59,493 nt of DNA from Candidatus Bathyarchaeota archaeon (GTDB lineage: Archaea > Thermoproteota > Bathyarchaeia > Bathyarchaeales > UBA233): contig JANXEP010000057.1 of assembly GCA_025057795.1 (NCBI GenBank), positions 1-59,493 on the forward strand, written 5' to 3'. This document shows positions 1 through 59,493 of the stretch, piece after piece. Numbering within the stretch: position 1 is the first letter of the stretch; the number at the start of each line of letters is the position of its first letter. Both the position numbers and the translations under genes were made by a program. The notes beneath the pieces are model-generated. The model was not told the DNA's origin. It saw only the letters and a list, made by a program, of their open reading frames with translations, and searched no databases.

Positions 1-1
1 A

Positions 2-1184
2 TACGTTACGTTTATACCGCCTATAGTTACTGAACTTTCCCGTTTATATCTTAGAGAATTGGAAAGGAGGTATGGGCATCTGCAAAGCGACCAAATGGAG
101 AGGGGGTCTGAACTGCTAAGGGACGACCAACCGATATTTCACACCGAGAATAGAAGGTTGCCTCTGGCAATAAGGCTTATGACGCATATATCTGACCGTG
201 AACTTGAAAATATTGTTAAAATCGCCGCCCGAAGAGCTGGACTTGAACATTGGAGGCATGTCTACCCACATTGTTTACGGAAGACATTTGAGATTTTCCT
301 TCGTAACCAGCCAGAGGATGCCAGATTAGACATTAAAGAGTGTGAATATCTGTTTGGGCATAAACTGCCCGGAGTACAGGAAGAGTACTTTCCTAAAATG
401 ATTGAAGAGCTGCGGGAAAAGTATGCCCGCCTAAATTTTGAGCTGGGCGTTCGTATTAAGAAAGAGGAACGTTTAGTTTCCGAAGCGGAACTTCCGGCTT
501 TTTTTGCAGCGAGGATGGAGTTTTGTGGCTCACTTGCCAAGTGGTAATGTTGTGATTTCCAGGGAAGTTGCCATTAAACAATCTTTTAACGGTAAAGTAT
601 CGCCACAAATGATCCCCGAAAAAATTGAGTGCAATCAAAAATCCACGTTGCCAGAAATTGAAAATCGTGGCGCAACACATAAGCCAATTCAAAACATAGC
701 CTCTGACGAAGTTATTAAAAACGAAGCTTATCCTTGCAAGACAGAAGCGACATCATCCGCATATGCTCAACTCGATAGGTTCATTATTAGCAGCTATGAT
801 AAGTCTGGAAAAGCAACATCTGAAATCAGCATTAAGCCTCAGTCTCAAACTGTTCCAGAAACGTTGGATCAAACTCAGCAATCTAACTCGCTGAAAAATG
901 TCTTAAACCAGCCTACGAAACAAGACCGCAACCAAGAGGAAAACAAAGATTATGTCCAGAAAGAGAAACCAGCTCAAAATCGTAAGGAAAAAAATTGAAG
1001 AACTTGGAACAGAAGAAGAAAGAAAGATACCGCCTATATCGAAACGGACGTCACTGGACGTGTTTTTCGAAATTCAGCAGAAAGTTAATCGCGAAGAGAA
1101 TGAAGTACCAAAAAAGGACAACAAGCTAGAATTAATGCTCCATCTAAAGTGAAGCAACCAAGCATTTTAGATTACGTGCATTGA
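2..1184 (+). pseudogene. Tyrosine recombinase with long C-terminal tail, frameshifted, 5' end outside window
   Basis: The reading frame is open to the left window edge. Residues encoded from base 2 (YVTFIPPIV, then LYLRELERRYG) align by eye with the neighbouring recombinase at 1188-2411 (YYTFICDEA, LYLREREEKYG). The catalytic block HCLRKTFE, then GHKLPGVQEEYF with the likely Tyr nucleophile, is intact. The frame stops at 547, but joining frames at the T7 run 499-505 gives the natural continuation ELPAFLQRGWSFVAHLPSGN followed by about 150 polar, probably disordered residues. Two more joins, at the A7 run 988-994 and the A6 run 1110-1115, carry the frame to a tga at 1182-1184, only 3 bp from the stop of the convergent recombinase. 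Either a decaying gene or homopolymer miscalls explain this. The integrase identity is firm; the joined tail is inference. Confidence 0.75.
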
Positions 1185-1187
1185 GCT

Positions 1188-2411
1188 TTAACTGTGGTGC
1201 ATTCGCATTTGAACATACTCTTCTATGACTTTATCTGGATCTATACCCGTGCCCTCGAATGCTCTGCCTACAGCCATTCGCAGGATTTTAAATTTGTTTT
1301 CAACGACTACTCTGCCGAAGTTTAGTTTTGCGTATTCTGCTCGTAAATATTCTACATCCATTTTGTTGAAGTATGTGTCTTGGGTTCCGGGCAATATATG
1401 TCCTATGAAGAATTCTTGGATTTTTGGGTCCAGGCGTCCACCGTCTATGAGTTCGCTATGGAGCACTGTTTCAAAGGTTTTGCGCAAGCAGTGAGGCGTG
1501 ACGTATTGCCATTGCGTTAGCCTTGTTCTTTTAGCTGCTTGTTTAACAACTTTCTGGAGTTGCCTCGGGCTCATTATTTTTGAGGAACGCTCTTCTTTTG
1601 GTATTTGGTTGTAGTCTGAAGCGAATAGTGGCTCATTAGGCGCTATTTTGCCATATTTTTCTTCACGTTCGCGGAGATAAAGTCTAAGTGCTTGTGTTGC
1701 TTCATCGCAAATGAAAGTATAATAGGGGATGTTGTTTTTGCAAGCGTTAGGTTCTATCAGCTTCATTTCGGGATATACTGGGATCATAATGTTGCTAACA
1801 CCTCTTTTAAGTTCATCCTCAATGTCTCGGTACAGAACTGCCCTAACGGTTGCATTTCTAAGTCCGCTACTATACAATGTCAGAATCATTGCACGGTCAC
1901 GGAGAGAACAGGTGGAATCAGCCATTTCATATATTTCATGTTTCTTAGGGATGTACTCTGGTCTTTTCCTGTACCTTGAGGACATGTAATGGCTTTCAAT
2001 CTCTAACGCTTTAGCCCCTTTGAAACCGTTTGCCTTGAAAAAACCTTTAAGGAGGTGGAGTATGTTGTTGACGTATCTAATGCTGTGCCTTCCATCATTG
2101 TAGTTATCAGCATAATCTTGAACAATTTCTTCTATTTTCTCTTTAGGCAGTGCTATAAGCTCGTCTGGTGTAAAACCCGTTTCAGAGCAAAGTAAGTAAA
2201 CTTGCCTTAAATATGCCTTTCTTGACGCTTCGCTTCTAGACTTACGCCATAGATGCTTGAGAAGAGCATTAACGCTGACATACTCGCTTCTCCATCCGCA
2301 AACCTTTAAAGATTTAAGAAAGCTGGCAGAATCGTAAAAACAACTCTGTTCTTCGATTGCACTCCTAATGTTAAATGTGTTTGGCGTTTGTATAAACGAC
2401 AATTCAGTCAT
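1188..2411 (-). CDS. Tyrosine recombinase/phage-type integrase
   Basis: The 407-residue protein has an N-terminal SAM-like core-binding region (about residues 20-145) and a C-terminal catalytic domain. Probable catalytic residues are Arg185 (SSGLRNATV), Lys225, His307 and Arg310 (TPHCLRKTF), His338 (IGHILPGT) and Tyr347 (DTYF). It would catalyse site-specific strand exchange for a mobile element. The ATG start overlaps the stop of the upstream gene (2408-2410) as ATGA, so the two are probably translationally coupled and form the end of a leftward operon with the membrane coiled-coil gene. It lies tail to tail with a second, frameshifted recombinase and lacks that protein's long C-terminal tail. 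Confidence 0.9.
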   Translation of the reverse strand: MTELSFIQTPNTFNIRSAIEEQSCFYDSASFLKSLKVCGWRSEYVSVNALLKHLWRKSRSEASRKAYLRQVYLLCSETGFTPDELIALPKEKIEEIVQDYADNYNDGRHSIRYVNNILHLLKGFFKANGFKGAKALEIESHYMSSRYRKRPEYIPKKHEIYEMADSTCSLRDRAMILTLYSSGLRNATVRAVLYRDIEDELKRGVSNIMIPVYPEMKLIEPNACKNNIPYYTFICDEATQALRLYLREREEKYGKIAPNEPLFASDYNQIPKEERSSKIMSPRQLQKVVKQAAKRTRLTQWQYVTPHCLRKTFETVLHSELIDGGRLDPKIQEFFIGHILPGTQDTYFNKMDVEYLRAEYAKLNFGRVVVENKFKILRMAVGRAFEGTGIDPDKVIEEYVQMRMHHS

Positions 2412-3169
2412 TTTTCTCCACCTTTCGGCTCAGTGTATTCTGCAATTTTCGTTTGGATAGGCACGTCAGAAATTTTAGTACCACCTCTTTCGATAACTTC
2501 GAGAATTTTGCTGGGGAAAAACTTGATTTCTTTATACCTGTTCTGTCGATATTTGAAGTCTTTTTCATCCCGCTGTTCCAAATTTTGCACAATTGCCAGA
2601 AACTCTTCGAAAATGGGCTCTAATAACTGTAAAAAGTTGTGACCTTTTTCAGCGAGAGAGCTAATGTCAACCACTCCTGTCATAGCTATATCATACCATA
2701 CTTGAAGGTGGACAGCATACTCTGTAAGTCTAACAACATACAACCCATGTTCCGGAATCGTTCTTTTAATCTCTCTTAATACTTCGGTGTCCACTCCAGC
2801 GTTTGGTATAATCACATACCCCACATTGGCGTTTAACCCCCGCATATACTCAGCGACACGTTTAACCTTCACTTTTATGGAATCGGCGTCTTCTGTCGTT
2901 ACCTCGTCAGCTACGATTTTTATTTTATGGTTGTTTATGTAAACGTCGGGTTGATATTGCCCAATTTTCTCTTTAAACCGCACTTCGCCATTATTACGCC
3001 AAAAGGCAGTGGTAATCTTCCTTACACTCTTTTCATGTAGCGCTTGTGCAGCCTGCGCCTCTGCTATCTCTTGCAACTGAACCCTTAACGGATCACTTCC
3101 CAACTCGTCTATCTTCCGCTTTAATGCGCTCATTTCTTCGCGCATTTGAGCGTGCTCTCTTTTGTTCAA
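2408..3169 (-). CDS. Coiled-coil protein with possible PD-(D/E)XK-like domain
   Basis: Function not recognised with certainty. Residues 1-50 form a charged coiled coil. Residues 55-150 contain QYQPDVYINN, then KIKIVADEVTTEDAD and a helix-strand pattern resembling the archaeal DUF3782/RmuC-like restriction-endonuclease fold, but the expected lysine after the acidic pair is Thr. The start at 3169 is a TTG lying 77 bp inside the upstream gene; ATGs at 3145 and 3133 also lie inside it. Skipping one A in the AAAA run just inside the overlap would fuse the two genes into one membrane-anchored, RmuC-like protein. Its stop overlaps the integrase start by 4 bp. Confidence 0.6.
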   Translation of the reverse strand: MNKREHAQMREEMSALKRKIDELGSDPLRVQLQEIAEAQAAQALHEKSVRKITTAFWRNNGEVRFKEKIGQYQPDVYINNHKIKIVADEVTTEDADSIKVKVKRVAEYMRGLNANVGYVIIPNAGVDTEVLREIKRTIPEHGLYVVRLTEYAVHLQVWYDIAMTGVVDISSLAEKGHNFLQLLEPIFEEFLAIVQNLEQRDEKDFKYRQNRYKEIKFFPSKILEVIERGGTKISDVPIQTKIAEYTEPKGGEK

Positions 3170-3590
3170 GAACCCTAAATGCTGACTCCAACCTATTGGC
3201 TATGCTAATAAGCTGCTCGGTTGTCTGTTTATAGACAAGAGAGCTTTTTTCGCTGATATCCTTGAAGGCGTTTGCCGTTGTTTCACTTATTTTCCCAAAA
3301 GTTTCCTTAAGCAAGCCTACAGTTTCTTGAAGTCTCTTAGAGTATTCTGCATAAAGCCTTTCACGAAGCTCCCTTGAATCAGAATCCTGTTTATCCCTAA
3401 CTTTTTCAATTTTCTCCTCTAAACCTTGGAGATACTTTGTTCTTTCGTCCAGTATCCTCAACTGCGCTATAACGTCATCAATGGCTGGTTGCTGCGTAGC
3501 CTTAAAGATTCTTTGTAAAGTGTTCCGCCACTTATATGCAGCTATAACAGCACCAATTACTGATATCAGTATTACTGTTTCCAACCACAT
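3093..3590 (-). CDS. Membrane-anchored coiled-coil protein, RmuC-like N-terminal part
   Basis: Residues 3-20 (WLETVILISVIGAVIAAY) form one transmembrane segment near the N-terminus. Residues 45-150 are a long, charged coiled coil. This order, membrane anchor then coiled coil, matches the beginning of RmuC-type proteins, in which a nuclease-like domain follows; here that domain is encoded by the overlapping downstream frame. The last 20 residues are very basic (RARSNARRNERI) and may be an out-of-frame artefact. The start is preceded by AAGTGATGA. The promoter region upstream holds two palindromes shared with a divergent RHH regulator. Confidence 0.6.
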   Translation of the reverse strand: MWLETVILISVIGAVIAAYKWRNTLQRIFKATQQPAIDDVIAQLRILDERTKYLQGLEEKIEKVRDKQDSDSRELRERLYAEYSKRLQETVGLLKETFGKISETTANAFKDISEKSSLVYKQTTEQLISIANRLESAFRVLEQKRARSNARRNERIKAEDRRVGK

Positions 3591-3624
3591 TTTTCATCAC
3601 TTATTCCGCTCTTTTGTCTTGATT

Positions 3625-3639
3625 GTCTTATAATAAGAC
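3625..3639. promoter_or_regulatory. Perfect 15-bp palindrome, probable operator
   Basis: GTCTTATAATAAGAC is a perfect 7-1-7 inverted repeat between the divergent coiled-coil gene (start 3590) and the RHH gene (start 3718). It overlaps the AT-rich promoter zone of the leftward operon. Its position beside a small ribbon-helix-helix gene suggests a repressor site; this is inference. Confidence 0.5.
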
Positions 3640-3651
3640 AGCGAATAATAT

Positions 3652-3664
3652 AAGCGTTTCGCTT
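3652..3664. promoter_or_regulatory. Second palindrome in the same divergent promoter region
   Basis: AAGCGTTTCGCTT is a 5-3-5 perfect inverted repeat 13 bp from the 15-bp palindrome and 10 bp from the TATA box of the RHH gene. It may be a second operator or an extended site for the same regulator. Confidence 0.35.
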
Positions 3665-3673
3665 AAAACAAGA

Positions 3674-3681
3674 TTTATAAA
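3674..3681 (+). promoter_or_regulatory. TATA box of the RHH gene
   Basis: TTTATAAA lies 44 bp before the ATG at 3718, a typical archaeal spacing that leaves a short leader of about 15-20 nt. Confidence 0.5.
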
Positions 3682-3717
3682 CACTACAAGACGATTCATA
3701 TAATTAGGGACTCCAAT

Positions 3718-3879
3718 ATGGATAAGAAGACGTGGTCAACAAGGTTAGACGGAGAAACTGAAAGAAAAGTGAAAGAACTTATCGAAAAATCTGGATTAAA
3801 GGAAGCAGAAGTGCTACGAAGATTGATTATAATAGGGTTAAAAAAAATTAATGAACCTGCTGATTTATTAAAAGAATAA
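3718..3879 (+). CDS. Ribbon-helix-helix (Arc/CopG-like) DNA-binding protein
   Basis: A 53-residue protein. The N-terminal strand (KTWSTRLDG) is followed by two helices (ETERKVKELIEKSG, then EAEVLRRLIIIGLKK), the standard RHH pattern in which a dimer inserts the strand pair into the major groove. It has its own TATA box and is divergent from the integrase-bearing operon, with palindromic sites between them, so it is a good candidate for an autoregulating element repressor. A membrane protein gene begins 18 bp downstream and may be cotranscribed. Confidence 0.8.
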   Translation: MDKKTWSTRLDGETERKVKELIEKSGLKEAEVLRRLIIIGLKKINEPADLLKE

Positions 3880-3897
3880 GATATAGCTACAATCATA

Positions 3898-4245
3898 ATG
3901 GTGATTTTATTGAAAGATGAAGAACAAAGGCAACGACGGATGCGAGCTAGAAATTTTGTATTATCTACAGGTGCACTACTTATTATCGCAATTATGCTGT
4001 TGATTTTTTATTTGAACGCGGAAACTCTGGCTAGTAAAACATCAACTATTGCAATCATTCTTGGTGGTATGTTGTTAATGAGTGGACTTTACAATTTAAC
4101 TTATCTTTTGCCTCGGATGACAAAAGATGCGGAAGTGCGTGTCAGCATGGAAGCGTTACGTGCTTCATTTTTGATGGTATCAATCGGATTAGTTATAATA
4201 TTTTTAGGAGTTTTAAATTTGCTTAATGTTTTGCCGCACTTTTAA
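3898..4245 (+). CDS. Small three-helix membrane protein
   Basis: Function not recognised. The 115 residues begin with a charged stretch (KDEEQRQRRMRARN) and then show three hydrophobic segments at about 20-40, 48-70 and 88-110, the last ending LGVLNLLNVLPHF. It follows the RHH gene by 18 bp and its 3' end overlaps the convergent radical SAM gene by 23 bp. It could be a membrane partner of the RHH gene, but nothing in the sequence shows a role. Confidence 0.6.
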   Translation: MVILLKDEEQRQRRMRARNFVLSTGALLIIAIMLLIFYLNAETLASKTSTIAIILGGMLLMSGLYNLTYLLPRMTKDAEVRVSMEALRASFLMVSIGLVIIFLGVLNLLNVLPHF

Positions 4246-5293
4246 CGTAGCAAAAGAAACAGCAAGCGTCTGGGGCTGAATAAACATCACTGTTACTGGT
4301 AAGCGTTTTTTGTGCGATGCATCCACCTCTACAGTAAGGAAGTTTTTTACAGCTGTTGCAAGGCTCTTTAATTTTTGTGTAGTCAAATTTCCTTAGTCTT
4401 TGCCACACAGGGGATTCGCGCCAAATTTTAATTAAGGAATTATTTTTTATGTTTCCAGCTATAAATTGGCTGTTTTGTTTAAATCCTGGACATGGAACCA
4501 CTTTTCCGTCAGGACTAATGAGACACCTTGAAATACCAGCGTCGCAAACGGTCTTTGTAATTGATGAGTTGATTAAAAATCGGAAGTCTATTGGACGACC
4601 GACACGAAGAGTTGGATTTTTGTGGTTTAGAGTTAAATATGCGAGTTTTTCTGTTAATTCTATAAACTGTGGAGAAGATAGCTTAAGTAAACCGTTATTT
4701 ATTTCACCACGACCTTGAGGGACGAACCGTAAAATTCCTACTTCGTCTACTCTTAAATCATGGCATAGTCTAAGTAGATCTTCAAGTTCTTTATAATTTA
4801 ACTTCATGGGCACAAAATGTACACCAACCCAAAGCCCTAATGATTTTGTAATCTTTATTGCTCTTATAACATTACTATAGCTACCAGTAACTTTCGTAAT
4901 AGCTTCATGTGTGCCCTTGCGAAAACCGTGCAGACCGAAAATCATCTTTTTCAATCCAACAGCACGCAAATTCTTTGCAATCGTGATGTTTAAACCAGCG
5001 ATTTTTCCAGACGCATTTAACATGTTCCCAGAAGTGTATAAAATCGGCTCAATATTGCGTGTTTTGGCATAGCTAATAATATTTATCAAATCTTGATGTA
5101 ACAACGGTTCTCCACCCGAAATCTCTAAGGTTTCACACCCGAGAATCGAAAGCTCGTCTATTACTCGCTTTATTTCATCTAAAGAAAGCTCATCTTTGGA
5201 ATTAATGGTGCAATCTCCTGAACAATGTAGGCAGTTTAAAGGACATTTTGCAGTTATTTCGAGGCACACTTCATTAAGCTTGAATGTTTTCAA
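4223..5293 (-). CDS. Radical SAM protein with SPASM domain
   Basis: The N-terminus carries the 4Fe-4S cysteine motif CPLNCLHC (CX3CX2C) that binds S-adenosylmethionine, followed by the GGEP-type motif SGGEPLLH near residue 60. The C-terminal third is a SPASM-type auxiliary cluster domain: CDAGISRCLISPDGKVVPC, then CNSCKKLPYCRGGC and a final cysteine cluster (DACCFFC). Family members mature peptides (PqqE, AlbA, anSME types) or modify other substrates by radical chemistry. It is the last gene of a four-gene leftward operon, 7 bp after the membrane dUTPase-fold gene. No precursor peptide gene was recognised nearby, so the substrate is unknown. It is not viperin-like, because viperins lack SPASM. 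Confidence 0.88.
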   Translation of the reverse strand: MKTFKLNEVCLEITAKCPLNCLHCSGDCTINSKDELSLDEIKRVIDELSILGCETLEISGGEPLLHQDLINIISYAKTRNIEPILYTSGNMLNASGKIAGLNITIAKNLRAVGLKKMIFGLHGFRKGTHEAITKVTGSYSNVIRAIKITKSLGLWVGVHFVPMKLNYKELEDLLRLCHDLRVDEVGILRFVPQGRGEINNGLLKLSSPQFIELTEKLAYLTLNHKNPTLRVGRPIDFRFLINSSITKTVCDAGISRCLISPDGKVVPCPGFKQNSQFIAGNIKNNSLIKIWRESPVWQRLRKFDYTKIKEPCNSCKKLPYCRGGCIAQKTLTSNSDVYSAPDACCFFCYVKSAAKH

Positions 5294-5300
5294 TATTTAA

Positions 5301-6263
5301 TCACCATCGCCAATGCGTAAGTACCCATGCAATCACAGCAACGACTACGCTGACAATTCCAGTCAACACAACGGGAAAAAGCAATTCTAACCGTTTTACT
5401 CTTTCGTCAAGATTACGAACAGATACGCTGGTTCCTCTCAAACCAAACATGGTTTCTATAGGTATCGTCTCCATTCCATGCCATGTGCTCTTTTCAACTT
5501 TAGCCTGTTCAGTCAATTTGTTAAACATTATCATGAACACACGTTCGTTGAACCTTAAAGGAATGTCGTTTGGACCGGAATTGAACACTGCAAACATCAA
5601 ACGACCATAGAACCCAGGATCAACATGAAAACCAGAAATATTTACTAAGCCCTTTTGTTTAAAAGTTAACCTTATCGAAATAAACCCCATAAGATCGGGA
5701 GGAACAAAAATATACTCATGCGCCATTAAAATGCCAAACTCCCCAGGTTCTATCGATACAACGCCATCAGCGCCCATGACAGTCAGCTTTTTAGGAACCT
5801 TTTCGGTTGTAACATATACGTCTTCACCAAGTCTAAGGTCGTAATTTGCTCCCCTAAGACAATTATAGTCTGGATTATCTATAAATATTGGGAGCACTTT
5901 GCAGTCCTCATATATTTTAGGCTTACCTTCGTTTTTCCCGTATTTTAAGAACTTCTCAATTTCTTGAGCCATGTTATCTTCCTTCTGATTTAGGAAAAAT
6001 TCTTCGACGATTTTTCTGATTGCAGTTCTACGTATTTTAAGGACTTTATTATTCAACCCTATTTTCCTAAAATATTCACTCAATTTCTTCTCTTTTTCTT
6101 TCCCATTTTTTTCTTTTACGTACTCATATAAGAGATCTTTTAAAGCCCTAATCTCTGTCTCAACATCCATACCCAATTTCTCTCGCTGAAGTAGCCACGT
6201 GTAAATTAACTCCTCACCAATTATGATCCTTTTAACTATGTCCTTTTTAGACAGTATACCCAT
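5301..6263 (-). CDS. Membrane-anchored dUTPase/dCTP-deaminase-fold protein
   Basis: With the chosen start the protein has 320 residues: a helical, charged N-terminal region (1-110), a dUTPase/dCTP-deaminase-type beta domain (about 120-250) and a C-terminal membrane segment (about 296-316) ending THWRW. Domain marks are YDLRLGE (141-147), PGEFGILM, and HVDPGFYGRLMFAVFNSG. The glutamate that catalyses deamination in Dcd (VLEFYNSG) is Ala225 here, and the RSS phosphate-binding motif is replaced by SIRLT, so deaminase activity is doubtful. An open frame extends to an ATG at 6344, but ATG 6263 has GGAGATG 8 nt upstream and removes a 50-bp overlap with the preceding gene. Confidence 0.75.
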   Translation of the reverse strand: MGILSKKDIVKRIIIGEELIYTWLLQREKLGMDVETEIRALKDLLYEYVKEKNGKEKEKKLSEYFRKIGLNNKVLKIRRTAIRKIVEEFFLNQKEDNMAQEIEKFLKYGKNEGKPKIYEDCKVLPIFIDNPDYNCLRGANYDLRLGEDVYVTTEKVPKKLTVMGADGVVSIEPGEFGILMAHEYIFVPPDLMGFISIRLTFKQKGLVNISGFHVDPGFYGRLMFAVFNSGPNDIPLRFNERVFMIMFNKLTEQAKVEKSTWHGMETIPIETMFGLRGTSVSVRNLDERVKRLELLFPVVLTGIVSVVVAVIAWVLTHWRW

Positions 6264-6294
6264 ATAATTCACATCTCCTTCAACCAAGTGATAG

Positions 6295-6930
6295 TCACCG
6301 AGAGTTTCTGAATTTATAGTATTCATAAAAATATAATTTGCCATTTCTAGAAATAGACCACTCCAAGTAAACGCTGTTAGGCAGCATTTGTATATAGCGT
6401 TCGATAACTTGAATATTTTCGGGTTCTAAAATTTGCATTTCCTTGTTGTTAATTCGATATGCCCTTTCTTTTTCCCATTTTCCAGAACGGAAAATCCATC
6501 TTTCATAATTTGACACCACGCCCTCGAGTAGTGGAGGGGCATCCCCAAAAATTGCTTCAATGACTGTGTGATCATTCTCTTTTAAGATTGTGCCGGAGCA
6601 TCTTGCATCCACAGTATGTTGAATTATAATTTTGCAGTAGGGTTTGTATTGAGCGTATTTTTCGAGCACCCTCTTAACAATTTCTTCTTTATCAGTTACG
6701 TGAAGCCCCCCGTGTTTCGCCACTCTATCCAGTCCATAAGGCATTGACACCCTAATAGTGACTCCAACTCTATCACCCTCAAGTTTTGGAACATCAATAT
6801 ACTCAATTTTCTCAAGTATGTATTTTTTCACATCCACTGGTTTGTCACGCATGATATCAATAACAACATAAGGAGGACACGGAAAGTTAATTTTCTTAAG
6901 CTGGTTTAAGCCCCATATCTTTCTATACAT
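6295..6930 (-). CDS. Stand-alone PEP-synthase-type ATP-grasp (PPDK N-terminal-like) protein
   Basis: The 211 residues follow the nucleotide-binding domain of PEP synthase/PPDK from its first strand (WGLNQLKKINFPCPPYVVID matches GGKNANLGEMLNAGIPVPIG in the PEP synthase at 43746) through VTIRVSMPYGLDR, IIIQHTVDARCSGTIL, VIEAIFGD and LEWSISRNGKLYFYEYYK. The phosphohistidine and PEP-binding domains are absent. Such a domain would bind ATP and might transfer phosphate to another protein or small substrate. It lies 17 bp after the wHTH gene and 31 bp before the dUTPase-fold gene in the same operon. Fold assignment is by motif order; function is unknown. Confidence 0.65.
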   Translation of the reverse strand: MYRKIWGLNQLKKINFPCPPYVVIDIMRDKPVDVKKYILEKIEYIDVPKLEGDRVGVTIRVSMPYGLDRVAKHGGLHVTDKEEIVKRVLEKYAQYKPYCKIIIQHTVDARCSGTILKENDHTVIEAIFGDAPPLLEGVVSNYERWIFRSGKWEKERAYRINNKEMQILEPENIQVIERYIQMLPNSVYLEWSISRNGKLYFYEYYKFRNSR

Positions 6931-6947
6931 TGTATGACTCTCTCTGC

Positions 6948-7322
6948 TTATCTACTCGCCTTATTAATGATATACGTCCATCTTCCATTTTCTTTAACTC
7001 TATGTAGTTCTCCACGCTTTACAAGTGCAGTTAAGGTTCCCGATAGCGTCCCCTTCGAAAAGTAAAGACCGTTAATTTCCAGAGCCTTCTTGATATCAGC
7101 CATTGATCGTGGCTCTGAAGCCCATTCCGTTGACATAAGCACCCTTAGAGCCTCGGCACACCCTTTTACTAAAGGTAACTCGGGATGACGTTGTCGTTCT
7201 GTAAGCTCATTAGGCGACCCTTTCGCCAAAAGTTCCTGCAATGCGCATTCGAGTTCCTGCAGTGACCCTGCTTCAACAATTATTTCGCCCCCCTTCCATC
7301 TGCCTTTCCAAATGAACTTCAT
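6948..7322 (-). CDS. Winged-helix DNA-binding protein, probable operon regulator
   Basis: The 124 residues have a short beta N-terminus (MKFIWKGRWKGGEIIVEAG), a helix, a linker, and a C-terminal winged helix (about 60-122: CAEALRVLMSTEWASEPRSM, FSKGTLSGTLTALVKRGEL, then wing WTYII). ATG 7322 is preferred over a TTG at 7331. As first gene of the four-gene operon, with a 17-bp palindrome directly over its promoter, it probably autoregulates. Confidence 0.75.
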   Translation of the reverse strand: MKFIWKGRWKGGEIIVEAGSLQELECALQELLAKGSPNELTERQRHPELPLVKGCAEALRVLMSTEWASEPRSMADIKKALEINGLYFSKGTLSGTLTALVKRGELHRVKENGRWTYIINKASR

Positions 7323-7340
7323 ATCTATCAATAGACTGTG

Positions 7341-7357
7341 TATAGACTTTGTCTATA
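7341..7357. promoter_or_regulatory. 17-bp palindromic operator over leftward promoter
   Basis: TATAGACTTTGTCTATA is a perfect 7-3-7 inverted repeat that overlaps the leftward TATA-like element (ATTTATAGAC) of the wHTH operon. A shorter related palindrome, TCTATTGATAGA, lies between it and the start codon. Binding here would block TBP or RNA polymerase; the ligand is inferred to be the wHTH protein. Confidence 0.6.
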
Positions 7358-7425
7358 AATACTCACCGACTTTCGGTTTTATCTTGGGTCGAATATCCGA
7401 AGTTTGAGGTAAAGCTTAAGAAGAG

Positions 7426-7441
7426 TTCGAAAATGTTCGAA
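7426..7441. repeat. Paired TTCGAA sites upstream of the nuclease gene pair
   Basis: TTCGAAAATGTTCGAA contains two TTCGAA palindromes 10 bp apart (one helical turn), just upstream of the AT-rich element AATAATTTA and 54 bp before the ATG at 7495. The spacing suggests a cooperative operator for the rightward gene pair; unproven. Confidence 0.35.
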
Positions 7442-7494
7442 ATAATTTAGAAATGTTGAAACTTTTGACTGCAATATGTAAAGTTTGACCTGCC

Positions 7495-7692
7495 ATGAAA
7501 ATAAAAACTAAATCAGGTGTGTCAATATCGTTTGTTCAAGAAGGTTCGTCCACGATAATATTATTCGACACCTTTGTACGTGGAGTTGAGTTGACCAAGG
7601 AAGAGTCACTCAGGATAGGCGCAGTGCTTGCTTCAGATAGTAATGATACTGGCGGCAAAAAGCCAGGTAAAGTAACTCAAAAGCGAGGATAA
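7495..7692 (+). CDS. Small beta-rich protein of unknown function
   Basis: The 65 residues predict three or four strands (MKIKTKSGVSISFVQEG, SSTIILFDTFVRGVEL), one helix (TKEESLRIGAVLA) and a basic tail. The beta part resembles in style the N-terminal regions of the wHTH proteins at 6948 and 16480, which also begin with a paired-strand segment, but here no winged helix follows. It sits 5 bp before the PD-(D/E)XK/HhH gene, so the two should be cotranscribed and may work together. Confidence 0.6.
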   Translation: MKIKTKSGVSISFVQEGSSTIILFDTFVRGVELTKEESLRIGAVLASDSNDTGGKKPGKVTQKRG

Positions 7693-7697
7693 TTTTC

Positions 7698-8930
7698 ATG
7701 TATTCCCCAGAATGGGAAATAGAGGAGCTGATAGCTAAGTATCCAGAACTTTTGGGAGTTAATGCAAACGAGGTGACATCGATTGAAAGGCAAAAACATC
7801 TCAAAAAATCCGGTAAATGTATGGATCTCTTAATTAGGATGCGCGATTTCTACATAATAGCGGAGATTAAGGCAACTTTTGTAGATGATGTTTTGGTCAT
7901 CACAAATCAACTACTACCTTATAAAACTACTTTGGCAGAAGAATTTCACATCCCCGAAGAAAAAATTCAATGTTTTCTTGTCTCTTCACATGGTTTCTCC
8001 AATGAGGTTAAAGAGTTTTGCCAAAAATTGAATGTAGCAACGAGAATCATCGATAAAGAAGTAATATCTAGACTATCAAATGCTAGGGATAAGCTGAACT
8101 TATCTGAGGAAAAAAGTGAAGTTGCAAAGGTATTTTTGAAAATAAGCAATGCCGCTCCCATTATGGCTCATGAAGTTTATACAGAAAGTGATGGAAAGTT
8201 AAGGTCAAACAAGGACATGTGGTTTTGGTTATTTTACAGCGTCATGGACAGACGTGCTAATGCAGCTACTTTCGTAAAAGCCAAAGAGGCATTAGAAAAG
8301 GAGCATATGTTCGCTCCCTATAAAATCGTCAGTTCAATAAAGGAAAAAGGCGAAAAATCAGTCTTAAATAAAATCGCTAAAATTTTAGAGCGTAACAATT
8401 TCCCACTTCTAAGTGATAGCATAATGGGGAAATGGTCATTTCCGAAAAGCATAATCGATGCGGCAAAATTCATTAGCCACTTCAACTACGACTTTATGAA
8501 TGCCTATGAAAATTATGTTAAAACTTGCCAAGGAGACTTGAAGAAGGCTAGAGATAGCATATGGAATGATCTCCAAAAGCATATATATGGTGTTGGGCCC
8601 AGAATCGCAAGTCAGATAATTCGCGGCTTAGTCCTTAAAGGACCATGGAGGTTCCCTCTCGATGACAACAAATTCTTAGAGAAATGCCGTTATAACGTTT
8701 GGATGGCTGGAGAAACGCGTCTTTGCTTAATCAAGGACGAAAGCGAATACTGCGAACAATTAGGAAGTCTTGCAGATAAATATTTGAATGGAAACAGAGG
8801 CATAATAGCACATGTACTATGGTTTATCCGCAAGAGGTATTGCAATCGCCCACCAAAGTGCCACGAATGTCCATTAAGAAGTTACTGTTCACGCACTACT
8901 CATGAACTAAAACACAAAGAGCATGATTAA
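7698..8930 (+). CDS. PD-(D/E)XK nuclease domain fused to EndoIII-like HhH/[4Fe-4S] domain
   Basis: Residues 1-125 look like a NucS/restriction-endonuclease-like domain: WEIEELIAKYPELLG, then Asp43 (CMDLLIRM) and the E-x-K pair Glu56/Lys58 (IIAEIKAT). After a helical middle (150-290), residues 297-311 form a helix-hairpin-helix (YGVGPRIASQIIRGL) followed by an acidic FPLDDN segment in the place of the catalytic Asp of EndoIII-type glycosylases; the lysine of bifunctional enzymes is absent. The C-terminus has four cysteines (382, 388, 391, 397; CX5CX2CX5C) close to the EndoIII iron-sulfur loop (CX6CX2CX5C). The likely role is recognition of altered DNA bases plus cleavage, for repair or for restriction of modified foreign DNA. 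Domain calls are by motif; function is inference. Confidence 0.7.
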   Translation: MYSPEWEIEELIAKYPELLGVNANEVTSIERQKHLKKSGKCMDLLIRMRDFYIIAEIKATFVDDVLVITNQLLPYKTTLAEEFHIPEEKIQCFLVSSHGFSNEVKEFCQKLNVATRIIDKEVISRLSNARDKLNLSEEKSEVAKVFLKISNAAPIMAHEVYTESDGKLRSNKDMWFWLFYSVMDRRANAATFVKAKEALEKEHMFAPYKIVSSIKEKGEKSVLNKIAKILERNNFPLLSDSIMGKWSFPKSIIDAAKFISHFNYDFMNAYENYVKTCQGDLKKARDSIWNDLQKHIYGVGPRIASQIIRGLVLKGPWRFPLDDNKFLEKCRYNVWMAGETRLCLIKDESEYCEQLGSLADKYLNGNRGIIAHVLWFIRKRYCNRPPKCHECPLRSYCSRTTHELKHKEHD

Positions 8931-8948
8931 AATTTAATTTCCTCATTT

Positions 8949-9916
8949 TCAAATGCCAAGTTTCGGTATGCATGCAAGGTACGCTCTTCTTAGTTCTTTT
9001 TTGTCTATGTGGTGGTATATGTCTATTGCTTCGCCTCTTTTGTCTCCCCTAAGCTCTTTCACGTATTCCCTTGGCATTCCATTTCTCAATAGCCAAGTCG
9101 TAAACCAATGCCGACAACAATGTGGCGTAAAATGATCCTCCATCCTCTTACTTTTAGAATTATGTAAACCAACTTTTTCCGCATGCTTCGTAACAGCATC
9201 ATAAACGCCATGCCTCTTAATCCTCTCGCCCCTCTCATTAACAAATAAGGCGGTGTATTCTGGCGAGACTGGGTAGTTTTTGCGCGCGTTCAGCCACCGC
9301 AACAGAACCCGGGCGCATTCGTCATCAAAGAAAACCGTCAAATTACTTCTTTTTGGGTGAGGCTTCAGCTGTATGCTATGTTCTTCCCAGTTGATATCCT
9401 CAAGATCTATGTTGATAAGCTCTTTCCGCCGTATTCCAGTTTTAGCCAAAAGAGTCACAATCGCCTTATCCCTTGGATCAAGAATAGAATCAATCAGCAT
9501 CTTCATCTGCTCAACCGAAATAAGCTTCCTAGGCGAATCATCAACATGATGCCCCACCTTATACTGGCGAATGTACCTCTTCCTAAAAGGAAAACAATAT
9601 TCCTATCAACTACACCCTCATAAACCAAGAAATCGTAAAAACTTGAAAGCGCAGAAAAATAATTCTCCAACGTCTTTACTGAATAGCCCTTTTCAAAAAC
9701 CAAGTGTTCCAACAACCTTTTTAAAACATATTTATCCAAACTCACAAAAGAAAAACTGTTACGCTTCAAAAAAGCATACGTTATCTGTAAAATTGATTTA
9801 TAGCTTCTAATGCTTTCCTCAGAAAAATTCCGCAATTTGCAATCAGAAATAAACTCATTAATCAACTCGTCATCGCTCAATTGTTTACTCTGCATCAGGT
9901 TTAGCCGAGTCTTCAT
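8949..9916 (-). pseudogene. XerA-type tyrosine recombinase with one frameshift
   Basis: Two overlapping frames encode one recombinase. The N-terminal core-binding half starts at ATG 9916, with GGAGGTG just upstream and an ATGA overlap with the preceding gene. The C-terminal half has Arg (AKTGIRRKELINI), HCCRHWFTTW and the Tyr of DIYHHID. Adding one T to the minus-strand TTTT run (9591-9594) rejoins them as NIVFPFRKRYIRQYKVGHHV. No domain is missing, so this is a recent lesion, a miscall, or programmed frameshifting. The gene stands next to tRNA-Ser, where such an enzyme could have acted. It converges with the nuclease-HhH gene (18 bp apart). Confidence 0.8.
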
Positions 9917-10434
9917 CCTGTCCACCTCCAACCACGAACAGAAGACTTCACAAGCCCCCATCTCTCCAAGCTCTCTAACTGCCTAGAAATCGCTCTAATA
10001 GTTTCATGCTCTGTGGAATCTACGCCTAGATGTGCCAGAATGTCCTCGCTGGAGATAATTCCTTTACTTTTGAGAAGGGTTATCAGATCTCTTTCAAAAT
10101 CTCTAACGCCCTCATAAACCTCTTCGGCAAAAGGTTTAACCCTATACGCCCTTAACTCCTCTTCAAGCCTATCAACAGCCCTCTCTAAAAGCCTACACTT
10201 CTTGGAAAGCTCATTAATCTGCTGCCTTAACTCCTCATTCTCTTTTATCAGATTTTCCCGCGACTTGTAAGTAGGCTCCGATTCTTGCCTAAGAGAATTC
10301 TCAACATACTCTATAACAAACTTAGAAATACTGACTCCCAACTCCTCAGCCCGCTTCTCCCACTTCTCCTTCATTTCAAGTGATGGTAGATAGACGTAGA
10401 TTGCTCTTTCCTTTATTGTCTCAGTTTTTCCCAT
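9913..10434 (-). CDS. RHH - coiled coil - winged helix DNA-binding protein
   Basis: The 173 residues run from an N-terminal ribbon-helix-helix-like segment (ERAIYVYLPSLEMKEKWEKR, then SISKFVIEYVENSL), through a coiled coil (about 60-105), to a C-terminal winged helix (about 115-172) ending SSVRGWRWTG. Its stop overlaps the recombinase ATG by 4 bp, so it is coupled to that gene and is likely an accessory or regulatory factor for the recombinase. It starts 55 bp from the 3' end of tRNA-Ser. Confidence 0.7.
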   Translation of the reverse strand: MGKTETIKERAIYVYLPSLEMKEKWEKRAEELGVSISKFVIEYVENSLRQESEPTYKSRENLIKENEELRQQINELSKKCRLLERAVDRLEEELRAYRVKPFAEEVYEGVRDFERDLITLLKSKGIISSEDILAHLGVDSTEHETIRAISRQLESLERWGLVKSSVRGWRWTG

Positions 10435-10488
10435 CAGAGCACCGAATATTCTAAGAAGCCGTATACTGTTTAAGATTTACCAGTAAAT

Positions 10489-10619
10489 TGGCGCCGGGGA
10501 GGGGATTTGAACCCCTGCGAGCCCGTAGGCCCACTGGCTTGCTTGTCTTTCCTCTTAGCCCCAATTCTGTAGGCTGCAAGATCTCGAGGCCAGCGCGTTG
10601 ACCGCTCCGCCACCCCGGC
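10489..10619 (-). tRNA. tRNA-Ser(CGA) with 43-nt intron
   Basis: The minus strand gives a class II tRNA. The acceptor stem GCCGGGG pairs with CCCCGGC, followed by discriminator G and an encoded CCA (10489-10491). The anticodon stem CTGGC pairs with GCCAG, the loop carries CGA at 10584-10586, and a long variable arm (TGGGCCTACGGGCTCGC) marks serine. An intron at 10540-10582 interrupts the usual 37/38 position and would be removed by the archaeal splicing endonuclease. The T arm GGGGTTCAAATCCCC is intact. Its 3' end faces the accessory region and the recombinase gene, the classical arrangement of an integration site. Confidence 0.93.
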
Positions 10620-10685
10620 ACTCTTTGAAAACGTTTCCGCTATCTAAAAGTTTTACATCGGATTATAAAAGCAGTTATAAACTGC

Positions 10686-11678
10686 TTATATCTTAAGATT
10701 TGGTTTTCTAGGCATTACTAAGTCTGCAATGTCCACGCTGTGTTCGTAGATCTGTTTTATAGCTGAGGCAGCCGCCAACAATTGGGGTACAAGGTCTGGA
10801 GTCTGGGCCTTGGTGCTTTTCTCAAGAGCATTGAAAATTTTTTCAACTTTTTCCCGCAGGTCTCCCACTGCTACAGCTAAGGGAACATCTCCGGCCAGAA
10901 AAGCCTTCACAGCGTTTTCATGCGCTTCAAAGCATATGGAATGGAATTCTATAAGTAACTTTTTAAAGTCCTCAGCTAATTTTGTCCCGTTTAACATGGT
11001 AACCTTGCATGCCGCACGTACACACTCATCCCCAATATTTTCCACTAAGCTCGCTGCTAGACGATAGTCTAGGCATTCTATTGGTTGGACGCCTAGCTTC
11101 TCGCTTAAACTTGGATTCTGAATTATGGTTCGCAAAATGCGAATAAGAAGGAAGTAAAGTCTATCGACTTCTTCATCGCGGGCTATGACGCTTTTAGCTA
11201 GGGAAACATCTCCGTTTGCTAACGCGTTTACAACGTCTCGATGCATGCTTGCAGCAAGAGAATAGCCTCTCCTGAGGATCTTATCAGGAGGGAAACCAGT
11301 AGGTTCTAGTAAACACTGCAAAACAATTTTAGAATAATCCTCTTCAACTATTTCCAAACCCACTAAACGGCTGGCAGCTTTTTTAACATCCTCGCGCACC
11401 TCAAAACTGATGTTTTTACCCTCCACACGAATAACATCAAAACCGAGCAAGTACTTCCCAGTAATCTCACGACTCAAATAAGGCACAGGCTTTAAGACGG
11501 CAACCCGAGGAGCAGGGGACACCCCGTATTCAGGATCTATGAGAAGCTTACCGTCGCCGGTCTCGCTTATCGCGACAGTGGACCCCCTCCCCAAGCCATA
11601 ACGTTCGGCCCAATCTTTCGGTATACAAACGAAGAAAGTTCCGCTTGGAGTGCGTTGAACCTTACGCACTTCGCCCAT
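10686..11678 (-). CDS. PhoU-domain phosphate regulator with AbrB-like N-terminus
   Basis: The 330-residue protein begins with a SpoVT/AbrB-type beta segment (MGEVRKVQRTPSGTFFVCIP, KDWAERYGLGRGSTVAI) and continues with two PhoU-like helical repeats (about 110-320) rich in acidic residues (SVIARDEEVDRLYFLLIRIL). Archaeal proteins of this layout regulate phosphate uptake, binding DNA through the AbrB part. ATG 11678 was chosen over the upstream 11720 because GGGTGA precedes it and similarity begins there. It is monocistronic and divergent from the DUF429-DP1 operon. Confidence 0.8.
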   Translation of the reverse strand: MGEVRKVQRTPSGTFFVCIPKDWAERYGLGRGSTVAISETGDGKLLIDPEYGVSPAPRVAVLKPVPYLSREITGKYLLGFDVIRVEGKNISFEVREDVKKAASRLVGLEIVEEDYSKIVLQCLLEPTGFPPDKILRRGYSLAASMHRDVVNALANGDVSLAKSVIARDEEVDRLYFLLIRILRTIIQNPSLSEKLGVQPIECLDYRLAASLVENIGDECVRAACKVTMLNGTKLAEDFKKLLIEFHSICFEAHENAVKAFLAGDVPLAVAVGDLREKVEKIFNALEKSTKAQTPDLVPQLLAAASAIKQIYEHSVDIADLVMPRKPNLKI

Positions 11679-11740
11679 GCTTTCACCCGCAAAGTAAACA
11701 TTCACGCAATATTTTAACAAATTTAGAGTAAATATTTCAA

Positions 11741-11748
11741 TATATAAA
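11741..11748 (+). promoter_or_regulatory. TATA box before DUF429-DP1
   Basis: TATATAAA lies about 19 bp before the GTG at 11760, too close for a long leader, so the mRNA is probably leaderless or begins at a slightly later codon such as TTG 11769. Confidence 0.4.
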
Positions 11749-11759
11749 CTTACGCGTGA

Positions 11760-12356
11760 GTGTTGATATTGGAAAACGAAGTTATAATCGGTATAGACCT
11801 TGCTGGAGCCCCAAAAAATCCTACAGGCTTGGCTTTATGGCGAAACAAGATTGTGGAAACTTGCCTAATTTACAAAAACAAAGAAATTTTGGAAAAAATT
11901 ATTCTCTACAAACCAGCAATTGTGGCAATAGATGCCCCCTTGAAATTTCCAAAAAAGGGCTTATTCAGAAAAGCAGACAAGGAGATGATAAAGAGAGGCT
12001 ACCGCGTTTTTCCACCGGGTCTGCCAGCTATGAAAACGCTTACCCTTCGCGCAATTAAGCTAAATAAGTTAATAGTAGAAAAGGGAATAAATACAATAGA
12101 AGTGCATCCCACATCAACCCGTAAGGCCCTAAACATGCCACCGAAAGACTTCATACAAATCCAAAAAATTCTAGAGAGCATGGGTATAGAGGGCAGCCTT
12201 AAAGAGCGCAAGCTGACAGCCCACGAGATTGATGCAATAACAGCTGCGTTAACAGCATACTTCCACATGAAAGGGAAAACTGAAGCATTAGGAGGGGAGG
12301 GAGAGGGATACATTATCGTGCCTAAAAAGCAGGATTGGAGAGGCCTAGCTTTATGA
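11760..12356 (+). CDS. DUF429 family protein (RNase H-like fold)
   Basis: The 198 residues start with IIGIDLAGAPKNPTGLAL, an RNase-H-fold first strand carrying the conserved Asp, followed by AIDAPLKFP, RVFPPGLPAMKTLTLRA, IEVHPTSTRKAL and HEIDAITAALTA, the usual DUF429 series of acidic motifs. The family is a predicted nuclease of unknown substrate. The gene overlaps the DP1 start by 4 bp (ATGA at 12353-12356), so it is translationally coupled to the replicative polymerase subunit. The GTG start gives almost no leader downstream of the TATA box. Confidence 0.75.
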   Translation: MLILENEVIIGIDLAGAPKNPTGLALWRNKIVETCLIYKNKEILEKIILYKPAIVAIDAPLKFPKKGLFRKADKEMIKRGYRVFPPGLPAMKTLTLRAIKLNKLIVEKGINTIEVHPTSTRKALNMPPKDFIQIQKILESMGIEGSLKERKLTAHEIDAITAALTAYFHMKGKTEALGGEGEGYIIVPKKQDWRGLAL

Positions 12357-13918
12357 GTTATAGTGAAAAACTTCAAAGAGCGGTGGAATTGACAATTTCG
12401 GCAGGCTACCAACTTAGCAAAGAAGCCTTTGACTTCTTAAATGAAGCAGCGACAACGGAGGATCCTGTAGAGATCATCAATAAGGTATTAGAAAAAGTGG
12501 AAAACTTAAGGGATAAACCGTTATTTATTGAAAGAAGCCTTCTTGAAGGACTTGTAAAAAAGCCAGAGGTTCTCGAAGAAATTTTCCCCAAACCAAAAGT
12601 GGAGCAGCTTGCCAAACCGCAAGAGCAACAACAACCACAGATGTTGGAGGGGAAGAAGCTTTTCAGGCCTTATGCAAAAGAGGTTGAGCCGAACATCAGT
12701 GTAATTGAAAATTTTGGCGGCAATCTTAGCTCCAGCGGGACTATGGAAGATTATCTTAAATATTTCCAAGATAGGTTTAAACGTATTGAAAAGCTTTTGA
12801 GGCATAGAATAGACGTAAGAAGTGCAACATCAGTTATTGACGCCTTAAAGGCTCCGCCGAATACAAAGCTTAAAATAATTGGTATGATTGCCGAAAAAAG
12901 GGAGCAAAAACAGAAAGTATTCCTCACAATTGAAGACTTAACTGCAAGTGTAACCGTGCTTGTTCCCCAGAATGCCCCCTTAGATCTTTTAAACAAGGCA
13001 AAAATGCTCCTACCTGATCAAGTCATTTGTGCAAGCGTTACAAAGACAAGGAGTAACCTGTTGGTTGCTGAAGACATAGTTTTGCCCGACGTCGCCCAAA
13101 GGACTCAAAATAGGGCTTCCGTTCCAGTTTATGCCGTGCTTACATCAGACATGCATGTAGGAAGCATAAAGTTTCAGAAAGAAGCATTTAAACGTTTTAT
13201 TTTGTGGCTTAATGGCAGATACGGAAATGAAGAGATGCGGGAAATAGCAAGTCAAGTTAAATACGTTCTTATAGCCGGAGACATCGTTGACGGAATAGGT
13301 GTTTACCCGAACCAAGTTAAGGAGTTGTCAGTGAAGGACATTTACGGCCAGTACAAGTTAGCCGCGAAGATCATTGAACAAATCCCAGAATATATGGAGG
13401 TAATAATTATACCTGGAAACCATGACGCCCCACGGAAAGCCTTGCCCCAGCCACCGATTTCAGATGCTTTTCTTGAAATGCTGCAAGAATCAAGGAAAGT
13501 TCACTCTTTGGGAAACCCTTGCCTCTTAAGTCTACACAAAGTAGAAATCTTAATGTATCATGGACGCAGCCTAGACGACATTATATCTACAGTTCCGGGA
13601 ATTAATTACACTCAACCGGAGAAGGCTATGACGTTGCTTCTGCAAAGTCGACACCTTGCACCTGTTTACGGCGAGAAGACCCCCCTGGCCCCTGAAAGCA
13701 GAGACTTTTTAGTAATCGAACGCGTTCCGGACATTTTCCACGCAGGGCATATACATACCCTTGGTCACACCAATTACAAAGGGGTGCTTGTAATAAATTC
13801 AGGGTGCTGGCAAGCGCAAACAGAATACATGAAAAGGTTAGGGGTTGTCCCAATGCCCGGTTTAGTCCCAGTTGTTAATCTCCAAACGTTAGATATTAAG
13901 GTTCTTTCTTTTACTTGA
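12353..13918 (+). CDS. polB: DNA polymerase II (family D) small subunit DP1
   Basis: The 521-residue protein is the exonuclease subunit of archaeal PolD. It has a helical N-terminal domain (1-85), a proline/glutamine linker, an OB fold (about 150-235) and a C-terminal calcineurin-type phosphoesterase with SDMHVGS, AGDIVDG, GNHDAPR and AGHIHTLGH motifs that bind two metals for 3'-5' proofreading. ATG 12353 overlaps the DUF429 stop. The 3' end overlaps convergent DUF99 by 30 bp. It sits about 2 kb from the probable origin and Orc1/Cdc6, an arrangement like that of Pyrococcus. Confidence 0.95.
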   Translation: MSYSEKLQRAVELTISAGYQLSKEAFDFLNEAATTEDPVEIINKVLEKVENLRDKPLFIERSLLEGLVKKPEVLEEIFPKPKVEQLAKPQEQQQPQMLEGKKLFRPYAKEVEPNISVIENFGGNLSSSGTMEDYLKYFQDRFKRIEKLLRHRIDVRSATSVIDALKAPPNTKLKIIGMIAEKREQKQKVFLTIEDLTASVTVLVPQNAPLDLLNKAKMLLPDQVICASVTKTRSNLLVAEDIVLPDVAQRTQNRASVPVYAVLTSDMHVGSIKFQKEAFKRFILWLNGRYGNEEMREIASQVKYVLIAGDIVDGIGVYPNQVKELSVKDIYGQYKLAAKIIEQIPEYMEVIIIPGNHDAPRKALPQPPISDAFLEMLQESRKVHSLGNPCLLSLHKVEILMYHGRSLDDIISTVPGINYTQPEKAMTLLLQSRHLAPVYGEKTPLAPESRDFLVIERVPDIFHAGHIHTLGHTNYKGVLVINSGCWQAQTEYMKRLGVVPMPGLVPVVNLQTLDIKVLSFT

Positions 13919-14470
13919 TAATCCTCGTGCGATCAAACGTGCAACTCTAATTGGTTCGGGCACCCTCCCAGAGACTGCCATGGCCTTTATGATATCTTTG
14001 GCCCAATGTAAGTCGCCGCCTACTATTTCAATGTAAAGTGGGAATTCACCAGCGGACATTTTCACTTTGTAGATAATGCCTAATTTTTGGAATACTTCCC
14101 AACGGATTTGCCAGTCTTTGAAATGATGAAGGAGCGCTTGCTTCACAGCTTTATTGTTAGGCTTTTTCCGAGAGATAATAATTAAAGGTTTTCGGAATTC
14201 ATCAAAGAGAATCGTCGGATCGACAACATTAAACCCGGCAAAGGAGACTCCGGCAAGCATAACGGCATCAAATTCCCACCCATTTAAAACTTCTGCAACT
14301 CGTGCCGTTGCGTCTAAGCCATCAACTTTCACCTTTGTAAACCTTATGTCCTCAATGGTTAATCCCTTAAAAAGCACCGCTGCAAGAAGGGCTTTTTTGG
14401 TGACTTCTTTTTTGAAACTTCCATCATCAATCCCTACTATTTGCATTTTTTGAAAGGCATCTTGGCTCAT
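13889..14470 (-). CDS. DUF99 family protein (EndoV-related fold)
   Basis: The 193 residues contain IVGIDDGSFKKE at the N-terminus, VKVDGLDATARVAEVLNGW, AVMLAGVSFAGFNVVDPT, and the C-terminal FPLYIEIVGG and RVPEPIRVARLIARGL marks of the UPF0215/DUF99 family, which has an endonuclease V-like fold and no firmly assigned function. It overlaps the end of the Orc1/Cdc6 gene by 44 bp with the ATG at 14470, or 20 bp with ATG 14446, so it is cotranscribed with the initiator gene. Confidence 0.8.
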   Translation of the reverse strand: MSQDAFQKMQIVGIDDGSFKKEVTKKALLAAVLFKGLTIEDIRFTKVKVDGLDATARVAEVLNGWEFDAVMLAGVSFAGFNVVDPTILFDEFRKPLIIISRKKPNNKAVKQALLHHFKDWQIRWEVFQKLGIIYKVKMSAGEFPLYIEIVGGDLHWAKDIIKAMAVSGRVPEPIRVARLIARGLSSKRKNLNI

Positions 14471-15677
14471 AATCGATCAAGCGCCCGAGCCTATTGTCGT
14501 TAGAGAAAGCTTCTTTAATAAGTGTGCGTGTGACTTCTAGCCGGATCTTTTTTGTCCGCCCATACCTTCCCATACTTACAACCTGCGCGTTCAATAAGCC
14601 AAGCGCATCAAGCTCGTTAATCAAAGTACTAACACGTCTCTGTGTTAGCGGCGTTATGGCTAGCTCTCCGCAGAGTTCACTATAAACATCGTAAATTTCA
14701 CCTGTTACCGCACGGTAACCATTTGCCTTTATAAGGTGAAAAAGGCTTAAAACGACAAGTTTTGAGTGTAATGTCAAGTTTGCTAACGCCTCAACCACAC
14801 GGTTATGTTCAATGAGTTTTTCAGCCTCCCTCACGTGATCTTCATTTATAACTTTCGCGCTGGTTCGTTCTGCGACTTCGCCAGCAACGCGAAGCAAGTC
14901 TAAGGCTCGGCGAGCGTCTCCATGCTCGGCGGCTGCAAGAGCAGCGCAAAGGCTCAAAGCTCCGTCGCTTAATGCTCCATCATAAAAAGCCATTTGCGCT
15001 CGTTCAGAGAGAATGTTTTTGAGCTCACTCGCATCATAAGGTCTGAAAACGATTTCCTCTTCGCTAAGAGAACTTAAAACCCGCGGGTCAAGGAATTCCT
15101 TCAACCTTAAATCATTAGATATGCCTATGATTGAAACTTTGCTATGTGATAATGTCTCATTGATCCTTGTAAGTTCGTATAATAGGATGTCACTTCTAGC
15201 CTTTACCAAAGCATCCACTTCGTCCAGCGCTATTATGAAGATTATTTTGCGTTTGTCTAACCCTTGTCTAAATCTGTCAAAAACTTCTCCTACAGATAGT
15301 CCGGTGAAGGGAACATGGAACTGAAGACTCTGGCACAGAGTTGACAGAACGCGATATTCAGTGCCCGCCAGACGACAATTAACATAACAAAAATCAATAT
15401 TTGTCCGGATCTCCTGCGCCTTAGCATCCAACCTGTTTAACACATATTTTGTCACGGCAGTTTTTCCGGTTCCAGTTTTTCCATAAATGAAAGCGTTTGA
15501 ACACCTTGCGCCCTTTAGGACAGGTGCAATTGTTTCCCCTAAACGCTTAATTTGTTCCTCACGGTGGGGTAGCCTTTCAGGTAGATAATCGTGACGGAGA
15601 ACTTCCCTATCTTTAAAAATGTTTGAACCATTGACAAATCTATTAAACACTTCATCAAGCAAGTTTGTGTTAACCAT
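14427..15677 (-). CDS. cdc6: Orc1/Cdc6 replication initiator
   Basis: The 416-residue AAA+ protein has a Walker A motif (YGKTGTGKTA, residues 65-74), Walker B (IIALDEVDAL), sensor 1 (GISNDLRLKEFLD), sensor 2 with arginines (EHGDARRALDLLR) and a C-terminal winged helix (about 310-400). It binds origin recognition boxes and loads MCM. It reads away from the 800-bp AT-rich gap at 15678-16479, which holds two ORB-like elements, as expected for an initiator next to its own origin. Confidence 0.95.
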   Translation of the reverse strand: MVNTNLLDEVFNRFVNGSNIFKDREVLRHDYLPERLPHREEQIKRLGETIAPVLKGARCSNAFIYGKTGTGKTAVTKYVLNRLDAKAQEIRTNIDFCYVNCRLAGTEYRVLSTLCQSLQFHVPFTGLSVGEVFDRFRQGLDKRKIIFIIALDEVDALVKARSDILLYELTRINETLSHSKVSIIGISNDLRLKEFLDPRVLSSLSEEEIVFRPYDASELKNILSERAQMAFYDGALSDGALSLCAALAAAEHGDARRALDLLRVAGEVAERTSAKVINEDHVREAEKLIEHNRVVEALANLTLHSKLVVLSLFHLIKANGYRAVTGEIYDVYSELCGELAITPLTQRRVSTLINELDALGLLNAQVVSMGRYGRTKKIRLEVTRTLIKEAFSNDNRLGRLIDYEPRCLSKNANSRD

Positions 15678-15819
15678 GACTCCTTCCCCAAAGGGCGTTT
15701 TAGTTAGTAGAATGCTTTTACTTTAGATGTGAAAAAATAAGGCATGCCATACAGAAAAGTGAACAAGCAGCATAAAAATCCTAAAGAATATGAAAGGCTT
15801 GATGACTAGAAAGTAAAAA

Positions 15820-15846
15820 GGAGACACCCCTCGGTTTCTGTTGGAG
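15820..15846 (-). promoter_or_regulatory. Origin recognition box-like element 1
   Basis: Read on the minus strand it begins CTCCAACAGAAACCGA and ends GGGGTGTCTCC: the dyad part followed by the G-string of archaeal ORBs. It matches element 2 at 19 of 27 positions, including TCCA, GAAA and GGGGTGTC. Confidence 0.65.
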
Positions 15847-16010
15847 ACTCTGGAAAAAAATAATCAAGAAATTTTGATTTTGATGGAGAAATATACTCTG
15901 AAAGGTAAGAGTACTGTTAATACTTTTTAATTTTGCTATAGAAGATTCTAGATTAAACCAGCAATTTTTGTTGTTAAACCTTACACAAAATAAAGCCATA
16001 TTGTTTTCAT

Positions 16011-16037
16011 TTCCACTGGAAAAAGTGGGGTGTCCCC
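16011..16037 (+). promoter_or_regulatory. Origin recognition box-like element 2
   Basis: Plus strand, TTCCACTGGAAAAAGT followed by GGGGTGTCCCC. The near-palindrome TTCCACTGGAA closely matches the core of published archaeal ORBs (TCCAGTGGAAAC, then G-string). It is inverted relative to element 1. Confidence 0.7.
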
Positions 16038-16479
16038 CCTCTTTTACCATTTTTGTCATTATTTTTCCTTTCAATTGGTAGCTCTTTAAGTTTCATAAAC
16101 TTCTACCCCATCCTAAGCTCGAAATTTACACATAAAAGTGGTGTTTATGGTATAGTTTTTCACAAAATGTAAACATGAGTGAAGTTTATTTGTTCTTGTC
16201 CTCTTTAAAGCCTTTTTCGCGCAATTGTTTACTTTTTTATGTTCTTAAATTGTGAATGAGCCACCCTATACTTTCTACTGGAAATTATCAATTAATTTCT
16301 CCTTTTTTCTAAAAAGCGTTTTAAACGTTGCTGTGAAGTTTGTTGTGAGAAATATTGAATTTTTTAACTTTATTTTTCGTTAGCGGCAAATTTTTTCTCT
16401 TTTTTATTTTTTCTTTTTCACCATAACAGATATAACTTGTGAAATGTAAAGTTGTGAAGTGTTAAGGTGCTAAACTTAA

Positions 16480-16905
16480 ATGCCGGCAAAGAAGATGCGC
16501 ATAGAAGTATTCGATGGCGAAGGCAATAAGTACACCATATCCTTTGAAGGTCAAGTAACCAGAGACAAAGCACTTCGAATTCTAGATTTGGTTGAGTTGC
16601 TGGGTGGAATGGCCAGCGATGAAACTAATTCAGGTGTTAAATTTTTAAATTTGGAGAAATCAAAGTATGATAAAGTGGTTTTCCTGGTTCAAAAGTACTT
16701 TCCAATGGCTTGGTTTTCTTCAAGGGAGATTCAGGAAGCCTATGAAGATGAGTTCAAAGAACCTATAAGCCTCAGCACCGTGGCAACTTACCTTTCTCGA
16801 ATGGCGGGCAAAGGAATCTTAGTTAAAGCTGGTGCCTCTAACCGGCTGAAATATAGATTTGCACCAAACTTTCCGCAATCTGCTATAAAACAAAAACTGT
16901 CTTAG
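16480..16905 (+). CDS. Winged-helix DNA-binding protein next to the origin
   Basis: The 141 residues start with a paired-strand segment (MRIEVFDGEGNKYTISFEG), a helix (DKALRILDLVELLGG), a spacer, and a winged helix at about 75-130 (WFSSREIQEAYEDEFK, LSTVATYLSRMAGKGIL, wing NRLKYRF). It resembles in layout the wHTH protein at 6948. The promoter lies in the origin region. It may be a local transcription factor; a role in replication is only suggested by position. Confidence 0.7.
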   Translation: MPAKKMRIEVFDGEGNKYTISFEGQVTRDKALRILDLVELLGGMASDETNSGVKFLNLEKSKYDKVVFLVQKYFPMAWFSSREIQEAYEDEFKEPISLSTVATYLSRMAGKGILVKAGASNRLKYRFAPNFPQSAIKQKLS

Positions 16906-16980
16906 CAGCTAATCATTAAAAATGTTAAAAAAGAGTACTTAACGCCAGTAAACCGCCATAAAGTTTCAAATATGGACAGG

Positions 16981-17694
16981 TTAGGTCGCATCGACTCCTG
17001 TTTTGTTTAAGAGTTTCTCCATCTCCTTTTTAATGCTGTATCTGAAGGGAATTTTGCTTGAATCCCTCTCCAGATAGCCATCTTCATAGAGCTTTTTCAT
17101 TAATCTGGCCGTGTGCTCCCTACTAAGTTTAATCTTTTCCTTTATTTCAGGTGCAGTTTTAGGGCCTTCTGTAGCCAGCATTTCCAGCACTGCCAGTTCA
17201 GTTTCAGTTAAGGATGCTAATGCCTTTTCCCTTTTTATTGGTATGACAGCCTCGACGCTTGGCTCTGGTACAACTGACAGTTTTTGCATTTTTTCCTCTA
17301 AAATTGAAATTCTTGTGGTTAATGTCTCATGTGACGCAACAACCTCACGAGTTTTTCTTTCTAATTCATCTAGCTTTGCCTGAACTTTTCCAAATTCTTC
17401 TGGGGCAATGCTGACTTTTGCTTCTAATGAGTTAATTTTTACCTCAAGATTTTCTACCATTTTAAGCATTTCACTGCTCCTCGAGGATGCTGCATCAGCT
17501 TTATAAGAAATGGATTCCAACGTTTCAAAAGCGCGTTTAAGCTCTCTACTAAAGCTAAGGATAATGTCACTAAAAGCCTCTTTAGCGTTTTCGTACTCTC
17601 TCTTAATTTTGACAACATACCTGTAATACTCAAAAGATGCACCTACCGCTACTGCAAAGAAAACGCAGGCAAAAAACAGTATGATCCCACTCAT
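16981..17694 (-). CDS. Membrane-anchored winged-helix regulator
   Basis: The 237-residue protein has a single N-terminal membrane segment (residues 3-24, IILFFACVFFAVAVGASFEY), a long coiled coil (about 30-140), and a C-terminal MarR/wHTH-like domain (about 160-230: LTETELAVLEMLATEGPKTA, LSREHTARLMKKLYEDGYLE). The order suggests a transcription factor held at the membrane and dimerised by the coiled coil. GGAGG lies 8 nt before the ATG. Directly upstream of its TATA-like box is one copy of a 19-bp operator motif, with two more copies within 230 bp, suggesting self-regulation. Confidence 0.75.
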   Translation of the reverse strand: MSGIILFFACVFFAVAVGASFEYYRYVVKIKREYENAKEAFSDIILSFSRELKRAFETLESISYKADAASSRSSEMLKMVENLEVKINSLEAKVSIAPEEFGKVQAKLDELERKTREVVASHETLTTRISILEEKMQKLSVVPEPSVEAVIPIKREKALASLTETELAVLEMLATEGPKTAPEIKEKIKLSREHTARLMKKLYEDGYLERDSSKIPFRYSIKKEMEKLLNKTGVDAT

Positions 17695-17740
17695 GTGGAA
17701 TCCTCCATAAATTTCATGTAGTATTTATGTGATTTCCACA

Positions 17741-17759
17741 TGTCACATCACACATCACG
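17741..17759 (-). promoter_or_regulatory. 19-bp operator-like motif, copy A
   Basis: On the minus strand CGTGATGTGTGATGTGACA. It lies 11 bp upstream of the TATA-like ATAAATAC (17722-17730) of the membrane wHTH gene. Same consensus as copies B, C and D: YGTGAYNTGTGAYRTSAYR. Confidence 0.6.
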
Positions 17760-17808
17760 GTTATAATAAATTAGATTTAAAGGTTATGGTGAACTACGGT
17801 TTTGAAAC

Positions 17809-17827
17809 TATGATGTCACACATCACA
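17809..17827 (-). promoter_or_regulatory. 19-bp operator-like motif, copy B
   Basis: On the minus strand TGTGATGTGTGACATCATA, 49 bp upstream of copy A. Shares the tandem TGTGA pair at 7-bp spacing. Confidence 0.55.
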
Positions 17828-17903
17828 AGAGCGGACACACACGCGTATTCTTGAAGCTTTTTGCAGCTTTTTTATTTTACTCAATTTACCTTACAGTTAT
17901 GTT

Positions 17904-17922
17904 CGTGATTTGTGATGTCACG
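17904..17922 (+). promoter_or_regulatory. 19-bp operator-like motif, copy C
   Basis: On the plus strand CGTGATTTGTGATGTCACG. It covers the stop codon of the helical-protein gene (17918-17920), so it is both the 3' end of that gene and possibly a distal site for the membrane wHTH promoter. Confidence 0.55.
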
Positions 17923-18397
17923 AAAAGCCTTCAGATGGATTTGCCAACCTTTTAAGGCTCGTTTCAAGCTCCTCCCTCAAAATTTTAATAAACTTTGACG
18001 CTTCATCCACATGTTTGTCGCTTAGCTGAATGTTTCTGTGCGCTTCTATGTACTCCTGAAGTTTATTTGACACTTCAATGTAGGGGTCTAACGTTGTACT
18101 TTCAAAAATTCCTACATATCCTAAAAGGATTATTGTGTATATGGCTTTTATCACGTTTTCCTCAGCTTGTCTTAAGGTTCTGTTAAATGCTCCGCGGCTT
18201 ATTTTTGCCTTTGTTAACCTTAATCTGGCTTTTTCATCATATTTAAGAGTTTTTCCCGCAATATTTTCCGCTAAAATATTAATAAGCAAAGTTTCAAGCT
18301 GAACTTTTGTTAAATGACTATTTTTGACCAATATTTTCACAACGGAGTCCTCAAATAGCTTCTTTAACCACGATTGGACATTATCTTTGAGTCTCAA
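17918..18397 (-). CDS. Helical archaeal protein of unknown function
   Basis: Not assigned to a known function. The 159 residues are almost entirely helical, beginning MRLKDNVQSWLKKLFEDSVV and containing LTKVQLETLLINILAENIAG and LTKAKISRGAFNRTLRQAEE, which read like a DNA-binding helix set. It stands between the membrane wHTH gene and a second copy of the same operator type (copy D at 18709), so it may belong to the same regulon. A TATA-like TTTATAATTTT lies at about 18447-18458. Confidence 0.65.
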   Translation of the reverse strand: MRLKDNVQSWLKKLFEDSVVKILVKNSHLTKVQLETLLINILAENIAGKTLKYDEKARLRLTKAKISRGAFNRTLRQAEENVIKAIYTIILLGYVGIFESTTLDPYIEVSNKLQEYIEAHRNIQLSDKHVDEASKFIKILREELETSLKRLANPSEGFS

Positions 18398-18524
18398 TTT
18401 TTCTTAAACCCCGCAACATGTTATGGATACACTTTTGTATACAAACTAAAATTATAAAGTTATCGAGGGATTTCTTAAAATTTTGAAAAGTCGCGCCAAA
18501 ACCTTAAAAGCCACATTTAATAGC

Positions 18525-18635
18525 TTATTCTGTCATTTCATTGAAATTTTGAGCTTTGCAGGTTTTATCGCTTTTAACGCGAACTTTTACCTCACCCCAT
18601 TTCAACTGTGGTCGCCTAATTTTACGCTCCGTCAT
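18525..18635 (-). CDS. Possible small basic protein (36 aa)
   Basis: ATG 18635 opens a 36-codon frame (MTERKIRRPQLKWGEVKVRV, then KSDKTCKAQ) within an otherwise gene-free 420-bp stretch. About 65 bp upstream is a TATA-like AAGTATATACC on the minus strand, and immediately upstream of that is operator copy D, the same order seen for the membrane wHTH gene. No Shine-Dalgarno site is visible. Alternatively the promoter makes a leader or non-coding RNA for the gene at 18397. Confidence 0.3.
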   Translation of the reverse strand: MTERKIRRPQLKWGEVKVRVKSDKTCKAQNFNEMTE

Positions 18636-18708
18636 TTTGAAAGATGAATAGTTGTGGGTCTCGCATCAACTAAATGGGATAGACTCTCTATGAGAAGGTA
18701 TATACTTA

Positions 18709-18727
18709 TGTGACGTCACAAGTCACA
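18709..18727 (-). promoter_or_regulatory. 19-bp operator-like motif, copy D
   Basis: On the minus strand TGTGACTTGTGACGTCACA, directly upstream of the TATA-like element at about 18698-18706. A degenerate relative, TGTGATTCGGTTGTGATTT, starts at about 18787. Confidence 0.6.
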
Positions 18728-18820
18728 ATTGAATTAAATGTGCTGTCACACTTGCCTTATAGCTTTTAATAAAATTTTGAATGTTCTGTGATTCGGTTGT
18801 GATTTTGGTGTTCTAAAGGG

Positions 18821-19654
18821 TTAAAAGTTTTCCGCTTTTATCTTCAATTTTTCAAAAAGTTCCGGGCGTAAATCCTTAAGTGTAGGGGTAAAGACCTCCA
18901 AAGGTCTGAGGCTGGTGTAGTCAACTTCGCCAAACACGATATTCTCTTCGTCATACACTGCTCTAGCAATTATGTCTCCATCAGGACCTATTAGTCTGCT
19001 TCCTCCCCAAAACTGCAATCCATTTTCCATGCCTACAAGATTTACGTAGGCTAGATACGCCGAATTTTCTATAGCCCTTGCAACAGTTAAAGTCTCGAAG
19101 AATTTTCTGCGGACAGTTGGTGAAGCCGAAATGCACACTATTAGCTTTGCGCCTTCTAAACGTGCCAGTCGGCTTAATTCTGGAAAGAAAATATCATAAC
19201 ATATAATTAAACCTATTTTACCAAGTTTAGTCTCAAACACCCCTGAATTGTGCCCCGGCCTAAAATATCTTTTTTCTTCGAAAACACTATGATTTGGAAG
19301 TTGTATCTTGCGGTATTTTCCAATGAGCCCCTCTGGACTTACGAGGACTGCAGAGTTATAGATGGTTGCTTCTGCCTTTTCACTGAGCTCCGGCATTCCA
19401 AAAATAACATGCACTTCCAGTTCTCTGGCTAACTCCTCAATAACAATTGTTGACGGACCGGGTATTTTTTCTGCTAATTCGTAGATATCGTCTCTTACAG
19501 TGTAACCTGTTAACGAAAGTTCCGGAAATACTACCAGATCCGCGCCTTGCTCTTTAGCTTTCTTTGCATATTCCCAAATTTTTTGAAGATTCGCTTTTTT
19601 GTCCCCTGGGCAGCAGCTTATCTGTGCTAGAGCTATTTTGAACTTCTCTTTCAT
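18821..19654 (-). CDS. Carbon-nitrogen hydrolase (nitrilase family), probable glutaminase partner of NadE
   Basis: The 277-residue protein has the nitrilase triad: Glu in FPELSLTGY, Lys in GKYRKIQLP, Cys in LIICYDIFFPE, with a second conserved Glu near EEKRYF. It follows nadE by a short gap in the same direction. NadE here lacks a glutaminase domain, so this amidase may supply ammonia from glutamine, as the fused domain does in glutamine-dependent NAD synthetases. ATG 19654 is chosen because GAGGAGGG lies directly against the earlier ATG 19663 but is suitably spaced for the later one. Confidence 0.85.
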   Translation of the reverse strand: MKEKFKIALAQISCCPGDKKANLQKIWEYAKKAKEQGADLVVFPELSLTGYTVRDDIYELAEKIPGPSTIVIEELARELEVHVIFGMPELSEKAEATIYNSAVLVSPEGLIGKYRKIQLPNHSVFEEKRYFRPGHNSGVFETKLGKIGLIICYDIFFPELSRLARLEGAKLIVCISASPTVRRKFFETLTVARAIENSAYLAYVNLVGMENGLQFWGGSRLIGPDGDIIARAVYDEENIVFGEVDYTSLRPLEVFTPTLKDLRPELFEKLKIKAENF

Positions 19655-19677
19655 TTTCCGCATCCCTCCTCAGCGGT

Positions 19678-20517
19678 TCACGATGTGTATGGTATTCTAA
19701 AGTCAAGCCCCACAGTTCTATACTGAATTTTTGCCGTTGGCGGTATTCTTCTTTTGTGCTCTGTGTGTTTCCATCGGTCCTTCACTTTATCTACAATATC
19801 TTTTTCTAGCTTCAGTTGGTTTGCTATTTCCTCCGTTTTCATAAAATGCTCCAGTCCATAAAGGATTAAGTCTAGGATTTCATATCTTATGCCTATTTCT
19901 TCTTCCGCCATCTGTCCAGGCCATAATGATGGTGATGATGGTTTGTTTGCTATGTCCTCTGGTATTCCTATGTATTTTGCAAGTTTTCGGACTTGGGTCT
20001 TGTATAAGTCCATTAGTGGCGCTATATCTGCTGCAGCGTCTCCCCATTTAGTGAAATAGCCTATCATCGTCTCCGACTTGTCTGAGCTTCCGCATACTAT
20101 TAGGTTAAATCTATTTGCGTAGTAGTATAAGTAAATCATCCGTAATCGTGCTTTTAGGTTGCCCTTAGACAGTTTGTCTTCATGGTTAAAGATAGGTATT
20201 GTGCTTTGAATAGCCTCTAATGTTGGAGTAATATCAATCATTTCGGTTTTAAATCCGAATTTTTCCGCCACGCGCATAGCGTCTTCTATGTCAATCCTGT
20301 TATATGTTTCTCTTTCGGGAAGCATAAGTCCTAGAACTTTGTCTCCTCCTATGGCTAGGGCGGAAAGGGCTGCAGCAGTACAACTATCAACTCCTCCAGA
20401 CAATCCTAAAACTATGCCTTCTGCTTTACAATGCTCTACGTATTGTTTTATGAAACGTTTTATTCTCGCTTCAACCTCTTGCCAGTCCAACTCCAAGACA
20501 GATTGTGATAAATTCAA
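19678..20517 (-). CDS. nadE: NAD+ synthetase
   Basis: The 279 residues carry the PP-loop motif GLSGGVDSCTAAALS, the LMLPERETYNRIDIEDA segment, VCGSSDKSETMIGYFTKWGD and the conserved SPSLWPGQMAEEEIGI. It amidates nicotinic acid adenine dinucleotide to NAD with ATP. No glutaminase domain is fused, and a separate nitrilase gene follows 23 bp later. The start is a TTG (20517), with TTAAAAAT as a likely TATA element about 20 bp upstream, suggesting a short or absent leader. Confidence 0.93.
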   Translation of the reverse strand: MNLSQSVLELDWQEVEARIKRFIKQYVEHCKAEGIVLGLSGGVDSCTAAALSALAIGGDKVLGLMLPERETYNRIDIEDAMRVAEKFGFKTEMIDITPTLEAIQSTIPIFNHEDKLSKGNLKARLRMIYLYYYANRFNLIVCGSSDKSETMIGYFTKWGDAAADIAPLMDLYKTQVRKLAKYIGIPEDIANKPSSPSLWPGQMAEEEIGIRYEILDLILYGLEHFMKTEEIANQLKLEKDIVDKVKDRWKHTEHKRRIPPTAKIQYRTVGLDFRIPYTS

Positions 20518-20613
20518 GGCTTACATCCCAATTTTTAAAGTGTTAGGCAAGTATTTAAGGACGAAGATAGAATACAGTAAGAGGTAATTCAAATAACATT
20601 TGAAGGATTACGT

Positions 20614-20886
20614 ATGGGGCGAAGAAGAAGGAAGGTCGTCCGCATTCCGAAGAAACGTTTACCAAAGTTCTTCTCTTGCCCTATTTGCGGCAAGGAAACT
20701 GTACGTGTGGAACTGTTTCGGGATGAACGCCGTGCTGTTGTAATGTGTGGTGGTTGTGGCGCAAGGGAAGAATTTTCAATTAAGGATGCGTTGGCCGAGG
20801 TTGACGTTTACTGCATGTTCACTGACAAAGTTTATGGTGAAATGAAGGGGGTTTCGGCGCCACAAGTTAAGGGTAAAGCCGAGTGA
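20614..20886 (+). CDS. Elf1-like transcription elongation factor
   Basis: The 90 residues open with a basic tail ([18 protein letters not shown]) followed by a four-cysteine zinc ribbon, [14 protein letters not shown] and [13 protein letters not shown], as in Elf1. It would bind elongating RNA polymerase. It overlaps the GGGP synthase start by 4 bp (GTGA), so the two are cotranscribed. Confidence 0.85.
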
Positions 20887-21644
20887 CACTTATGGTCGGT
20901 GCTGTTGAAAGATACTTACTTGATAAAATAAAATCTGAGGGTACAATTCACATAACCCTCATCGACCCTGAAAAAGTGACCCCTTCTCAAGCTTCCGCAA
21001 TAGCTCAAAAGGCATATGCGGGTGGAACATCCGCCATCATGGTTGGTGGATCAACCTTTACCTCAACAAAGCACTTAGATAATGTAGTGAAGACTATTAA
21101 ACGTTCTGTGAAAATCCCAATCATACTCTTTCCTAACAACATCACAGGTATAAGCCGTTACGCTGACGCAATATGGTTTATGTCCCTAATAAACTCGGTT
21201 GACCCCTACTTTCTAATGGGTGCACAGATTTTAGGCGCACCTTTGGTCAAAAGGTACGCGTTGGAAGCAATATCCATGGGCTACATAATTGTGGGAGAAG
21301 GTGGTACGGCAAGCATCGTTGGAAAGGCTGTTCCAATCCCGTACAATAAGCCTGAATTAGCTGTGGCACACGCTTTAGCAGGGCAGTATTTAGGCATGCA
21401 CTTCATATACTTGGAAGCTGGCTCCGGCGCCAAGAAGCCTGTTCCTTCAGAGATGATTCAAAAAGTTAGGAGCTGTATAGATGTGCCCCTTATTGTTGGA
21501 GGAGGCATAAGATCAAAGGAACAAGCATCGATAGCAGCGTCAGCCGGGGCTAACATAATTGTGACAGGTAACGTTGTGGAGTCTGGCCATGTTAAAAATA
21601 GGGTTTCAGAAATCGTTGAAGGCATACGAAGCTGCAAGACATGA
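20883..21644 (+). CDS. Geranylgeranylglyceryl phosphate synthase
   Basis: The 253-residue TIM-barrel prenyltransferase makes the first ether bond of archaeal lipids from sn-glycerol-1-phosphate and GGPP. Motifs are [64 protein letters not shown] and IIVTGNVVE, the last two forming the phosphate site. The GTG start overlaps the Elf1 stop. Confidence 0.95.
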
Positions 21645-21768
21645 GTTAAACGTTGCAGAATCTTGTATAGCAATTATGATGTAAACTTTTCAAGAAGCAC
21701 CAGGTTTTTCTTTTTCGTGTCAAGAAAGCCAAAATAAGCGGTCCACTGTTAAAAATAAAGGAGTATCC

Positions 21769-24700
21769 TTGAATCTCCCCATGAGCGAAAGTTACCAAAA
21801 GTATGTAAAGGACTTAGAATTTAAACTTGGGCAACTCTATGAAATATGCGAGGAAGCCCGTGAGAAAGGCCTCGATCCCGCCCTCAAACCAGAGTGTTAT
21901 GTTGCAAGGGATATGGCTGCTCTTGTAGAAGGCTTGGTGGGCCCGAAAGGAGTTGCTGACAGGATTAGGGAATTAAGCCTCAAACTTTCCAGGGAAGAGT
22001 TAGCCTTTAAAATTGCAGAAGAAATTGTTTATGGAAAATTTGGGCACATGGAGCCTGAAGCTGCAGCGGAGCAAGCTATCCGCACAGCCCTCGCGATTCT
22101 GACTGAAGGGCTTACGGCTGCGCCTTTGCAAGGGGTTGCGAAAGTTAAAATTAAAAATAACCATGACAGAACAAAATATCTTGCAATCTATTTCGCCGGG
22201 CCAATACGCTCTGCGGGCGGCACGGACCAAGCGTTAACTCTCGTTGCTGGTGACTTTATTCGTAGACTTCTAGGACTTGACCGCTATAAACCCACAGAGG
22301 AAGAGATCGCTCGCTTCATTGAGGAAATTAGGCTTTATGAGCGTTCTGTCAGCCGCTTCCAATACCATGTTTCCGATGAAGAGTTGCAAAAAGCTCTGCA
22401 ATGGCTGCCAGTGGAGGTCACAGGCACGGAGTCAGATCCGATAGAAGTTTCCTCTTACCGCAACCTTCCACGCGTCGAGACGAACCGAGTTCGGGGTGGC
22501 GCGTTACGTGTAGTGAATGACGGTATTGTTGGACGCGCCTCAAAGGTTTTGGCGATTGTAGAAAAGCTTAGGATTCAAGGGTGGGATTGGCTCAGAGAAA
22601 TCCGTAAAATGTCTGAAAAGAAGTCTGCGGGATTTATGGACGACGTGGTTGCTGGCCGCCCAATATTTTCTTTCCCGTCTAGACGCGGTGGGTTCCGTTT
22701 AAGATATGGTAGGGCTAGAAACACTGGACTAACTGCGGTGGGCATTCACCCAGCCACAATGCTAGTGCTTCAAGGCTTTATAGCCGCAGGCACCCAACTC
22801 CGTTTGGAGCTCCCAGGGAAGGGTGGCATCGCAGTTCCCGTCGATTTCGTGGACCCTCCCGTTGTCAAGTTGAAGGATGGCTCTGTAGGTCGGGTATCTG
22901 TTGAAAATTTTGAAGCAATAAAAGATAAAATTGACAAGATCCTTTTTCTGGGCGATATTCTAGTAAGCTTTGGCGATTTCCTTTATCAAGGCAAAAGCTT
23001 GAGCCCCTCGGGGTATGTTGAGGAATGGTGGATTGAGGACCTTCGTGAAATAGTAATGAAAGAGTTCGGCGGCGATCTCCAAAAAGCCGCAACCGTAATA
23101 GGGATCTCAGAGGATAGGCTTAAAAGTTTTTTTGAAAACCCATTTGTAAATAAGCCAGAGTGGGAAGAGGCGCTAGCTCTCTCTCTAAAAGTGCATGTGC
23201 CTCTCCATCCGGCTTATACGTTTTTCTGGTCAAACCTTAATGGTGTTGGGGAAATTGAACTTTTGAGAACGTGGCTTTTTAACTCTAAAATAGAGTTTAA
23301 AGGAGAGTCTGTCTGCCAAATTATTGGTAAAATGGAGGATGATGTTAAGAAGGCCTTGGAAAAAATTTATATCCCCCACAAAGTTTTAAACGATAGAATT
23401 GTTATTGAAGGCAGTGAGGCATGTGCCTTTGCCTTCTGTCTAGGCTATAATGATCGAGAAAAAAACTTTTCATCTGCTCGAGACGTTTTAGAAGCGCTCG
23501 GTATGCTCTCCGGCTTGGTTATTAAAGAGAAAGCTCCAACTTTTGTTGGCGCCAGAATGGGACGGCCTGAAAAGGCTAAAAGGCGTGAGATGGCTCCTCT
23601 TGTGCATGTTCTTTTTCCAGTGGGTTTATCTGGAGGTTCTCAGAGGGACATTGTCGAGGCGGCAAAACACGAGAGGGTTTTTGTTGAGGTTGTTAAGCGT
23701 AAATGCCCTATTTGTAAAAACTACACAACGGGCATAAAATGCGCGTTATGCGGGACTGAAACCGTTCTAGAAAGAGTATGCCCAAAATGTGGAAGAGCTC
23801 TAAATGGGGATCTTTGCTCAACGTGTAACGTGTCTGGGGTGTCCTACGAAAAGCAAGCTATTAATATTAGGGAGTTGCTGGAGAAAGCGTGCAGCCGTTT
23901 GGGGTTTTCTCAACTAAAGGTTTTGAAAGGCGTTAAAGGGCTTACTAATGAAACAAAAACACCAGAGATGCTTGAGAAAGGAATTTTGCGTGTAAAATAT
24001 GACCTGTCAGTTTATAAAGATGGGACGATTCGCTTCGACGCCACTAATGCTCCTCTGACGCATTTTAAGCCCTGCGAAATTGGTGTTCCCGTAGAAAGGC
24101 TTGTGCAGCTTGGTTATACTCATGACGCCTTTGGCGAGCCCCTAGTAGACTCCAATCAAGTGTGCGAGTTAAAGATTCAAGATGTTGTTATCCCCACTAA
24201 ATGCGCCGAGTATTTCGTTCGGGTTGCAAACTTTATCGACGAACTTTTAACAAAGGTCTACGGGCTTCGACAGTATTACAATGTTAGGAAGGTCGATGAT
24301 CTTATAGGACATTTGATTGTAGGCTTAGCCCCTCATACCTCAGTTGGCATCTTAGGGCGTATTATCGGGTTTACCCGACTGAATGTTTGTTATGCGCATC
24401 CAGTTTGGCACTCCGCTAAACGTAGGGACTGCGACGGAGACGAGGACGCGTTGATGCTTGCCTTAGACATGTTACTTAATTTTTCAAGGGAATATTTGCC
24501 GGCTCAAATAGGCGGAATTATGGATGCTCCCTTGCTGTTAGTTCCCATTGTAAATCCAAAGGAAGTGCAGAGGCAAGCTCATGACTTTGACGTTGCCGGC
24601 GCATACCCATTAGAGTTTTATGAGAAAACATGGGAAAGAGCGGAAGCCAAACAAGCCAGCTCCATAATAGACTTAATTGAGTATAGGCTTGGAACTGAAG

Positions 24701-25182
24701 CACAATTTGAAGGATTTCGCTTTACAGTACCCGTTTCAGACATTAACGCTGGAAACTATGAAACTGCCTATAAACGATTTAAAACAATGATCGATAAGCT
24801 AAATGGGCAGCTCACGCTTGCAGAGAAAATTGATGCTGTCGACGCCAAGAAGGTGGCATTAAAGGTCCTCGTGAAACATTTCATTCGAGACATCGCTGGA
24901 AACCTAAGGGCCTTTTCCACGCAAGGTTTTAGATGCAAAGTTTGCAACAAAAGATTTCGCCGTCTACCCCTGCGAGGCAGATGCCCCATGTGTGGAGGGG
25001 AACTAGCCCTGACTGTTTACCGTGGGGGTATAGAAAAATATTTAGACGCGGCTGAGCACATAATCAAAAAGTATGGGTTGCCAAAATATTATGCTCAAAG
25101 AGTTTCGCTTATAAAAGAAGAGATCGCTTCTCTTTTTATAGATAAAAAACCTAGGCAAATTAGCCTCACAGACTTTGCTTAA
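21769..25182 (+). CDS. polC: DNA polymerase II (family D) large subunit DP2
   Basis: The 1137-residue catalytic subunit of PolD is full length and has no intein. It includes the KH-like GPIRSAGGTDQAL region, two-barrel catalytic motifs with RRDCDGDEDALM at about residue 885, a zinc cluster array at about 645-690 (CPICKN, CALCG, CPKCG, CSTC), and a C-terminal zinc module at about 1055-1078 (CKVCNK, CPMCGG). The C-terminus, PRQISLTDFA, is a PCNA-interacting (PIP) box. TTG 21769 has AAGGAG 5 nt upstream; ATG 21781 is the alternative. It lies 6 kb from the probable origin, separate from DP1. Confidence 0.97.
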   Translation: MNLPMSESYQKYVKDLEFKLGQLYEICEEAREKGLDPALKPECYVARDMAALVEGLVGPKGVADRIRELSLKLSREELAFKIAEEIVYGKFGHMEPEAAAEQAIRTALAILTEGLTAAPLQGVAKVKIKNNHDRTKYLAIYFAGPIRSAGGTDQALTLVAGDFIRRLLGLDRYKPTEEEIARFIEEIRLYERSVSRFQYHVSDEELQKALQWLPVEVTGTESDPIEVSSYRNLPRVETNRVRGGALRVVNDGIVGRASKVLAIVEKLRIQGWDWLREIRKMSEKKSAGFMDDVVAGRPIFSFPSRRGGFRLRYGRARNTGLTAVGIHPATMLVLQGFIAAGTQLRLELPGKGGIAVPVDFVDPPVVKLKDGSVGRVSVENFEAIKDKIDKILFLGDILVSFGDFLYQGKSLSPSGYVEEWWIEDLREIVMKEFGGDLQKAATVIGISEDRLKSFFENPFVNKPEWEEALALSLKVHVPLHPAYTFFWSNLNGVGEIELLRTWLFNSKIEFKGESVCQIIGKMEDDVKKALEKIYIPHKVLNDRIVIEGSEACAFAFCLGYNDREKNFSSARDVLEALGMLSGLVIKEKAPTFVGARMGRPEKAKRREMAPLVHVLFPVGLSGGSQRDIVEAAKHERVFVEVVKRKCPICKNYTTGIKCALCGTETVLERVCPKCGRALNGDLCSTCNVSGVSYEKQAINIRELLEKACSRLGFSQLKVLKGVKGLTNETKTPEMLEKGILRVKYDLSVYKDGTIRFDATNAPLTHFKPCEIGVPVERLVQLGYTHDAFGEPLVDSNQVCELKIQDVVIPTKCAEYFVRVANFIDELLTKVYGLRQYYNVRKVDDLIGHLIVGLAPHTSVGILGRIIGFTRLNVCYAHPVWHSAKRRDCDGDEDALMLALDMLLNFSREYLPAQIGGIMDAPLLLVPIVNPKEVQRQAHDFDVAGAYPLEFYEKTWERAEAKQASSIIDLIEYRLGTEAQFEGFRFTVPVSDINAGNYETAYKRFKTMIDKLNGQLTLAEKIDAVDAKKVALKVLVKHFIRDIAGNLRAFSTQGFRCKVCNKRFRRLPLRGRCPMCGGELALTVYRGGIEKYLDAAEHIIKKYGLPKYYAQRVSLIKEEIASLFIDKKPRQISLTDFA

Positions 25183-25216
25183 GTTAAACTTTTTTATTCC
25201 AAATATAGAGTTTTAG

Positions 25217-25483
25217 GTGGATATGCCTAAAGAAAGGTATCATCCTAACGCGTATTTAGCTGACTTCAGAAACGTCAAGTTTGGCCTAAGGGCGAGAACT
25301 CTTATATTAAATATTCTGGAAGGGGGTGCTGCTGATACGAAACTAGTCGCTGGGGCTGCTGCCTTGCCCTACGGGGTTGTGTTGCACCATCTTAAACTTT
25401 TAGAGAGCAGGGGAATAGTGCGGAGGAAGGGCAAACGCCCCTTTGTTTGGGAGCTAACGGGTTTAGGTCAAACTCGGCTGTGA
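25217..25483 (+). CDS. ArsR-like winged-helix protein
   Basis: The 88 residues form one winged helix: RARTLILNILEGGAADTKLV, the recognition helix PYGVVLHHLKLLESRGIVRR and a wing GKRPFVWELTG. It is a likely transcription regulator of unknown target. It follows DP2 by 34 bp. Start GTG 25217 or ATG 25223; AGGTGGAT overlaps both. Confidence 0.7.
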   Translation: MDMPKERYHPNAYLADFRNVKFGLRARTLILNILEGGAADTKLVAGAAALPYGVVLHHLKLLESRGIVRRKGKRPFVWELTGLGQTRL

Positions 25484-25508
25484 TGAAAATGCCGAATGAC
25501 CATTTTGG

Positions 25509-25796
25509 CTAGAATGCGCAATTGCATGGAGACTGTTTACATTTCGGGCATTTATTATCATATTTGTCGAGGGCGGCCTTTTCAAGCTCCACGTTGGTTA
25601 TATTTGCCAAAGACGCCAGCCACGCAATAACATCTGCAAACTCACTTTCTAATGCATTTTTATCCTCAGCCTTTAATGCCTCGCCGAGTTCCGCCACCTC
25701 TTCCACAAGCCACTCAAAAGTTTTTTCGGCACCTCTCTCAGAGTCCCTATGATAGTACAAGCGCCGCATCATTTCCTGAAACTGGCTTATGTGCAT
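25509..25796 (-). CDS. MazG-like nucleotide pyrophosphohydrolase
   Basis: The 95 residues show the MazG metal motif EEVAELGEAL, followed by EFADVIAWLASLANI, which together supply the acidic ligands for Mg2+. The family hydrolyses (d)NTPs to monophosphates, cleaning damaged nucleotides. A C-terminal CPKCKQSPCNC tail may bind zinc. ATG 25796 is chosen; a GTG at 25808 is in frame. Confidence 0.8.
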   Translation of the reverse strand: MHISQFQEMMRRLYYHRDSERGAEKTFEWLVEEVAELGEALKAEDKNALESEFADVIAWLASLANITNVELEKAALDKYDNKCPKCKQSPCNCAF

Positions 25797-25845
25797 ATTT
25801 ATTCCCACACTTTAAATGCCCTTCATGGATGTTAAAGCTTTAAAG

Positions 25846-26268
25846 CTAAATGAGGCTTTTCTGTCCCTTCGTTATTATATGAACCACCTTGACGCCTTTT
25901 TTCTCTAGATGCGCCGATATAAATCTTCTATGGCAGTATTTCGGGTTCAGCTCCATACACATTATACATGTCCTCTTAAGCGAAGCTATTTCAAGCAATT
26001 TTTGGATTCCTCCTTTAAATAGCCTAGTTTTCATGTGCGCTTTATAGCCCCCTCTTCTGTATCCCCCTAACTCTCTTCCAAGCCACAAATACTCTATGCC
26101 GTGTTCTGGAAGCCGCTTCTCCAGCTCTTCCTTTTTAAAATGTTCAATTTTAGATGTTGGAAAACTGCGGACATCCGCCAAAACTTGGATCTCATGTCCT
26201 TTAAGCAGCTCTAGAAAATTTTCCAGTGAACGATTGCTATGCCCAATAGTCCAAACCGTAATTTGCAA
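25846..26268 (-). CDS. DUF488 family protein
   Basis: The 140 residues contain TIGHSNRSLENFLELL, VLADVRSFPTSKI, YLWLGRELGGYR and CMELNPKYCHRRFI, the hallmark series of DUF488, whose function is unproven (a conserved His and Cys suggest a catalytic or metal role). The only in-frame start is TTG 26268. Confidence 0.8.
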   Translation of the reverse strand: MQITVWTIGHSNRSLENFLELLKGHEIQVLADVRSFPTSKIEHFKKEELEKRLPEHGIEYLWLGRELGGYRRGGYKAHMKTRLFKGGIQKLLEIASLKRTCIMCMELNPKYCHRRFISAHLEKKGVKVVHIITKGQKSLI

Positions 26269-26447
26269 TTCAACGCTACTCTCATGATTTTATGTGGCAG
26301 CAGAGGATTATTTACCGTTTTGTACAATCATCCGTGAGTAATAGCCTCCGCCACGCGTTTTCTAATTCTGGTTCTAAAAGCGCAACCAACGCAATGTTAA
26401 TAAGTAGAAATGGTACGGATTAAAAACGTTGAGAGGATGCGAGTTAA

Positions 26448-26615
26448 ATGAGCAGGAAAAAGAAAGGTGATTCCGCGCCTATGCCCGCCTCCAGTGCAGG
26501 CTTGCTTAGATTTTTTGAAGAGGAAACTGAAGGAGTTAAAGTTAGGCCTGAACTTCTCGTGATTGCAGCAGTGTCATTGATTGTTATTTGTATCTTGGCG
26601 CGAGTGTTCTTCTGA
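26448..26615 (+). CDS. Preprotein translocase subunit Sec61-beta
   Basis: A 55-residue protein: a polar N-terminus (MSRKKKGDSAPMPASSAGLL), an acidic amphipathic stretch (RFFEEETEGVKVRPEL) and one C-terminal membrane helix (VIAAVSLIVICILARVFF). This is the pattern of archaeal Sec61-beta (SecG in some annotations), the peripheral subunit of the SecYE channel. It is convergent with the Lsm-like gene. Confidence 0.88.
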   Translation: MSRKKKGDSAPMPASSAGLLRFFEEETEGVKVRPELLVIAAVSLIVICILARVFF

Positions 26616-26624
26616 ACTAGATTC

Positions 26625-26912
26625 TTAGCGTCGAGGTGTTGAATGTAGAACCTCTATCCTCTGAACAGAATTTAGATGTATGAATATTTCGCTTCTCTCT
26701 TCCCTGCTTGCAACTTGGGGTATTGGTTGGGCGATCGTTGCACGGAGAACCACAGCTTCCGCATCTGAAAGCCAGATCCCAGCCGGCTCCTTTGTTACAG
26801 CTGCCAATGTTCCTTCAAAACCGTATGAGGGGTCAAGGATTACTCTAACATTTTTACCCAAATGTTTTTCAAGCATGTGAAATATTGTTGGGGGCAGGGT
26901 TTGTTCGGGCAT
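26625..26912 (-). CDS. Sm/Lsm-like fold protein
   Basis: The 95 residues contain MLEKHLGKNVRVILDPSYGF, EGTLAAVTKEPAGIWLSDAE and, after a TIAQPIPQV insert, IFIHLNSVQRIEVLH, matching the strand order of a two-part Sm fold with an RNA-binding-like loop. The role is unknown. ATG 26912 is preferred because similarity starts there; an in-frame ATG exists at 26936. Confidence 0.65.
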   Translation of the reverse strand: MPEQTLPPTIFHMLEKHLGKNVRVILDPSYGFEGTLAAVTKEPAGIWLSDAEAVVLRATIAQPIPQVASREERSEIFIHLNSVQRIEVLHSTPRR

Positions 26913-27099
26913 GGCTCTGCAGGTTTTAATTAGCATTTTAAGGATAAAACAGTTACTCTCGCGGGCAACGTTAAAGTCAACCCCAGAATAAATTGCTTGT
27001 CGCCCATCGCTTTTCCAATTTAAATCTTTATGTAAGATCTATACGACAATTTAATATGCTTGATACACTTTCATAGAAAAACCGCTTGAGTGGATTAAT

Positions 27100-28914
27100 A
27101 TGGTTACAAATGAATTATTTAACCGTACCTTGGATGAGGCGGTTAAATACTATTCTTCACTTTTTATGCTTCCATCATATAGAAACATAATTTTACTTTC
27201 AGCGTTAGCTTGTATGGTTGGCGGTTTGATATCTTCAATAAGTCTGTCCTTCTCCCTTCTAGGCATGATTAAGGGAATATTCTTAGGCTTTTCACTTCTC
27301 TTTGCAACTTTGCTTTCTAATCATGTTTTAGCCTTTTTAGTCGTGAAGAAAGATCCCGTCTATAACTTGAGGAGGACAGCGGCGCTTTCCCTTTACGCAT
27401 GGATCTTGTGGGTGCTGTTTATCTTTTTGGGTGGTGTTGTAGCCGCATTTTTTGGTTCGCTGTGGGCGGTTAGGCTCTGCCTTTTCGGCTTTTCCGCAGT
27501 CCTAATTCTTCGTTTTATTGTTTTACACGTTACATCTTCTGGCGGTTTTAAACGCTTTTTAGCCGCTTCTGTTATTCCACCCTTTTTATGTTTGATTCCC
27601 TTTGTGATTTTTTGGTTGGACATGGTTGATCCTAGAATAGTTTCCCTATTTTCCGCTTACGCTTTGATCGTTAGCCTACTTTCCAGTTTTTCTTTCATTC
27701 ACCTATTAAACAGTGTTGGTAAGCACGTTGTTGGAAAACCTTCTTTAGTTATTCTCAAGGCGTTTCTACTAAACTGGATTGCGGATTCAAACACCTCCAT
27801 AGAGGCTATTCTAGAAGAATTGGGCGAGGAAAGAGACATCGAAGTCTCAGTGGCAAAGTTTGATGGTCACAATCTTAAAGCATTCCTGGTCGTCCCATCC
27901 GTTCATCCTGGACCATTTAAAAACGTTGGAAGCAGCTTTTTGCCGTCTATGCTTAAAAACGCCCTAGAGCAAAAGTTTAACTGCGTCGCTTGCGTACCTT
28001 TAGGTTTGCTCGGCCATGAGCTTGATTTGGCTTCTCAAACCCAGAACCAAAAAATAATCGATTGCGTCGTTGATTCGGCTGACTTTAAGGCTTATGAAGA
28101 TGGCGCAACACCATTCATAAAAGTTCAAAATGGTTTAGCCACGGCGTGCTGCCAGATTTTCGGTAAATCAGCCATAATAGCCTTTTCCTTAGCTCCAAAC
28201 ACCACTGAAGATTTGCCGCAAGAATTAGACTTCCTTGTTCGTAAAGAAGCTGAAAAGCTTAGGCTTCAGTCATGCATGGTTATAAACGCTCACAATAGCA
28301 TAAACGGTGAAGTGAATTCCAAAGATGCCTTAGAGGCATTAAGAGCCGCCGCCGTTGAATGTTTGGAAAGGGCTAATTCTCAAGCCAGAATGCCGTTTAA
28401 AGTGGGCGTTGCAACGGTCAAGCCGAAAGAGTTCAGTCTCAGAGATGGAATGGGCCCTGGCGGTATTACTGCAATGGTTATCAGTGTTGGTGAACAAAGG
28501 GTAGCCTATATCGTCATCGATGGCAACAATATGATTTCCGGGCTACGTGAAAAAGCCCTTTCAGCTCTCCAATGTTTAGGCATAGATAACGGAGAAATTT
28601 TCACAACAGATACGCACTCAGTGAATGCGTTAACCCTCAACGAGCGCGGATACCACCCTATAGGCGAAGTTATCGACCAAAAAAAATTAATTAGCTATAT
28701 TGAGGAGGTAACGAATTCTGCGATTGCCAACTTAGAGACTGCAAAAGTTGGCTTTCGAAGCGTAGTAATCCCAAAGGTTAAAGTCATCGGGCAAGGGTCC
28801 TTAGAAAAATTATGCTTGCTCCCTGGCAAAGCCGTTAAAAGGGCTAAAAAAATTGTTGTTCCCCTCTTTGCGGCTACCTCTCTGTTCTTAGTTCTATTTC
28901 TGTCTTTTTTATGA
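27100..28914 (+). CDS. DUF2070 family membrane protein
   Basis: The 604-residue protein has about six membrane segments in residues 25-205, then a large soluble domain (about 225-575) with FLVVPSVHPGPFKNVGSSFL and INAHNSINGE, TDTHSVNALT, histidine-rich motifs suggestive of metal binding, and a last hydrophobic segment at 583-604. The family is archaeal and of unknown function. It stands alone between the Lsm-like and Alba genes. Confidence 0.85.
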   Translation: MVTNELFNRTLDEAVKYYSSLFMLPSYRNIILLSALACMVGGLISSISLSFSLLGMIKGIFLGFSLLFATLLSNHVLAFLVVKKDPVYNLRRTAALSLYAWILWVLFIFLGGVVAAFFGSLWAVRLCLFGFSAVLILRFIVLHVTSSGGFKRFLAASVIPPFLCLIPFVIFWLDMVDPRIVSLFSAYALIVSLLSSFSFIHLLNSVGKHVVGKPSLVILKAFLLNWIADSNTSIEAILEELGEERDIEVSVAKFDGHNLKAFLVVPSVHPGPFKNVGSSFLPSMLKNALEQKFNCVACVPLGLLGHELDLASQTQNQKIIDCVVDSADFKAYEDGATPFIKVQNGLATACCQIFGKSAIIAFSLAPNTTEDLPQELDFLVRKEAEKLRLQSCMVINAHNSINGEVNSKDALEALRAAAVECLERANSQARMPFKVGVATVKPKEFSLRDGMGPGGITAMVISVGEQRVAYIVIDGNNMISGLREKALSALQCLGIDNGEIFTTDTHSVNALTLNERGYHPIGEVIDQKKLISYIEEVTNSAIANLETAKVGFRSVVIPKVKVIGQGSLEKLCLLPGKAVKRAKKIVVPLFAATSLFLVLFLSFL

Positions 28915-29070
28915 ACCGATACTAAGTATATTTAATTCAACTATCAATGTCCTATCCCTTTGTTATAGTCTTTAGGTAAAAAATTAATGGAAAAATATAA
29001 GAGCATCAAGAACATTATGATATGCCTATCAGTTGCTGGCAGTTGTCAGAAAATTGGTAAGGGATATGAT

Positions 29071-29403
29071 ATGTCTGCAGAAAAGGCGAATAAATCCCAA
29101 AAAGAAGTGAAAGTAAATAGAAACACGAAGACCAACGAAAACACTGTACTCATTGGTAAGAAACCACTAATGAATTATGTGGTAGCTTGCCTTACGTTCT
29201 TCAACTCCGGTGCTGGAAAGGTCGTCATAAAGGCTAGGGGGAGGGCTATCAGCAGGGCAGTGGACACCGTTGAGTTACTAAAACGTGCGTTTCTTAAGGA
29301 CCTGCAAGTGGAGAATATTTCAATAGGTACAGAGGAAGTTGCAAGAAGCGATGGGCAAAAAACCAACGTTTCCACTATTGAAATTACAGTGACAAGGCCA
29401 TAA
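29071..29403 (+). CDS. albA: Alba DNA/RNA-binding chromatin protein
   Basis: The 110 residues have a lysine-rich N-terminal tail, then NTVLIGKKPLMNYVVACLTF and VVIKARGRAISRAVDTVELL, the Alba core with its lysine-containing nucleic-acid surface and dimer helix, and a beta hairpin ending EITVTRP. ATG 29071 is chosen; the frame extends to 28987, but a TATA-like AAATATAAG at about 28991 lies inside that extension. Confidence 0.92.
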   Translation: MSAEKANKSQKEVKVNRNTKTNENTVLIGKKPLMNYVVACLTFFNSGAGKVVIKARGRAISRAVDTVELLKRAFLKDLQVENISIGTEEVARSDGQKTNVSTIEITVTRP

Positions 29404-29500
29404 GAACAAAAACCTCTATCAAGCCGCTAGAGAACTCATTAGAATCATCATGTTTTGTAAGGGCTGTCTCCGTTTTTATTCATTTTTATGTAGCAGATAG

Positions 29501-29509
29501 TTATATAAG
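29501..29509 (+). promoter_or_regulatory. TATA box before the class III aminotransferase
   Basis: TTATATAAG lies 41 bp before the ATG at 29542, with a good GGAGGT Shine-Dalgarno site at 29533-29538. Confidence 0.5.
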
Positions 29510-29541
29510 CCATCTATAGTGGTTAGTCTCTTTGGAGGTAG

Positions 29542-30879
29542 ATGGCTGTTTACCCTAAAATAGTTGTAACTCCACCAGGTCCAAGGGCAAGGGAAATTGT
29601 TAAGGAGAGTGAAAGACTATTTTCTCCTTCGCATATGCAACCTTATCCGCTTGTTGTTGAATCCGGCAGAGGATGTATAATTCGAGACGTCGACGGGAAC
29701 GAGTACATAGACTTCAACTCCGGATTAGGGTGCTTAAATGTTGGACACGGCCATCCAAGAGTAGTTGAGGCCGTAAAAAATCAATGCGATCGCTTTATTC
29801 ATTACCCTAGCGCCCACTTTTATTACGACCAACTTGTTTCCCTTGCCAAAAGGCTTTCGGAAATTACACCAGGAAAATTCGAAAAGAAAGTTTTCTTCAG
29901 CAACAGCGGATCAGAAGCGGTTGAAGCAGCTGTGAAGCTGGCTAAGTGGCATACCCGCAAGCAGCTTTTCATTGGGTTTGTGAACGCTTTTCATGGGCGA
30001 ACTATAGGTGCGCTCTCTTTCACCGCTAGCAAGCCGATCCAACGGCGCTATTTTTCACCCCTAATGCCCGGAGTCACCCACGTTCCATACCCTTACTGCT
30101 ATCGTTGTCCCTTTAATCAAAAATATCCGGAGTGTCATTACTGGTGTGTAGATTTTATAGACGAGTTTGTATTGCAGAGGTATGTTCCCCCAGAAGATGT
30201 TGCCGCAATTATTTTCGAATCCATCCAAGGAGAGGGCGGATGCGTTGTTCCGCCACATGGGTATTTCCAACGGTTAAAAAAACTTGCTGACAAATATGGC
30301 ATACTGCTTATCGATGATGAAACGCGAACTGGTATGGGTAGAACTGGAAAGTGGTTCGCCATCGAACATTGGGACGTTGAACCAGACATTCTGTGTGATG
30401 CCGAAGCTTTGGCGTCCGGCTTACCTTTAGGGGCGACAATAGCGAAAGCTAGAATTATGGACTGGACTGCGGGTTCTCATGCCACCACTTTGGGTGGAAA
30501 CCCACTTTCCTGTACCGCTGCTATGGCTGTTATTGAGGTGATTAAAGATGAAAGATTGCTGGAGAATGCAACGAAACAAGGAACCTATATTTTAAAAAGA
30601 CTTGAAGAGTTTAAGGATGAAAGCAACATAGTCGGGGATGTTAGGGGAAAAGGCTTAATGATAGGTGTGGAGATCGTTGAAGACAAGGACGGTAAGAAGC
30701 CTGCACCTGAAAAAGCAGGGGAAGTTGTTATGCGTTCGTGGAAGCGCGGTGTCGCTGTTGTTACCTGCGGAGTTTCCACGATAAGTATTACACCGCCGCT
30801 CAACATAACTAGAGATCTCGTTGATCCGGCGCTTGATATAATAGGGGATGTTATAAAAAAGGTTGATAGGGGAAAGTGA
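29542..30879 (+). CDS. Class III aminotransferase-fold protein lacking the PLP lysine
   Basis: The 445 residues follow the fold-type I, class III family: FSNSGSEAVEAA (120-130), AFHGRTIGALSFTASK, IFESIQGEGG, LLIDDETRTGMGRTGKW (256-271) and ATTLGGNP (phosphate contact). The residue that should be the PLP Schiff-base lysine, in the family pattern AKALASGLP, is Glu288 (codon gaa, 30403-30405): DAEALASGLPLGA. The preceding DEVQTG motif is also altered to DETRTG (Gln to Arg262), so two cofactor-contacting positions changed. Relatives act on ornithine, GABA or as amino acid racemases; this copy is probably not a normal transaminase. It has a cysteine-rich insert, YCYRCPFNQKYPECHYWC. Confidence 0.85.
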   Translation: MAVYPKIVVTPPGPRAREIVKESERLFSPSHMQPYPLVVESGRGCIIRDVDGNEYIDFNSGLGCLNVGHGHPRVVEAVKNQCDRFIHYPSAHFYYDQLVSLAKRLSEITPGKFEKKVFFSNSGSEAVEAAVKLAKWHTRKQLFIGFVNAFHGRTIGALSFTASKPIQRRYFSPLMPGVTHVPYPYCYRCPFNQKYPECHYWCVDFIDEFVLQRYVPPEDVAAIIFESIQGEGGCVVPPHGYFQRLKKLADKYGILLIDDETRTGMGRTGKWFAIEHWDVEPDILCDAEALASGLPLGATIAKARIMDWTAGSHATTLGGNPLSCTAAMAVIEVIKDERLLENATKQGTYILKRLEEFKDESNIVGDVRGKGLMIGVEIVEDKDGKKPAPEKAGEVVMRSWKRGVAVVTCGVSTISITPPLNITRDLVDPALDIIGDVIKKVDRGK

Positions 30880-30907
30880 ATAATCGGCGTTTATGGCGAT
30901 GCTTCCT

Positions 30908-31411
30908 TTATCCTTTCTCCATTAAAGGCTTTCTTTTCAGTTCCGTGCCGCAAACTTCGCATGTCCTAAATTTGTAGCTTGCGGAGTACTTTCTACGGCA
31001 GGCAGGACAATATCTCACCCATTTTAGGATGGTGCGTATTCCAAAGGTTGCAAGGGGTGCATACTTTATTTCCAGATGTTTTGCAACATTTTGTATGGAA
31101 TAGTCATCTGTAACTACAAGCGGGATGTAGCCCTGCGCTTTTAGCTGCAGAGCTAGTGCTAAAACTTGGAGGTCTGCTTCTGAAAGAAAAAACCAGTCCC
31201 CAACTGTTACTGCTGCCGTCTTAACTTTTTCTAAAAAAACGTTTTCAGGCATTTTTACCTTTAGTTTCCCGCTTTCCAAGGCTGTTTTAAATCTAACCCA
31301 AGCCATAGAGTTTTCAGCCACCTCCTCTTTTACCGCTGGAACAGTGCACTGCCCATCAGTTATGGAAAGCGGGTCATAGCCAGCTACAAAAGCTGATGTG
31401 TCTAAAATTAT
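30908..31411 (-). CDS. nob1: Nob1-like PIN endonuclease with zinc ribbon, non-canonical start
   Basis: Nob1 cleaves the 3' end of pre-16S/18S rRNA. The PIN core is visible: IIILDTSAFVAGYDPLSITD, then VPAVKEEV, a central LSEADLQVLALAL and VTDDYSIQNVA, followed by a zinc ribbon (CPACRRKY, CEVCGTEL). The conserved first Asp is encoded upstream of the first usual start (GTG 31321). No ATG, GTG or TTG occurs in frame before it, so initiation must use ATC 31414, ATA 31411 or ATT 31408, with AGGT just upstream. It follows NAD kinase by about 20 bp. Confidence 0.8.
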   Translation of the reverse strand: MILDTSAFVAGYDPLSITDGQCTVPAVKEEVAENSMAWVRFKTALESGKLKVKMPENVFLEKVKTAAVTVGDWFFLSEADLQVLALALQLKAQGYIPLVVTDDYSIQNVAKHLEIKYAPLATFGIRTILKWVRYCPACRRKYSASYKFRTCEVCGTELKRKPLMEKG

Positions 31412-31434
31412 GATGCGCTTACCTGAATTAGCCG

Positions 31435-32283
31435 TTAGAGCTTTCCCCCAACTCCTCTGAAGAGCAGCCTACTCCTCAAGCGATTGTAAAAGTTTTCCTT
31501 GAACCTTATGAACGAAGCCGAATGATTAGAACGAGTGACGGTCACGCTTGGGTTTGTGGATTCCACAATTTTTTTGTAAACGCCATCCACAACCACCAGC
31601 GCCTTTTTAGGCCTGACGACTTCCATCATAATTTTCGAATCCGCTGGGAAAACTATAGAGCGTAAAACGCTTAGGGAGCATATAGGCGTCAAAACAAAAG
31701 CCTCGACTTGGGGGTCTAGAACAGGGCCTCCGGCTGACAGGGAATACCCTGTGGAGCCTGTTTGGGTAGCTATCATTAATCCATCCGCCTGGCATGTTAG
31801 TATTTGTTTATTATCTTTGTAAACTCTTGCGTAAAGCAGCTTAACAGGCTCGCCTACACTTATTAAAACTTCGTTTAATGCGTCTGGAATTTTGGCTCCT
31901 TCGGCGGTTACCAAAAGCTTTGCACATTTTTCTATTTGAAATTCGCCTTTCAGGCATTTATCAACTGCTGCGAAAGCCTCTTTTGGGGAGGTTTCTGTCA
32001 AAAAGCCTCGGATTCCCATGTTTATCGCTAGTATGGGGGTTTCAGGGTTTGGGATTGCTATGCATGTTCTTAGGATTGTTCCATCCCCGCCGATGGTTAT
32101 TATTAGGTCTGTTTTCATATCCTCTAACGGTGTGAAGTTTTCATTTCTCCTAATTTTTTCCTTTAGTGTTTCTTCAATGTAGACCTCCAGACCCTTTTTC
32201 CTGATGTAGTCGGCTAAGTCTTCTGCAAGTTTCACAGCTTTCCTTTTGTCGAAACGTGCTACTAGACCCGCGCTTTTAAACAC
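31435..32283 (-). CDS. nadK: NAD kinase
   Basis: The 282-residue protein has the GGDGTILR motif near residue 65, NMGIRGFLTE and ATQTGSTGYSLSAGGPVLDP, the signatures of ATP-NAD kinases, which make NADP. It is the first gene of a two-gene unit with Nob1 and is divergent from aIF5A. Confidence 0.95.
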   Translation of the reverse strand: MFKSAGLVARFDKRKAVKLAEDLADYIRKKGLEVYIEETLKEKIRRNENFTPLEDMKTDLIITIGGDGTILRTCIAIPNPETPILAINMGIRGFLTETSPKEAFAAVDKCLKGEFQIEKCAKLLVTAEGAKIPDALNEVLISVGEPVKLLYARVYKDNKQILTCQADGLMIATQTGSTGYSLSAGGPVLDPQVEAFVLTPICSLSVLRSIVFPADSKIMMEVVRPKKALVVVDGVYKKIVESTNPSVTVTRSNHSASFIRFKENFYNRLRSRLLFRGVGGKL

Positions 32284-32321
32284 TTTTCTCCCTTCGATCC
32301 GTCTGCGATTTAATCACCCCA

Positions 32322-32331
32322 AATTATATAT
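32322..32331 (+). promoter_or_regulatory. TATA box before aIF5A
   Basis: AATTATATAT lies about 50 bp before the aIF5A ATG (32381). Confidence 0.5.
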
Positions 32332-32380
32332 GAGTGTTGTTTAAAATTGCTGTGGTGGAAAAGGCGCGTCTGGTGATGAT

Positions 32381-32773
32381 ATGAGCAAGCCCGTTGATGT
32401 AGGAAGCCTTCGTGAGGGTGGATACCTTATTGTCGACGGCGAGCCTTGTCGGATTGTTGAAATAACCAAGTCTAAGCCTGGAAAGCACGGCTCGGCTAAA
32501 GCTAGGATAGTTGCTATAGGCATTTTTGACGGCGTTAAAAGAAGCATCGTTAAACCAGTAGACGCTACGGCTGAAGTGCCAATCATTGAGAAGAGAAGCG
32601 GACAAGTTTTCGCCGTTACTCCTTCCACCGTTCAAATTATGGATTTAGAAACTTATGAATACTTGGATGCCCCCTATCCCGAGGAGGAAGATTTAAAGTC
32701 AAAGCTTGCTCCGGGAGTTGAGATAGAGTATTGGAAGATATTGGGCAAGGTAAAGATCGTAAGAACCAAGTAA
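32381..32773 (+). CDS. Translation factor aIF5A
   Basis: The 130 residues consist of an SH3-like domain with the hypusine loop SKPGKHGSAKAR (modified Lys35) and a C-terminal OB fold. aIF5A eases peptide bond formation at difficult sequences such as prolines. It is divergent from NAD kinase and probably monocistronic. Confidence 0.96.
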   Translation: MSKPVDVGSLREGGYLIVDGEPCRIVEITKSKPGKHGSAKARIVAIGIFDGVKRSIVKPVDATAEVPIIEKRSGQVFAVTPSTVQIMDLETYEYLDAPYPEEEDLKSKLAPGVEIEYWKILGKVKIVRTK

Positions 32774-32893
32774 AATAATAGTCAGCGCCTTCACTAAGTT
32801 TATTTTCTGGTTTAACCGTTTTTATTTGAAGCCGATGATGCAAGAAGAGCCGTCGGATTTATGAAGAGTTCTGAGGAGAGCTGAGGCTTCAAT

Positions 32894-33331
32894 TTATTGT
32901 GTCTCATACCTGCGCCTTCGGGGCAAGCGGATCTCCAAGATGCCTTTCTTGAAGCGGACTTCCATCTTGTCCATGTAAACTGGCACTGGAATGCGTGTTT
33001 GGCAGTGGAATCTGTGGAATTCGCCCTTGTGATGGGTTATGCCGAACTCATCAAAGCTTACTTTCCTCCTCATTTTAGCCGAGATTTCAATGGTGTCGCT
33101 GCTTATTGGTTTAACTTCTATGGTTTTTTCTTCCGTGTATGGCAAATCCACGGTGACTATCACCTCGTTGCCAGTCACAGAAATGTTGTGCAGGGGTTCC
33201 ATGGTGCAAGCTCTGCAGTCCCAGCTTGGTCTTTCTATTATGCTTTCCCTCAAACTTTCAATCCATTCTTCTAGGCTTTCAAAGTATTCGTCCATAATGT
33301 CGAAAATTGAACGCCTTTTCCTTGTTATCAT
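32894..33331 (-). CDS. Small heat shock protein (Hsp20/alpha-crystallin)
   Basis: The 145 residues have a helical N-terminus, an alpha-crystallin domain from about 50 (NISVTGNEVIVTVDLPYTEE) to 138 with FHRFHCQTRIPVPVY, and the GILEIRLPRR strand. It is a chaperone holding unfolded protein. ATG 33331 has GGAGAGGGG upstream; GTG 33349, overlapping the previous stop as GTGA, is an alternative. It follows the PAC2 gene. Confidence 0.88.
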   Translation of the reverse strand: MITRKRRSIFDIMDEYFESLEEWIESLRESIIERPSWDCRACTMEPLHNISVTGNEVIVTVDLPYTEEKTIEVKPISSDTIEISAKMRRKVSFDEFGITHHKGEFHRFHCQTRIPVPVYMDKMEVRFKKGILEIRLPRRRRYETQ

Positions 33332-33345
33332 TTTAGCCCCTCTCC

Positions 33346-34110
33346 TCACGAAACGTATAATGGAATATCGTACTCTTGGGTTTTCCTCATTCTTGTAAGT
33401 TCTTGTTGTGTCCTCTTCATCATGTCCCTTGCTTTTAGACGGATCTCTTCGCCTTTTTCAAGGAGTTTTGATACATCTACCTTAATTCCTGTAATGTTGG
33501 CCAGCTGTTCCAACGCCTTCGCCGCGGCTTCGGGGTCTGGATAATTAAAGAAGCATTGAGCAAGCAGAGTTAAAGCCGGCATCCCCAAGATGGCGCAGTA
33601 TTGTAGCATAATCGCTTGAGGGCCAACCATATAGCCCTCTCTTAAAATTTCCAAACCCTTATCCTGAGCCATTTTTAGCATTTCTGGATTTGAGGCTGCA
33701 GCAAAAACTTTTAACTCTTCAAGGTCTTGCCTTTCCTCAACTGGTATACCACCTAATGATATCATCATTTTAACTCCTTTCTCTCTCCCCCAATCAATCA
33801 ACGCATGCATTATGGGGTATACCAAATCCTCGCGTAAAGGAGTTTCTGAGACAGCCAAAAGTATTTGGTCGTTTCCAAAAACTCTTATCGATGAGTGTGG
33901 AAGCCCCTCATGTAGCACGATCACTGGCGGCAGCAGTTTAGAATCTAAATATGCTACCTCTGTTAAGTTGAGTTCTGCGATCAAGTGTGATGCGGCTATT
34001 ACGCCTACAAGTCCTACGTCTGGAAAGCCGAAGATCATAAAAGCACCTTTTGGGATCTCCTTTTTCTCCAAAATTTTTATGTCGTTTTCCAAAAACCATT
34101 CCCCTACCAA
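33346..34110 (-). CDS. PAC2 family proteasome assembly chaperone
   Basis: The 254 residues match archaeal PAC2/PbaB proteins: FMIFGFPDVGLVGVIAASHL, SLGGIPVEER, GYMVGPQAIML and GMPALTLLAQ, followed by a helical C-terminus. Relatives assist or cap the 20S proteasome. The C-terminal YDIPLYVS is not a strict HbYX motif. It lies between XPD and Hsp20 genes on the same strand. Confidence 0.88.
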   Translation of the reverse strand: MVGEWFLENDIKILEKKEIPKGAFMIFGFPDVGLVGVIAASHLIAELNLTEVAYLDSKLLPPVIVLHEGLPHSSIRVFGNDQILLAVSETPLREDLVYPIMHALIDWGREKGVKMMISLGGIPVEERQDLEELKVFAAASNPEMLKMAQDKGLEILREGYMVGPQAIMLQYCAILGMPALTLLAQCFFNYPDPEAAAKALEQLANITGIKVDVSKLLEKGEEIRLKARDMMKRTQQELTRMRKTQEYDIPLYVS

Positions 34111-34152
34111 AATACTGGATGATAAAATTAAAAATCTTACGGAATAAAGCCA

Positions 34153-36300
34153 TTACGGGTTTTTACCACATTGCTTCCTCATGAACTCTTCTATTCTGGC
34201 AAGGATTTTTTCTACTTTGTAGTGGGCTTTCATCTCGTTTCTCCAGTCCTCTGGAAGCATGCGTTTAAATCTTCCAACTGCCCGCCTATCCATGATGATT
34301 ATTATCCCCCTGTCTTCGGGGCTGCGCAGGAGTCTCCCAGCCGACTGGGCTAAAGCGTTTAGACACGGGATGTTGTTTGCGTACTCCATTGCTTTGCGTC
34401 CAAATTTCTCTCTAAAGTACTTGTAGAGGGCTATTTGAAGTTCTGTTTTCTTTGGAAACGGAAGACCCACAACAATGACTGCTGAGAGCATGCTTCGCCC
34501 GTCCGCGGTCATGTCAACCCCCTCACTTATTTTTCCCCTTGCCACCCCGAAAACCACGCAGCGACGGTTCTCGTCCAGAAACCTCAAAACATCTGAAATC
34601 TTAGTCTTTCTCTCCTCGATGAGTACGGGTGAATCCTGCTTTACCGCGTCAGCGACAGTCCACATTATTTCATAAGACGGAAAGTAAACAGCGATTCTCC
34701 CTCCAATTTTTTGAATTAATTGGGTTAAGTGTGCAGCTATCCTTTTCCACTGAATTTCGTTGCGTTTTTCAAACTTAGTTGTAACCGCCTTATCCACGAT
34801 TATGAGTCTATTTTCCGGTGAGAAGGGGTTTGGAAGTTCCAAACCTTGGCAGCGATTCCTTTCTATGCCTAAAATATCTATGTAGTAGTCCCTATTCCAG
34901 AGGGTTCCAGACATTAGGATGGCTGAACGAAGCTCGTTGATGACACTTGCAGCTAAGGCGGGGTCAAGGCATCTAACTCCAAGCTTCACCCGCTTTCTTT
35001 TACCGTTGTCAGTTTCCACTTTAACGTATCTTATATAGCTTGAACCTGTTAGGCTTATCCAGTCTATAAGGAAATCTGCGCATCGGGAGAGGTAAGATAC
35101 TGGGCTTCTGCCCACTTCGCTTCTTTTCCTGCGTACAAGCTCTCCTTTATCTGCAAGCTCCTGAATAATTTCAAGCAGTTCGTCGCTGTGGATTCCGAGC
35201 TTTTTGGCTAGAGCATCAATTAGGTTGTCTCTTTCAATTATGTGTTCTGCGTCCAGTCCATAGCTCCTGTAGACTTTCTTTCCAAAATCTATCATAATGT
35301 CACGTAAAGCTTCTAAAAAGCCGAAATCATCTATTTCAAAGGTTTTTATTTCTTTTAAGGCTCTTTTCACAGACCTTGATGAAAGCTCGTCTGAAAAGAT
35401 GCCCGCCGCGTAGTAGGGCAAGCTGTGTGCTTCGTCAAATACACAATTAGCCTCTTTAACGCTTATGCCTGCCCTGCCCAGGATTGAGCCTCTGATGGCT
35501 TTCACGAGGATGTAATTGTAGTTGCCAACCACGATGTCCGCGTGTCGTGTCAAAATTTTTGTGACTTCATAGGGACATAATCCTTTGTCGCGGCATAATC
35601 CATAAACATCGTCTGGCAAAACCGGTCCAATTGTCTTGATTTTATTAACAACGCCATAGGCACACCAGCTTGGTCTTCCCCCGTCATAAGTTTTGTCGAA
35701 GTACTCGCATGTTCCGCCGAATGCGCCGTTCTTTAATCCCCTACAGTAATAAAGGAAATCCCTGTAGCTTACATCCTTAAGCTTGGGGTCTTCAAAAGTG
35801 CGGGGACACATCTCCTTTTTGCTTTTGAAAATGGAGGCAGCAAATTTGATGCCGCAATAGTACTTAACATTTTTAAGTTCTCGAGAGTATATTTCAAGCT
35901 GGCTTTTTGTACGCGTTAAGACTATGAGCCTTCCAATAGAGGGGTTAAGTTCTCTAGCCGCAAAGAAGGCTGTTAAAACTGAAATGGATTTTCCGGTGCC
36001 ACATGGAGAGGATAGCAAACCAACTTTTCCGTTTTTCATGGTTTCGTAGGAAAATTTTATAGCGTCGAGCTGAAAAGGGCGAAAGTCTGGGTATGGAAAG
36101 AACTCTTTAACAAGACTCTTGAAATCATCATTAGTTTTCCTTTCCGTTTTCTCCTCTAATGTCTCGTAAGTGGATTTTTTGATGAGTAGTGTCCCGCAGT
36201 TTTCGCAGAGGTGGCTTTTCACGTAATAGTTAACGGAATAGGCTTTACCGCATTGTCGGCAAACGTAAGGTGCATCCATCGGCAATAATTCACATCTCAT
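34153..36300 (-). CDS. XPD/Rad3-like superfamily 2 DNA helicase
   Basis: The 715-residue protein starts with a zinc ribbon (CRQCGKAY and CENCG, residues 14-35), which is extra to standard XPD. Walker A is SSPCGTGKS, the DEAH box is FDEAHSLPYY, and cysteines between them (CPRTF, YYCRGLK, GTCEYF, GLCRDKGLC) fit the [4Fe-4S] insert. Motif V/VI regions are GKISEGVDM and QSAGRLLRS. It would unwind DNA 5' to 3' in repair. It is divergent from the XPF nuclease gene, a likely functional partner. Confidence 0.93.
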   Translation of the reverse strand: MRCELLPMDAPYVCRQCGKAYSVNYYVKSHLCENCGTLLIKKSTYETLEEKTERKTNDDFKSLVKEFFPYPDFRPFQLDAIKFSYETMKNGKVGLLSSPCGTGKSISVLTAFFAARELNPSIGRLIVLTRTKSQLEIYSRELKNVKYYCGIKFAASIFKSKKEMCPRTFEDPKLKDVSYRDFLYYCRGLKNGAFGGTCEYFDKTYDGGRPSWCAYGVVNKIKTIGPVLPDDVYGLCRDKGLCPYEVTKILTRHADIVVGNYNYILVKAIRGSILGRAGISVKEANCVFDEAHSLPYYAAGIFSDELSSRSVKRALKEIKTFEIDDFGFLEALRDIMIDFGKKVYRSYGLDAEHIIERDNLIDALAKKLGIHSDELLEIIQELADKGELVRRKRSEVGRSPVSYLSRCADFLIDWISLTGSSYIRYVKVETDNGKRKRVKLGVRCLDPALAASVINELRSAILMSGTLWNRDYYIDILGIERNRCQGLELPNPFSPENRLIIVDKAVTTKFEKRNEIQWKRIAAHLTQLIQKIGGRIAVYFPSYEIMWTVADAVKQDSPVLIEERKTKISDVLRFLDENRRCVVFGVARGKISEGVDMTADGRSMLSAVIVVGLPFPKKTELQIALYKYFREKFGRKAMEYANNIPCLNALAQSAGRLLRSPEDRGIIIIMDRRAVGRFKRMLPEDWRNEMKAHYKVEKILARIEEFMRKQCGKNP

Positions 36301-36382
36301 AATGGGCTTTAGGAGGTAAAGAAGTTTACCCCTCCGCTTCTGCTGTGCTTAGGGTTTAAGTGAAGGCGCATCATTCTTATTT

Positions 36383-37060
36383 ATGGTGCTTGTGTTGTCC
36401 GAAGAATTTAGGCCGAAAATCTTTGCAGATGTGCGCGAAAGCATGGATGTTAAAGACTATTTAAAAGAGTTTGGCTGTGAGGTAGTTGAGGAGGCATTAG
36501 CGCCTGCGGATTATGTTGTTGCAGAAGACTACGCTGTTGAACGTAAAAAGCTTCATGACTTTTTCCGCTCCATTTTTGACGGGAGACTTTTTGAGCAAGC
36601 TGAAAGAATCGCTAAGACCTATGAAAACGCATGTCTAATCGTTGAAGGCGACGTAGTCAGCGCCATAAAAGAGGTGCATAGTCCGCATGTCTTCTGGGGA
36701 GCCCTAGCCAAAGTGATGGCTGAACACGACATTTCAGTGGTTTTTACGCCAAACGAAGCTCACACAGCCATGTACCTAAACGCATTAGCCAGAAAACTTC
36801 AGGAAGAGGAAAGGAGGAAAATCGCTGTCAAACATAAACCAAAAACATATACGCTGAAACAGAGGCAGCTGCTCGCTGTGCAGAGCCTTCCAAAAATAGG
36901 CCCCGAAAGAGCTGAGGTACTTCTCAGAAGATTTGGAAGCGTACGACGCGTATTCCAAGCGTCAAAAAAAGAACTGCTGTCGGTTAAAGGTTTAGGCGAA
37001 AAAACTGTCCAAGCCATACTTGAACTGTTAGACACAAAATATCCAGGGTTGGAGCAGTAG
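36383..37060 (+). CDS. XPF/ERCC4-type structure-specific endonuclease
   Basis: The 225 residues comprise an ERCC4 nuclease domain (DVRES and VERKKLHDFFRSI, the catalytic ERKX3DF-type motif) and a C-terminal double helix-hairpin-helix (about 165-220: LPKIGPERAEVLLRRFGS, VKGLGEKTVQAIL). It is the short crenarchaeal form without helicase. The C-terminal PIP box often found in this form is not seen; the protein ends LLDTKYPGLEQ. It cuts branched DNA in repair or fork processing. Confidence 0.93.
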   Translation: MVLVLSEEFRPKIFADVRESMDVKDYLKEFGCEVVEEALAPADYVVAEDYAVERKKLHDFFRSIFDGRLFEQAERIAKTYENACLIVEGDVVSAIKEVHSPHVFWGALAKVMAEHDISVVFTPNEAHTAMYLNALARKLQEEERRKIAVKHKPKTYTLKQRQLLAVQSLPKIGPERAEVLLRRFGSVRRVFQASKKELLSVKGLGEKTVQAILELLDTKYPGLEQ

Positions 37061-37068
37061 CTTTAAAC

Positions 37069-37077
37069 ATATTTAAG
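37069..37077 (+). promoter_or_regulatory. TATA-like box before SRP54
   Basis: CATATTTAAG overlaps this position, about 35-40 bp before the SRP54 ATG at 37109. Confidence 0.4.
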
Positions 37078-37108
37078 GATGTAAGCTGTCTTAAATCTGG
37101 AGAAGATC

Positions 37109-38443
37109 ATGGCTTTAGAGCGTTTAGGTTCAGCGCTTCACGAAGCTTTGCGGAAGATTTTCAGAGCCGCGATTGTCGATGAAGCGGCTGTTAAAGAGCT
37201 TGTCCGCGACGTGCAGCGGGCTTTGTTGCAGGCAGACGTGAATGTTCAACTTGTCCTTGAAATTTCTAAACGCATAGAAGAGAGAGCCCTAAAGGAGAAG
37301 GTTCCTCCGGGAATTTCTCGCCGTGAACATGTGATTAAGGTTGTTTATGAAGAGCTTACACGCTTTCTCGGCGAAAGACCTGTTCCATTAAACGTGGAGC
37401 CAGGCAAAAGAAAGGTGCTCATGCTTGTGGGTATTCAAGGTTCTGGAAAGACAACGGCTGCAGCTAAGCTTGCAAGATACTTCCAGAAAAGAGGATTAAG
37501 ACCAGCCCTAATCTGCGCGGACACTTATAGGCCAGGCGCCTTCGACCAGCTTCAGCAATTGGCAAATAGGATAAACGTGCCCATATATGGCGAGGCCAAA
37601 GCCAAAGATCCCGTTAAAATAGCCCTTGAAGGCCTAAAACTCTTCAGCGACAAAGACTTAGTGATAGTGGACACTGCGGGTCGCCACAAAGAAGAACGGG
37701 AACTAATAAAAGAGATGAAGATGCTTGAAGATAAAATTAAGCCCGACGAAGTTATGCTTGTTATTGACGGAACCATAGGCCAACAAGCATTAGCTCAAGC
37801 CAAAGCCTTTAATGAAGCTACTTCATTGGGCTCCATAATTGTAACGAAACTAGACGGCTCAGCTAGGGGTGGAGGTGCTTTATCCGCTGTCGCTGCTACA
37901 GGGGCTCCTATAAAGTTCATAAGCACGGGCGAAAAGGTTGAGGATATTGAGCCTTTCGTTCCATCCCGTTTCGTTGGCAGACTTCTTGGCATGGGTGACT
38001 TAGAAACTTTAATTGAGAGAGTGCGGGAAGCCGAGGTTAAGGTTCCGGAGAAAAAGGCTAAAGCCATCCTAAGCGGCAAATTCACCCTTACGGACATGTA
38101 TGAACAGTTTGAGGCTATGCGAAAGATGGGGCCTTTCCAGAAAATCTTGAAAATGCTCCCAGGCATGTCATATAACGTACCCGAGGACATGCTTGAAATG
38201 GCTGAAAACCGCCTAGAGAAATGGCGTGTCATAATCCAATCCATGACCCCTGAGGAGAGGGAAAACCCGAAGGTTCTTAATGCCTCGAGGCTTAGGCGTG
38301 TGGCAAGGGGTTCTGGAACGAGTGAAAAAGAAGTGAAAGAGCTTTTGAAACAGTACATCTTGATGCGCAAAATGTTGAAGACTATTAGAAGGAAAAAGAA
38401 GCTGCCTTTCTTTGGAAAAAGTTTGTCCTTAGACATAGGCTAG
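37109..38443 (+). CDS. srp54: Signal recognition particle protein SRP54
   Basis: The 444-residue GTPase has an N domain (1-90), a G domain with GIQGSGKTTAAAKLA (about 109), DTYRPGAFDQL, DTAGRH (about 188) and TKLDGSARGGG (about 246), and a methionine-containing M domain (about 300-430) for 7S RNA and signal peptides. It is the first gene of a rightward run leading to Pus10, L21e and RpoF. Confidence 0.97.
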   Translation: MALERLGSALHEALRKIFRAAIVDEAAVKELVRDVQRALLQADVNVQLVLEISKRIEERALKEKVPPGISRREHVIKVVYEELTRFLGERPVPLNVEPGKRKVLMLVGIQGSGKTTAAAKLARYFQKRGLRPALICADTYRPGAFDQLQQLANRINVPIYGEAKAKDPVKIALEGLKLFSDKDLVIVDTAGRHKEERELIKEMKMLEDKIKPDEVMLVIDGTIGQQALAQAKAFNEATSLGSIIVTKLDGSARGGGALSAVAATGAPIKFISTGEKVEDIEPFVPSRFVGRLLGMGDLETLIERVREAEVKVPEKKAKAILSGKFTLTDMYEQFEAMRKMGPFQKILKMLPGMSYNVPEDMLEMAENRLEKWRVIIQSMTPEERENPKVLNASRLRRVARGSGTSEKEVKELLKQYILMRKMLKTIRRKKKLPFFGKSLSLDIG

Positions 38444-38467
38444 GCGCATGCGGCTAAAGGAGTTTTT

Positions 38468-39802
38468 ATGAGTATCCTTGAACAAGCCTTAGAAATGCTT
38501 GAAAAGCACCCTTTATGCGATTACTGTCTCGGAAGGCAGTTTGCCTTACTTTTGCATGGTGTAGAAAACAAGGAACGGGGCGAAGTAATAAAAACCGCCT
38601 TGGCAATGGAAGCCCAAGCCCTAGCTGTCTCGAACAAGAATGAAGGGATGCGCATACTTAAAATTCTCGCTACAAACGGCTTTTCCAAAAAAGCCGAAGA
38701 AATCCTCCTAAAAATGCGGAAACGCGCCTCTAGAAAAAAATATCCAAAAACTTGTTTTTTATGCGAAAACCAGTTCGAGCTCATTGATGAACTGGCAAAG
38801 AACGCTGTTAAAAAACTCGCAGAGTACGAATTTCGAAACTTCCTGGTAGGCATAGATCTGCCCTTTGAAGTTGAAGAACGTGAAGACGAGTTTAAAGCAA
38901 GATTTAATGTGAAGTATGGCGAAAGCATCAGGCTTGAATTTGGAAGATTGTTGGGGAAGAAAATTTCCCATTACACGGGTAAAGCTTTAGAATATGCGAA
39001 ACCAGAAATCGTTGTCCTAATAAACCCAACAACGGGCGAAATGCGACTCCAAGCTAATCCCCTCTTTATCGCTGGACGTTACAAAAAGCTTGTTAGGAGC
39101 ATACCCCAATCAAGATGGTTCTGCTCCAAATGTAGAGGAAAAGGTTGCGGAGAGTGTAATTGGACTGGAAAAAGATACCTCGAATCAGTAGAGGAGCTAA
39201 TCAGCAAACCAGTTCTAGAAGCGACCGGAGGCGTTGAAACATCTTTTCATGCCTCAGGGAGGGAAGACATCGACGTTCTCATGCTTGGAAGAGGCAGACC
39301 CTTCGTAATAGAAGTTTCAGAACCCAGAAAGCGGTTCCTAGACCTTAAAAAACTCGAGGAAACCATAAACGCCAGCGCAAAAGGCAAAGTTGAAGTTTCA
39401 GAACTACGTTTTGTGGACAAAGATTTCGTTAGAAAGTTGAAGAAAGCGGAGTTTGCGCAGAAAGAGTACCATGTTGTCGTGGAGTTTGAAAAAGATGTTT
39501 CCGATGAAGACATCAAACTGTTGAGGGAAAAGCTGGCAAACGCCACCATAAAACAGAGAACTCCAACGCGTGTCCTGCACAGAAGGACTGACTTGACACG
39601 AGAAAAGTACATATACGAGGTGAAAATAAAGAGATTGTCGCCGAGAACAGTTGAGATGAGAATACTTTGTCAAGGAGGGCTCTATGTAAAAGAACTGGTG
39701 ACAGGTGATGATGGAAGAACAACCCCAAGCGTTTCAGAAATTCTTGGAATCAAAGCGAAGCCTATAAAGCTTGATGTTTTAAACGTAATTATGGAGGATT
39801 AG
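38468..39802 (+). CDS. pus10: tRNA pseudouridine synthase Pus10
   Basis: The 444 residues have an N-terminal accessory part with cysteine pairs (CDYCLGRQ, CFLCENQ) and CSKCRGKGCGECNWTGKRYL, and a catalytic domain with FHASGREDIDVLMLGRGRPF carrying the nucleophilic Asp. It makes pseudouridine 54/55 in tRNA. It is 13 bp before L21e. Confidence 0.95.
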   Translation: MSILEQALEMLEKHPLCDYCLGRQFALLLHGVENKERGEVIKTALAMEAQALAVSNKNEGMRILKILATNGFSKKAEEILLKMRKRASRKKYPKTCFLCENQFELIDELAKNAVKKLAEYEFRNFLVGIDLPFEVEEREDEFKARFNVKYGESIRLEFGRLLGKKISHYTGKALEYAKPEIVVLINPTTGEMRLQANPLFIAGRYKKLVRSIPQSRWFCSKCRGKGCGECNWTGKRYLESVEELISKPVLEATGGVETSFHASGREDIDVLMLGRGRPFVIEVSEPRKRFLDLKKLEETINASAKGKVEVSELRFVDKDFVRKLKKAEFAQKEYHVVVEFEKDVSDEDIKLLREKLANATIKQRTPTRVLHRRTDLTREKYIYEVKIKRLSPRTVEMRILCQGGLYVKELVTGDDGRTTPSVSEILGIKAKPIKLDVLNVIMED

Positions 39803-39814
39803 GAAGGTATTGAA

Positions 39815-40111
39815 ATGAGGAAGTCAAAAGGGTATCGCGCAAAAACTCGCCGTTTGCTTAGAAAAAAGCCTAGGGAAAGGGGCAAAATAAAACTAAGTAA
39901 GCTGCTTTACGAGTATCAGACTGGAGATGGTGTAGTTATCAAAATTGATCCAAGCGTTCAGGAGGGTATGCCCCATAGGCGTTATCACGGCAGAGTAGGC
40001 ACAGTTGTTGGCAGACGTGGGAAAAGCTACATAGTAAGTGTCACTCAAGGCGATGCTGTCAAAGAAATAATTGTAAGACCTGAACATTTAGAACCCTATA
40101 AAAGTGATTAA
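39815..40111 (+). CDS. rpl21e: Ribosomal protein eL21
   Basis: The 98 basic residues begin MRKSKGYRAKTRRLLRKKPR and contain MPHRRYHGRVGTVVGRRGKS, the SH3-like core of eL21. It is followed by the RNA polymerase subunit gene with the stop and the next start nearly touching. Confidence 0.95.
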   Translation: MRKSKGYRAKTRRLLRKKPRERGKIKLSKLLYEYQTGDGVVIKIDPSVQEGMPHRRYHGRVGTVVGRRGKSYIVSVTQGDAVKEIIVRPEHLEPYKSD

Positions 40112-40112
40112 A

Positions 40113-40460
40113 ATGTTGGAAAAAGCAGAAACTGAGAAATTTAAGGAAAAAAACCTAACAGTTGCGCAAGTTAAAAAGCTACTTGAAGGACTGGGTGAAG
40201 AGAACCTGGATCAATTCCAGAGGCGCACGTTAGATTATACATCCAAATTTTCTAAGGTTGATGCGGAAACTGCCGAAAAACTTGTTGATAAGCTCACTAA
40301 AGAATTTGGCGTAGATGAAATTGAAGCGGTTCAAATCGTCAATTGCATGCCGGAAAGCGTAGAAGAACTTAGAGTTTTTCTTGGCGGCGGTCGCAAAATA
40401 TTTGATTCATCAAAATTGGAAGCCATGGTTAAACTTTTAAACGAACATAAATTGAAATAG
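40113..40460 (+). CDS. rpoF: RNA polymerase subunit Rpb4/RpoF
   Basis: The 115 residues have the helical Rpb4/HRDC-like layout (LTVAQVKKLLEGLGEENLDQ, FGVDEIEAVQIVNCMPESVE). It pairs with RpoE (57452) to form the polymerase stalk. ATG 40113 is chosen over GTG 40104, which would overlap eL21. Confidence 0.93.
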   Translation: MLEKAETEKFKEKNLTVAQVKKLLEGLGEENLDQFQRRTLDYTSKFSKVDAETAEKLVDKLTKEFGVDEIEAVQIVNCMPESVEELRVFLGGGRKIFDSSKLEAMVKLLNEHKLK

Positions 40461-40511
40461 CCCTTCCCCATTTAATTGTTCTAAAGATAAAAGTGGGAAA
40501 AAGGCGATAGT

Positions 40512-41078
40512 ATGGAAAAGCGGTACGAAGAGTACGCTTACGTATTAGATTTTCTCCCCCATGGGCGTCCTGGGGTTCGTATTGCGGGTAGGGCTGGATA
40601 TAGAGCTGGAGCCCTTGTTCAACTTATTGGGGAGGAGTTTTTCACGCTTTTAGAGGCCTTAGTTAGGGAGGGCGTTAGTCTCAAACCCCACGATCGTGTT
40701 TACGTTGGAAAGGATGCTCGTGAGGAAATTGCATATATTGTTGGGCGGATAGGCTACGAAGAGTTAACAGCCGCCGCAAAGATGGAGCTTCCAGCCGTAA
40801 TTAGCCGTATTGTACTTAACCGTGAAAGATGGTTCGTCACTTTCTTCAACACGGCGCAAGCCATAACCCCAAGAATGCATGCCCTTGAACTGATTCCAGG
40901 AATAGGTAAAAAGTATATGTGGCAGGTCATTAATGAGCGTGAAAAAAGGCCTTTCGAAAGTTTTGAAGACTTACAAAAGCGCACTGAGGTTCCTAATCCT
41001 GTGAAACTTATCACCAAAAGGATTTTGGAAGAGTTAGCTGGTGAAAGCAAATATCGCCTTTTCACCAGGGCGCACTGA
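40512..41078 (+). CDS. DUF655 family nucleic acid-binding protein
   Basis: The 188 residues contain an OB-like N-terminal domain (YAYVLDFLPHGRP, HDRVYVGKDAR) and a helix-hairpin-helix (LELIPGIGKKYMWQVINERE). DUF655 proteins usually lie between Rpb4 and KsgA, as here, suggesting an RNA-related role that is not known in detail. Confidence 0.9.
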   Translation: MEKRYEEYAYVLDFLPHGRPGVRIAGRAGYRAGALVQLIGEEFFTLLEALVREGVSLKPHDRVYVGKDAREEIAYIVGRIGYEELTAAAKMELPAVISRIVLNRERWFVTFFNTAQAITPRMHALELIPGIGKKYMWQVINEREKRPFESFEDLQKRTEVPNPVKLITKRILEELAGESKYRLFTRAH

Positions 41079-41099
41079 AACTGGCTGGTTAAAGCTTTT

Positions 41100-41918
41100 A
41101 TGAGCTTGCTGGAGGAGACGAAGCGCATCCTTCGAAGGCATCGAATTTTTCCGAAAAAACGCCTCGGTCAACACTTCACGGTTTTCAATCCCCTTTTTCA
41201 GCGTTTAGCCGAATGTGCGACGCTCACCAGCAATGATATTGTGTTGGATGTGGGTGCCGGTTTAGGGTTTTTAACCCGCTTTCTCGCCAGCAAATGCAGA
41301 AAGGTTTTAGCTGTTGAAGTGGATCCGAGACTTGTAAAGGTTTTGCTGGAAAATCTTAAAAATTTATCCAACGTGGAAGTTGTTGAGGGTGATGTGCTTA
41401 AAACGCCTATTTCCCAATTCAACAAAGTGGTTTCCATACCGCCGTACAACATCTCTTCAGACTTGCTTTTGTGGCTTTATGAAAGGGAATTCGCCTGCGC
41501 AGTTTTAGTCTTTCAAAAGGAGTTCGTAAACCGCATTGTGGCTCCTGTAGGAAGCGAAAATTACGGATGGCTGACTGTTTTGGCATATTACCAATTCGAA
41601 ATTGAACTTTTTGGCGACGTGCCACGATGGATGTTCTATCCCCAGCCAAAAGTTGACTCCATAATTGTTCGTTTAAACCCCAAGAGTACGCCGCCTTTCC
41701 CGCTGGAAAATAAGGCTTTTTTCAAGCAGCTTGTGCAAGCGCTTTTCACCCAGCGAAATAGAAAGGTTAGAAATGCCATCAAGCCTTTCCTGGACAAATA
41801 TTCTAAAACCGTAGGAAGCAGCGTCCCGCCTGTTGATTCCCTTCCATTTCATGATAGGCGCGTCAGAGACTTGGCACCTGAAGATTTTGGTGAGTTGTCA
41901 AATGTCCTACTCAGTTAA
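41100..41918 (+). CDS. ksgA: rRNA adenine N6-dimethyltransferase (KsgA/Dim1)
   Basis: The 272-residue enzyme dimethylates two adenines near the 3' end of 16S rRNA. It has KRLGQHFTVFNPLF, the SAM motif LDVGAGLGFLTRFLA, EVDPRLVK and GDVLK. Motif IV, normally NLPY, reads SIPPYNISS (residues 112-120), so the usual catalytic Asn is Ile113. It overlaps the following HemK gene by 17 bp. Confidence 0.93.
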   Translation: MSLLEETKRILRRHRIFPKKRLGQHFTVFNPLFQRLAECATLTSNDIVLDVGAGLGFLTRFLASKCRKVLAVEVDPRLVKVLLENLKNLSNVEVVEGDVLKTPISQFNKVVSIPPYNISSDLLLWLYEREFACAVLVFQKEFVNRIVAPVGSENYGWLTVLAYYQFEIELFGDVPRWMFYPQPKVDSIIVRLNPKSTPPFPLENKAFFKQLVQALFTQRNRKVRNAIKPFLDKYSKTVGSSVPPVDSLPFHDRRVRDLAPEDFGELSNVLLS

Positions 41919-42516
41919 AAAAGTGTTTTTTAGAGATTACCTGTTTAATGTTTGGGGCAATGTATACGAGCCGGCTGAGGACTCTTTTCTGTTTGCTGAA
42001 AATCTCACATTGGAGAAGGGTGAAGGGGTCCTTGACATGGGTACTGGATGCGGAATTTTGGGTATAGTTGCTGCAGATAAAGCTTCGCGTGTTGTTGCTG
42101 TAGACATAAACCCCTATGCGGTGCGATGTGCAAAAGAAAACGCCAGGTTGAATGGTGTCGCTAACAAAATGTTTTTAATACAGGGAGACCTATTCGCTCC
42201 AATAAAAGCTGGGGAAAAGTTCGACGTAATCCTTTTTAACACACCCTATCTGCCAATAGACCTTTCTGAAGGTCAGAATTGGATTGAGAAGGCGTGGGCT
42301 GGCGGGACTAACGGCAGAGCGGTTTTAGACCGCTTTTTAAATGATTTTCCCGTATATTTGAAAGATGACGGACGAGTTTTGCTGATGCAATCAACGCTTG
42401 CGAACGTGGACAAAACTCTTAAGATATTTGCGGCTAAGGGCTTTAAAACACGAGTTGTTGCAAAGCGCGACCTTCCGTTTTTCGAAACTATAATGCTTAT
42501 TGAAGCGAAGCACTAA
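41902..42516 (+). CDS. HemK/Mtq2-like N5-glutamine methyltransferase
   Basis: The 204 residues include VYEPAEDSFLFAENL, LDMGTGCGILGIVAADKA and NTPYLPID, in place of the NPPY catalytic motif. Archaeal members methylate the GGQ glutamine of release factor aRF1 or other targets. ATG 41902 lies inside the end of ksgA; the frame runs further upstream but without similarity. Confidence 0.9.
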   Translation: MSYSVKKVFFRDYLFNVWGNVYEPAEDSFLFAENLTLEKGEGVLDMGTGCGILGIVAADKASRVVAVDINPYAVRCAKENARLNGVANKMFLIQGDLFAPIKAGEKFDVILFNTPYLPIDLSEGQNWIEKAWAGGTNGRAVLDRFLNDFPVYLKDDGRVLLMQSTLANVDKTLKIFAAKGFKTRVVAKRDLPFFETIMLIEAKH

Positions 42517-42641
42517 ATCAAACGCTACAAACACTATTTTTCTTTCACTCTTATAACCCTCTGATTGCTGATAAAAACATGTTAAAAAAGTATATAGCTT
42601 GAGGGCTTACTATTGCTAGAAAGGCTGGGAGCGTTGCCTAC

Positions 42642-43196
42642 ATGTGTATAATTGGAAAGGATAAGCTGAAAGGGCTCATAGAGGAATATAAGTGCATATA
42701 TCCCTACGACTATAACCTGCTTGACGGAGACGGCTACATCTTAACCGTTAAAGACGAAACAACGCTGAATTATTTGGAGCATAAAAACCTAATATCCTAC
42801 GAGATAGTTTTCACCCCACCAAACTATGTCGCTCACTTAACCGCCAAAAGCAAGTATGGACGGATGGGTTTATCCTTCCTGAATGCAGCCAAGGTTCACA
42901 GCGGCTTTGTTGGAAGACTTGCTCTAGAAGTTGTGAATTTAAGCAACGACCGCTGCCCAATAACCATTAAACGCGGAGACCCCTTCATGCACATAGAATT
43001 TATCACAAGGGATGGTGCACCATCGCCATATACTGGAGAATATCAGTTTCAATATCTTACCGACGAAGAGATGCAGATGTATATTCCGATACTGAGAAAG
43101 GTTTTTCCAAACTATCAAGAGCTTGCCAAAATTTGGTTTAGAAACAAGCCTAGCTTTTATAATTATCCCATTGCTAATGTTCAGCAAAGCGTTTAA
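42642..43196 (+). CDS. Divergent dUTPase/dCTP-deaminase-fold protein
   Basis: The 184 residues fit the trimeric dUTPase-type beta fold: YDYNLLDGDGYILTV, HLTAKSKYGRMGLSFLNAAK and SGFVGRLALEVVN. The Glu of Dcd is retained (ALEVVN), but RSS is KSK and the Asp before the glycine is His (VHSGF), so substrate and activity are uncertain. It has a TATA-like AAGTATATAGC about 50 bp upstream. It is only distantly similar to the membrane-anchored protein at 5301. Confidence 0.7.
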   Translation: MCIIGKDKLKGLIEEYKCIYPYDYNLLDGDGYILTVKDETTLNYLEHKNLISYEIVFTPPNYVAHLTAKSKYGRMGLSFLNAAKVHSGFVGRLALEVVNLSNDRCPITIKRGDPFMHIEFITRDGAPSPYTGEYQFQYLTDEEMQMYIPILRKVFPNYQELAKIWFRNKPSFYNYPIANVQQSV

Positions 43197-43233
43197 ATAA
43201 GGTGTTTGCGCGATATAACGAGGGAATGTTTCG

Positions 43234-43749
43234 ATGCGGGCGCGCAACTACCGAAAAGTTTCAGGGCAACCCTACACTAGGAAAGAGTTTGTTAAGGGTT
43301 TTCCCCAACCGAAAATCACAAAATTCACCATGGGAAACCCAAACGCCAAATTCGAATACGAAGCTAGGCTTATAGCCCTAGAACGAGCCCAAATTCGGCA
43401 TAACGCTCTAGAAGCGGCAAGAGTTGCGACAAACCGCCTTTTGATGGAGAAACTGTCCAACAATTACCTTTTGCAGATTCACCCCTACCCTCATGTTATC
43501 CTTAGGGAGAACAAAATGATTTTCGGGGCACATGCTGACCGTCTTCAAGATGGAATGCGGAGAGCCTTCGGCAAGCCCATTGGAACGGCGGCACGGGTTG
43601 AGCCTAACCAAACAATAATAACTGTAAGGGTTAACGCGGAAGGCGTTGAAACAGCTAAGGAGGCTTTGAAGAGGGGAAGCGCAAAACTTCCAATACCCTG
43701 TAGAATAGTTGTTGAGAAAACACGATTAGAGGAGGCTAAAACAGCATGA
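43234..43749 (+). CDS. rpl10e: Ribosomal protein uL16 (L10e)
   Basis: The 171 residues begin MRARNYRKVSGQPYTRKEFV and include IHPYPHVILRENKM and DRLQDGMRRAFGKPIGTAAR, characteristic of archaeal L10e/uL16. The stop overlaps the PEP synthase ATG by 4 bp. Confidence 0.96.
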   Translation: MRARNYRKVSGQPYTRKEFVKGFPQPKITKFTMGNPNAKFEYEARLIALERAQIRHNALEAARVATNRLLMEKLSNNYLLQIHPYPHVILRENKMIFGAHADRLQDGMRRAFGKPIGTAARVEPNQTIITVRVNAEGVETAKEALKRGSAKLPIPCRIVVEKTRLEEAKTA

Positions 43750-46220
43750 AAAAAATGAAAGAAGATTTGGTAATATGGTTTGAAAACCTCAGAAAAACTG
43801 ATATTCCATTAGTTGGAGGTAAAAACGCCAACCTAGGCGAGATGCTTAATGCTGGGATACCCGTCCCAATAGGTTTTGCCATAACCGCCTACGCCTACAA
43901 AAAATTTATCGAGGAAACAGGGATAGCTGAAAAAATCTACCTGAGCATCGAGGAAACTGTTAAAGACCCCAACGACCCAAAACAATATGAGGAGGCCTCC
44001 AAAAAGATTCGCGCATTAATAGAATCCACACCAATGCCTAAAGACTTGGAAAAGGCCATCAAATCAGCATACAAGGAACTTTGCCGAAAACTGGACATGG
44101 ACGCCGTGCCTGTCGCCGTAAGGTCAAGTGCCACTGCAGAAGACTTGCCGGACGCATCTTTTGCTGGGCAACAAGAGACATATCTTAACGTTAAGGGCGA
44201 GGATGAGGTTATTGAAAAAACTGTAAAGTGTTGGTCAAGCCTCTTCACCCCCCGCGCCATTTTCTATCGCACTCAAAAGGGCTTCGCCCACGAAAAGGTT
44301 CTAATAAGCGTTGGGGTTCAAAAGATGGTTAACGCTAAGGCTGCTGGGGTTATGTTCAGCATTAACCCTGTAACCGGCGATCCAAACCATATAGTTATCG
44401 AGGGCAACTTTGGCTTAGGCGAAGCTGTCGTTTCCGGCGCGGTAACCCCCGACGAGTTTGTTGTAGATAAAAAAACCATGAAGATAATTGATAGGCGCAT
44501 AGCCGCCAAAAAAGTGCAATACACTCGCGACCCAAAAACAGGCAAAACTGTTCATTTAGAGGTGCCCATTGAAAAACAGAATCAACCATGCCTAAGCGAC
44601 GAGGAGGTTCTCAAGCTTGCAGAGCTAGCCAAAAAAATAGAGGAGCACTATGGGGCGGCTCAAGACATTGAATGGGCTATTGACAACGACTTAAAGTTTC
44701 CAGACAACGTTTTCATAGTCCAATCTAGACCTGAAACTGTCTGGAGTATGAAAGCCAAAGAGGCTGAAAAAAAGGTTGAAACTGGCTTGGCGGAGGCCGC
44801 TGAAGGGTTAAAGGTTGTCGTTAAGGGCATTGCAGCGGGGAAGAGGGACATAGGTGTTGGCGTAGCCAAGGTTGTTTTAAACCCTGAAGAAGCCGCAAAA
44901 ATCATGCGGAAAGGCGACATACTGGTTGCTGAAATGACAAACCCTGATTATGTACCCTTCATGAGGCTTGCAAGCGCAATAGTAACCGATAAGGGCGGCG
45001 TAACGTGTCACGCTGCCATCGTAAGCCGCGAACTCGGTATCCCATGCGTTGTTGGAACAGAAAACGCTACAAAGCTTATGACCACAGGTAAAGAGTACAC
45101 GGTGGACGCCAGAAGCGGCGTCGTTTACGAGGGCATCATGCAAGCGATGACCAAAACGCAAACACCCACACCAAACGTTCTTTCAGCATCAGCGGCTGCT
45201 GGAGGCGTATACCAGACGGTTCCGGTTACAGCAACAAAAATTTACATGAACCTGGGTGTTCCCGAGAAGATAGAGGATTATAAAGACTTGCCCTTTGAAG
45301 GAATAGGGCTGATGCGCATAGAGTTCATCCTAGCCAGCTACATAGGCGAACATCCCCTCTACTTGTTGGAAACGGGGCAAGGGCAAAAGTTTGTCGACAA
45401 GCTTGCTGAGGGCATAGCAACGGTTGCGAGGACTATACAGCCCCGCCCAGTTGTGGTGCGCTTCAGCGACTTCAAGACAAACGAGTACAGGGAGCTGAAG
45501 GGCGGCGACAAATATGAAATTGTTGAGGCTAACCCCATGCTGGGTTGGAGAGGATGTAGCCGTTACATAAGCCCATGGTATGAGAAGGCCTTCCGCCTTG
45601 AGTGCCAAGCAATTAAAAAGTGCCGTGAAGAATGGGGATTGAAAAACGTTTGGGTTATGCTTCCAGTGGTGCGCACCATCTGGGAAGCCAAAAAATGCTT
45701 AAGCATAATGAAGGAGGAAGGCCTAGAAAGGACAAAGGACTTTAAAGTTTGGTTTATGGCTGAAACGCCTTCCATAGCAATACTTGCGGACGAGTTCTCA
45801 AAACTATGCGACGGTTTTTCCATAGGCTCAAATGATATGACTCAAGGCATATTGATGATTGACCGGGATTCTGAGCGTCTAGGACAAATGGGATACTTTG
45901 ATGAAAGAGACCCCGCTGTAAAACGGATAATAGCCCACCTGATAAAAGTGGCCCACGAAAACGGGTGCACAGTTTCCATCTGCGGAGAAGGCCCATCAAA
46001 CCTCCCGGACTTCACAGAATTCCTTGTGCGGGCAGGGATAGACAGCATATCCGTTAACGCAGATGCAGTTGTAGCCACAAAGAGGCTTGTGGCAAGCATA
46101 GAACAGAAAATAATCCTTGAAAGCCTTGCTGAGCAACGGGAAAGAGCCCTTGGGCGTATTATTAAGAGGCCCAAGGAAGACTGGGAATGGACTTCCCAAT
46201 GGGATGAAACCATAAAATAA
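43746..46220 (+). CDS. ppsA: Phosphoenolpyruvate synthase
   Basis: The 824-residue enzyme converts pyruvate and ATP to PEP for gluconeogenesis. The ATP-grasp domain (1-350) has LVGGKNANLGEMLNAG and AVRSSATAEDLPDASFAGQQ; the swivelling domain has the phospho-His in GGVTCHAAIVSRELGIP (about 420); the TIM barrel holds GIGLMRIEF, MLGWRGCSRY and GSNDMTQ. Its ATP-grasp part is the model for the small protein at 6295. It is cotranscribed with L10e. Confidence 0.97.
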   Translation: MKKMKEDLVIWFENLRKTDIPLVGGKNANLGEMLNAGIPVPIGFAITAYAYKKFIEETGIAEKIYLSIEETVKDPNDPKQYEEASKKIRALIESTPMPKDLEKAIKSAYKELCRKLDMDAVPVAVRSSATAEDLPDASFAGQQETYLNVKGEDEVIEKTVKCWSSLFTPRAIFYRTQKGFAHEKVLISVGVQKMVNAKAAGVMFSINPVTGDPNHIVIEGNFGLGEAVVSGAVTPDEFVVDKKTMKIIDRRIAAKKVQYTRDPKTGKTVHLEVPIEKQNQPCLSDEEVLKLAELAKKIEEHYGAAQDIEWAIDNDLKFPDNVFIVQSRPETVWSMKAKEAEKKVETGLAEAAEGLKVVVKGIAAGKRDIGVGVAKVVLNPEEAAKIMRKGDILVAEMTNPDYVPFMRLASAIVTDKGGVTCHAAIVSRELGIPCVVGTENATKLMTTGKEYTVDARSGVVYEGIMQAMTKTQTPTPNVLSASAAAGGVYQTVPVTATKIYMNLGVPEKIEDYKDLPFEGIGLMRIEFILASYIGEHPLYLLETGQGQKFVDKLAEGIATVARTIQPRPVVVRFSDFKTNEYRELKGGDKYEIVEANPMLGWRGCSRYISPWYEKAFRLECQAIKKCREEWGLKNVWVMLPVVRTIWEAKKCLSIMKEEGLERTKDFKVWFMAETPSIAILADEFSKLCDGFSIGSNDMTQGILMIDRDSERLGQMGYFDERDPAVKRIIAHLIKVAHENGCTVSICGEGPSNLPDFTEFLVRAGIDSISVNADAVVATKRLVASIEQKIILESLAEQRERALGRIIKRPKEDWEWTSQWDETIK

Positions 46221-46269
46221 GAAAGTTTTCCACAAAATCCCTCATACTTACCCATTTTGGTGTCTGGCT

Positions 46270-47271
46270 TTGAAGATTTTCGATCTTGAAGAGGAAAGAG
46301 TTAAACAGGAGATAGCTAAGCTGGGAGCAAAGCGTGTACTAATCCAGCTTCCTCAAGGGCTTAAAAACGAGGGGTTAAGAATAGCTAAGGTTGTTGAGAA
46401 GGCCGGCGCCTTTCCTATAGTTTCAGCAGACCCGTGTTATGGTGCGTGTGACTTGGCAACGGAGGATGCTGAAAGCCTAGGAGCCGACTTGGTTATTCAT
46501 TATGGGCATGCAAAGCTTCTGAAGTATGAAAAAGTGCCAACGGTTTACGTTGAGGCAAGAGCTACAATAAGCGTTAACGAGGCTATCAAGGAGGCTCTAC
46601 GTTTAATGGATAGGTGGAGCAAGATAGGTCTGGCTACAACGGTTCAGCATGTCCAAACCATAGACGAAGCCAAGGAAATGCTTGTTCGAGCTGGCAAGAC
46701 GGTTATGGTTGGCGACGCTGGACGCTTGAATTATCCGGGGCAAGTTATAGGATGCGACTACAGTAACGCTAAGTCCATAGCCGGCGATGTTGAAGCTTTT
46801 CTCTTCATAGGCGGGGGACGTTTCCACGCCTTAGGCTTGGCAATCTCGACATCAAAGCCAACCATGGTTGCTGACCCCTACGAGAAAAGGGCTTACATAA
46901 TCAACGACGAGGCGCAGAAAATCCTTAAAAAACGGTGGGCAAACATTCAAGAAGCTGAAAAGGCAAAAACCTTCGCTATTTTAGTGGGGCTAAAGCCAGG
47001 CCAGAAACGTTTTGAAGAGGCGTTGAGCATTAAGGAGAAGCTTGAAAAAATTGGAAGAAGCGCCTATGTTTTTGCCGTCAGGGAGCTAATCCCAGATGTT
47101 ATCATGGATTTTCTTGCTGTTGACGCTTATGTGAACACTGCATGTCCAAGAATAGCCCTTGACGATGCTTCAAGATTCCATAAGCCCGTGCTCACGTTGA
47201 ACGAAGCTCGCTTGATTATTGGGGAGCTTTCTTGGGAGGAACTTTGCAGGAAAGGATTTTTTGGAGACTGA
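46270..47271 (+). CDS. dph2: Diphthamide synthesis enzyme Dph2
   Basis: The 333 residues carry the three separated cysteines that bind the [4Fe-4S] cluster: ADPCYGACD, IGCDYSNA and NTACPRIALDD. It transfers the aminocarboxypropyl group of SAM to the histidine of elongation factor 2. The start is a TTG. It is followed by Csl4 and RpoL, a common archaeal cluster. Confidence 0.95.
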   Translation: MKIFDLEEERVKQEIAKLGAKRVLIQLPQGLKNEGLRIAKVVEKAGAFPIVSADPCYGACDLATEDAESLGADLVIHYGHAKLLKYEKVPTVYVEARATISVNEAIKEALRLMDRWSKIGLATTVQHVQTIDEAKEMLVRAGKTVMVGDAGRLNYPGQVIGCDYSNAKSIAGDVEAFLFIGGGRFHALGLAISTSKPTMVADPYEKRAYIINDEAQKILKKRWANIQEAEKAKTFAILVGLKPGQKRFEEALSIKEKLEKIGRSAYVFAVRELIPDVIMDFLAVDAYVNTACPRIALDDASRFHKPVLTLNEARLIIGELSWEELCRKGFFGD

Positions 47272-47368
47272 AACTTGGCAAATGCTGATTCTAATTGTAT
47301 GAAAAGGTTTATTGAGGCGCTCTACAATTAGCTTCAACTACAACCACAAGCTGCGCAAAGGTGTTTAT

Positions 47369-47950
47369 ATGAACTTGCAGGATTCGAGACGAAATAGTGG
47401 CTGGTTCGTATTGCCCGGCGAACAGTTAGGAGTAATTGAAGAGTTTATCCCGGATTCTGGAACCTATGTAAAAGACGGGGTTATACACTCTAAGGTTGTT
47501 GGACGCGCGCTGGTCGATTTAATCAACAAACGGGTTTCTGTTCTACCCCTAATTCATGGGTCAAGAACCCCTAATGTGGGAGGGTTAGTCGTCGGACAAG
47601 TTTCAAATGTTCAACCTCAAATGGCTACGGTCAAAATTTTCAAAATTGGCAAGAAAATCCTCTCTGGTTTTTTCACGGGTTATCTCCACGTCTCTGATGT
47701 ACAGCCAAGATTTGTTGACTCAATGTTTGACGCTTGTAAGCCAGGCGACATTTTAAGGGCAAAGGTTATAAGCGAAAAGAATAGAGTTTATCACCTTTCT
47801 ACTAAGGATAGAAATTTAGGTGTTGTTTACGCTTTCTGTTCGGATTGCGGCGCCATGCTGGAACATAAGGATCGAGGATTGCGATGTTTAAGATGTGGTA
47901 AAATTGAAAAGCGCAAGACAGCCATAGACTATGGAAGAGGGATAATTTGA
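47369..47950 (+). CDS. csl4: Exosome subunit Csl4
   Basis: The 193 residues have an N-terminal domain (FVLPGEQLGVIEEFIPDSGT), an S1 domain (about 60-140) and a zinc ribbon (CSDCGAML, CLRCGKIE), matching the Csl4 cap of the archaeal RNA exosome. ATG 47369 is preceded by AAAGGTG. Confidence 0.95.
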   Translation: MNLQDSRRNSGWFVLPGEQLGVIEEFIPDSGTYVKDGVIHSKVVGRALVDLINKRVSVLPLIHGSRTPNVGGLVVGQVSNVQPQMATVKIFKIGKKILSGFFTGYLHVSDVQPRFVDSMFDACKPGDILRAKVISEKNRVYHLSTKDRNLGVVYAFCSDCGAMLEHKDRGLRCLRCGKIEKRKTAIDYGRGII

Positions 47951-47964
47951 GCGGTGGTGTCGAG

Positions 47965-48246
47965 ATGAAGGTTAAGGTTTTAAAGAAAGGTGAGAATGAG
48001 CTCAAAATCGAGGTTGAAGGTGCGGGGCACACCCTTTGTAACTTGCTGCAGAAAAAGCTTCTGGAAGACGAGGATGTAGACTTGGCTGGCTACGACATCC
48101 CCCATCCGCTTGCTTCAAACCCAATAATTTATGTAAGGACGAAGGGCAAGGAGACGCCTGAAGAGGCTCTATTAAAGGCTGTTGAAAGGGTTAGAGAGAT
48201 GAACAAAGAATTTGGAACAGAGCTTCAAAAGGCTCTTAAAACGTAA
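47965..48246 (+). CDS. rpoL: RNA polymerase subunit RpoL (Rpb11)
   Basis: The 93 residues include GAGHTLCNLLQKKLLEDEDV and YDIPHPLASNPIIYVRTKG, typical of RpoL, which dimerises with RpoD in polymerase assembly. ATG 47965 with GGTGGTG upstream is preferred over TTG 47947. The 3' end overlaps a convergent gene by 11 bp. Confidence 0.95.
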   Translation: MKVKVLKKGENELKIEVEGAGHTLCNLLQKKLLEDEDVDLAGYDIPHPLASNPIIYVRTKGKETPEEALLKAVERVREMNKEFGTELQKALKT

Positions 48247-48619
48247 CTCTTTCCTTGATTGTTAGAAGTAGCCTTCTAAAACCTTCAATGGGGTCTTCCA
48301 TTTTCCGGAGCGCTGCCACGCATTCCTCTAATGATATGTTATGATTAAGCCAAGCATAAACGATTAGAGCTTCCGCAGCGTCAGCCAACATGTGGCTTGA
48401 AACTCTCGTGGGCATGTACCCCCTTAAACCAGCTTTTTTAAAGGCTTCTGCAAGCACGCTGCTCTTAACCCTTACCCCAAGTGGTTGTCCCTTGTCTTGC
48501 GACAAAGCTAAAGAGTAGACAAAGTTTATGTACGCGTCGCCTAATGAAGCCAACTTGTGATCTATCAAGACTTCGGTCAAGTTTTTGTAAACTTTTGTAA
48601 ACGATAACTTTTTCGCCAT
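48236..48619 (-). CDS. RNase III-like domain protein
   Basis: The 127 residues are a single RNase III-like helical domain: HKLASLGDAYINFVYSLALS corresponds to the LEFLGDA signature, and HMLADAAEALIVYAWLNHN to the second DxxEA motif. The first acidic residue is replaced (SLGDA), and no dsRNA-binding domain follows. Relatives in archaea are uncharacterised or act on rRNA. Confidence 0.75.
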   Translation of the reverse strand: MAKKLSFTKVYKNLTEVLIDHKLASLGDAYINFVYSLALSQDKGQPLGVRVKSSVLAEAFKKAGLRGYMPTRVSSHMLADAAEALIVYAWLNHNISLEECVAALRKMEDPIEGFRRLLLTIKERVTF

Positions 48620-48713
48620 GCCTTCACATCCATTATAGTCGTTTCCCTACATTGTTTCGTTTATATCTAAGTGTACCCTTATTATGCATATTTGGTTTGG
48701 CGGTGTCAGTGGG

Positions 48714-49838
48714 ATGGGGGAAAATAAAATTAGCTTGCCCGCAAATTTTTCCGAGGAGGCTTTGCGGGAATATCTTTCCGGCTTGTACGGTTGCAGCGTA
48801 GATATTCGTGGTGTTTGGAGGCTTGGAGGCGAAAAAACTGAGGGTTTTAAAGACTTGAAGGGTTTCGGTTATGGCGTTCCCTACGTGATTGAGTTCCGCG
48901 TGAAAGACAAGGTTAAACGTGTAGTGCTGGAAACAGTTAAGCCTGGAGGATTCGGCCACGATTTCCCCTCTGACAGAGCTCAGATCCTTCTCTGGCAACA
49001 TTCCGCCTTTAACAAGCTCCCCCGACATGTGGTCTCTGTGGATGTAGGCGTGTTCACAGCTGATGGCAAACGTTTAAAGTCCATTGGAAACTTCGGCGAA
49101 TTCTTCATTTTAACAGAGTACGTAGACGGCAAACTTTACCATTTAGACCTTGACCGCCTTAAAGCGAAAGGCGAACTAAGCGAGCTGGATGAAAGGCGTT
49201 GTTTGGCGTTGTCAGACTACCTTGTTAAAATTCACAGTTTAAAACTTGAGGCGCCTGAGCTTTATGTTAGGAGAGCGCGGGAACTCGTGGGGCATGGCGA
49301 GTGCATTATGGGCTTGCTAGATAGTTACCCAAACAACCTAGATTTCATGCAAGAGCATGACTTAATTGAAATTGAAAGAAATTGTGTTGTTTGGCGCTGG
49401 CGCCTTAAACGTAAAACCCATAGGCTCAGTCAAGTTCACGGCGATTTTCACCCATGGAATGTCCTGTTCCATCAAGACTTAGAATTCACTGTTCTGGATA
49501 GAAGCAGGGGCGAATGGGGGGAACCCGCAGACGACGTTACAGCTATGACCATCAACTACATTTTCTATTCCTTACAAAAATATGGCGAATTGGCGGGAGT
49601 TTTTGAGCGGCTTTACTACCTTTTTTGGGAAAACTATTTGCAGAAAACCAGAGACTGGGAAATCCTTGAAGTGGTTCAACCTTTCTATGCTTGGCGAGGT
49701 TTAGTTTTAGCTTCGCCAATATGGTATCCGAACCTAAGCCGTGATGTCCGCGTAAAACTTCTAAACTTCGTAAAAAATGTCTTACAATACGAAAGGTTTG
49801 ACTTAAACGCAGTAAACAAATATACACAAACTGCTTAG
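48714..49838 (+). CDS. APH-like phosphotransferase (protein-kinase-like fold)
   Basis: The 374 residues resemble aminoglycoside/choline kinase-like proteins: the catalytic loop VHGDFHPWNVLFH, then a metal-binding Asp region VLDRSRGEWGEPADDV, and an N-lobe with VIEFRVKDKVKRVVLETVKP. The substrate is unknown. ATG 48714 is preferred; the frame also has ATG 48684, which is only 16 bp from a TATA-like TTTATATCT (48660-48668). Confidence 0.8.
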   Translation: MGENKISLPANFSEEALREYLSGLYGCSVDIRGVWRLGGEKTEGFKDLKGFGYGVPYVIEFRVKDKVKRVVLETVKPGGFGHDFPSDRAQILLWQHSAFNKLPRHVVSVDVGVFTADGKRLKSIGNFGEFFILTEYVDGKLYHLDLDRLKAKGELSELDERRCLALSDYLVKIHSLKLEAPELYVRRARELVGHGECIMGLLDSYPNNLDFMQEHDLIEIERNCVVWRWRLKRKTHRLSQVHGDFHPWNVLFHQDLEFTVLDRSRGEWGEPADDVTAMTINYIFYSLQKYGELAGVFERLYYLFWENYLQKTRDWEILEVVQPFYAWRGLVLASPIWYPNLSRDVRVKLLNFVKNVLQYERFDLNAVNKYTQTA

Positions 49839-49878
49839 ACGCGCAAAGTTTAAACAATTTTAGTCTGCTTACAAGTGG

Positions 49879-50331
49879 ATGAACGCCGTGGAAGGAATTT
49901 ATGTTCTTTTAGTTTCAATCAGCAAAAACATGGCCGTTGATATAGGCGCCTTAAGGAGGGTTGCATTTAAGAAAGGTGTGTATGCCTATGTAGGCTCAGC
50001 TCAGAACAGCCTTGAAAAGCGCTTGCAGAGGCATTTCCGAAAGGCGAAGCGGAGATTTTGGCACATTGACTATTTGCTTACTAACGCCCATGCACGCGTA
50101 ATAGAGGCTTTTTACAAGGAGGCGGAAAAGCCCGAAGAGTGCAATGTTGCGCGAAAGATGGGCGCAACAGGTTTTGCGGTCAAAAATTTTGGCTGTTCTG
50201 ACTGCAACTGCGAAAGTCATCTTTTCTGGTTCAGTTGTCGCCGTTCGCTGGAGGATTTATGTTTGGCGTTGGGCTTTCGTCTTTTCTATCTTGCCAACGA
50301 ATCGCTGTATTGGGAGACATCTGAAGCTTGA
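49879..50331 (+). CDS. DUF123 (GIY-YIG-like) protein
   Basis: The 150 residues show GIYVLLVSISKNMAVDIGAL, KKGVYAYVGSAQNSLEKRL, KRRFWHIDYLL and FGCSDCNCESHLFW, the pattern of DUF123, a GIY-YIG-related fold sometimes fused to endonuclease III. It may be a nuclease; function is unproven. The 3' end overlaps the convergent phosphoesterase gene by 46 bp. Confidence 0.85.
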   Translation: MNAVEGIYVLLVSISKNMAVDIGALRRVAFKKGVYAYVGSAQNSLEKRLQRHFRKAKRRFWHIDYLLTNAHARVIEAFYKEAEKPEECNVARKMGATGFAVKNFGCSDCNCESHLFWFSCRRSLEDLCLALGFRLFYLANESLYWETSEA

Positions 50332-51062
50332 AGAATTTCCCTTCTTTTAATGACTTCTTCAAAGTCTAGGTAGTCTCCGCCGACGATTTTCAGTTTAGCT
50401 TCGATTTTTCTTTTTTTGATTTCTATGACGTTGTAGGAGTTGAGAAAGAACCCTCTGAGCTTCTGGCAGGAAACGCTTCCAGCGTGAATCACCTGCATGT
50501 CCTCTATTCTCCACTTCCATGGCCTATGGCGGTGGCCACACAAAACCATGTCCACCTTGGATTTTACAAGACTTCTGAGGACGTCGCCTGCGTCTACTAT
50601 GGTAATTTGGTCTGCACCCGTATCCGGGACAGGTATTATGTGGTGGTGTATAGCGACAACCTTCACCCTATCCTCGTATTTTTCGAGGGTATTTTCTAAC
50701 CAGAGGTTTTGCCTATGACCCACTTCGCCGTCGTCCCTATCTGGGCGGGCGCTGCTCAAAACTACTATAACGGTGTCGTCGACGTCAGTCACTTGGTTAA
50801 ATGGGAAAAACTGTTTGAAAAGCAAATAGCCAGTGGCACGGTAATCGTGGTTTCCACTAATGTATATGACGTTCTTGGGCTTCAACCTCTTAAACTCTTC
50901 CGCAGCCATTTTGAATTCGGAAAGAATGCCGTTCTCCGTTATATCGCCAGTTACTACCACAACATTAGGTGACATATCGTTAATTTCCTCCATTGCAGTG
51001 CGGAATTTCCCATAATCAAACATTGGCCCAAAATGAACATCTGAAATTTGAACAATTAACAT
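50286..51062 (-). CDS. Calcineurin-like metallophosphoesterase
   Basis: The 258 residues have the metal motifs QISDVHFG, VVTGDITENG, ISGNHDYR, IHHH and CGHRHRPW. It resembles 3',5'-cAMP or other phosphodiesterases, substrate unknown. The frame is open further upstream, but homology starts at ATG 51062. Confidence 0.88.
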   Translation of the reverse strand: MLIVQISDVHFGPMFDYGKFRTAMEEINDMSPNVVVVTGDITENGILSEFKMAAEEFKRLKPKNVIYISGNHDYRATGYLLFKQFFPFNQVTDVDDTVIVVLSSARPDRDDGEVGHRQNLWLENTLEKYEDRVKVVAIHHHIIPVPDTGADQITIVDAGDVLRSLVKSKVDMVLCGHRHRPWKWRIEDMQVIHAGSVSCQKLRGFFLNSYNVIEIKKRKIEAKLKIVGGDYLDFEEVIKRREILQASDVSQYSDSLAR

Positions 51063-51135
51063 AATGGTCTCATTCAAACCAGAAGCAAAGCAACAATAAT
51101 AAACCTTATGTGAATGGATTTTAAGACCAGTTATA

Positions 51136-51720
51136 TTGGGGCGCATTTTGAAGCATGCCGCAATACAAGAGGGTTGGTGTGTCTGGGTTACAGGCTTGCC
51201 CGGCAGCGGTAAGTCCGCAGTTTCCAAAGCTCTAATGAGGCTTCTGAAGCAAAGGGATATCCATGCACAACTATTATCGTCTGACGCTTTGCGCAGGGTT
51301 TTGACGCCCAAACCAACCTACACCCTTGAAGAACGTGACATAGTTTATGCAACCCTAGTTTATATTGCCCAACTTTTAACCCAAAACGGCGTTAACGTCG
51401 TTATAGATGCGACTGGCAATTTGCGGCGCTACAGAGAAAACGCTCGAAAACTTATCCCGCGGTTTATGGAAGCCTACCTAGAATGTTCTTTGGAAGTGTG
51501 TATGGAACGCGAATCAAAACGTGTGGAAACCAGTCACGCGCCAAAAAACATATACGCCAGAGCCCTAGAAGGAAAAGCCCCAACGGTCCCGGGAGTAGGA
51601 CAACCCTACGAACCTCCAGTAAACCCGGAAATCACAATAAACACCGAAAAACACACACCGGAACAAGCAGCCCAAAAAATTTTTGAGGCAATGGTCCGGA
51701 AATGGTCTGAAAAAATCTAG
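51136..51720 (+). CDS. cysC: Adenylylsulfate kinase-like protein
   Basis: The 194-residue P-loop kinase has VWVTGLPGSGKSAVSKALM, DALRRVL, VVIDATGNLRRYRENAR and the lid region ARALEGKAPTVPGVGQPYEP, which match APS kinase. It may phosphorylate APS to PAPS, though no other sulfate genes are near. The start is TTG 51136. Confidence 0.85.
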   Translation: MGRILKHAAIQEGWCVWVTGLPGSGKSAVSKALMRLLKQRDIHAQLLSSDALRRVLTPKPTYTLEERDIVYATLVYIAQLLTQNGVNVVIDATGNLRRYRENARKLIPRFMEAYLECSLEVCMERESKRVETSHAPKNIYARALEGKAPTVPGVGQPYEPPVNPEITINTEKHTPEQAAQKIFEAMVRKWSEKI

Positions 51721-51851
51721 AGGGGAGAGTCATCTATTGGTTGGAGAAACAGCCAAAATACGTAGAGAGTTCCAATATGCAACAGCGGTTGGCATAGTTT
51801 TTACGCTATTAACTGGGAAAAGATGCCCATAACCTAAAATGTAACGGTAAG

Positions 51852-51860
51852 ATTTATAAC
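51852..51860 (+). promoter_or_regulatory. TATA box of the ribosomal cluster
   Basis: ATTTATAAC lies about 49 bp before the uL3 ATG. Confidence 0.55.
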
Positions 51861-51900
51861 TTAATGTTTTCATTCCTAGAAGACGCAAAGCGGGAAACTC

Positions 51901-52905
51901 ATGGGTCACAGAAAACACCACGCTCCAAAACACGGTTCACTTGCATATTTGCCTAGGAAACGGGCTAAAAGGATAGTTGCCCGAACACGTTATTGGCCAA
52001 AGGTGGAGGCTGAAACACCTAGGCTTTTAGGCTTTATCGGTTATAAGGCGGGCATGACCTATGCCATAGTTATAGAGGATAAGAAACGCTCGCCAAACTT
52101 TGGAAAAGAGGTTATTCGCCCAGTAACAGTCTTGGAAACTCCTCCCATGCTGATCTGCGCCATAAGAGCATACACAAAAACTCCTTATGGACTTCAAACC
52201 ATGACGGAGGCATGGATGGAAAACCCACCGAATGAGCTTGAAAGGGTTTTTACCATTCCTGAAAAGTTCAGTACCGAAGAAAACCTCAAAAAGATAGAGC
52301 AAAACCTTGAAAAAGTCTCCAAAATCCGCGTCATTGCAGTAACACAACCCAAACAAACGAATGTGCCCAAGAAAAAACCCGACATTGCAGAAATCGAGAT
52401 AGGCGGAGGAACAATCCCTAAGCAATTTGAATATGCAAAAAGCCTACTTGGAAAAACTGTAAGCCCCGCTGAAATTTTCCAAGAAGGCCAATACATAGAC
52501 GTAATAGCCGTAACCACCGGAAAAGGCTTCCAAGGCCCGGTTAAACGCTGGGGAGTAAAAATCCTCCAACATAAAGGCAGAAAAACAAAAAGAGGAGTTG
52601 CAACCTTAGGACCATGGAACCCTCACCACGTATTATACACTGTTCCTCGGGCTGGACAAATGGGCTTCCACCAGAGAACAGAATACAACAAAAGAATCCT
52701 CAAAATAGGTAAAGATGGAAAAGAGATAACTCCAAAAGGTGGTTTCACAAGGTATGGCATAATCCGCGGCCTCTACATGCTTATAGAAGGAAGCATACAA
52801 GGGCCAGAAAAGCGTCCAGTAAAACTGCGCTATCCAGTTCGCCCACCAAAACAGGCTCCAGAAGAACCTCCAAAAATCACATACGTGTCCCTTGAACCTC
52901 CATAG
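51901..52905 (+). CDS. rpl3: Ribosomal protein uL3
   Basis: The 334 residues begin MGHRKHHAPKHGSLAYLPRK and contain VTTGKGFQGPVKRWG and HRTKRG-like GRKTKRGVATLGPW, as in archaeal uL3. First gene of the cluster. Confidence 0.97.
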   Translation: MGHRKHHAPKHGSLAYLPRKRAKRIVARTRYWPKVEAETPRLLGFIGYKAGMTYAIVIEDKKRSPNFGKEVIRPVTVLETPPMLICAIRAYTKTPYGLQTMTEAWMENPPNELERVFTIPEKFSTEENLKKIEQNLEKVSKIRVIAVTQPKQTNVPKKKPDIAEIEIGGGTIPKQFEYAKSLLGKTVSPAEIFQEGQYIDVIAVTTGKGFQGPVKRWGVKILQHKGRKTKRGVATLGPWNPHHVLYTVPRAGQMGFHQRTEYNKRILKIGKDGKEITPKGGFTRYGIIRGLYMLIEGSIQGPEKRPVKLRYPVRPPKQAPEEPPKITYVSLEPP

Positions 52906-52927
52906 AAAAGTAAAATGGTGAAACCAT

Positions 52928-53716
52928 TTGGCTAAAACCGTGAAAGTCTTCGACATAAACGGAAAACCTGTTGGAAAAATAAAGCTACCGCCAATATTTG
53001 ACACGCCCATAAGGCCAGACGTCATAAAACGTGCAGTTCTAGCCATACAGTCAGCAAGGCTTCAGCCTAAAGGTAGAGATCCAATGGCTGGAAAAAGAAC
53101 AACAGCCGAGTCCAGAGGAGTAGGATTAGGCATTGCGAGGATTCCGAGAACCAAAGGTCCCTTTGGAAGAGGAGCCTTCGCTCCCGGAACAGTCGGCGGA
53201 AGACTTGCCCATCCCCCTGTCCCAGAAAAGAAGATTGTTAAAAAGATTCCTAAAAAAGAGAAAATTTTAGCCCTCTTTTCTGCCATAGCAGCCACGGCCT
53301 CAAAGGAAGCCGTTGTTTCCCGTGGACATGACATTGAGGACGTTCCCCAAATACCCATCGTGGTGGTCAACGAGTTTGAAAGTTTAAAAAAGACAAAAGA
53401 GGTTGAAGAAACCTTAGTAAAGCTTGGAGTTTTGGCAGACCTTTACAGGGTGAGGGAAAGCATAAAAATCAGGGCTGGAAAGGGCAAACGCCGCGGAAGA
53501 AGGATTAAACATGCCGTTGGCCCCCTAATAGTTGTGGCAGAAGACAAAGGCGTAGGAGAGGCTGCAAGAAATATACCGGGAGTAGATGTTGTGCCAGTTT
53601 CAAGTTTAAACGCCGAGGTTCTGGCGCCGGGCACCCATCCAGGAAGGTTAACAATATGGACGGCTGGCGCCATTGAGGCTCTAAGTAAGCTTCACGGTGG
53701 AGGCGAAAAAGCCTGA
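52928..53716 (+). CDS. rpl4: Ribosomal protein uL4
   Basis: The 262 residues include [40 protein letters not shown] and GRLAHPP, the archaeal uL4 pattern. The start is TTG 52928. Confidence 0.96.
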
Positions 53717-53976
53717 TGGATCCTTATGAGGTAATACTGTATCCTTTGATGACGGAATCCGCAAGCCTGATGGTTGAAAGGGAAAACAAACTAGTCTTCA
53801 TAGTCAACCTTAAAGCTACAAGAAAGGACGTAAAAAAGGCTGTTGAAGAACTTTACGAAGTTAAAGTTGAAAAAGTCAATATCGTTGTGACTCCAACAGG
53901 GGAAAAAAAGGCTTTTGTTAAACTTCACCCAGATTATAAGGCGTCTGACGTGGCAATTAAACTTGGAATACTCTAG
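53716..53976 (+). CDS. rpl23: Ribosomal protein uL23
   Basis: The 86 residues [40 protein letters not shown] and [13 protein letters not shown] identify uL23. Its ATG shares a base with the uL4 stop (TGATG). Confidence 0.96.
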
Positions 53977-53992
53977 ATGGGTGAGTAAGCCT

Positions 53993-54730
53993 ATGGGAAA
54001 GAGAACACGAGTTCAAAGAAGGGGGCGCGGTGGGCCCACATTCAAATCCGCAACGCATAAGAGAGTGGCTCCAGCACTTTACCCGCCTATCCCAAATAAT
54101 ATTCTTGAAACCGTGACCAAAGGAATGGTCGAAGAAATCCTACATGATCCCGGTCGCGGGGCACCTTTAGCGCTTTTACGCTTCGAAAATGGAGAGGAAT
54201 GCTATACAGTTGCTCCTGAAGGCATGTATGTCGGGCAACAAATCCAGATGGGTGGAAAATCCAACATTGAAATTGGAAACATCCTCCCATTGGGGAAGAT
54301 TCCTGAAGGTACAATGGTGTGTAACATCGAGCTTAAACCTGGAGACGGAGGGAAAATTGCAAAATCTTCAGGGGCATATGCCACAGTTGTTGCCCACACA
54401 GCCCAAGGAACTCTGATAAAACTCCCGTCTGGGAAAACAAGATACATAAGTGATTATTGCCGCGCCACAATAGGCGTAGTTTCAGGGACTGGTAGAACCG
54501 AGAAACCTTTCCTTAAAGCTGGATCAAAATTCCACCTCATGAGGGCTAGGGGACGCAAATATCCAAGAACCCGTGGAAGAGCCATGGTTGCGGCAGTACA
54601 CCCCTATGGGAGCAGTAAAAGAAGCGCTAGAAAGGTTACAACGGTCTCCCGTAACGCTCCTCCAGGCCAAAAAATTGGGTTGATTGCGGCGAGGGGCACG
54701 GGGCGGAAAAAGAAGAGGGTTAAGGAGTAG
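53993..54730 (+). CDS. rpl2: Ribosomal protein uL2
   Basis: The 245 residues start MGKRTRVQRRGRGGPTFKSA and contain HDPGRGAPLALLRFENG and RAMVAAVHPYGSS, the archaeal uL2 core near the peptidyl transferase centre. ATG 53993 is chosen; the frame extends into uL23. Confidence 0.97.
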   Translation: MGKRTRVQRRGRGGPTFKSATHKRVAPALYPPIPNNILETVTKGMVEEILHDPGRGAPLALLRFENGEECYTVAPEGMYVGQQIQMGGKSNIEIGNILPLGKIPEGTMVCNIELKPGDGGKIAKSSGAYATVVAHTAQGTLIKLPSGKTRYISDYCRATIGVVSGTGRTEKPFLKAGSKFHLMRARGRKYPRTRGRAMVAAVHPYGSSKRSARKVTTVSRNAPPGQKIGLIAARGTGRKKKRVKE

Positions 54731-54743
54731 GAATGCCAGAAAG

Positions 54744-54752
54744 CTTATAACA
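54744..54752 (+). promoter_or_regulatory. TATA-like box before uS19
   Basis: CTTATAACA lies 39 bp before the uS19 ATG, so uS19 may have its own promoter besides read-through from uL2. Confidence 0.4.
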
Positions 54753-54782
54753 TTTAGTTAAAAAGTAAAACGTGGGTTAAAA

Positions 54783-55187
54783 ATGCCTAGGGAATTTACA
54801 TACCGTGGATATACGCTTGATCACTTGCAGGGAATGTCCATGGACGAGTTCATTACTTTACTTCCTTCACGGCAGAGAAGAAGCCTCATAAGAGGTTTAT
54901 CTCTGGAACAAAGAACCCTTCTAGAAAACATAAGAAAGGCAAAAGAGGCTATGAAGAAAGGAGATAACGTGACTATTAAAACCCACGTACGCGACATGAT
55001 AATTCTGCCTGAAATGGTTGGACTCAAAATTTTAGTACATAACGGCAAAGAGTTCGTTCCAGTAGAAATTAAACCTGAGATGATTGGACACTATCTCGGG
55101 GAGTTTGCAATAACAAACAAACCCGTCAAACATGGAACCCCGGGAATAGGCGCCTCCCGATCCTCAATGTATGTGCCATTAAAGTAA
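54783..55187 (+). CDS. rps19: Ribosomal protein uS19
   Basis: The 134 residues have [40 protein letters not shown] and the C-terminal [20 protein letters not shown] typical of uS19. The cluster ends here, whereas most archaea continue with uL22 and uS3. Confidence 0.97.
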
Positions 55188-55191
55188 AGAT

Positions 55192-55548
55192 TCATAGAAC
55201 CACAATCGACTCGGCGGCATAATCTACTTCCAAAGTTTTCTTCCCCACCTCTCTATCAATTGGAATCCGCGGCAATGGGATTGGAGGTGGAACATTTTCC
55301 TTGTACTCCGAATAAATCTTGCTTATCTCATCCTTGCCGCCAAAAAACATAAGCTCTTCCCTTTAAACTTATTTGAGCTACCGAAGGATTAAAGTTAACC
55401 GTTAAGACAAAGGGTACTTCAAGCATTCCTTAGACTTCTTCTCAATTTCGGTGATGTTAAGATTTGGATTGATTTGAACAGGCGGAATAGGTTTAGAAAT
55501 ATCCCAGAAGCGTTCTCCAGAAACATTTACCCTAATCACTTCACTCAC
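55192..55548 (-). pseudogene. Frameshifted gene for a beta-rich archaeal protein of unknown function
   Basis: Three overlapping minus-strand frames make one coherent protein of about 119 residues: 55548-55402 (VSEVIRVNVSGERFWDISKP), 55426-55328 (MLEVPFVLTVNFNPSVAQIS) and 55350-55192 (GGKDEISKIYSEYKENV to AESIVVL). The second join is at a T6 run (minus strand TTTTTT), where one base fewer gives RAYVFGGKDEISK. The first join needs one extra base near 55424. The protein family is not named here. It begins 23 bp after the S27ae stop, as the last gene of the aIF2-gamma operon. It may be inactivated or affected by sequencing error. Confidence 0.6.
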
Positions 55549-55571
55549 CAAATTTAAGAGTGAAACCATAT

Positions 55572-55790
55572 TTAACCATGTTTATACCGTGTAAACCCGC
55601 AATGGCCACAAGCATACCTGTCACCGTGATCGGCCATAAAATATCCCGGCCCGCAACGCTCACATGTTGGACGTTGTCTGACCAGCCTATCTTTTTCTAT
55701 CTTATAGAGCGAAAAAACACCTTTTTCCTCTTTTTTCCTCTTCTCCTTTTTCGCCTTTTCTTTAGGGGCTTCTGCTGGTTCTTCAGACAT
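55572..55790 (-). CDS. rps27ae: Ribosomal protein eS31 (S27ae)
   Basis: The 72 residues have a lysine-rich N-terminus and a zinc ribbon, CERCGPGYFMADHGDRYACG then HCGFTRY, as in S27ae. Its start overlaps the S24e stop by 8 bp. Confidence 0.95.
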   Translation of the reverse strand: MSEEPAEAPKEKAKKEKRKKEEKGVFSLYKIEKDRLVRQRPTCERCGPGYFMADHGDRYACGHCGFTRYKHG

Positions 55791-56106
55791 TCTTCGTTTC
55801 TCCTTCTTTCTTTTCTTGTTTTTCAGTTGGCATATTTCTCTTTACAATGTATTCCGGCTCAATAAGCTTTGCGTAATCGATAGAATCGTAGACATGCGCT
55901 ATTCCAACAGCCGTTTTGGTTCCCGTTTTAGTTTCCATCCTTTTTATAAAAACTACTTCAAGGTCTTTCCTTAACGCTTTTGCAATAGCAGCCCTAACTT
56001 CAGCCCTGGGTGGTGTGCTACCTGTTTGGCTATGCTCTGCTTGGAAGACTACCTCTTTACGCTTTAGTAGCGAGTTTTCTGTTTCCGATATTATTTTGAT
56101 TTCCAT
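55783..56106 (-). CDS. rps24e: Ribosomal protein eS24
   Basis: The 107 residues MEIKIISETENSLLKRKEVV, TPPRAEVRAAIAKAL and KTAVGIAHVYDS identify eS24. The acidic/lysine-rich tail is usual. Confidence 0.95.
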   Translation of the reverse strand: MEIKIISETENSLLKRKEVVFQAEHSQTGSTPPRAEVRAAIAKALRKDLEVVFIKRMETKTGTKTAVGIAHVYDSIDYAKLIEPEYIVKRNMPTEKQEKKEGETKNV

Positions 56107-56144
56107 GGTAAAGCCCAGTGGTTGTCTGGTATTTTTCCCTTTAT

Positions 56145-56675
56145 TTAGCCCTTTCGCAGTTTTTCTATAGTTTTTAAGATTTCGGCTGCTTCAGCCTTAT
56201 TCTCTCGGGTGGCTTTAACAACAACAACCCCCTCATGAGGCTGACCATATACTATTATTGAGTTTTCAGGAGCATAAAAAACCGCAGCTATTGTTAAAAG
56301 GTCTTCTTCTCCTTCTATAACAATTTTGACTCTACAGTTTGCTTTGAAAGCTTCTCTAACGGCGTCTAAAGCTTCCTGAGTGATCGTTCCAGGGGGGTTC
56401 TTGGCACGTATCTCCCTGTCGGCAGGAAACGAAAACGGTTCCACCCTATCCCGCATGACCTTGTTGTCTATGATTAGCAAGTTCGGGAAAATTTCATTTT
56501 CCGCAAGATTTCTTGAAACTGCGTCTCCAACGGAGACTATACTTGGAGGTTTTTCATATTTTATGATTTCTCGAAGTTTGCATGCTGTTTCGCTAAAAGA
56601 GCCGCGAATCAGCATACCCCATGGTTTTTTGAACTGTTCCTGCAGCTTTTGTGGAATGCTATATGTGTTGTTCAT
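56145..56675 (-). CDS. GTP-dependent dephospho-CoA kinase (DUF359)
   Basis: The 176 residues contain VSVGDAVSRNL, LLIIDNKVMRD, NPPGTITQEAL and VIEGEEDLLTIAAVFYAPEN with GQPHEGVVVV, the DUF359 marks. The family makes CoA from dephospho-CoA using GTP in archaea. One base separates it from Spt4. Confidence 0.92.
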   Translation of the reverse strand: MNNTYSIPQKLQEQFKKPWGMLIRGSFSETACKLREIIKYEKPPSIVSVGDAVSRNLAENEIFPNLLIIDNKVMRDRVEPFSFPADREIRAKNPPGTITQEALDAVREAFKANCRVKIVIEGEEDLLTIAAVFYAPENSIIVYGQPHEGVVVVKATRENKAEAAEILKTIEKLRKG

Positions 56676-56676
56676 T

Positions 56677-56862
56677 TCATCTAACCTTTAATGCGTAACG
56701 CCCTTTCTCTCTTATGTTCATGGCCTTTGCAATCATCGAATTTTCCGGGTCAAATATTATTACCAGCCCGCTGAAGTCATCGCTTAAACTCGCTGTTTTG
56801 CATTTTGGGCAAGTATTTCCAGAAGTTATAATATGGCATACAGAACAAGCCTTTTCGCTCAC
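56677..56862 (-). CDS. spt4: Transcription elongation factor Spt4
   Basis: The 61 residues form a zinc ribbon (CSVCHIITSGNTCPKCKTAS) followed by the LVIIFDPENSMIAKAM strand-helix that binds Spt5. ATGA overlap (4 bp) with rpoE. Confidence 0.95.
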   Translation of the reverse strand: MSEKACSVCHIITSGNTCPKCKTASLSDDFSGLVIIFDPENSMIAKAMNIREKGRYALKVR

Positions 56863-57452
56863 TGCTCGTCACCCTTTATTTTCTCTTCCTTCAGAGTCTT
56901 TTCTCTTGCTTTTTTTAGGTCTTCTTCGATCCATTCCAACTTGCCTAAGAAAGGCTGTCTTGCTGTCACTCCTATCTTTGCTGAACCTCCAGCTCTGCCA
57001 AGCGACACTGCAGTTATTCGAACGCGCACCTTGTCTCCGGTTATTAACTTTCTGCCTGTTTCTTTGCCCATAAGCACTCCTTGCTTTTCATCGTAGGATA
57101 TAAAGTCGTCCATTAACTGTGAAACATGAAGCAACGCATCAATTGGTCCTATACGCACAAAGGCTCCAAAGTCGGCGATCTCAACAACTTCCCCCTCAAC
57201 CAATTCTTGGATCACAGGGTAAAACGTCAAAAGTGAAAAAGTTACTTTATGGTATGTGGCCCCATCACCGGGAATTATTTTCCCGATTGGGCTTACATTC
57301 ACGTTTGTAACTGCGATTACATAGCCCAACGTCTCATCTACTACGCCCTCGTATTTTGCCTTAACCTGCTGGTATCCTACATTCTCTAATGGGTTGCCGA
57401 AAGTTTCTGGGGGGATGCGAATGGTGTCTTCCATGGTTATAAGCTTAAACAA
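56859..57452 (-). CDS. rpoE: RNA polymerase subunit Rpb7/RpoE
   Basis: The 197 residues have the Rpb7 tip domain (MFKLITMEDTIRIPPETFGN) and an S1 domain (VEIADFGAFVRIGPIDALLH). TTG 57452 is preferred over ATG 57434 because family members begin at this point. It forms the stalk with RpoF. Confidence 0.95.
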   Translation of the reverse strand: MFKLITMEDTIRIPPETFGNPLENVGYQQVKAKYEGVVDETLGYVIAVTNVNVSPIGKIIPGDGATYHKVTFSLLTFYPVIQELVEGEVVEIADFGAFVRIGPIDALLHVSQLMDDFISYDEKQGVLMGKETGRKLITGDKVRVRITAVSLGRAGGSAKIGVTARQPFLGKLEWIEEDLKKAREKTLKEEKIKGDEQ

Positions 57453-57455
57453 ATT

Positions 57456-57875
57456 TTATATCCTCCCGTCGATTTCGAGGCGAGACTTTTGCCTCACATA
57501 AATAACCGGCACCCTTATATCTTTTAACCTCTTTCTAAGCTTTTTGTCATTGGTGAAAACGGGGCATCTCCATTCACGCGCCATCTCAACGATGATATCG
57601 TCCGGAGAACCCTCCTTTTCCGTTTCGACCAGCTTGCACCTTTCAGCCATTTTCAAGGCGTGAAATGCTTCCTTCCGCTTTTTAGGCGAACCTTTTTCCA
57701 AAATTTTTTCAAGTTCCCGCTTAACAGGCGAAAGCACGACAAGTTCAAAATTTCTGCTCAAAAGGGTTTTTAATCCTTCAAAAATGTCAATTTTAAACTT
57801 AATGGGCACGAATAAAGCGTTTGAGTCAAGAATAACCCTCAATTTCTCTCTTTTAGAGCCAAGCTTTTCATGCAT
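57456..57875 (-). CDS. PIN-domain protein (Fcf1/Utp24-like)
   Basis: The 139 residues carry VILDSNALFVPIKFKIDIFE, SPVKRELEKIL, GSPDDIIVEMA and CPVFTNDKKLRKRL, the four acidic positions of PIN ribonucleases. In this operon position it is likely to act in rRNA processing rather than as a toxin. Three bases separate it from rpoE. Confidence 0.88.
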   Translation of the reverse strand: MHEKLGSKREKLRVILDSNALFVPIKFKIDIFEGLKTLLSRNFELVVLSPVKRELEKILEKGSPKKRKEAFHALKMAERCKLVETEKEGSPDDIIVEMAREWRCPVFTNDKKLRKRLKDIRVPVIYVRQKSRLEIDGRI

Positions 57876-59120
57876 TTATTTTATCATTCCGTAACCTATA
57901 AGTCTCCATCTTCCAGCAATTTTTCGACTTATTGCAACCCTCGAACCAGTTAATGCGCAAACAGGTCTCGTAAGCTTTAAGTTCGTTACCCCATCTTTAA
58001 CTGAAGCTACCCTCCCGACAGTTATTGCAGCTCCAACATGCAAAAGTAGGTTTTCATCCTTACTTATGCTTTCAACTTTTGCAAGTTCTTTTGTTCCTAA
58101 AACTCGCTCAAGAATATGGGTTTCCAGGTTTAGTTCATTTAAAACTGGTGGAAGCATCCCTTTCTTCCCCACGATGTTTCCAGTTAACCCATCAGCCTTC
58201 GAAATAGAAGGGTCTAAAAGAGTTCCTACGCCTACTAAGCCTCCGCAACGGGCTTCTTTAACCGCTCTACCTCCAGCTTTTAAGCTTACAATTTCGCTAA
58301 ATAACGGCTCGTAAGCCTTTCGCTCTTCCAGGCTTATTCCAGGGCGAACTTCAATTTCATCTTTTATAGCAAATTTTCCTTGCAAAATTGTTCCGCCTAT
58401 GACCCCTCCTTCAAGTTTTTCAATGGGTGTGCCCGGCTTGTTTACATCGAATGATCGGACAACGTACATTAATGGAGGCTTAGATTCGTCTCTTTGTGGG
58501 GTTGGGACAAGTTCCTCAATTGCGTAGATCAAAGCGTCTATATTCACGGCACGTTGAGCTGAAACTGGGATAATCGGGGCATTCTCGGCGATAGTTCCCC
58601 TGACAAAATTTTTAATTTCCTCATAACTTTTTCTCGCTCTCTCCTCACTAACAATATCTATTTTATTCTGCACTATTATGATATTCTTTATCCCGATAAT
58701 TTCAGCCGCCGCCAAATGCTCCCTTGTCTGAGGTTGAGGACAGGGTTCATCAGCCGCTATTACAAGTATTGCGCCATCCATTATAGCAGCTCCAGAAAGC
58801 ATAGTAGCCATCAACGCCTCATGTCCTGGCGAGTCAACAAAACTCACAGCTCTTATGAAAGTAGTCTCAGAACCGCAGTTCGGGCAAATAGGTTTACGTG
58901 AATAGTTTTTTGGGGGTTCACATTTTGGGCACTTATAAACGGGCATATCTGCATAGCCAAGCTTTATTGTTATGCCTCTCCGCAATTCTTCACTATGCCT
59001 TGCAGCCCAAACTCCTGTTAAAGCCTGCACCAAAGTTGTTTTACCATGATCCACGTGCCCTATAGTTCCAATGTTAACTTCAGGCTGCCGAGGAAGTTGA
59101 GTATCCCCACTCATTGTCAT
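57876..59120 (-). CDS. Translation initiation factor aIF2 gamma subunit
   Basis: The 414-residue GTPase has GHVDHGKTTLVQALTG, DSPGHEAL, NKIDIV and SAQRAVNIDAL, with the zinc segment CPKC, CPNCGSE between them, as in aIF2-gamma. It carries initiator tRNA to the ribosome. It heads the leftward operon ending with S27ae. ATG 59120 or 59114. Confidence 0.97.
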   Translation of the reverse strand: MTMSGDTQLPRQPEVNIGTIGHVDHGKTTLVQALTGVWAARHSEELRRGITIKLGYADMPVYKCPKCEPPKNYSRKPICPNCGSETTFIRAVSFVDSPGHEALMATMLSGAAIMDGAILVIAADEPCPQPQTREHLAAAEIIGIKNIIIVQNKIDIVSEERARKSYEEIKNFVRGTIAENAPIIPVSAQRAVNIDALIYAIEELVPTPQRDESKPPLMYVVRSFDVNKPGTPIEKLEGGVIGGTILQGKFAIKDEIEVRPGISLEERKAYEPLFSEIVSLKAGGRAVKEARCGGLVGVGTLLDPSISKADGLTGNIVGKKGMLPPVLNELNLETHILERVLGTKELAKVESISKDENLLLHVGAAITVGRVASVKDGVTNLKLTRPVCALTGSRVAISRKIAGRWRLIGYGMIK

Positions 59121-59282
59121 ATCGCCTTTACCTTTAACTTTAATAGCTAACGTTCGAATTAAAGTTAATGTTACCTAACAACAATTTTCATTCGGTTGAA
59201 CAATTTTTCATAAAACTTTGCCGCTTCCCTTAATAAATGCATATGAGAAGTTGCGGGCTGAACCACGTTATACGCGTAGTTG

Positions 59283-59357
59283 TGGACCGGGCGGGATTTG
59301 AACCCGCGACCTCCCGAGTGCAAGTCGGGCGTTCATACCAAACTGAACTACCGGCCC
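59283..59357 (-). tRNA. tRNA-Ala(TGC)
   Basis: The minus strand folds as a standard tRNA: acceptor GGGCCGG with CCGGTCC, giving the G3-U70 pair that identifies alanine tRNA, discriminator A, anticodon stem CCCGA/TCGGG with loop CTTGCAC (anticodon TGC), and T arm CGGGTTCAAATCCCG. There is no intron, and the 3' CCA is not encoded. Confidence 0.95.
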
Positions 59358-59493
59358 TTTTCATTTTTATTTTAACCCAATTTTGCTTGAGATTTAGGGT
59401 TTTCGGATCTTAATGTAGATTGGAGCATATCCATTAATTGGTGTATCAACGAAGAAAATGATATATCAAGGAAATAATAACCTTCCCTTTTAT

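Follow-up and report, generated by a model that had tools for sequence, protein, structure and literature searches.

A gene cassette that is conserved among archaea encodes an ATP-grasp-like protein, a membrane-anchored protein of the dCTP deaminase/dUTPase fold (DCD-TM) and a radical SAM/SPASM enzyme, and a nuclease belongs to it as fourth partner. We analysed it in a window of 59,493 nucleotides, a stretch of contig JANXEP010000057.1 from a Candidatus Bathyarchaeota archaeon, for which the original prediction had grouped these three genes with a wHTH gene and overlooked the nuclease. We propose, tentatively and with somewhat less than even confidence, that the four families constitute a laterally mobile archaeal DNA-conflict cassette of the defence type, which would act at the level of nucleotides or bases with the nuclease as effector.

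Gene layout

Re-reading of the open reading frames (ORFs) gave the same four minus-strand genes as predicted (Table 1), with intergenic gaps of 17, 31 and 7 bp. The longest DCD-TM frame extends to 6344; we chose the ATG that yields 320 residues, which is also where 17 of the other 27 rows in alignment A2 begin. The nuclease gene and the operon are divergent in the window and convergent in the loci of Methanoperedens (L001) and an uncultured archaeon (L002). The 65-residue ORF that precedes the nuclease gave only chance-level tblastn matches in the loci examined and no Pfam match.

Table 1 Features of the cassette and its flanks in the window
Feature	Position	Strand	Description
Tyrosine recombinase, left of cassette	1188–2411	−	Phage_integrase, 1.1e-10
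Radical SAM/SPASM enzyme	4223–5293	−	356 aa; CxxxCxxC and SPASM cysteines
DCD-TM	5301–6263	−	320 aa; helical N-terminal region, DCD/dUTPase fold (PF22769), one C-terminal membrane helix
ATP-grasp-like protein, stand-alone, putatively PPDK-type	6295–6930	−	211 aa; without phosphohistidine (PEP-utilizers) domain
wHTH-like protein	6948–7331	−	127 aa; Pfam matches below cut-offs only
Imperfect palindrome, possible operator	7334–7364 (core TATAGAC-TTT-GTCTATA, 7341–7357)		Beside wHTH start
65-aa ORF	7495–7692	+	Stops 5 bp before nuclease; may not be a gene
Nuclease partner	7698–8930	+	410 aa; NucS-type PD-(D/E)XK, HhH-like GVGxR, EndoIII-like C-x5-C-x2-C-x5-C loop
XerA-like tyrosine recombinase, right of cassette	8949–9961	−	Two overlapping ORFs: 9503–9961 and 8949–9557

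The wHTH-like protein drops out of the conserved unit, as tblastn (E ≤ 0.1) found no counterpart in the other loci examined. Its best Pfam matches, Penicillinase_R (0.03) and MarR_2 (0.091), lie below the curated cut-offs, and it is probably a local regulator. The palindrome proposed as its operator does exist, but in 16% of 2,000 Markov simulations of the intergenic stretch inverted repeats of the same grade were no fewer, and by itself it is not significant beyond chance.

Recurrence and distribution

All four families are present in L001 and L002, in which the trio is collinear, in identical order and with short gaps. M. nitroreducens carries the four spread over two contigs, a "WOR-3" MAG has all except the nuclease, and a Jordarchaeaceae MAG encodes nuclease, ATP-grasp and DCD proteins under the locus tags QW279_04430, QW279_04440 and QW279_04445. 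In the MAG of locus L004, which may be incomplete, the nuclease was not found. Of 40 ATP-grasp homologues whose contigs measure 5 kb or more, 35 share a putative contig with a DCD-TM or nuclease homologue, sharing being judged by equal contig size in bp. Distinct shared sizes number 33 for ATP-grasp and DCD, 33 for ATP-grasp and nuclease, 37 for DCD and nuclease (one being the window) and 18 for all three, against 0–4 in six shifted-size controls. Distance matrices correlate as well (r = 0.40 over 30 pairs, 0/5,000 permutations; r = 0.53 over 17 pairs, 1/5,000). Other genomes thus do keep cassette genes together, and the prediction of an undescribed gene association is borne out; PADLOC-DB 2.0.0 held no match for DCD-TM, the ATP-grasp-like protein or the nuclease, three of the four proteins.

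The distribution is sporadic. Within 392 Halobacteriota sampled, the full-length nuclease occurred once and the ATP-grasp family six times, five of these in a fused form; among 147 genomes of the phylum of L004, the ATP-grasp family occurred once. The single cassette-type matches in both samples are the centre genomes themselves. The four families seem to have been passed around among archaea. Genes collected on archaeal mobile elements without any shared function could account for the variation in gene order and extra genes, including the changing orientation of the nuclease, which was not found in the MAG of L004; contig sharing well above the controls, correlated distances and a collinear trio in different archaea nevertheless speak against this explanation, already disfavoured and in our estimate very improbable.

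The DCD-TM protein

The window protein matches DCD (PF22769, 3.3e-12) and the solved dCTP deaminase 9ln0 (5.7e-14). It shares the core fold and DPG motif of dCTP deaminases and dUTPases, but lacks the deaminase Glu and adds an N-terminal helical region and a C-terminal membrane helix (peak Kyte–Doolittle 2.77). Such a hydrophobic C terminus is general: in 116 of the 120 homologues listed, out of 546, the final 60 residues attain 1.6. At the position expected for the catalytic Glu, the 116 readable among the 120 have Ala (65), Ser (39), Thr (11) or Gly (1), and none has Glu. Their motif II reads R...K or K...K, presumably a departure from the usual dCTP deaminase/dUTPase motif. The predicted membrane-tethered fold without deaminase Glu is supported, although the loss is not special to it, as none of the 27 readable among 29 more distant DCD-type loci carries Glu (Cys in 20).

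The suggested analogy with anti-phage dCTP deaminases does not hold. Enzymes of the AvcD/DcdV type are likewise named for dCTP and act on nucleotides, but they are zinc-dependent with a cytidine/deoxycytidylate deaminase fold, whereas PF22769 is the only Pfam match of DCD-TM.

DCD-TM is the part that the archaeal cassette has in common with bacterial nucleotide-modification loci and with a ubiquitin-like (E1/E2/JAB) locus.

The ATP-grasp-like and radical SAM/SPASM proteins

The ATP-grasp-like protein has no Pfam match at E ≤ 1, and none of 29 family members matches PPDK_N (PF01326) at E ≤ 0.5. In an alignment of 29, R60, HGGLH 73–77, Q104, E125, E190-W191 and E203 are invariant. By hhalign the family is collinear with PPDK_N of PPDK and PEP synthase, through the motifs IRVS, QHTVDA-CSG and LEWS, but the match to the domain alone is not significant (P = 0.26); the PPDK_N model spans 328 positions, whereas the cassette form stops after a YEY motif with no phosphohistidine domain in cis. 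The five fused Halobacteriota homologues run on into a PEP-utilizers-type domain (PF00391 in both scanned), and their differing neighbourhoods are without DCD-TM, radical SAM or nuclease genes in the 3.6 kb read. Collinearity together with this continuation suggests a PPDK-type ATP-grasp protein, in agreement with the original prediction.

The radical SAM enzyme matches Radical_SAM (PF04055, 2.5e-19) and SPASM (PF13186, 2.1e-11), its CxxxCxxC motif reading CPLNCLHC. A viperin analogy had been drawn, and the protein has the radical SAM core and a generic match to the pVip models of PADLOC (1.7e-15); viperin, however, is without a SPASM domain, the NCBIfam model NirJ2 scores better (1.2e-43, from a different library) and the gene partners differ, so that the analogy fails. 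The best NCBIfam matches are heme d1, mycofactocin and heme b/PQQ families, and in most studied cases SPASM enzymes act on peptides. Together with a 57-residue ORF that has a hydrophobic stretch, adjoins the radical SAM gene and is conserved in L001, L002 and L086, this would fit a RiPP-like maturation of a peptide or cofactor by the SPASM enzyme and the ATP-grasp-like protein, in which DCD-TM and the nuclease would be passengers. However, within the 25 best of 79 NCBIfam matches only the SPASM-domain model TIGR04085 exceeds its cut-off and no equivalog does, the window yielded no counterpart of the small ORF, the ATP-grasp appears PPDK-like rather than of the peptide-ligase type, and the tight link of nuclease and DCD-TM is left unexplained; we consider this maturation quite improbable.

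The nuclease partner

Residues D43, E56, K58, Q71 and Y75 are invariant among the 32 members of alignment A5, and the D-ExK pattern and the four-Cys loop are each present in 111 of 120 listed homologues. NucS_C matches 11 of the 32 members (best 1.4e-7), although not the window protein itself. We found the GVGxR motif and four conserved Cys residues, but no Pfam match to HhH-GPD; against three EndoIII sequences the hhalign alignment was confined to the Cys loop, 19 columns long (P = 0.0034; three unrelated profiles gave 0.1–0.22), and by eye the position that we take to be that of the glycosylase Lys is occupied by Arg. The family thus resembles NucS/EndoMS in its PD-(D/E)XK residues and endonuclease III in its Cys loop, but differs from each in combining both parts in one protein of 400–500 residues, with a conserved central region that bears no Pfam name.

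NucS cleaves mismatched DNA and HhH/FeS proteins locate damaged bases. This favours a role in repair or nucleotide-pool sanitation, in which DCD-TM would clear wrong or damaged dNTPs, the nuclease would cut at the incorporated base, and the ATP-grasp and radical SAM proteins would recycle or repair. Sanitation-type neighbours of bacterial DCD-TM relatives and of L004 (below) point the same way; the sporadic presence, the recombinases on both sides and the membrane anchor do not, and the radical SAM/SPASM enzyme is a poor fit, there being to our knowledge no repair precedent of this kind. We regard such a role as fairly unlikely.

Genomic setting

The mobile-looking setting that had been described stands, with genuine tyrosine recombinases on both sides and a GC content of 0.375 in positions 3600–8950 against 0.434 in 10435–59493. 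A nucleotide theme is likewise supported: a Thymidylate_kin/dNK-type gene adjoins the ATP-grasp gene in L003, and NDP kinase and CYTH genes are neighbours in L004. On nine bacterial plasmids with DCD-TM relatives, uracil-DNA glycosylase (UDG) lies nearby in five, MazG in four (both together in L021, L022 and L072) and a 5-hmdU DNA kinase (HMUDK_hel) in two (L020 and L024, the latter also with thymidylate synthase), compared with none of the 60 features across two control stretches of 45 kb; L023 and L073 have none of these enzymes. Domains recently validated in defence against phages include a thymidylate synthase and a 5-hydroxymethyluracil kinase; MazG and dUTPase domains figure solely as predictions in the part of that report drawn on here (PMC13092281).

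These islands, on rhizobial and other plasmids, resemble the archaeal cassette in placing nucleotide-acting enzymes in accessory DNA, but DCD-TM is the only family in common: the archaeal cassette has ATP-grasp, radical SAM/SPASM and NucS-like proteins instead of recognised thymidylate synthase, 5-hmdU kinase, MazG or UDG, and the 19 ORFs scanned in the first 14.5 kb of the window gave no match to thymidylate synthase or 5-hmdU DNA kinase. The kinase and thymidylate synthase near bacterial kin, like the conserved active-site residues of the nuclease, would suit a modification–restriction system in which the ATP-grasp and radical SAM proteins write a host base modification and the nuclease cleaves DNA that lacks it, or that bears a foreign one. 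Neither a DNA-modification enzyme nor a methyltransferase or DNA kinase was recognised in the window cassette, though, SPASM enzymes modify peptides in most cases studied, and we know of no modified base of this kind in these hosts; such a system seems improbable.

Discussion

For a DNA-conflict cassette speak the joint recurrence of the families, their correlated distances and sporadic presence, the conserved nuclease residues, the nucleotide-enzyme neighbours, the flanking recombinases with low GC, and the TIR and SLATT genes directly upstream of the cassette in L002. Against it, L002 alone among the loci read has clear defence neighbours, the others adjoining ordinary genes; the MAG of L004 has no detected nuclease; the bacterial islands share DCD-TM only, two of them without nucleotide enzymes; the fused ATP-grasp relatives lie elsewhere; three proteins have no PADLOC match; the ATP-grasp and nuclease have no relatives in IMG/VR at the settings used; no DNA-modifying enzyme was recognised; and SPASM enzymes usually act on peptides. 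Of the signalling or effector role originally envisaged, the nucleotide theme and the mobile setting remain; the viperin and dCTP deaminase analogies do not.

In the DNA-conflict mechanism that we propose, the ATP-grasp and radical SAM/SPASM proteins would produce a chemical mark that tells self from foreign, which might be a small signal or else a nucleotide or base in modified form; DCD-TM, anchored in the membrane as a sensor or gate, would bind and possibly hydrolyse a deoxynucleotide that has probably been modified; and the putative NucS/HhH-FeS protein would be the effector that cuts DNA with or without the mark. The bolder form, a new kind of archaeal immune system in which a modified nucleotide or base is made by the first two, read by the DCD fold and acted on by the nuclease, we consider doubtful.

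Apart from CRISPR and restriction, little of archaeal defence has been charted. In a 2026 survey of 7,747 archaeal genomes, nearly a third were without any such additional defence, according to the part of the survey used here (PMC12988326). The cassette brings the chemistry of radical SAM and ATP-grasp proteins together with a DNA nuclease and a nucleotide-fold protein bound to the membrane, recurs in different archaea (Methanoperedens, Jordarchaeaceae and the window's own), and consists of proteins each small enough for expression. If the DNA-conflict reading is true, it would offer a new way to mark or sense nucleotides; if the cassette serves repair, DNA cutting would be linked with a dUTPase-fold protein anchored in the membrane.

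Organization of the cassette locus

The open reading frames of the minus strand bear out the original prediction of four tightly spaced genes: from 7331 down to 4223, genes for wHTH-like, ATP-grasp-like, DCD-fold (dCTP-deaminase/dUTPase-fold) and radical SAM/SPASM proteins follow one another with spacers of 17, 31 and 7 bp. The start of the DCD gene was set at 6263, which 17 of the other 27 sequences in the DCD alignment also use. Radical_SAM, SPASM and DCD domains were recognised by Pfam in the window proteins; for the ATP-grasp protein nothing in Pfam scored E ≤ 1, and matches of the wHTH-like protein were all below cut-off. The mobile setting first described also stands, with tyrosine recombinases on either side of the cassette and a low-GC stretch between them (GC 0.375 at 3600–8950 versus 0.434 at 10435–59493). 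The palindrome was dropped as proof of an operator, as 16% of simulations equal or exceed it.

Features of the window around the minus-strand genes
Feature	Coordinates	Strand	Remarks
Small possible RHH protein (by eye; without Pfam match) and hydrophobic protein	3718–3879 and 3898–4245	+	Convergent with radical SAM gene
NucS-type nuclease gene	7698–8930	+	Divergent from, and upstream of, wHTH gene
XerA-like tyrosine recombinase	8949–9961	−	Two overlapping ORFs
tRNA with long insert in anticodon region	10492–10619	−	Rfam RF00005, 48.9 bits
DNA polymerase small-subunit gene (DNA_pol_E_B)	12335–13918		Archaeal marker; presumably PolD
Endonuclease dU family protein	13889–14470	−	PF01949, 4.1e-48; adjoins DNA polymerase small-subunit gene

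The split XerA-like recombinase is possibly inactive, or possibly reflects a sequencing slip. Just past this right-hand recombinase, the tRNA, which ARAGORN did not detect, could be an integration site. No relatives of the two small proteins convergent with the radical SAM gene were found in the other cassette loci compared.

Recurrence of the cassette in other archaea

A pattern scan with two short ATP-grasp motifs over 84,980 species genomes returned at least four loci, a lower bound. The proposed side-by-side search in archaea succeeded for three of the four genes: ATP-grasp, DCD-TM (the DCD protein with a C-terminal membrane helix) and radical SAM/SPASM genes are collinear, in that order and on one strand, in a Methanoperedens sp. 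locus (L001) and in the uncultured archaeon LFW-280 (L002). In both, the radical SAM/SPASM gene is followed by a convergent gene, of 490 and 482 amino acids, respectively, that is homologous to the window nuclease (48–49% identity). In M. nitroreducens, two separate contigs carry the parts, one with a Thymidylate_kin/dNK-type gene, the ATP-grasp gene and a DCD-TM gene broken by the contig end, the other with the DCD-TM C terminus, a radical SAM gene and the nuclease. A locus in a MAG labelled WOR-3 (L004) contains NDP kinase, ATP-grasp, radical SAM/SPASM and CYTH genes with DCD-TM on the opposite strand, and no nuclease match was found in that MAG. Locus tags in a Jordarchaeaceae MAG (QW279_04430, nuclease; QW279_04440, ATP-grasp; QW279_04445, DCD) suggest that these three are neighbours.

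The membership of the radical SAM protein is drawn from the loci read, namely the window, L001, L002, L004 and a further locus, L086. A ribbon-helix-helix-like ORF (under the Pfam cut-off) precedes the nuclease in L001 and L086. Next to their radical SAM genes, L001, L002 and L086 share a conserved hydrophobic ORF of 57 amino acids. By tblastn, no wHTH gene was found in the other cassette loci compared. The conserved four-gene unit first proposed is accordingly revised: ATP-grasp, DCD-TM and radical SAM occur together elsewhere, the wHTH gene drops out as far as the loci compared show, and the nuclease belongs.

Directly upstream of the cassette in LFW-280 (L002:2710–4107) lie a ThsB-type TIR gene (2.7e-23) and a gene for a SLATT membrane protein (2.2e-28).

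An ATP-grasp-like protein of likely PPDK-type descent

Invariant positions across 29 aligned ATP-grasp-like sequences include R60, HGGLH, Q104, D108, E125 and E190–W191, among others. In five Halobacteriota (L007–L011), ATP-grasp relatives of 312–338 amino acids run on into a PEP-utilizers-type domain; all five carry GGRTSHAS, which we take to be the signature of that domain, and PF00391 was matched in both of those scanned by Pfam (3.7e-20 and 1.8e-19). The fused protein is an uncharacterised dikinase-like enzyme; in two cases CoaE-like genes (by eye) adjoin it. Profile alignment against PPDK_N proteins from four genomes was collinear but not significant for the domain alone (P=0.26), reaching 6.6e-16 only when the fused domain was included; an hmmsearch with the ATP-grasp alignment over sequences from the PDB produced no informative match (best E 0.11). 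Given the PEP-utilizers-type continuation and the collinear profile alignment, PPDK-type descent is likely on sequence grounds. What had been called a stand-alone PPDK-type ATP-grasp protein does stand alone, without a phosphohistidine domain, so that no PEP-synthase chemistry in cis is expected of the cassette protein; its PPDK character is retained as a likely descent.

The membrane-anchored DCD protein

Among the best 120 of 546 DCD-TM homologues, hydropathy predicts a C-terminal membrane helix in 116, in agreement with the membrane tether originally proposed. The position of the deaminase glutamate is occupied by A (65), S (39), T (11) or G (1) in the 116 readable sequences and by E in none; the Asp before PG is retained in 113 of these 116, and motif II has the form R...K in 107 of the 120 and K...K in a further 9. 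The absence of the glutamate, also part of that proposal, is thus confirmed and yet not distinctive, because remoter DCD-type loci lack it too: 29 were checked and 27 were readable, with Cys in 20 and Glu in 0.

Remoter archaeal DCD relatives (L076–L081 and L083) have different surroundings; the stretches read around them contain no cassette partner, and these relatives were left out of the family count. In L079 and L080, DCD-like and deoxynucleoside-kinase-like genes adjoin an adenylosuccinate-synthetase-like gene and, in L079, also an apparent lyase gene (names by eye); these gene sets may concern unusual purine nucleotides.

The radical SAM/SPASM protein and the nuclease

Domain and family tests ruled out both a viperin reading of the radical SAM protein and a CDA-type dCTP-deaminase reading, and with them fall the analogies that had been drawn to viperins and to anti-phage dCTP deaminases. 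Among the best 25 of 79 NCBIfam matches for the radical SAM/SPASM protein, the SPASM-domain model alone passed its cut-off, and no equivalog did. Peptides are the usual substrates of SPASM enzymes, and for this reason we keep peptide maturation as an alternative role for the cassette.

In the nuclease alignment, D43, E56, K58, Q71 and Y75 are invariant across 32 members, 11 of which match NucS_C, the window nuclease itself not being among them. Four cysteines, spaced C-x5-C-x2-C-x5-C, are present in 111 of the best 120 of 149 homologues. Comparison with three EndoIII sequences (nine loci tried) aligned the Cys loop alone (P=0.0034, against 0.1–0.22 for three unrelated profiles), and a search of the nuclease alignment against PDB sequences gave no match at 0.01. 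From the GVGxR motif and the Cys loop we infer a putative HhH domain, so qualified because the EndoIII comparison aligned the Cys loop only.

Linkage, correlated distances and spread

Protein searches returned 93 ATP-grasp, 546 DCD and 149 nuclease homologues (the best 120 listed for each of the latter two). Equal lengths of the longest contigs served as a proxy for linkage, with shifted-length controls because equal length does not prove the same contig. Among the matches listed, at least 33 distinct lengths are common to ATP-grasp and DCD, at least 33 to ATP-grasp and nuclease, at least 37 to DCD and nuclease (one being the window's contig) and at least 18 to all three; six small length offsets left 0–4 matches. 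When only contigs of 5 kb or more are considered, 40 ATP-grasp proteins are left, and the contigs of at least 35 of them match the length of one with a listed DCD or nuclease homologue.

Evolutionary distances of the ATP-grasp protein correlate with those of the nuclease (r=0.40; 30 of 33 lengths; 0 of 5000 permutations) and of DCD (r=0.53; 17 of 33 lengths; 1 of 5000 permutations). The comparison excluded length 5928, which was ambiguous, and two short contigs, together with DCD pairs that lacked a nuclease partner. Common species history alone could explain part of the correlation.

The distribution is sporadic. Jordarchaeaceae, Njordarchaeota and Methanoperedens are among the hosts with names; the nuclease also occurs in an Elusimicrobiota MAG. 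In 392 Halobacteriota sampled around one centre genome, ATP-grasp was found in six (the centre genome and five fused forms) and the full-length nuclease in the centre genome alone, six more matches covering the N-terminal NucS-like part only; within L004's phylum, one of 147 genomes, L004's own, has the ATP-grasp gene. Viruses in IMG/VR yielded no relative of the ATP-grasp protein or nuclease, and none of DCD-TM with a single sequence as query; with the alignment as query, two DCD-TM relatives appeared. Phages gave no ATP-grasp match and plasmids no nuclease match.

DCD-TM relatives outside archaea

A tblastn search of 72,556 plasmids returned nine DCD-TM records, and a bacterial query the identical nine. 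All nine proteins contain GFHVDPG, and their C-terminal hydropathy reaches 1.6 in eight and 1.45 in one. Within 5–6 kb on each side, by (incomplete) annotation, five have a UDG nearby (L021, L022, L072, L074 and L075; Pfam-confirmed in both scanned, L022 and L074), four a MazG-type gene (L021, L022, L024 and L072; confirmed in the one scanned, L022), two a 5-hmdU DNA kinase domain by Pfam (L020 and L024) and one thymidylate synthase (L024); L023 and L073 have none of these over the same distance. Two 45-kb control stretches from two of these plasmids held no such enzyme among 60 annotated features. According to a recent study, the domains whose part in phage defence has newly been validated include a thymidylate synthase and a 5-hydroxymethyluracil kinase; it lists MazG, MazG-C and dUTPase domains as predicted, none yet validated (PMC13092281, 2026).

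On an IMG/VR contig (L013:5758–8762), Prok-E2, JAB-like (match just under cut-off) and ThiF E1 genes precede a DCD-TM relative.

A proposed role in DNA conflict

PADLOC gave no match for DCD-TM, ATP-grasp or nuclease. In titles and the starts of abstracts, mostly excluding subscription papers, we found no paper joining dCTP deaminase, radical SAM, ATP-grasp and archaea, and the main text of the archaeal-defence surveys searched contained nothing on a radical SAM/ATP-grasp/dUTPase/deaminase/NucS combination, the sole radical SAM mention being a viperin reference. As far as these searches reach, the gene association is new.

The active-site residues conserved in the nuclease, the mobile setting, the sporadic distribution and the neighbours that act on nucleotides all point towards a cassette for DNA conflict acting via nucleotides or bases; DNA repair with pool sanitation would account for these components nearly as well. 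We rate the cassette as a candidate nucleotide-centred conflict system and give it no category of its own because the mechanism is a proposal only. In such a conflict system, the ATP-grasp and radical SAM/SPASM proteins would make a mark, DCD-TM would read it and the nuclease would execute on its basis.
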